Shown piece by piece: positions 1 through 16,379 of a DNA stretch of 16,379 bases. Position numbers and translations under genes: made by a program. Each line of letters starts with the position of its first letter. Position 1 is the stretch's first letter. The notes beneath the pieces are model-generated. The model made no database searches. It saw nothing but the letters and a program-made list of their open reading frames with translations, and had not been told where the DNA came from. Location of the stretch: positions 1 to 16,379 of the forward strand of contig JAOAGA010000037.1 in the NCBI GenBank assembly GCA_026415985.1. The letters are read 5' to 3'. The stretch comes from Pseudomonadota bacterium. Its GTDB lineage: Bacteria; CALINM01.

Positions 1-273
1 CCTATTCTTATGAGCTTAACTGTACCTATGGGTATATTTATATTGTTTTTTGTGCTCTATGGTTAAGGGCACATAATCCTCCTATTCCCAACTATCCTGT
101 TTGAACAACTATTTGCACAGGGAGTTTCTATTATTAACTCTCCTATGTTAAAATTAAAGGATGGTCAATATGTCTACACCAAGTGCCATCTGATTAACAG
201 TCTTACAGGTAAGGACTTTTTGCCTGTAAATAAAAAAGTTTTCTATGAACCAATACAAAGATTGATGGGCTAA
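1..273 (+). pseudogene. Possible decayed or partial coding stretch before htrA
   Basis: This region before the first confident gene has no recognisable RNA gene or mobile element. In frame 1 the window opens inside a hydrophobic, membrane-like stretch that stops at TAA 64-66. The same frame then stays open from 67 to TAA 271-273, with protein-like codons (a segment beginning MLKLKDGQYVYTKCHLINS at ATG 145, 42 codons). Frame 3 is also open from the left edge to TGA 102-104. No good ribosome binding site precedes ATG 145. The picture fits a gene tail interrupted by a nonsense or frameshift change, or a small unrecognised ORF. I do not recognise the protein family. Bases 274-350 hold the htrA leader, in which I see no strong promoter or Shine-Dalgarno site. 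Confidence 0.25.
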
Positions 274-350
274 AAAATACATTAGCCAGTAAATGGTGAA
301 ATTTAAATAATATTTGCATTTTTGTTCCTATGATGTAAAAATATTTTCTT

Positions 351-1811
351 ATGAGAAAAAACCTTTTTCTTTTTATATTATTAATATTTTTTGTGTCCGG
401 ATGTCAGGATACTGGGCTTCAGGACATAAAAAATTTTTTCTTGGGGAAAAAAAGTCAGAAGTTTTTGGAAGACACTGGTAAACAACCGGTTACACCATCC
501 CCACAGATACTGAATTTACAGGAAGCTTTTGAAAAGGTTGCAGAAGTATCACTTCCCGCCGTTGTAAACATATCAACAGACCAGAAAGTCAAGGTAAGAC
601 CCTTTTTTTCTCCCTTTGAAGATAACCCGCTGTTTAGGGATTTTTTTAACGATTTTTTTGGTGATATTATTCCAAGAGAAAGAGAGTATAAATCTACAAG
701 CTTAGGTTCAGGTTTTATTATCTCAAAGGATGGTTATATTGTTACTAATGATCATGTAGTGAAAAATGCCGACGAGATAACGGTTAAGCTTAATGATAAA
801 AGGGTTTTTAAAGCAAAGATAATCGGAAGAGACCCGAAAACGGATGTTGCAGTTATTAAGATTAATGGTGAAAACCTGCCTACGTTAAAACTTGGTAACA
901 GCGATAAGCTAAAGATAGGACAATGGGCTATTGCAGTTGGCAATCCCTTTGGCTTGAACGGAACACTGACCATGGGTGTTATAAGTGCTACCGGGAGGAG
1001 TAATTTGGGCATTGAAACCTATGAAGATTTCATTCAGACCGATGCTTCCATTAACCCGGGCAACTCCGGAGGCCCCCTTCTTAACATTTACGGTGAGGTT
1101 ATCGGTATTAACACCGCTATAGTTGCAACAGGTCAGGGAATTGGCTTTGCCATACCTATAAATATGGCAAAGAATATAATAGACCAGATTATTAACAAGG
1201 GAAAGATTGAAAGAAGCTGGTTAGGTGTTGGCATACAGAAACTTACTCCGGAACTTGCCGAGTCTATGAACATCAAAGCAAAAACAGGTGTTTTGATAAA
1301 CAGAATATACGAAAACTCTCCAGCAGAAAAGGCAGGACTTAAGGAAGGAGATGTAATTATTGAATGTAACGGGAAGAAGTTAGAAGATCCGTCAGATTTG
1401 CAGAAAATAGTTATTTCAGTGCCTGTCGGATCCACATTGGAGATAAAGATATTAAGGGATGGTAAAGAAAAACAGATTTCTATAAAGACCGAAAAGATGC
1501 CCGATGAAGAAAAGATCGAAAAGGCAGAGACAGAAAAAAATATTCTGGGAGTGAAAGTAAGAGATATGCTCCCATCTGAGAAAAAGAATGCCTTCTATAA
1601 GTCTGGTGTGGTGGTAACAGATGTGGAGCCCCATTCTCCCGCTGATACCGCGGGAATACAAGAGGGAGATATAATTTTTACCATTAATCAGAAGACCATA
1701 AAAAGCACGAAGGACTTTAATCAGATTGTCAAAGGTTTGAAAAAAGGTAGCGTGATTAACCTATTTCTTCAGAGAGCAAACCAAACCTTCTATTTAGCAA
1801 TAAGGGTTTAA
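351..1811 (+). CDS. htrA: HtrA/Do-family serine protease, lipoprotein with two PDZ domains
   Basis: Periplasmic trypsin-like protease/chaperone of the DegP/DegQ (Do) family, acting on misfolded envelope proteins. The 486-aa length is normal for a two-PDZ member. The catalytic triad is visible: His135 in TNDHVV, Asp165 in KTDVAVIK and Ser239 in NPGNSGGPL. PDZ1 spans roughly residues 285-380 and PDZ2 roughly 395-480. The N-terminus is a lipoprotein signal: MRKN, a hydrophobic run, then lipobox VSGC with the acylated Cys at 18 and Gln at +2. The protein is therefore probably membrane-anchored, whereas classical DegP is a soluble periplasmic protein. The ATG at 351 lacks an obvious Shine-Dalgarno, but the signal peptide begins directly there, which supports the start. 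A 9-bp gap to the next gene suggests cotranscription. The function is confident; the exact Deg subtype is not. Confidence 0.95.
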   Translation: MRKNLFLFILLIFFVSGCQDTGLQDIKNFFLGKKSQKFLEDTGKQPVTPSPQILNLQEAFEKVAEVSLPAVVNISTDQKVKVRPFFSPFEDNPLFRDFFNDFFGDIIPREREYKSTSLGSGFIISKDGYIVTNDHVVKNADEITVKLNDKRVFKAKIIGRDPKTDVAVIKINGENLPTLKLGNSDKLKIGQWAIAVGNPFGLNGTLTMGVISATGRSNLGIETYEDFIQTDASINPGNSGGPLLNIYGEVIGINTAIVATGQGIGFAIPINMAKNIIDQIINKGKIERSWLGVGIQKLTPELAESMNIKAKTGVLINRIYENSPAEKAGLKEGDVIIECNGKKLEDPSDLQKIVISVPVGSTLEIKILRDGKEKQISIKTEKMPDEEKIEKAETEKNILGVKVRDMLPSEKKNAFYKSGVVVTDVEPHSPADTAGIQEGDIIFTINQKTIKSTKDFNQIVKGLKKGSVINLFLQRANQTFYLAIRV

Positions 1812-1820
1812 GGGGGTAAA

Positions 1821-2081
1821 ATGGCACAAATACAAAACCCGGAACAGGCATACAGATTGGCTAAAGCAATTTTGTCCGATATTTTATTATATAATCAGGA
1901 AAAGGTTAAAAAAGGCATTGAAGATGACAATCTCTTTGAAGTTTTAAGTGCAGAGATTGAGGAAGGAAGAAAACTTTTTGAGAGCAGGGTTCCTGCAAAC
2001 ATTCCAAAAGAGGTCTATGATAAGGCTTTAGTAGACGTTATCTTCAAATCGGCGGGAAGATATAGCTCAAAGATATGGTGA
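1821..2081 (+). CDS. Conserved small protein of unknown function (86 aa)
   Basis: Small soluble, mostly charged and probably helical protein of 86 residues with no signal peptide, membrane segment or cysteine. Segments such as RLAKAILSDILLYNQEKV and EEGRKLFESRVP look like a conserved family I recall from other Gram-negative anaerobes, sometimes as the tail of a zinc-ribbon protein; this is memory, not a search result. A strong Shine-Dalgarno (AAGGGGG) lies 4-5 bases before the ATG, supporting a real gene. It starts 9 bp after htrA, and its stop codon overlaps the rluD start by 7 bp, so translation with rluD is probably coupled. I assign no function. Confidence 0.8.
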   Translation: MAQIQNPEQAYRLAKAILSDILLYNQEKVKKGIEDDNLFEVLSAEIEEGRKLFESRVPANIPKEVYDKALVDVIFKSAGRYSSKIW

Positions 2082-3013
2082 TAGATATAAGGGTTGCAGA
2101 AGACGGGAAAAGAGCGGATAGCTATATCTCTTCAAGATTAAATCTATCAAGAAACCGGGTTCAGGAATCAATTAAAAAAGGGAAGATCCTGCTTAATGGG
2201 AAGGTTTTTAAACCATCAACACAATTAAAACCCGGTGATATAATTTATGGTGAGATCGGAGATGTTTCTGAAACTATTGATTTAAAACCCCTTGATTACC
2301 CTTTGAGGGTTCTCTATGAAGATGAATATATAATTGTAATTGATAAACCAAGAGGGATAGTTGTTCATCCTGCCAAAGGACACTTGGATGATACTATAGT
2401 AAACGCACTTTTAAAACACTGTAAAGATTTAAAAGGGATCGGAGGTGAGCTGAGACCGGGTATTGTCCATAGGCTTGACAAAGACACCGCAGGAGTTATG
2501 GTTATAGCTAAAGATGATAAAAGTTATTATGAACTCCAAAGACAGTTCAAAGACAGAGAAGTGGAGAAGAGGTATTTAGCATTGATTTATGGAGTTCCCA
2601 AAAAGGCTGAGGATACTATTGTTACAGGAATAGGAAGGAGTGAAAGGGATAGAAAAAAGTTCTCTGTGAAGGATATAGGGAGAGGCAAGGAAGCAATTAG
2701 TCATTATAAATTATTAAAAACTAACGGACAGTTAAGTCTGGTTGAAATTATTATTAAAACAGGCAGAACCCATCAGATAAGGGTTCATATGAGTTATATG
2801 GGAACCCCGATAATCGGAGATAAGGTTTATGGTAAAAAAAATTTTGGTGGTTCTATAAAGGATAGAGAGCTAATGTCGTTTATTGAAAATGTTGAAGGTC
2901 AGTTACTTCTTGCCTGTGAGCTAAGCTTTCTTCATCCTTTCTCGAAGGAAAAAATGACCTTTAAGGCACATATTCCCGAAGAGATGAAAAAAGTTATAGA
3001 TATAATGGATTAA
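2075..3013 (+). CDS. rluD: RluA/RluD-family 23S rRNA pseudouridine synthase
   Basis: Converts uridine to pseudouridine in rRNA, most likely in the helix 69 region of 23S rRNA if it is a true RluD. The 312-aa protein has the RluD layout: an N-terminal S4 RNA-binding domain (about residues 14-65, with SRNRVQESIKKGKILLNGK), then the catalytic domain. The signature GIVHRLDKDTAGVMVIAK carries the catalytic aspartate, Asp135. TGRTHQIRVHM (about residues 229-239) is the second family motif. Its ATG at 2075 lies within the end of the 86-aa gene (7-bp overlap), and pgeF begins one base after its stop. RluD and PgeF genes are frequent neighbours in bacteria. Choosing RluD over RluC or RluA rests on the S4 domain and the context, so the exact target uridine is uncertain. 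Confidence 0.92.
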   Translation: MVIDIRVAEDGKRADSYISSRLNLSRNRVQESIKKGKILLNGKVFKPSTQLKPGDIIYGEIGDVSETIDLKPLDYPLRVLYEDEYIIVIDKPRGIVVHPAKGHLDDTIVNALLKHCKDLKGIGGELRPGIVHRLDKDTAGVMVIAKDDKSYYELQRQFKDREVEKRYLALIYGVPKKAEDTIVTGIGRSERDRKKFSVKDIGRGKEAISHYKLLKTNGQLSLVEIIIKTGRTHQIRVHMSYMGTPIIGDKVYGKKNFGGSIKDRELMSFIENVEGQLLLACELSFLHPFSKEKMTFKAHIPEEMKKVIDIMD

Positions 3014-3014
3014 A

Positions 3015-3770
3015 ATGCAGATAGTAAATAAGCCCGATTATTCTTATATTATGCCCGACAGGTTTTTTTCAGACTTGAGAGTGTTTTTTCTTTCCAAAAA
3101 TTTAGGTATATCTGTGGATAATAGCCAGAAAGATTATCCTTCTCCGCCAGATATGAATATTATCAATAAGATTTCTTCTTATTTTCCTGTTAATCCGAAA
3201 CATATTATTTTTATGAATCAGGTTCACAGCGATATGGTCATAATAAAGGCTGACAAAAGACCTTCTTTTCCACAGGCTGATGGTATTATTACCCAGATGA
3301 AAGGACTTGCCCTTGCGGTAAAGTCTGCCGATTGTTTGCCAATCTTTCTTTTTGATAACAAAAATAAGGTTATCTCTGCCATACACTCAGGATGGAGAGG
3401 TACCGCTTTAAAAATTGTAAAAAAGGCTCTTAAAAAGTTTGAGCAGGAGTTTAATAGTAATTTTTCTGATATTTATGTATTTATAGGTCCCGCTATAAAC
3501 GGCAGTTGCTATGAAATTGGTAAAGATGTATATCAGCACTTTGGGTTTTTAGGTAAAAAGAGGGCCGATTATTTTAATAGGGCAAAAAATAACAAATTTT
3601 ATATGGATCTGAAGGGGATAAATGCCTATATACTTGAACAGGAAGGTATTCCTCCTGAGAATATTGAGATCTGTGATTTATGTACCCATTGTGAGTCTGC
3701 GTTGTTCCATTCTTACAGAAGAGACGGAGTTAATGCGGGCAGAAATATTAGTTTTATAATACTTGCTTAA
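3015..3770 (+). CDS. pgeF: PgeF/YfiH-family purine nucleoside phosphorylase (former laccase-domain protein)
   Basis: Member of the YfiH/PgeF (DUF152) family: Zn-dependent enzymes described as purine nucleoside phosphorylase/adenosine deaminase and linked to peptidoglycan precursor editing. At 251 aa it has the normal length. The expected metal and catalytic residues are present: His71 in NQVHSD, Cys107 in SADCLPI and His124 in IHSGWRGT. The GPAINGSCYEIG segment and the C-terminal CTHCESALFHSYRRDG are also typical. There is no signal peptide, so it is cytoplasmic. It is the last gene of the htrA-rluD cluster, one base after rluD. Its stop overlaps the stop of the convergent mqnA by 4 bp, leaving no room for a separate terminator. 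Older annotation may call it multicopper polyphenol oxidase; the name laccase is misleading. Confidence 0.93.
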   Translation: MQIVNKPDYSYIMPDRFFSDLRVFFLSKNLGISVDNSQKDYPSPPDMNIINKISSYFPVNPKHIIFMNQVHSDMVIIKADKRPSFPQADGIITQMKGLALAVKSADCLPIFLFDNKNKVISAIHSGWRGTALKIVKKALKKFEQEFNSNFSDIYVFIGPAINGSCYEIGKDVYQHFGFLGKKRADYFNRAKNNKFYMDLKGINAYILEQEGIPPENIEICDLCTHCESALFHSYRRDGVNAGRNISFIILA

Positions 3771-4576
3771 TCAAAAAAAAGTATCTCTGGTTCTTTCTCA
3801 ATCAGATCATTTTTCTTTAAAAGTTTGAAAAAAAGTCTAAGACTCTCCATGTGTGTTTCGTTTAGATCAAAGGTAAGATGCTCCCAATAATCAAGTATGT
3901 ATTTGCTATCAAAACCCATCTTTTCTGAGAAACTATCTGCTATAAACCTTTTGTTATTAATGAAAAATTCATATGATAACCTTAATATTTTTTCGAAGGA
4001 TTTTATTTCATTAATTTTATTGGTGTTTTTTGAAACCTGCCAAAGGGCAAAGGTAAAAGGAAGGTTTGTAAAGTTATGCCAGACCTCAGCCAAATCGTAT
4101 TTATAGGTACCGGGATAATCCAGATTTTTTAATGCATAATCTCCTATATACAAGATACCATCTCCCCTTGATAGTAGTTCTTTTAAATTTTCTCCTTCCG
4201 GGTCAAAGGTAAGAAAATCTGCCTTTGTTGGTATAAACTCTTTTAGTATTAGTTTTAATAACATAAGAGAGGTTTTAGAATGGGCGGTTATGAAAAATAA
4301 CCCCTTCTTAATCTCATTCAGTTCTTTTTTTGTAACAAGAACAATGCTTTTCACCTCTTTTTTTGAGGAAATTGAAAAATTTCGTAATATTTTATGACCC
4401 TTTGTTATCTCAAAGGAAGATGAAGGAGAGATATCCAGATCGCCTTTTTCAAGAAGTTTATTCAGATAGGAAGGGGGTCCTTCAATAATCTCACCTGCAA
4501 AGGGAACCAGCTTAAGAATTAGTGCACCATGAACAGGCAGACAATTTAAATAGTTTATATGTCCTAATCTAACCAT
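3767..4576 (-). CDS. mqnA: MqnA-type chorismate dehydratase, futalosine menaquinone pathway
   Basis: MqnA dehydrates chorismate to 3-enolpyruvoyl-benzoate, the first committed step of the futalosine route to menaquinone. The 269-aa protein opens with the family signature RLGHINYLNCLPV and carries DISPSSSFEI and GILYIGDYAL, as expected for the two-lobed periplasmic-binding-protein fold of MqnA/MqnD. The start near the fold's first strand and the residue pattern favour MqnA over MqnD. It has no signal peptide and is cytoplasmic. Its start overlaps the end of the upstream DUF554 gene by 13 bp, so the two are probably cotranscribed. It lies near a large quinone-reactive respiratory operon (5999-12761), which fits an organism using menaquinone. 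No other mqn genes are in the window. Confidence 0.88.
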   Translation of the reverse strand: MVRLGHINYLNCLPVHGALILKLVPFAGEIIEGPPSYLNKLLEKGDLDISPSSSFEITKGHKILRNFSISSKKEVKSIVLVTKKELNEIKKGLFFITAHSKTSLMLLKLILKEFIPTKADFLTFDPEGENLKELLSRGDGILYIGDYALKNLDYPGTYKYDLAEVWHNFTNLPFTFALWQVSKNTNKINEIKSFEKILRLSYEFFINNKRFIADSFSEKMGFDSKYILDYWEHLTFDLNETHMESLRLFFKLLKKNDLIEKEPEILFFD

Positions 4577-5232
4577 AAGGAAAAAATCGGCAAAAATACT
4601 AAAGAAGGTAGCATATCGAGAGTTTTTATATTCTTTATCTTTAAAAGATTAAATCCCAGTGAAAGAACAATTATTCCGCCAACACCGTCAAGGTTAGAGA
4701 TAAAGGACTGAGAAAGCCCCGCCAAATACCCTGAAGATATTGTAATTGTTCCCTGAACAACAAGAACTGTTAAAGAGGAAAAGGCTACCGGTATTCCATA
4801 TCTTGAAGATAAAACAAAAGATGCAAAGCCATCCATTACAGATTTAATTTTTATCAGTGTGGCGTCATTATATAAACCATCCTTAATAGAACCAATTATA
4901 GTCATGGAACCAACACAAAAAAGAACCGATGCTATTAAAAAACCTTCTATCTTGCCTTCTTTTTTAAAAGATCTTTTTAGTTTTTCAAGGGAAGATGAAA
5001 CCTTAACTTCCAGATCTATTAAAGAACCTGCCAAAGTCCCGATTACGAGGGATAAAACAATTATTATTATATCCTTCCCCGTCAGGGTCATTTTAATGCC
5101 TAAAAAAATTGTTATAAATCCTAAAACATTGAAGACCTTTTCTGTAACTTCATCCTTAATTTTTTTTCCAAAATAAATCCCTGCAAAGGACCCAAGCATA
5201 ACAGTTACTGTGTTGACAAGATAACCTTTCAT
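4564..5232 (-). CDS. DUF554-family integral membrane protein
   Basis: A 222-aa polytopic membrane protein of the DUF554 (YdfK-like) family, whose function is not established, although transport has been suggested. The opening MKGYLVNTVTVMLGSFAGIYFGKKI is characteristic of the family, as are GFITIFLGIKMT and the CVGSMTIIGSIKDGL segment near residues 106-120. I count about six hydrophobic segments. The ATG at 5232 has only a weak Shine-Dalgarno. The gene precedes mqnA on the minus strand with a 13-bp overlap, which is tight enough for coupling. It is divergent from the exported protein at 5333, with about 100 bp between starts for both promoters. A functional link to menaquinone synthesis cannot be claimed from position alone. 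Confidence 0.87.
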   Translation of the reverse strand: MKGYLVNTVTVMLGSFAGIYFGKKIKDEVTEKVFNVLGFITIFLGIKMTLTGKDIIIIVLSLVIGTLAGSLIDLEVKVSSSLEKLKRSFKKEGKIEGFLIASVLFCVGSMTIIGSIKDGLYNDATLIKIKSVMDGFASFVLSSRYGIPVAFSSLTVLVVQGTITISSGYLAGLSQSFISNLDGVGGIIVLSLGFNLLKIKNIKTLDMLPSLVFLPIFSLWLD

Positions 5233-5260
5233 AGTCTTGATATTTTAACATTTTTTTCTT

Positions 5261-5289
5261 TTCATTAAAGGAAAAAACTGATAGATAAT
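5261..5289 (+). promoter_or_regulatory. Weak candidate promoter for the exported barrel-like protein
   Basis: GATAAT at 5284-5289 is a good -10 match (5 of 6) about 44 bp before the chosen ATG. The hexamer 17 bp upstream, TTCATT at 5261-5266, matches TTGACA only weakly. It is the best candidate I can see in the divergent intergenic region, but the AT-rich background makes chance matches common. Confidence 0.25.
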
Positions 5290-5332
5290 ATAGTGAAGTT
5301 TGGAGATCAGCTATTTTAAGAAGGAGAAAAGG

Positions 5333-5920
5333 ATGAGAAAAAATATATTTTTTATAATAATTTTGGTTTTATTTGCAGATATTGTATATGCAAATGAGTG
5401 GAAACCTGTCTCGGGGGAGATGGCTATTGGTTTTCAGGGAATAAGATTTAAAGAATTAGATGAAACCAAACCTCTCCTTGCCATAGAGCTTGGAAGCAGG
5501 AATGTTTATTATGGCTATTCTTTACTACTTGGTTCTGCCAACATTGAGAACAGGATGTTTGAAGTTAATAATACCGTTTACAGTGAAAGTATTGATTATA
5601 TGCCACTGGAGTTTAACATAAAGGGTTATTATCCTATGAAAGACATAGAAATAGGATTAGGCGGCGGGGTTAGTATGAATTATCTTAGTTATATACTAAA
5701 AAATGAGAATGCAGGCATTAATGTTGTTTCAAAGGATAATCTGCTATTTGGTGCTCAGCTGAAAGGAGAGGTTAAAATACTTTTTCCATCTACATCAGGT
5801 GTTGATGCCTTTGTCGCTATAGAATATGTTTATCAGTTTGTAGAAAAAACAAACACCTTTTTAGGTTCTTTGGACTTGAGTAATCAGAGATTTGGAATTA
5901 AGTTAGGCGGAAGATTTTAA
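5333..5920 (+). CDS. Small exported outer-membrane beta-barrel-like protein
   Basis: A 195-aa protein that begins with a clean Sec signal peptide (MRKN, a hydrophobic run, cleavage likely after VYA at residue 20). The mature part alternates polar and hydrophobic residues with many Gly, Tyr and Asn (for example YYGYSLLLGS and GLGGGVSMNYLSY), as in transmembrane beta strands, and ends in phenylalanine (GIKLGGRF), the usual outer-membrane barrel signature. A TTG start at 5300 would add 11 residues ahead of the signal peptide. I chose the ATG at 5333 because AGGAG lies 6 bases before it and the signal peptide then begins at residue 1. It stands alone, with a terminator over its stop codon. It is probably an OmpW/OmpX-sized barrel of unknown role; the family is not recognised. 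Confidence 0.75.
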   Translation: MRKNIFFIIILVLFADIVYANEWKPVSGEMAIGFQGIRFKELDETKPLLAIELGSRNVYYGYSLLLGSANIENRMFEVNNTVYSESIDYMPLEFNIKGYYPMKDIEIGLGGGVSMNYLSYILKNENAGINVVSKDNLLFGAQLKGEVKILFPSTSGVDAFVAIEYVYQFVEKTNTFLGSLDLSNQRFGIKLGGRF

Positions 5921-5939
5921 AAAATCTTTTATTTTTTTT
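5911..5939 (+). terminator. Intrinsic terminator after the barrel-like protein gene
   Basis: AAGATTTT (5911-5918) and AAAATCTT (5921-5928) form a perfect 8-bp inverted repeat around AA. In practice this folds as a shorter stem with a 4-nt loop. A T-rich tract with eight consecutive Ts follows, up to 5939. The stop codon TAA (5918-5920) lies inside the hairpin. The stem is AT-only apart from one G-C pair, so it is weak, but the T tract is strong. It separates this gene from the respiratory operon. Confidence 0.65.
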
Positions 5940-5940
5940 A

Positions 5941-5969
5941 TTGACGTTTTAGAAAGGTTATGTTAAAGT
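5941..5969 (+). promoter_or_regulatory. Candidate sigma-70 promoter of the respiratory operon
   Basis: TTGACG at 5941-5946 (5 of 6 match to the -35 consensus) is separated by 17 bp from TAAAGT at 5964-5969 (4 of 6 to the -10). A TG dinucleotide one base before the -10 (5961-5962) makes it an extended -10. The predicted start near 5976 leaves a leader of about 23 nt before the ATG at 5999. It directly follows the upstream terminator, as expected for a new transcription unit. I see no convincing FNR- or CRP-type palindrome. Confidence 0.55.
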
Positions 5970-5998
5970 TTTCACAAATATAGTTCGGTGGGTTGATA

Positions 5999-7912
5999 AT
6001 GCTAAACTCTTTAGATATGTTATTTATTTCACTTACTGTTTTAGTTTTTGTTTTTGGGCTAATTTTAAAAGCAACAAGATGGAAAAGAGGTCAGGAGACC
6101 AGCAGATTAGACAATCTCTATGAAAATTTTCTTTCATCTGCAGAGAGGGTTTTTTCCCATAGAGACCTTTTGAGAGAAAAGAAGATGGGTTTTTTTCATG
6201 TTTTCCTGTTCTATCTGTTTGTTATTGCATTAATATTAGTAATAGTTTTTCACATCCCCTTCAGTTTGCCTGCCATTCTCGCCGGAGTTCAGTCTATTAT
6301 CCTTGATTCAATCGCCTTAATAGCCCTTGTAGGTATAGTATATTTTTACTACAGAAGGCTTACAGAGAAAGACAGAGGATTTGATAATAAAAAGGAAGAT
6401 TTTGTCTTACTAATATGGTTATTTTTAATATTTATTACCGGTTTTCTTATGGAAGCAGTCAGGCTTAAAGTTTTCAAAGAAAAGGGCGTCTTTGCTCCTG
6501 CCGGTTTAATGTTTTCTGTATTAATACCATCTAACCAGGAATACTATCCCCTTTTATCTCAGCTTTTTTGGAGAGCCCATCTATTTCTTGTCCTGTCGTT
6601 TATAGCTTTTATACCTTATACAAAAGCCATTCATATTGTTCTTATCCCTTTGAGTTATCTGTTTAAAAACCCTATACCGAAAGGGGCCTACAAACTCTAT
6701 GATCTTGACAACTCAGAAGAGTTTGGGGCAAACAAGATTTCAGATCTTAACTGGAAGGATTTAATGGACCTCGATACCTGCGTTCGTTGCGGAAGATGTC
6801 AGGAGAACTGCCCAGCCTTTCTGACAGAGAAACCTCTCTCACCCAAAAAGGTCATACAAGATTTAAAAACCGTCTTATATAAATCTGATAAAGATTTACA
6901 ATCGCCTCTTATAAATGAAGATATTACTGAAGAGGTCATTTTTTCCTGTACAACCTGTAGAGCATGTATGGAAAACTGTCCCGCTGGTATTGAACATTTG
7001 GACAAGATGATGGAAATAAAAAGATATCTGGTATTAATGGAGGGTTCTATCAGTCCGGAGGCACAGCTTCTGTTCAAAAATTTAGAGAGAAATGGTAATC
7101 CCTGGGGGATGCCTGCCTCAACAAGGGCAGAGTGGGCAAAGGAGCTTGATGTTAAGTTTCTTGCGGAGATTGACGATCCAAAATCAATAGATTTTCTGTT
7201 TTGGCCAGGCTGTGCAGGTGCCTTCGATGACAGATACAGTAAGGTTGTTAAAAAAATAGTAGAGATATTTAACAGGGCAGACTTAAAATTTGCTTTACTC
7301 GGTGAAGAAGAGACCTGTTGCGGAGATCCTGCCCGGAAATTAGGGAACGAATATCTCTATGATATGTTGGCAAGACAAAATATAGAAACTATGAACAATT
7401 ACGGCATCAAGAAGATAGTAACATCATGTCCCCATTGTTTAAATACCCTTAAAAGAGATTATAGCCAGATTGGAGGAAATTACGAAGTGGTTTCCCATTC
7501 CGAGTTTTTATTAAGTCTGCTTAAAGAGGGAAAAATTAATCTAAATAAATCTCTTGAAGGCAAGTTTGTCTATCACGATTCCTGTTATCTTGCAAGATAT
7601 AATGATGTTTATGACGAGCCGAGAGAGGTAATCAAAAAATCGGGACTTAAACTTACTGAGTTTGAGAGAAGAGGGATAAAAGGCTTCTGTTGCGGTGGTG
7701 GCGGGGGAAATATGTTTTTAGAGGAACATTCTCCCCGTATGAACGATACAAGGGTTAAACAGATTTTAGACAGCGGTGAAGGCAAAGACCTTACAGGCAT
7801 AGCAACTGCATGTCCCTTCTGTTTAACTATGATGACCGACGGAACAAAAACATATAACAGAGAAGATATTGTTGTTAAAGATATTGCAGAAATAATTTAT
7901 GAGGCCCTTTAA
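5999..7912 (+). CDS. NarI-like/HdrD-like fusion: membrane heme b domain plus iron-sulfur CCG reductase
   Basis: Predicted membrane-bound electron-transfer protein of 637 aa. Residues 1 to about 225 hold five or so membrane segments with histidines (His67, His85, and others in RAHLF and KAIHIV) suited to heme b, as in NarI/DsrM. Next come two ferredoxin motifs, CVRCGRCQENCP (Cys261-271) and CTTCRACMENCP (Cys317-327). Two CCG modules follow, with CCG at 440 and 564 and with CPHC and CPFC partners, the pattern that holds noncubane [4Fe-4S] clusters in HdrB/HdrD and DsrK. The iron-sulfur part should face the cytoplasm. I chose ATG 5999 over TTG 5993 because GGTGGG lies 6 bases before it. Its stop overlaps the next ATG by one base (TAATG). 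It resembles ETF-linked membrane Fe-S reductases and DsrM+DsrK or HmcE+HmcF fusions; the substrate is unknown. Confidence 0.9.
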   Translation: MLNSLDMLFISLTVLVFVFGLILKATRWKRGQETSRLDNLYENFLSSAERVFSHRDLLREKKMGFFHVFLFYLFVIALILVIVFHIPFSLPAILAGVQSIILDSIALIALVGIVYFYYRRLTEKDRGFDNKKEDFVLLIWLFLIFITGFLMEAVRLKVFKEKGVFAPAGLMFSVLIPSNQEYYPLLSQLFWRAHLFLVLSFIAFIPYTKAIHIVLIPLSYLFKNPIPKGAYKLYDLDNSEEFGANKISDLNWKDLMDLDTCVRCGRCQENCPAFLTEKPLSPKKVIQDLKTVLYKSDKDLQSPLINEDITEEVIFSCTTCRACMENCPAGIEHLDKMMEIKRYLVLMEGSISPEAQLLFKNLERNGNPWGMPASTRAEWAKELDVKFLAEIDDPKSIDFLFWPGCAGAFDDRYSKVVKKIVEIFNRADLKFALLGEEETCCGDPARKLGNEYLYDMLARQNIETMNNYGIKKIVTSCPHCLNTLKRDYSQIGGNYEVVSHSEFLLSLLKEGKINLNKSLEGKFVYHDSCYLARYNDVYDEPREVIKKSGLKLTEFERRGIKGFCCGGGGGNMFLEEHSPRMNDTRVKQILDSGEGKDLTGIATACPFCLTMMTDGTKTYNREDIVVKDIAEIIYEAL

Positions 7913-8823
7913 TGAATAGTGCGAAAAGATACCCCTGGTTTTTTATGTTTCTAACTTTTTTTATTATATTCTTATCTCTGAGCTACAAAAAGGTATATGC
8001 GGTCCAATATAGGGATAAGGACAAGAAATGTATGGAGGAATGCCATTCAAAAGACATACGGTATACCCCCTATGGTTATTTCGGCAACCTCAACTCAATA
8101 AATCTTGATTATGAATCTTTCTTAAAGTCAAAGCACGGTATTTTTGACTGTGTTGACTGCCATTTTGATGTTGAGGGCGGTGAAAAAACTCATTTTGTTA
8201 AGGAACCGTCTATAAAATGTGAATCCTGTCATATTGAGAAAAATAAACGTTCTGAAAGAATCAACAATCTTTTAATGTCTAAAGGAGTTGAGTTTGAAAA
8301 TAAAAAGATTGTCTATAACGATTATGTTGAGAGCCTTCATGGAAAGGCCTATTATAATAAGAAAAAAAATGCACCCTATTGCACAGGCTGTCATAACCCC
8401 CATAACGCTAACTTAAAAAGTCCTGACTCAACCGTTTCATCTAAAAATTTACCGGTGACCTGTGGCAGATGCCATCCAAACGAAGGCTTAAAGGGGGATA
8501 CCTTTCTTAAAAAATTATCCCTTGCAAGAATTAATGGTCATAAAAAGGGAGATTCTTCAGTAGACTATTCAGCAAAAAATTGTATTGGCTGTCATGAAGG
8601 CGAAGCAGTTCACGGCAAAAAGGCTAAAAACCTGAATTGTATGAGCTGTCATAAAAAGACTACTTCATTCCTTTTTTCTGATTTCCATGGTAATAATTTA
8701 TCTGTCTTTGTCTATTTGCTTAACTTCGGTTTTATTTTTGGAGCAATTATTTTTGTAGGCGCAGGTATAGGCTATTTGGCTGGAAAACAAAAGGAGACAA
8801 AAAAAGAAGATGAAAGCCACTAA
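7912..8823 (+). CDS. Membrane-anchored multiheme cytochrome c (6 CxxCH plus 1 CxxxCH)
   Basis: A 303-aa cytochrome with an N-terminal signal sequence or anchor (about residues 8-30, ending VYA), a periplasmic heme domain and a C-terminal membrane helix (about 258-285) followed by a charged cytoplasmic tail. Canonical heme sites are CVDCH (Cys80), CESCH (103), CTGCH (157), CGRCH (184), CIGCH (224) and CMSCH (243). A seventh, unusual site is CMEECH (Cys40-His45), with three residues between the cysteines. Extra histidines in SKHG, SLHGKAY, AVHGKK and DFHG can serve as distal ligands. It likely relays electrons between the membrane modules and a periplasmic partner, like the cytochrome subunits of Dsr, Hmc or Cbc-type complexes. 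Its start overlaps the previous stop (TAATG) and its end overlaps the ferredoxin gene by 14 bp, which implies translational coupling. Confidence 0.9.
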   Translation: MNSAKRYPWFFMFLTFFIIFLSLSYKKVYAVQYRDKDKKCMEECHSKDIRYTPYGYFGNLNSINLDYESFLKSKHGIFDCVDCHFDVEGGEKTHFVKEPSIKCESCHIEKNKRSERINNLLMSKGVEFENKKIVYNDYVESLHGKAYYNKKKNAPYCTGCHNPHNANLKSPDSTVSSKNLPVTCGRCHPNEGLKGDTFLKKLSLARINGHKKGDSSVDYSAKNCIGCHEGEAVHGKKAKNLNCMSCHKKTTSFLFSDFHGNNLSVFVYLLNFGFIFGAIIFVGAGIGYLAGKQKETKKEDESH

Positions 8824-9361
8824 AAGATATGGAATGGTTATTGATTTAACTAAATGTATAGGCTGTCACAGTTGTGAGCTTTCCTGCAAGCTTGAGAATA
8901 AGGTTCCGCTTTCTGTGTGGAGGATGTGGGTAAAGGAAGGTATTAAAGGTCATTATCCTAATGTTACAAAAGTATATTTACCTTTGCTGTGCAATCATTG
9001 TGATAATCCCACCTGTGTTACAGTTTGTCCTGTAAAAGCTTCTATTAAAAGAGAGGATGGGATAGTTATTGTTGATCCTCATAGATGTATCGGTTGCAGG
9101 TACTGTATGGCTGCCTGTCCCTATGGGATGAGGCATATAAATCCTTTGATTGGTATCGTTCAAAAATGTGATTTTTGTCTCCACAGGGTATCGGAAGGAG
9201 AAAAACCTGCCTGTGTTCTGTCTTGCCCGAACGGAGCTATGATATTTGGAGATCTAAACGACAGGTTTAGTGAGATAAGTAAGTTTATAGCAACCCACAG
9301 AGTTACAGTAATTAAAGAAGATACGGGTAATATTCCCTTCTGTCTCTTGTACACATCTTGA
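8810..9361 (+). CDS. PsrB/DsrO/NrfC-like ferredoxin subunit, four [4Fe-4S] clusters, apparent 3' frameshift
   Basis: Electron-transfer subunit of the complex iron-sulfur molybdoenzyme family, linking a catalytic subunit to an NrfD membrane subunit. Four cysteine clusters are complete: CIGCHSCELSC, CNHCDNPTCVTVC, CIGCRYCMAAC and CDFCLHRVSEGEKPACVLSC. There is no signal peptide, so if it is periplasmic it would be carried out with the Tat-exported partner at 10357, as PsrB-type subunits are. The frame as read stops at 9361 after CLLYTS. A different frame across 9336-9398 continues with LDGELADKKGMPG before TAG, which looks like the true tail. The break coincides with a 19-base near-match to the Tn5 mosaic end (9340-9358). 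The true gene probably runs to 9398. The core function is confident; the 3' end is suspect. Confidence 0.88.
   Translation: MKATKRYGMVIDLTKCIGCHSCELSCKLENKVPLSVWRMWVKEGIKGHYPNVTKVYLPLLCNHCDNPTCVTVCPVKASIKREDGIVIVDPHRCIGCRYCMAACPYGMRHINPLIGIVQKCDFCLHRVSEGEKPACVLSCPNGAMIFGDLNDRFSEISKFIATHRVTVIKEDTGNIPFCLLYTS
9340..9358. other. Near-perfect Tn5 mosaic-end (Nextera adapter) sequence inside the ferredoxin gene
   Basis: CTGTCTCTTGTACACATCT matches the 19-bp Tn5 mosaic end CTGTCTCTTATACACATCT at 18 positions; the only difference is G for A at 9349. Read through, it yields the peptide CLLYTS forward and MYKRQ on the reverse strand, both familiar signs of adapter left in assemblies. Removing exactly these 19 bases gives an open frame reading NIPFDGELADKKGMPG then stop. 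Alternatively, one extra base near 9335-9337 is the fault. No transposase, second end or target duplication is visible, so a real Tn5 insertion is unlikely. Confidence 0.7.
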
Positions 9362-9451
9362 TGGTGAGCTGGCAGATAAGAAAGGGATGCCAGGTTAGAT
9401 AATGGTAATTGTTAATGAGATAGGGTTAACGGGCAACAGGAGGAATCTTAA

Positions 9452-10348
9452 ATGGATGTAACATTGCTATATAATGTGCCGATGCAGGAAACCTTTGGGG
9501 TATCGATTGCTATATATTTTTACCTTACAGGATTAAGTGCAGGCTCCTTTATCTTATCTTCTTTAAGATATGTATTTGGCTTTGAAAAGTTTAAACCACT
9601 GGCAAAGCCGGGAGTTGTTCTTGCTGCTGTCTTGCTTGTAATGGCACCTTTGGCATTACTTATCCATTCCGGTCATCCAATGAGGGCATGGCATCTTTTC
9701 GTTTTTATAAACCCCACATCTCCTTTATCCTGGGGATCCTTTTTACTAACAATTTATCCAATTGTCTGCATAATATATGCCTATTTTATGTTTAAAGAAA
9801 ACAACAAGATGGCAAAAATATTAGGTATCATAGGAATACCTTCCGCTATCGCAGTTCATGGTTATACCGGTTTTGTTCTTGCTGTTGCCAAGGCAAGGGC
9901 GGTATGGGCAACACCGATAATGCCTCTTTTATTTCTTGTCTCAGCAATGATATCAGGTATAGCTTTGATGATGATTGTCTGCGCAATACAGGGATACTTT
10001 TTCACAAAGGATAGGAAAATTAATTCTGAACTTCTATTTACTCTTGGAAATATGCTTATCTGGATAATCATATTTGACCTCTTTCTGGTTCTCTGCGATA
10101 TGGTAACTCATTATATGGGACATAAAGAAGGTATTGAAGCAACGATACATATGACAACAGGTTTTTTTGGTTTTACATTCCTGATTATTGAGGTCTTTAT
10201 AGGAAAAATAATACCTATGATAGTTTTTGCAGTTCCGAGATTCAGGAAAAACTGGGTTTATGTGTTGACTGCTATAGTAATTATGATAGGAATTTTTGTT
10301 ATGAGATATAACGTTGTTGTCGGTGGTGAACACATACCATTAGTATAG
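9452..10348 (+). CDS. NrfD/PsrC-family membrane subunit (quinone-reactive)
   Basis: A 298-aa polytopic protein with about eight or nine transmembrane helices, of the NrfD/PsrC/DsrP family that exchanges electrons between quinone and a ferredoxin subunit. Family features include ETFGVSIAIYFYLTGLSAGSF near the start, the HSGHPMRAW and PTSPLSWGSF segments (about residues 72-93), VHGYTGFVLAVAKARAVW (about 130-147), and a C-terminal RYNVVVGGEHIPLV. It has no cytochrome motif. A strong AGGAGG lies 9-10 bases before the ATG at 9452, supporting the start. It lies 53 bp after the likely true end of the ferredoxin gene, the usual partner order (B then C). The quinone is probably menaquinone, given mqnA nearby; that is inference. 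It could be called PsrC, DsrP or HmcC without changing the meaning. Confidence 0.92.
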   Translation: MDVTLLYNVPMQETFGVSIAIYFYLTGLSAGSFILSSLRYVFGFEKFKPLAKPGVVLAAVLLVMAPLALLIHSGHPMRAWHLFVFINPTSPLSWGSFLLTIYPIVCIIYAYFMFKENNKMAKILGIIGIPSAIAVHGYTGFVLAVAKARAVWATPIMPLLFLVSAMISGIALMMIVCAIQGYFFTKDRKINSELLFTLGNMLIWIIIFDLFLVLCDMVTHYMGHKEGIEATIHMTTGFFGFTFLIIEVFIGKIIPMIVFAVPRFRKNWVYVLTAIVIMIGIFVMRYNVVVGGEHIPLV

Positions 10349-10356
10349 AGGATAAT

Positions 10357-12234
10357 ATGGAAATAAAGAGAAGGGATTTTATTAAACTAACAGGGCTTAT
10401 GGGCATAGGGACCATTGTCCCCTTTAATAAAGAAGAAGGCAACCCCTACAATTTATGGAAGCCCCTTGCACCTTCAAGGTTAGAAAAGGCAGAGACAGTT
10501 TGCCCGCTTTGTGACAGCTTTTGTAAACTGGAAATACTTAAAAAAAGAGAAAATATCTTTTCTGTATTTAGCAAAGATAAGAAGGGACTATGCTCAAAGA
10601 TTTTCACATATCATAATATCATCTATAATGAAGGACGTATAAAAACTCCAGTTATTAGAAAAGGAGAAAGAGGAAAGGTAAGCTTTAATCCCGTTGATTA
10701 TGACAGGGCAATTGAGATTTTAAAGGAAAATTATAAAAAAGATAAATTTTATACATTAGCATACACGAAAGGTGAAGCTGACAAATATTTCCTGAACGCC
10801 CTTTCAAAGAGAATAAATTTTTATCCTGAAAGTTTTACCAAGGCTTTGTTGGGGGTTGATAAAGTATATTTTGATATTGAAAATGCCGACTTAATATTGA
10901 ATTTCGGTTCTGACATAGTAAATTCCGGGAATTATTTAGATAAAGCAAATTTTTTGTCCCATTCCGCTAAAAAGATCTTTTCATTTACACCTATGGTTAC
11001 AAAAGGCACAGCATTAGGTGAAAGATGGGTTCCGGTAAGGATAAACGACATACCTTATTTAACCTCCTTAATTGTCAGCGCCCTTAATAAAACTTCCTCA
11101 TTTAATCTTGATGAGCTTGAAAAAAGGTTAGGTTTTAACCGGGCAGATTTCAATGAGCTCATAGCTTTAATCAAAAACTCGAAGAAGATCTCTGTAACCT
11201 TTGGTAATTACCTCGCTGAGACCGAAGAAGGCTTACAGGCACTTTTCTCAGTAATAGATCTTGCCAATGTTTTAAAATCTGTCAATAAAGAAGGGGGGAC
11301 TTTTTTTTATAACTACCCCGTGGGTTCAAAACCCTATAACATTTTTAAGGAAGATGTAAAAAACTTACTCTTATACGATATAGATCCTTTGTTAACTGAC
11401 TATTCTTCAGACCTTAGGGACAGGCTTAAAAATATACCCTTTATAGTCTATATAGGTAGCCACCACTCTGAAATATCAAAATACGCTGATCTCATACTTC
11501 CTTTGAGTTTTTTTGTTGAAAAGGACGAGCTCTACATTAAAAGGGATAAGAAGGGTTTTTCTGCAATAATCTCATCGCCTGCTATAGAAGGAGGTGTAGA
11601 AGCAGTTGAGTTGAGAAAAAAAGAGAATATTGAACTTATTTTCCAGAAAATTCTTAATTATAAAGCACCCTATGGTATAAAAGATATTTCAGAGATTGCA
11701 AAAGAGCTTGAAAATAATCTTCCCAACAGAAAAACTCTGTTAGCGTCGCTGGCAAAAAACTTTAAAATTTCCATGTTGTCTCCCCAGATTAAGAAGGGAA
11801 ATCTTGCTGAGCAGTCAGATGAAACTTCAGTATATCTTTACGAAGATGGCCTCATTGATTTTTCAAACAGGGGTAGCAAATGGGCAGAAGAGGTATCAAA
11901 TTTAAACAGGGCACTAATTAACAGAAAGTTAGCAGAAAAACATAAAATTCAAAACGGTGATATTGTGGAGATAAAGACAGAAACAGGCCAGATAAGGGTT
12001 AAATGCCTTATTTACGAAGGCATAGCAGATAACACCATAGGACTTAAGAGATACAAAGTCCCTGCTGACATTAATCATTATTCTAATAAAAATATTGGTT
12101 TTAAAAGTAAAGATAAAGAGATAGAAAGTATCTGGTGGAAAAACGAAGATATTCCTCTAAATAATATTTTTAAAGCAAAGGGTGAGCTTATACCACAATA
12201 TAGTGGTAAGATCGTATCTATCAAAAAGATTTAA
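10357..12234 (+). CDS. Short Tat-exported molybdopterin-oxidoreductase-fold protein, probable non-canonical or metal-free member
   Basis: A 625-aa member of the molybdopterin oxidoreductase fold, shorter than typical catalytic subunits (700-1000 aa). A twin-arginine signal, KRRDFIK (Arg5-Arg6), sits at the N-terminus, so it is periplasmic. The [4Fe-4S] motif is complete: Cys49, Cys52, Cys56 and Cys79. RIKTPVIRKGERGKVSF and ADLILPLSFFVEKDELY are the usual fold landmarks, and the C-terminal part (about residues 525-590, with RKLAEKHKIQNGDIVEI) is the dinucleotide-binding beta-barrel domain. Beyond those four cysteines, the only other one is near residue 553 in VKCLIYEG, so no Cys or selenocysteine is positioned to bind Mo/W. 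It may bind the metal by Ser or Asp, or carry none, like the ActB subunit of alternative complex III. It follows the NrfD gene by 8 bp and is weakly served by GAGGAT. Confidence 0.85.
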   Translation: MEIKRRDFIKLTGLMGIGTIVPFNKEEGNPYNLWKPLAPSRLEKAETVCPLCDSFCKLEILKKRENIFSVFSKDKKGLCSKIFTYHNIIYNEGRIKTPVIRKGERGKVSFNPVDYDRAIEILKENYKKDKFYTLAYTKGEADKYFLNALSKRINFYPESFTKALLGVDKVYFDIENADLILNFGSDIVNSGNYLDKANFLSHSAKKIFSFTPMVTKGTALGERWVPVRINDIPYLTSLIVSALNKTSSFNLDELEKRLGFNRADFNELIALIKNSKKISVTFGNYLAETEEGLQALFSVIDLANVLKSVNKEGGTFFYNYPVGSKPYNIFKEDVKNLLLYDIDPLLTDYSSDLRDRLKNIPFIVYIGSHHSEISKYADLILPLSFFVEKDELYIKRDKKGFSAIISSPAIEGGVEAVELRKKENIELIFQKILNYKAPYGIKDISEIAKELENNLPNRKTLLASLAKNFKISMLSPQIKKGNLAEQSDETSVYLYEDGLIDFSNRGSKWAEEVSNLNRALINRKLAEKHKIQNGDIVEIKTETGQIRVKCLIYEGIADNTIGLKRYKVPADINHYSNKNIGFKSKDKEIESIWWKNEDIPLNNIFKAKGELIPQYSGKIVSIKKI

Positions 12235-12245
12235 CGGAGCAGGAG

Positions 12246-12761
12246 ATGAATGTTTATAAATATTCGATACTTGTGGTGGTTATAATTATATTAGTTAGTA
12301 TGGGGGTTCTTGTAAAGACGACTACTACATCAAATTTTTATTGCGGGATCTGCCATTTCAAAGAAAAGTCTCTTGTGAAAACTTCATTTGCCCATAATAT
12401 TAAGAACTCAACCTGTGTAGGCTGTCATGACGAGTCAAGCTTTAGCATATCAAAACATTTTAGTAGCAATCCTGAGTTTATTAATAAGAAGTGCGAAGGC
12501 TGTCATGAAAAGGTAAAATCCGAAAAGGAGATAAAAGGTAAAAAAATTATAAAAATGAACCACTTCGCCCATATGGATGGCAAAAAGACTAATATGAAAT
12601 GTCTTGAATGTCATTCAAATGTTGCCCATGACATAAGTAATTATTCAACTAACAGACCATCAATGGTTGGATGTTTTACCGGGGAATGTCATGTGAAGGA
12701 AAAAGATTTGAAAAAATGTGACTACTGCCATTATGTCAAATTTGTTTATCCCGAAAAATAA
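12246..12761 (+). CDS. NapC/NrfH-like small multiheme cytochrome c (5 CxxCH plus 1 CX4CH)
   Basis: A 171-aa cytochrome with a single N-terminal membrane anchor (about residues 6-23) and a periplasmic heme domain. Heme sites are CGICH (Cys33), CVGCH (57), CEGCH (83), CLECH (119), CFTGECH (143, four-residue spacing) and CDYCH (158). CX4CH sites are established in tetraheme cytochromes c3. The anchor, size and first CxxCH just after the membrane resemble NapC/NrfH quinol dehydrogenases, but those usually have four hemes. Free histidines in FAHN, SKHF, NHFAH and VAHD are candidate distal ligands. GGAG (12236-12239) lies 6 bases before the ATG. It is the last gene of the operon, and its stop lies 2 bp from the convergent radical SAM gene. 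It may pass electrons from the complex to a soluble partner, which is inference. Confidence 0.88.
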   Translation: MNVYKYSILVVVIIILVSMGVLVKTTTTSNFYCGICHFKEKSLVKTSFAHNIKNSTCVGCHDESSFSISKHFSSNPEFINKKCEGCHEKVKSEKEIKGKKIIKMNHFAHMDGKKTNMKCLECHSNVAHDISNYSTNRPSMVGCFTGECHVKEKDLKKCDYCHYVKFVYPEK

Positions 12762-12763
12762 AA

Positions 12764-13660
12764 TCAGTATATGACCCTTTTTAGTCCCGCTTTTCTTGCC
12801 AGTTCAAGGGCTGTTAAAAGCTCCTTTTTAGTAATTCTTCTGTCCAATGGCGGAAACTCATTAGCTCTGTAGCATGGATAATACTGATCCATTAAGTTTA
12901 AGTATGTATTTTTAGAAATCTCTTCTGCTATAAATGTTATTATTTTATCAGTTTTCGATAAATTATCAGGTAGTATGAGATGCCTTACTAATAGTCCACG
13001 AACCGCTATTCCGTCAGTTACAACAAGATCCCCGACCTGCCTGTGCATTTCCTTGAGTGCTGATTTTGCTATATCTGCATAATTTTTTATGCCTGATAAT
13101 CTTTGCGCTGTTTCATCATCAAAATATTTAAAATCCGGCATATAAATATCAACAATACCATCAAGTATTTTCAAGGTATCTAAAGATTCATACCCACCGC
13201 AGTTGTAAACAACTGGGATATTCAGACCTCTTTTAGAAGCTAAATATATTGCTTCTACAATAAAAGGGACCTGATGTGTAGGTGTTACTAAGTTTATATT
13301 ATGACAACCTGCATTTGAAAGATGGAGCATTAAATTTGCTAAATATGAAATCTCGACCTCATCACCCTCTCCTGACTGACTGATGGTATAGTTCTGGCAG
13401 TAAATACATCGGAGATTACAATAGGTAAAAAAGATTGTCCCCGAACCTCTATAACCGGTTATTGGTGGCTCTTCTCCGAAATGGGGACCAAAGCTTGAGA
13501 TGTAAGGTTTACTGCCAACTTTGCAAAAACCTTTCTCTCCTGCTAATCTATCAACACCACAGTTATGGGGACATAGTCTGCAGGGGCTAAGTAAATTGTA
13601 TAAATCGTCCACTCTTTTTTTAAAATCACTTTCCGTTAGACTAAGATAAGAAGGTTTCAT
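12764..13660 (-). CDS. Radical SAM protein of the PflX / PFL-activating-enzyme-like family
   Basis: A 298-aa radical SAM enzyme. The cluster motif CNLRCIYCQN places Cys81, Cys85 and Cys88 for the SAM-bound [4Fe-4S] cluster. Ahead of it, CRLCPHNCGVDR followed by GEKGFC (Cys27, 30, 34 and 46) forms a four-cysteine set typical of the PflX/MJ0021-like group and could hold a second cluster or zinc. The segments VYNCGGYES and DIYMPDFKYFD also fit this family, which is often annotated as pyruvate formate-lyase activating enzyme-like, but the substrate of these members is unknown. It follows the ybgC-like gene by 6 bp in the direction of transcription, suggesting an operon, and converges on the respiratory operon. 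No glycyl-radical partner is visible. Confidence 0.85.
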   Translation of the reverse strand: MKPSYLSLTESDFKKRVDDLYNLLSPCRLCPHNCGVDRLAGEKGFCKVGSKPYISSFGPHFGEEPPITGYRGSGTIFFTYCNLRCIYCQNYTISQSGEGDEVEISYLANLMLHLSNAGCHNINLVTPTHQVPFIVEAIYLASKRGLNIPVVYNCGGYESLDTLKILDGIVDIYMPDFKYFDDETAQRLSGIKNYADIAKSALKEMHRQVGDLVVTDGIAVRGLLVRHLILPDNLSKTDKIITFIAEEISKNTYLNLMDQYYPCYRANEFPPLDRRITKKELLTALELARKAGLKRVIY

Positions 13661-13666
13661 AAATTT

Positions 13667-14041
13667 TTATTTAAAAACTTCTTCCGGTAATCGGCGGGGT
13701 TTAAGTTTCTCATTCAGACATGCTATCGTGACTAAAGCTTCACAGATTATATCTTCTCCTCTTTTAATTTTATTCTTGATAGTCATTGAGACCTTTTTAA
13801 GCTCCTCTATTTCCGTATGAACTTCTAAAGTATCGCCAAGGAAAGCAGGTTTTTTATAACTAATCTCAATGTGAGAAACAACGAAGAGAGTGCCGTTTCG
13901 GTGATACTCAGCAATATTTATACCCCTTTCTGCGAGAAACTCGGTTCTGCCCCGTTCTAAATATTTTAAATAATTAGCGTGATAAACAATTCCGCCTGCA
14001 TCGGTATCCTCATAATAAATCTTAACCTTTAATGTGCTCAT
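13667..14041 (-). CDS. ybgC: YbgC-type hotdog-fold acyl-CoA thioesterase
   Basis: A 124-aa single hotdog-domain protein of the YbgC/4-hydroxybenzoyl-CoA thioesterase family, which hydrolyses short-chain or aryl acyl-CoA or acyl-ACP esters in the cytoplasm. The signature YEDTDAGGIVYHANYLKYLERGR near the N-terminus carries the catalytic aspartate, Asp14, and FVVSHIEISYKKPAFLGDTLEVHTEI is the rest of the core sheet. Length and start are normal, and AGGAGG stands about 8 bases before the ATG. In many Proteobacteria ybgC lies with tol-pal genes; here none are present and the downstream neighbour is a radical SAM enzyme. Divergent to it, 79 bp away, is a second hotdog protein. The exact substrate is unknown. 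Confidence 0.88.
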   Translation of the reverse strand: MSTLKVKIYYEDTDAGGIVYHANYLKYLERGRTEFLAERGINIAEYHRNGTLFVVSHIEISYKKPAFLGDTLEVHTEIEELKKVSMTIKNKIKRGEDIICEALVTIACLNEKLKPRRLPEEVFK

Positions 14042-14072
14042 AACTTTTTCCTCCTAATTTATTTTTTTATTG

Positions 14073-14078
14073 TATAAT
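14073..14078 (+). promoter_or_regulatory. Possible -10 element for the PaaI-like thioesterase gene
   Basis: A perfect TATAAT lies about 42 bp before the ATG at 14121, in the 79-bp gap between the two divergent thioesterase genes. I see no fitting -35 hexamer upstream; that stretch carries the ribosome binding site of the opposite gene. It is plausible but weak in such AT-rich DNA. Confidence 0.3.
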
Positions 14079-14120
14079 TTAGTTTAGTAAAATTAAAGTT
14101 GTTTGTTCTAAGGGGGAAAG

Positions 14121-14558
14121 ATGGAAAGGCATCATTTTTATTCCGATGAGTGTTTTGTCTGTGGGAAAAATAATAAAGACGGCTTGCATCTTAAAATTGA
14201 GAAATCAGATGATAAGGCGATTATAAGCGGTAAGATAGATAAAAAATTTCAAAGCTTTAAAGGAGTTGTCCACGGTGGAATAATAAGCCTTCTTTTCGAT
14301 GAGGTTTTGTGGTATGCCTTTTATTTTCAGGGCACTACAACAGTAACGAGAAAGTTGGAGATCACCTTTAAAAGACCACTCAAGACAGAAACCAACATAA
14401 TATGTACCGGTTGGGTAAATAAAAAATTATCGGAAACCCTCTTTGAAGGCATGGCTACCATAGAAGATGAAGATGGTATTATCGCTACGGCAAGAGGGAC
14501 CTTTTTTGTTAAAGAAGACCTAAAAGATAAGATCGTAATTTTCTTTGATAAAACCTGA
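14121..14558 (+). CDS. PaaI-type hotdog-fold thioesterase
   Basis: A 145-aa hotdog protein of the PaaI/4HBT group. It begins with CFVCGKNNKDGLHL (about residues 11-24), a motif found at the head of a common subgroup of these thioesterases. It then has VVHGGIISLLFDEVLWYAFY, where the HGG(I/M) and Asp/Glu region forms the active site, and KLEITFKRPLKTETNI in the sheet. It has no signal peptide, so it is cytoplasmic, and its acyl-CoA substrate is unknown. The ribosome binding site is strong (AAGGGGGAAAG before ATG). It is divergent from the ybgC-like gene, and its last 39 bases overlap, tail to tail, the end of the Nudix gene on the other strand. Confidence 0.85.
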   Translation: MERHHFYSDECFVCGKNNKDGLHLKIEKSDDKAIISGKIDKKFQSFKGVVHGGIISLLFDEVLWYAFYFQGTTTVTRKLEITFKRPLKTETNIICTGWVNKKLSETLFEGMATIEDEDGIIATARGTFFVKEDLKDKIVIFFDKT

Positions 14559-15104
14559 TTTTTCTAAGATATTTATTAGATCCTTAATTATCTTTGCTGT
14601 AACTCCAAATATTTTTAAGGAGTTAAACTCATAAATATAGTTAATTGTGGTCAACTCTCCCTTTTTATAAATTTCAGTTTTAGGATTATTCAAAAAAACT
14701 TTTAAGGGGATGAGATAAATATCCTCTACTTCTTCTTTATTAAATGAATAAGGACAAAAATAGGGTATCCTGGCAAGAAAGGCAGAAATATGAAAATTCG
14801 TTATACTAACATAGTCATCAAGAGGACCTAAGATAATAACTTCTTCTTTTGGAATACCAATTTCTTCATATAACTCCCTAAGGGCGGTATCAGTTTTTGT
14901 AGTATCCTTGCTGTCAGTTCTTCCACCGGGGAAAGAGATCTCACCTTTATGATGATTTAATTTCAGTGATCTTTTTGTTAAGAGAAGAGAGATATAATCA
15001 TTTAGTACAAGAGGAACAACTACCGATGCTGGTTTGTAAGGGTTTTCTGATATAACTCTTCTCTTCCTGTCTTTAAGAAAATTTATGAGAGTTTCTGTTT
15101 TCAT
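14520..15104 (-). CDS. CoA-pyrophosphatase-type Nudix hydrolase
   Basis: A 194-aa Nudix hydrolase of the NudL/YeaB type, which cleaves CoA or related nucleotide diphosphates. The Nudix box reads FPGGRTDSKDTTKTDTALRE followed by LYEEIGI. The D in place of the usual first E, and the FPGG and TALRE signatures, match the CoA-diphosphatase subgroup. The upstream SLKLNHHKGEIS fits the same subgroup. A longer frame from a TTG at 15149 would overlap the end of cysE by 26 bp and lacks a ribosome binding site. I prefer the ATG at 15102-15104, 19 bp after the cysE stop, because the family normally begins at MKTETL-like sequence, although no strong Shine-Dalgarno is seen there either. It is probably cotranscribed with cysE. 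Confidence 0.85.
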   Translation of the reverse strand: MKTETLINFLKDRKRRVISENPYKPASVVVPLVLNDYISLLLTKRSLKLNHHKGEISFPGGRTDSKDTTKTDTALRELYEEIGIPKEEVIILGPLDDYVSITNFHISAFLARIPYFCPYSFNKEEVEDIYLIPLKVFLNNPKTEIYKKGELTTINYIYEFNSLKIFGVTAKIIKDLINILEKSGFIKENYDLIF

Positions 15105-15123
15105 GTTATTGAGATAAAAGTTT

Positions 15124-15810
15124 TTAATCTTTTTCAGGGTAATCTTCAAGAGGGCAGGCGGTAAACTCTTTATGTTCTTTTGTAAGCTCCATTAGTCGCT
15201 TCTCTATATCTCTTAACTGTTCGGTCAGACATTTTATAACCTGAGCCTCGGGATCAGGTAATTTTTCATCAATCTTTACCTTTGCTTCTCCTCTGTAAGT
15301 AACCCTGCCTGGAACACCTACAACTGTTGAATCATCCGGAACGTCTTTGACTACAACAGAACCTGCACCTATAAGACAATTATTACCTATCATAATCGGA
15401 CCAAGCACTTTTGCTCCTGCTCCTATGACCACATTATTACCTATGGTTGGATGCCTCTTCCCCTTTTTCCATGAAGTACCTCCTAAGGTTACTCCGTGAT
15501 AGATAGTTACATCATCACCGATCTCTGCAGTTTCTCCTATCACTACCCCCATTCCGTGGTCTATAAAAAATCTCCTGCCGATCTTAGCTCCCGGATGTAT
15601 TTCTATGCCTGTTAGAAATCTTGCCACATGAGAAATAAACCTTGCTATAAAATAAAACCTTTTCCCCCACAGGAAATGGGAAATCCTGTGAAAAATCAGT
15701 GAATGAAACCCCGGGTAACAAAAAATTACTTCAAGAATCGTTCTTGCAGCAGGGTCTCTTTCGAATACACAGGAAATATCTTCTCTTACCTGATTGATAA
15801 ATTTTCTCAT
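15124..15810 (-). CDS. cysE: Serine O-acetyltransferase
   Basis: Transfers acetyl from acetyl-CoA to L-serine, giving O-acetylserine for cysteine synthesis in the cytoplasm. The 228-aa protein has a helical N-terminal domain (residues 1-65) and a left-handed beta-helix of hexapeptide repeats (about 68-185, with [29 protein letters not shown] and VPGRV). The catalytic histidine is His85 in FIDHGMG; Glu70 in GIEIHPG occupies the position of the partner acid, as in EpsC-type enzymes. [15 protein letters not shown] is characteristic. The C-terminal 40 residues are charged and helical. The ATG lies 2 bp from the stop of the upstream histidine kinase, which implies coexpression. No O-acetylserine sulfhydrylase gene is in the window. 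Confidence 0.95.
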
Positions 15811-15812
15811 AA

Positions 15813-16379
15813 CTATCTTTTTAGAGGGAAATACAGCTCAACAGTTGTTCCTTCATTTCTCTTGCTTTTATATACTACCCTGCAGTTGTGCAACAGAGAA
15901 ACCTTTTTTAAAATATTTAACCCAACGGTAATGGTATCTCCCTTTTTTGTCATCAAGGTGCTTTTTGAAAGAAAATACTCATTTATCTGTTGTAATATTT
16001 TTTCCGGTATACCCTGTCCGGTATCTTTGACCCGTAGCACCGCAGTTCCGTCTTCCTGACTAAGAGATATGGAAATGCTTCCTCCCTCAAAGGTATATTT
16101 TATTGAGTTTCTTACCAAATGTAATATCATTTGAATCAGAATAAGTTGCTCACCTTTCACAACCATAGGTATTTCAGGTATATCAAGAGTTAATTTTAAC
16201 CTTTTTTCTTCTAACTCTTTCTCAACCCTTGCACTTATCGTTTTAACAATCTGATTGAGATCTATGTCTTTAAATAAAAAGGATTCTTTGTCAACATCAA
16301 GTTTTGTAAGAAGAATCAGATCATCAATAGTATTATAAATTTTTTCAGCACAGGTTAGCATAATATTAAGGCTCTGCTC
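15813..16379 (-). CDS. Sensor histidine kinase, C-terminal part (5' end beyond the window)
   Basis: The reading frame stays open to the right edge, so only the last 188 codons are visible. It begins within the end of the dimerisation helices ([10 protein letters not shown]), followed by a HATPase_c domain. The N box is [10 protein letters not shown] and the G1 box is VKDTGQGIP. The G2 region reads [15 protein letters not shown] and lacks the usual GxGxG series, so the ATP lid is divergent. The phospho-accepting histidine and any sensor domain lie outside the window. An internal ATG at 16361 is not the true start, since six further codons run to the edge in frame. It is followed 2 bp later by cysE. 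Its signal and its response regulator are not identifiable here. Confidence 0.85.

Follow-up and report, generated by a model that had tools for sequence, protein, structure and literature searches.

Which electron-transfer system is encoded by six adjacent genes that bring together a membrane-bound heme b/iron-sulfur protein, two multiheme cytochromes, a ferredoxin, an NrfD-type subunit and a molybdopterin-fold (MopB) protein? The question arises from a 16,379-nucleotide contig of an uncultured Pseudomonadota bacterium (the window, i.e., the whole stretch of DNA that was analysed), in which the first-pass annotation described a respiratory operon matching no named complex. ORF coordinates and domain matches bear out the gene order it gave: six open reading frames, termed here A to F, are present at 5999-12761, all on the + strand, and a further gene, g0, lies upstream.

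5300..5920, + strand: g0, exported protein of ~195-206 aa without family (by eye, a signal-like N-terminus and an aromatic residue at the C-terminus)
5999..7912, + strand: A, ETF:menaquinone oxidoreductase of the EtfD/EMO family (PDB 9ojn_A match, ligand residues, 5 TM)
7912..8823, + strand: B, 7-heme cytochrome c with N-terminal signal/anchor and C-terminal TM helix (motifs, Cytochrome_C7, 2 TM)
8810..9361, + strand: C, four-cluster ferredoxin with 16 Cys and no signal peptide (Fer4_11, TtrB/DsrO/NrfC-like)
9452..10348, + strand: D, NrfD/PsrC-type membrane quinone subunit (PF03916 E 7e-47, 8 TM)
10357..12234, + strand: E, Tat-exported MopB-fold subunit with one [4Fe-4S] motif (PF00384, Molybdopterin, and PF01568, Molydop_binding)
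12246..12761, + strand: F, 6-heme NapC/NrfH-like membrane-anchored cytochrome c (motifs, weak Cytochrom_NNT/Cytochrome_C7, 1 TM)

The junctions are tight, with A and B sharing TAATG, B and C overlapping by 14 bp, and gaps of 8 bp between D and E and 11 bp between E and F. The 90-bp gap between C and D is accounted for by one extra base near 9331, which shortens the reading frame of C compared with both relatives; an adapter insertion in this gene was considered and rejected, since the alignment instead gives an in-place one-base frame shift. Conserved synteny had been proposed as a check, and the order A to F is indeed kept in both other sampled genomes of the same family; because the whole order recurs in these two genomes at 41-80% protein identity, the operon is not a product of chance. 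The g0 protein found no match in a Pfam search and is syntenic in both relatives (42% identical). Given this conservation it is likely the first gene, so that the operon probably begins one gene upstream of A, and its product is a possible small outer-membrane barrel. The menaquinone synthesis gene mqnA also adjoins the operon and is syntenic in the relatives.

Gene A and its probable electron donor

Gene A was initially taken for an HdrD/NarI fusion, and the accompanying comparison overlooked the family to which, by its sequence, A belongs, namely EtfD/EMO. Pfam recognises Nitrate_red_gam, Fer4_8 and two CCG domains; this fusion of a NarI-like heme b domain with a pair of [4Fe-4S] motifs and the two CCG domains is the EtfD/EMO architecture, and hydropathy gives five TM helices. 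The protein matches over its full length (E 1.4e-113) the EtfD of PDB 9ojn_A, a structure of the Mycobacterium smegmatis protein on its own (PMC13083937). All 18 cluster Cys are present, 8 for two cubanes and 10 in the CCG domains; His67 and His212 are the counterparts of the heme ligands His78 and His241 of EtfD, and His479 that of the D2-cluster histidine His583. Across 75 EtfDs the ligand residues are invariant, His479 included (75/75), except Cys441 (35/75) and Cys480 (59/75). Cys441 sits at the position of mycobacterial Thr539, a feature of the linear [3Fe-4S] cluster D1, so that D1 of A could be an Hdr-like noncubane [4Fe-4S] cluster instead. As Cys at this position is so frequent among EtfDs, including copies next to etfAB, the exchange distinguishes a subtype, not the family as a whole.

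The assignment makes ETF, not a thiol/disulfide couple, the most likely cytoplasmic partner. A is the sole full-length EtfD of its genome, which holds a single etfBA pair on another contig than the operon, adjoining ORFs identified by eye as propionyl-CoA carboxylase and methylmalonyl-CoA mutase; the ETF link in this species is thus drawn from the family and from genome G060, described below, and not from neighbourhood. More widely, 27 of 72 surveyed loci have etfA next to etfD, and we regard ETF as a well-supported partner of A. With the EtfD/EMO proteins of M. smegmatis and Syntrophus, A shares the fusion, the cluster and heme ligands and, in homologues including that of G060, the etfAB neighbourhood; those proteins are known as lone proteins, however, whereas A shares its operon with an NrfD protein, a MopB, a ferredoxin and two multiheme cytochromes.

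Subunits B to F

The heme motifs of B (six CxxCH and one CX3CH) are conserved in the relatives, F carries five CxxCH and one CX4CH and is 62-63% identical there, and both odd motifs are retained in these relatives. The 16 Cys of C correspond to four clusters, and the protein begins directly at the ferredoxin fold, with no Tat signal, unlike DsrO, which bears one. A recount of 13 c hemes and 7 cubanes agrees with the totals given previously, to be read as a motif-based maximum. D is 79-80% identical in the relatives and matched no PDB sequence at E 0.01.

E has Cys only at positions 49, 52, 56, 79 and 550, four of which make one FeS cluster. No Cys or Sec occurs between 79 and 550, where the Mo ligand would sit, and this region fails to align with catalytic MopB members. 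The protein is ~130 residues shorter than the MopBs of related modules and diverges fast (41-45% identity in the relatives vs 79-80% for D). An AlphaFold model built from 3 sequences reached a pLDDT of 37, and one from 11 sequences a pLDDT of 59.7, the latter matching FDH-H, Arr, Psr and ActB at TM-scores of ~0.4; this moderate-confidence model with its low scores bears on the fold only and supports a MopB fold. The earlier description of E as a Tat-exported molybdopterin-fold protein therefore stands as to fold and export, but for want of the Mo-ligand Cys the subunit is probably not catalytic.

Distribution of the six components

The full set of six component types was found in only 4 of 386 sampled genomes: the own genome, its two family relatives and G060, which belongs to another phylum and is the only genome sampled from it. 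At locus L157 of G060 one strand carries acyl-CoA dehydrogenase, etfB and etfA directly followed by the same six types, in the order 7-heme cytochrome, ferredoxin, NrfD, MopB, 6-heme cytochrome and etfD, with a 485-aa protein after MopB. We considered this protein as an outer-membrane barrel like g0 and rejected the idea, as by eye it resembles a beta-propeller with a zinc-ribbon end. The NrfD of G060 is only 28% identical to D and falls in a different subfamily, and the MopB of G060 does not branch with E; the cross-phylum synteny thus concerns component types and not orthologues of all six, and the set may have come together on two occasions.

The EtfD tree (75 sequences) places the cytochrome-linked copies in a single clade (SH-aLRT 98), and in G237, from a phylum sampled by two genomes, EtfD adjoins a 7-heme cytochrome without the other module parts. 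This clade, defined here, is easily mistaken for generic HdrD-like proteins or Fe-S oxidoreductases. In the surveyed loci EtfD mostly occurs without a C-D-E-F-like module, and conversely such modules occur without EtfD in six other sampled genomes (G033, G044, G189, G152, G290 and G361). These have the same order of ferredoxin, NrfD, MopB and multiheme cytochrome, and C and D of the operon branch with them, but their MopB is full-length (735-784 aa), unlike the shorter E. A search for a name for these EtfD-free modules returned none.

Comparison with known complexes

Equivalog models, given here as score in bits over model cut-off, place the operon in none of the obvious families. The DsrMKJOP, Hmc and Tmc models stayed below cut-off (DsrK 77/400, DsrO 195/200, DsrP 77/350; HmcF 52/750, TmcB 80/735, HmcA 30/400), and identity with these complexes was rejected. 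They have HdrD-like, NarI-like, NrfD-type, ferredoxin and cytochrome parts in common with the operon, but their HdrD-like and NarI-like genes are separate, while A is a fusion, and they have no MopB; Dsr also differs in its DsrC or thiol chemistry. Catalytic complexes of the PsrABC/Phs/Ttr (CISM) type were set aside as the Mo-coordinating Cys is absent from E. Alternative complex III likewise combines a non-catalytic MopB, ferredoxin, NrfD and a multiheme cytochrome, working in the quinol:cytochrome c direction, but it has a MopB-ferredoxin fusion (ActB), two NrfD proteins (ActC and ActF) and no EtfD; with MopB and ferredoxin in separate genes and one NrfD only, the operon does not belong to it.

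For the periplasmic half, the nearest analogue is QrcABCD, the menaquinone reductase of sulfate reducers, which was missing from the earlier comparison. Like the operon it has a Mo-free MopB, a ferredoxin, an NrfD protein and a multiheme cytochrome facing the periplasm, and quinone-site residues are common to both: D keeps Ser138 and Tyr150 of QrcD, and Tyr105 of C is Tyr113 of QrcC. In contrast, two proton-path residues of QrcD are absent from D (Asp70 is replaced by Tyr22, and Tyr110 is not kept), Qrc has one hexaheme cytochrome (QrcA) and no EtfD, and E retains a four-Cys FeS motif. As the Qrc models also fell below cut-off (QrcB 66.8/440, QrcC 116/400, QrcD 61.7/570) and the gene layout differs, membership was rejected. 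The parts are thus known and the six-part combination is without a name: no matching characterised complex was returned from the literature that could be searched, in agreement with the first-pass annotation.

Metabolic context

In the family relatives an acyl-CoA dehydrogenase lies next to the operon locus, G001 has a full beta-oxidation cluster, and clusters for oxidative beta-oxidation and liv-type uptake occur in the relatives. No COX1/heme-copper oxidase was found in three genomes of the family. Multiheme cytochromes abound in these genomes, among them 21-heme and 10-heme proteins, and a decaheme lipoprotein-like protein adjoins a 594-aa exported protein resembling an outer-membrane conduit.

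A possible route from ETF to periplasmic cytochromes

Syntrophy and the anaerobic oxidation of fatty and aromatic acids share a central problem, the transfer of electrons from acyl-CoA dehydrogenases to acceptors that are extracellular or of low potential. The ETF/acyl-CoA couple (~-10 mV) has a higher potential than menaquinone. We consider it probable that the six genes specify an ETF-linked system of electron transfer by quinone and cytochromes, a reverse redox loop running from ETF through EtfD, menaquinone and the NrfD module to cytochromes. The electrons would come from the breakdown of fatty or organic acids inside the anaerobic cell: acyl-CoA dehydrogenases would reduce ETF, which would hand electrons to A on the cytoplasmic side, and within A they would pass through the CCG clusters, the two cubanes and heme b to menaquinone. 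D, together with periplasmic ferredoxin C, cytochromes B and F, and E as a non-catalytic MopB scaffold carrying one FeS cluster, would oxidise menaquinol at the periplasmic face and pass electrons on to the many multiheme cytochromes of the cell. Given the potentials above, the two halves together would spend membrane potential. The part of ETF in this species, the direction of electron flow, the physical association of all six proteins and the proton stoichiometry are what we infer. Of the role first suggested, the electron carrier, menaquinone and periplasmic exchange are retained, the thiol/disulfide couple is dropped with the recognition of EtfD, and redox sites on both membrane faces are supported.

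One such solution is already known, as EMO and a reverse redox loop have been described (PMC8805022, PMC13083937). In Syntrophus aciditrophicus a cytoplasmic EMO and a periplasmic quinol-oxidising partner likewise act on opposite faces, but that partner is a membrane formate dehydrogenase, whose place would here be taken by a cytochrome-delivering NrfD/MopB module. The operon points to a second answer, in which the periplasmic partner is encoded beside EtfD, and since G060 has the donor genes on the same strand directly ahead of its set, the whole path between acyl-CoA and the multiheme cytochromes is testable as a unit.

The same proteins could run backwards, from periplasmic donors through the NrfD module, menaquinone and EtfD to ETF and enoyl-CoA reduction, building proton motive force. 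Qrc, the closest characterised analogue, reduces menaquinone with electrons from the periplasmic side (PMC13059093), enoyl-CoA respiration via EMO is described in Syntrophus (PMC8805022), and the quinone-site residues are compatible with both directions; however, the relatives' beta-oxidation and uptake clusters, and the many multiheme cytochromes with the decaheme protein and its conduit-like neighbour, which suit electron export, are suggestive of the forward flow, and we think reversal unlikely. It is rather doubtful that all six proteins assemble into a single membrane-spanning ETF:cytochrome c oxidoreductase, coupling acyl-CoA oxidation directly to electron transfer in the periplasm and, by way of outer-membrane cytochromes, outside the cell, at the expense of membrane potential; if true, it would be a self-contained reverse-electron-transfer machine for beta-oxidation. 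The prospects are nearly even for two complexes in one operon, EtfD alone and a C-D-E-F menaquinol:cytochrome c oxidoreductase (with B), joined by the quinone pool, a reading that rivals only the single complex and not the electron path. Mycobacterial EtfD is a single protein (PMC13083937), and EtfD and the modules each occur without the other, while the separate clade of cytochrome-linked EtfDs and the G237 pairing suggest a specific EtfD-cytochrome partnership.

Two readings depart from the ETF-linked path altogether. A complex of the DsrMKJOP/Hmc/Tmc kind supplemented by a MopB, whose HdrD-like part reduces cytoplasmic thiol/disulfide or DsrC, would explain the common parts and Cys441, which A has as in catalytic Hdr in place of the mycobacterial Thr; it is nevertheless very unlikely, as the DsrK, HmcF and TmcB scores are far under cut-off, A carries the D2 histidine that renders EtfD non-catalytic, Cys441 recurs in EtfDs, some beside etfAB, and C has no Tat signal. 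A reading in which E has molybdoenzyme activity and the operon encodes a terminal reductase or dehydrogenase for some substrate fits the MopB fold, Tat signal and FeS motif of E, but the missing Cys/Sec, the non-aligning Mo-ligand region, the short length and the fast divergence make this highly improbable.

A DsrP-like gene also occurs at C126 of the own genome; its homologue in the relative G002 is accompanied by an Fe-S protein and by cytochromes with 4 and 18 hemes, and the gene is probably part of another NrfD module, not the sign of a Dsr operon.

Operon layout and conservation

The six open reading frames (A to F) lie on the plus strand at 5999-12761, with junction overlaps or gaps of no more than 14 bp except at the C/D junction. 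Together with their conserved neighbors they are as follows.

3767-5232, minus strand, divergent to the operon: mqnA (futalosine menaquinone pathway; PF02621, E 3e-53) and a DUF554 gene, syntenic in both relatives
5300-5920, directly upstream of A: g0, exported protein of ~200 aa, no Pfam family, 42% identical and syntenic in both relatives
5999-7912, plus: A, NarI-HdrD fusion
7912-8823, plus: B, 7-heme cytochrome
8810-9361, plus: C, ferredoxin
9452-10348, plus: D, NrfD
10357-12234, plus: E, MopB-fold protein
12246-12761, plus: F, 6-heme cytochrome

Domain searches agree with the gene names of the first-pass annotation, and its motif counts proved exact on recount: 11 CxxCH, one CX3CH and one CX4CH (the latter two both kept in relatives), 16 cysteines in C, four FeS cysteines in E, and eight cubane plus 10 CCG cysteines in A, numbers that are motif-based maxima, not measured cofactors. 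The window corresponds to contig 92 of a draft genome of 1.57 Mb, which is 84% complete. Just two other sampled genomes belong to its family; the relatives that come next have nothing but the domain in common with it. Synteny, the check proposed for the operon, holds in both family genomes, with the six-gene order intact and g0, mqnA and DUF554 also kept; in one (G001) the E/F end carries on in a second contig. Identity to these relatives is 79-80% for D, 76% for C, 66-70% for A, 62-63% for F, 50% for B and 41-45% for E, and we infer that the rapid divergence of E is what is expected of a subunit freed from catalysis.

Gene C stops early (9331-9361) through one extra base just before 9337 compared with both family genomes, and its conserved C-terminal tail (ADKKGMPE) is found in the following frame, which extends to about 9418. 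Because CTGTCTCTTGTACACATCT at the frame-change site matches the Tn5 mosaic end/Nextera adapter at 18 of 19 positions, a match that none of 200 shuffles reproduced, the early end is possibly an assembly or adapter error; all cluster cysteines of C lie upstream of it.

Gene A as EtfD

In the structural search, the sole strong match of A was Mycobacterium smegmatis EtfD (384 bits, E 1.4e-113), spanning membrane and soluble parts. The ligand residues published for that protein map onto A (PMC13083937): heme ligands His67 and His212; clusters D3/D4, Cys261, 264, 267, 271, 317, 320, 323 and 327; D1, Cys405, 440, 477 and 480; D2, Cys529, 564, 565, 605 and 608 with His479. These are invariant across 75 EtfDs except Cys480 (59/75). 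The position of mycobacterial Thr539 is Cys441 in A (Cys in 35/75), so an Hdr-like noncubane D1 cluster is possible. Of 72 surveyed EtfD loci, 27 carry etfA no more than 6 kb away and in the same orientation, and A is the sole full-length EtfD copy found in the window genome. We therefore read A as an ETF:menaquinone oxidoreductase (EMO); it matches every EtfD/EMO sequence feature tested save the mycobacterial D1 residue, a subtype mark. A second, soluble HdrD-like gene of this genome is also present in G001, where it follows in a row with genes for an AOR-type oxidoreductase, a ferredoxin and an HdrA-like protein, a layout that recalls class II benzoyl-CoA reductase or an AOR-Hdr system (loci L097 1700-8881 and L096 3-1124).

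The ferredoxin-NrfD-MopB-cytochrome module

C, D, E and F together make up a module: a ferredoxin, an NrfD, a MopB and a multiheme cytochrome anchored in the membrane. It recurs in the same order but EtfD-less in six other sampled genomes of other phyla (L158, L160, L162, L163, L164, L165), and no name for these modules was found in the literature searched. D groups with these modules (support 97), C less firmly. Two of the six adjoin Rieske/cytochrome b genes.

The cysteines of E are confined to positions 49, 52, 56, 79 and 550, so none can coordinate Mo at the usual place; its Mo-ligand region fails to align with catalytic MopBs, and the related modules' MopBs likewise have no cysteine there. 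In the MopB tree E groups with QrcB and ActB with full support, but its branch is long, which makes its exact place uncertain. In Psr, the ferredoxin-type subunit is exported by hitchhiking with a Tat-signal partner; E carries a Tat signal and C none, which fits a similar route by which E would take C along into the periplasm. Compared with a Qrc operon of genome G025, the module retains Tyr113 of QrcC together with the QrcD residues Ser138 and Tyr150, so a quinone site near the periplasm is likely; Asp120 corresponds to His72, and Asp70 and Tyr110 of the Qrc proton path are replaced.

Related loci in other phyla

G060, the sole genome of its phylum in the sample, carries on one strand acyl-CoA dehydrogenase, etfB, etfA, a 7-heme cytochrome, ferredoxin, NrfD, Tat MopB, a 485-aa protein for which no family was found, a 6-heme cytochrome and etfD. 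Its ferredoxin shares 56% and its EtfD 42% identity with those of the window; MopB, cytochromes and NrfD are distant. G237 has only a 7-heme cytochrome beside EtfD. The EtfDs of the window's family, G060 and G237 form one clade (SH-aLRT 98, tree of 75), so there is a cytochrome-linked EtfD lineage across three sparsely sampled phyla, in one of which (G060) ETF and acyl-CoA dehydrogenase genes share the run. Since D and E have closer relatives than the NrfD and MopB of G060, either these two subunits were exchanged or the set was assembled twice. The EtfA of the window genome (L095 8463-9650) carries at its N-terminus a 2x[4Fe-4S] ferredoxin domain that the EtfA of G060 lacks.

Proposed electron path

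Judged by the features tested, the operon belongs to none of Qrc, ACIII, DsrMKJOP, Hmc, Tmc and catalytic Psr/Ttr; B-F would work most like Qrc/ACIII. The earlier statement that no named complex has this exact set stands in that no description of the combination was found in the literature searched, largely without subscription papers, and it may be described elsewhere. The modules of the operon are known ones newly arranged, and they lead to a clear prediction of function.

In the favored reading, reduced ETF would deliver electrons to EtfD (A), thence to menaquinone, the NrfD/ferredoxin/MopB unit and the multiheme cytochromes. This would be a reverse redox loop, analogous to the one that EMO forms with formate dehydrogenase in Syntrophus (PMC8805022). 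ETF is very probably the partner of A and, given this, electrons likely run outward; the overall path, for which one physical complex is not required, is somewhat better than an even proposition. The opposite, Qrc-like direction, serving enoyl-CoA respiration, seems unlikely. The six proteins acting as one physical complex is a tentative idea, and two separate complexes come close to an even chance, a reading that has the electron path in common with the favored one and so is compatible with it.

Cell context

The three family genomes (84-92% complete) yielded no COX1. In the window genome etfBA adjoins propionyl-CoA carboxylase and methylmalonyl-CoA mutase (both named by eye), and complex I genes (by eye), a TtrA-like molybdoenzyme and many multiheme cytochromes are present; one of the cytochromes has 21 hemes. 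Electrons arriving in the periplasm therefore find cytochromes to accept them. A decaheme lipoprotein-like cytochrome adjoins a 594-aa exported protein (L266 3333-6068), a pairing kept in G002, the other relative (625 aa; L271 3638-6523); both exported proteins have no Pfam match and an aromatic last residue, and the pair is a candidate porin-cytochrome conduit. G002 also encodes a 1776-aa ORF with 42 c-type heme motifs (L271 13654-18984). A second NrfD module (L036 7176-8768, L272 3369-8391) scores over the DsrP model's cut-off; its companions in G002 are an Fe-S protein and two cytochromes, one with 4 and one with 18 hemes.
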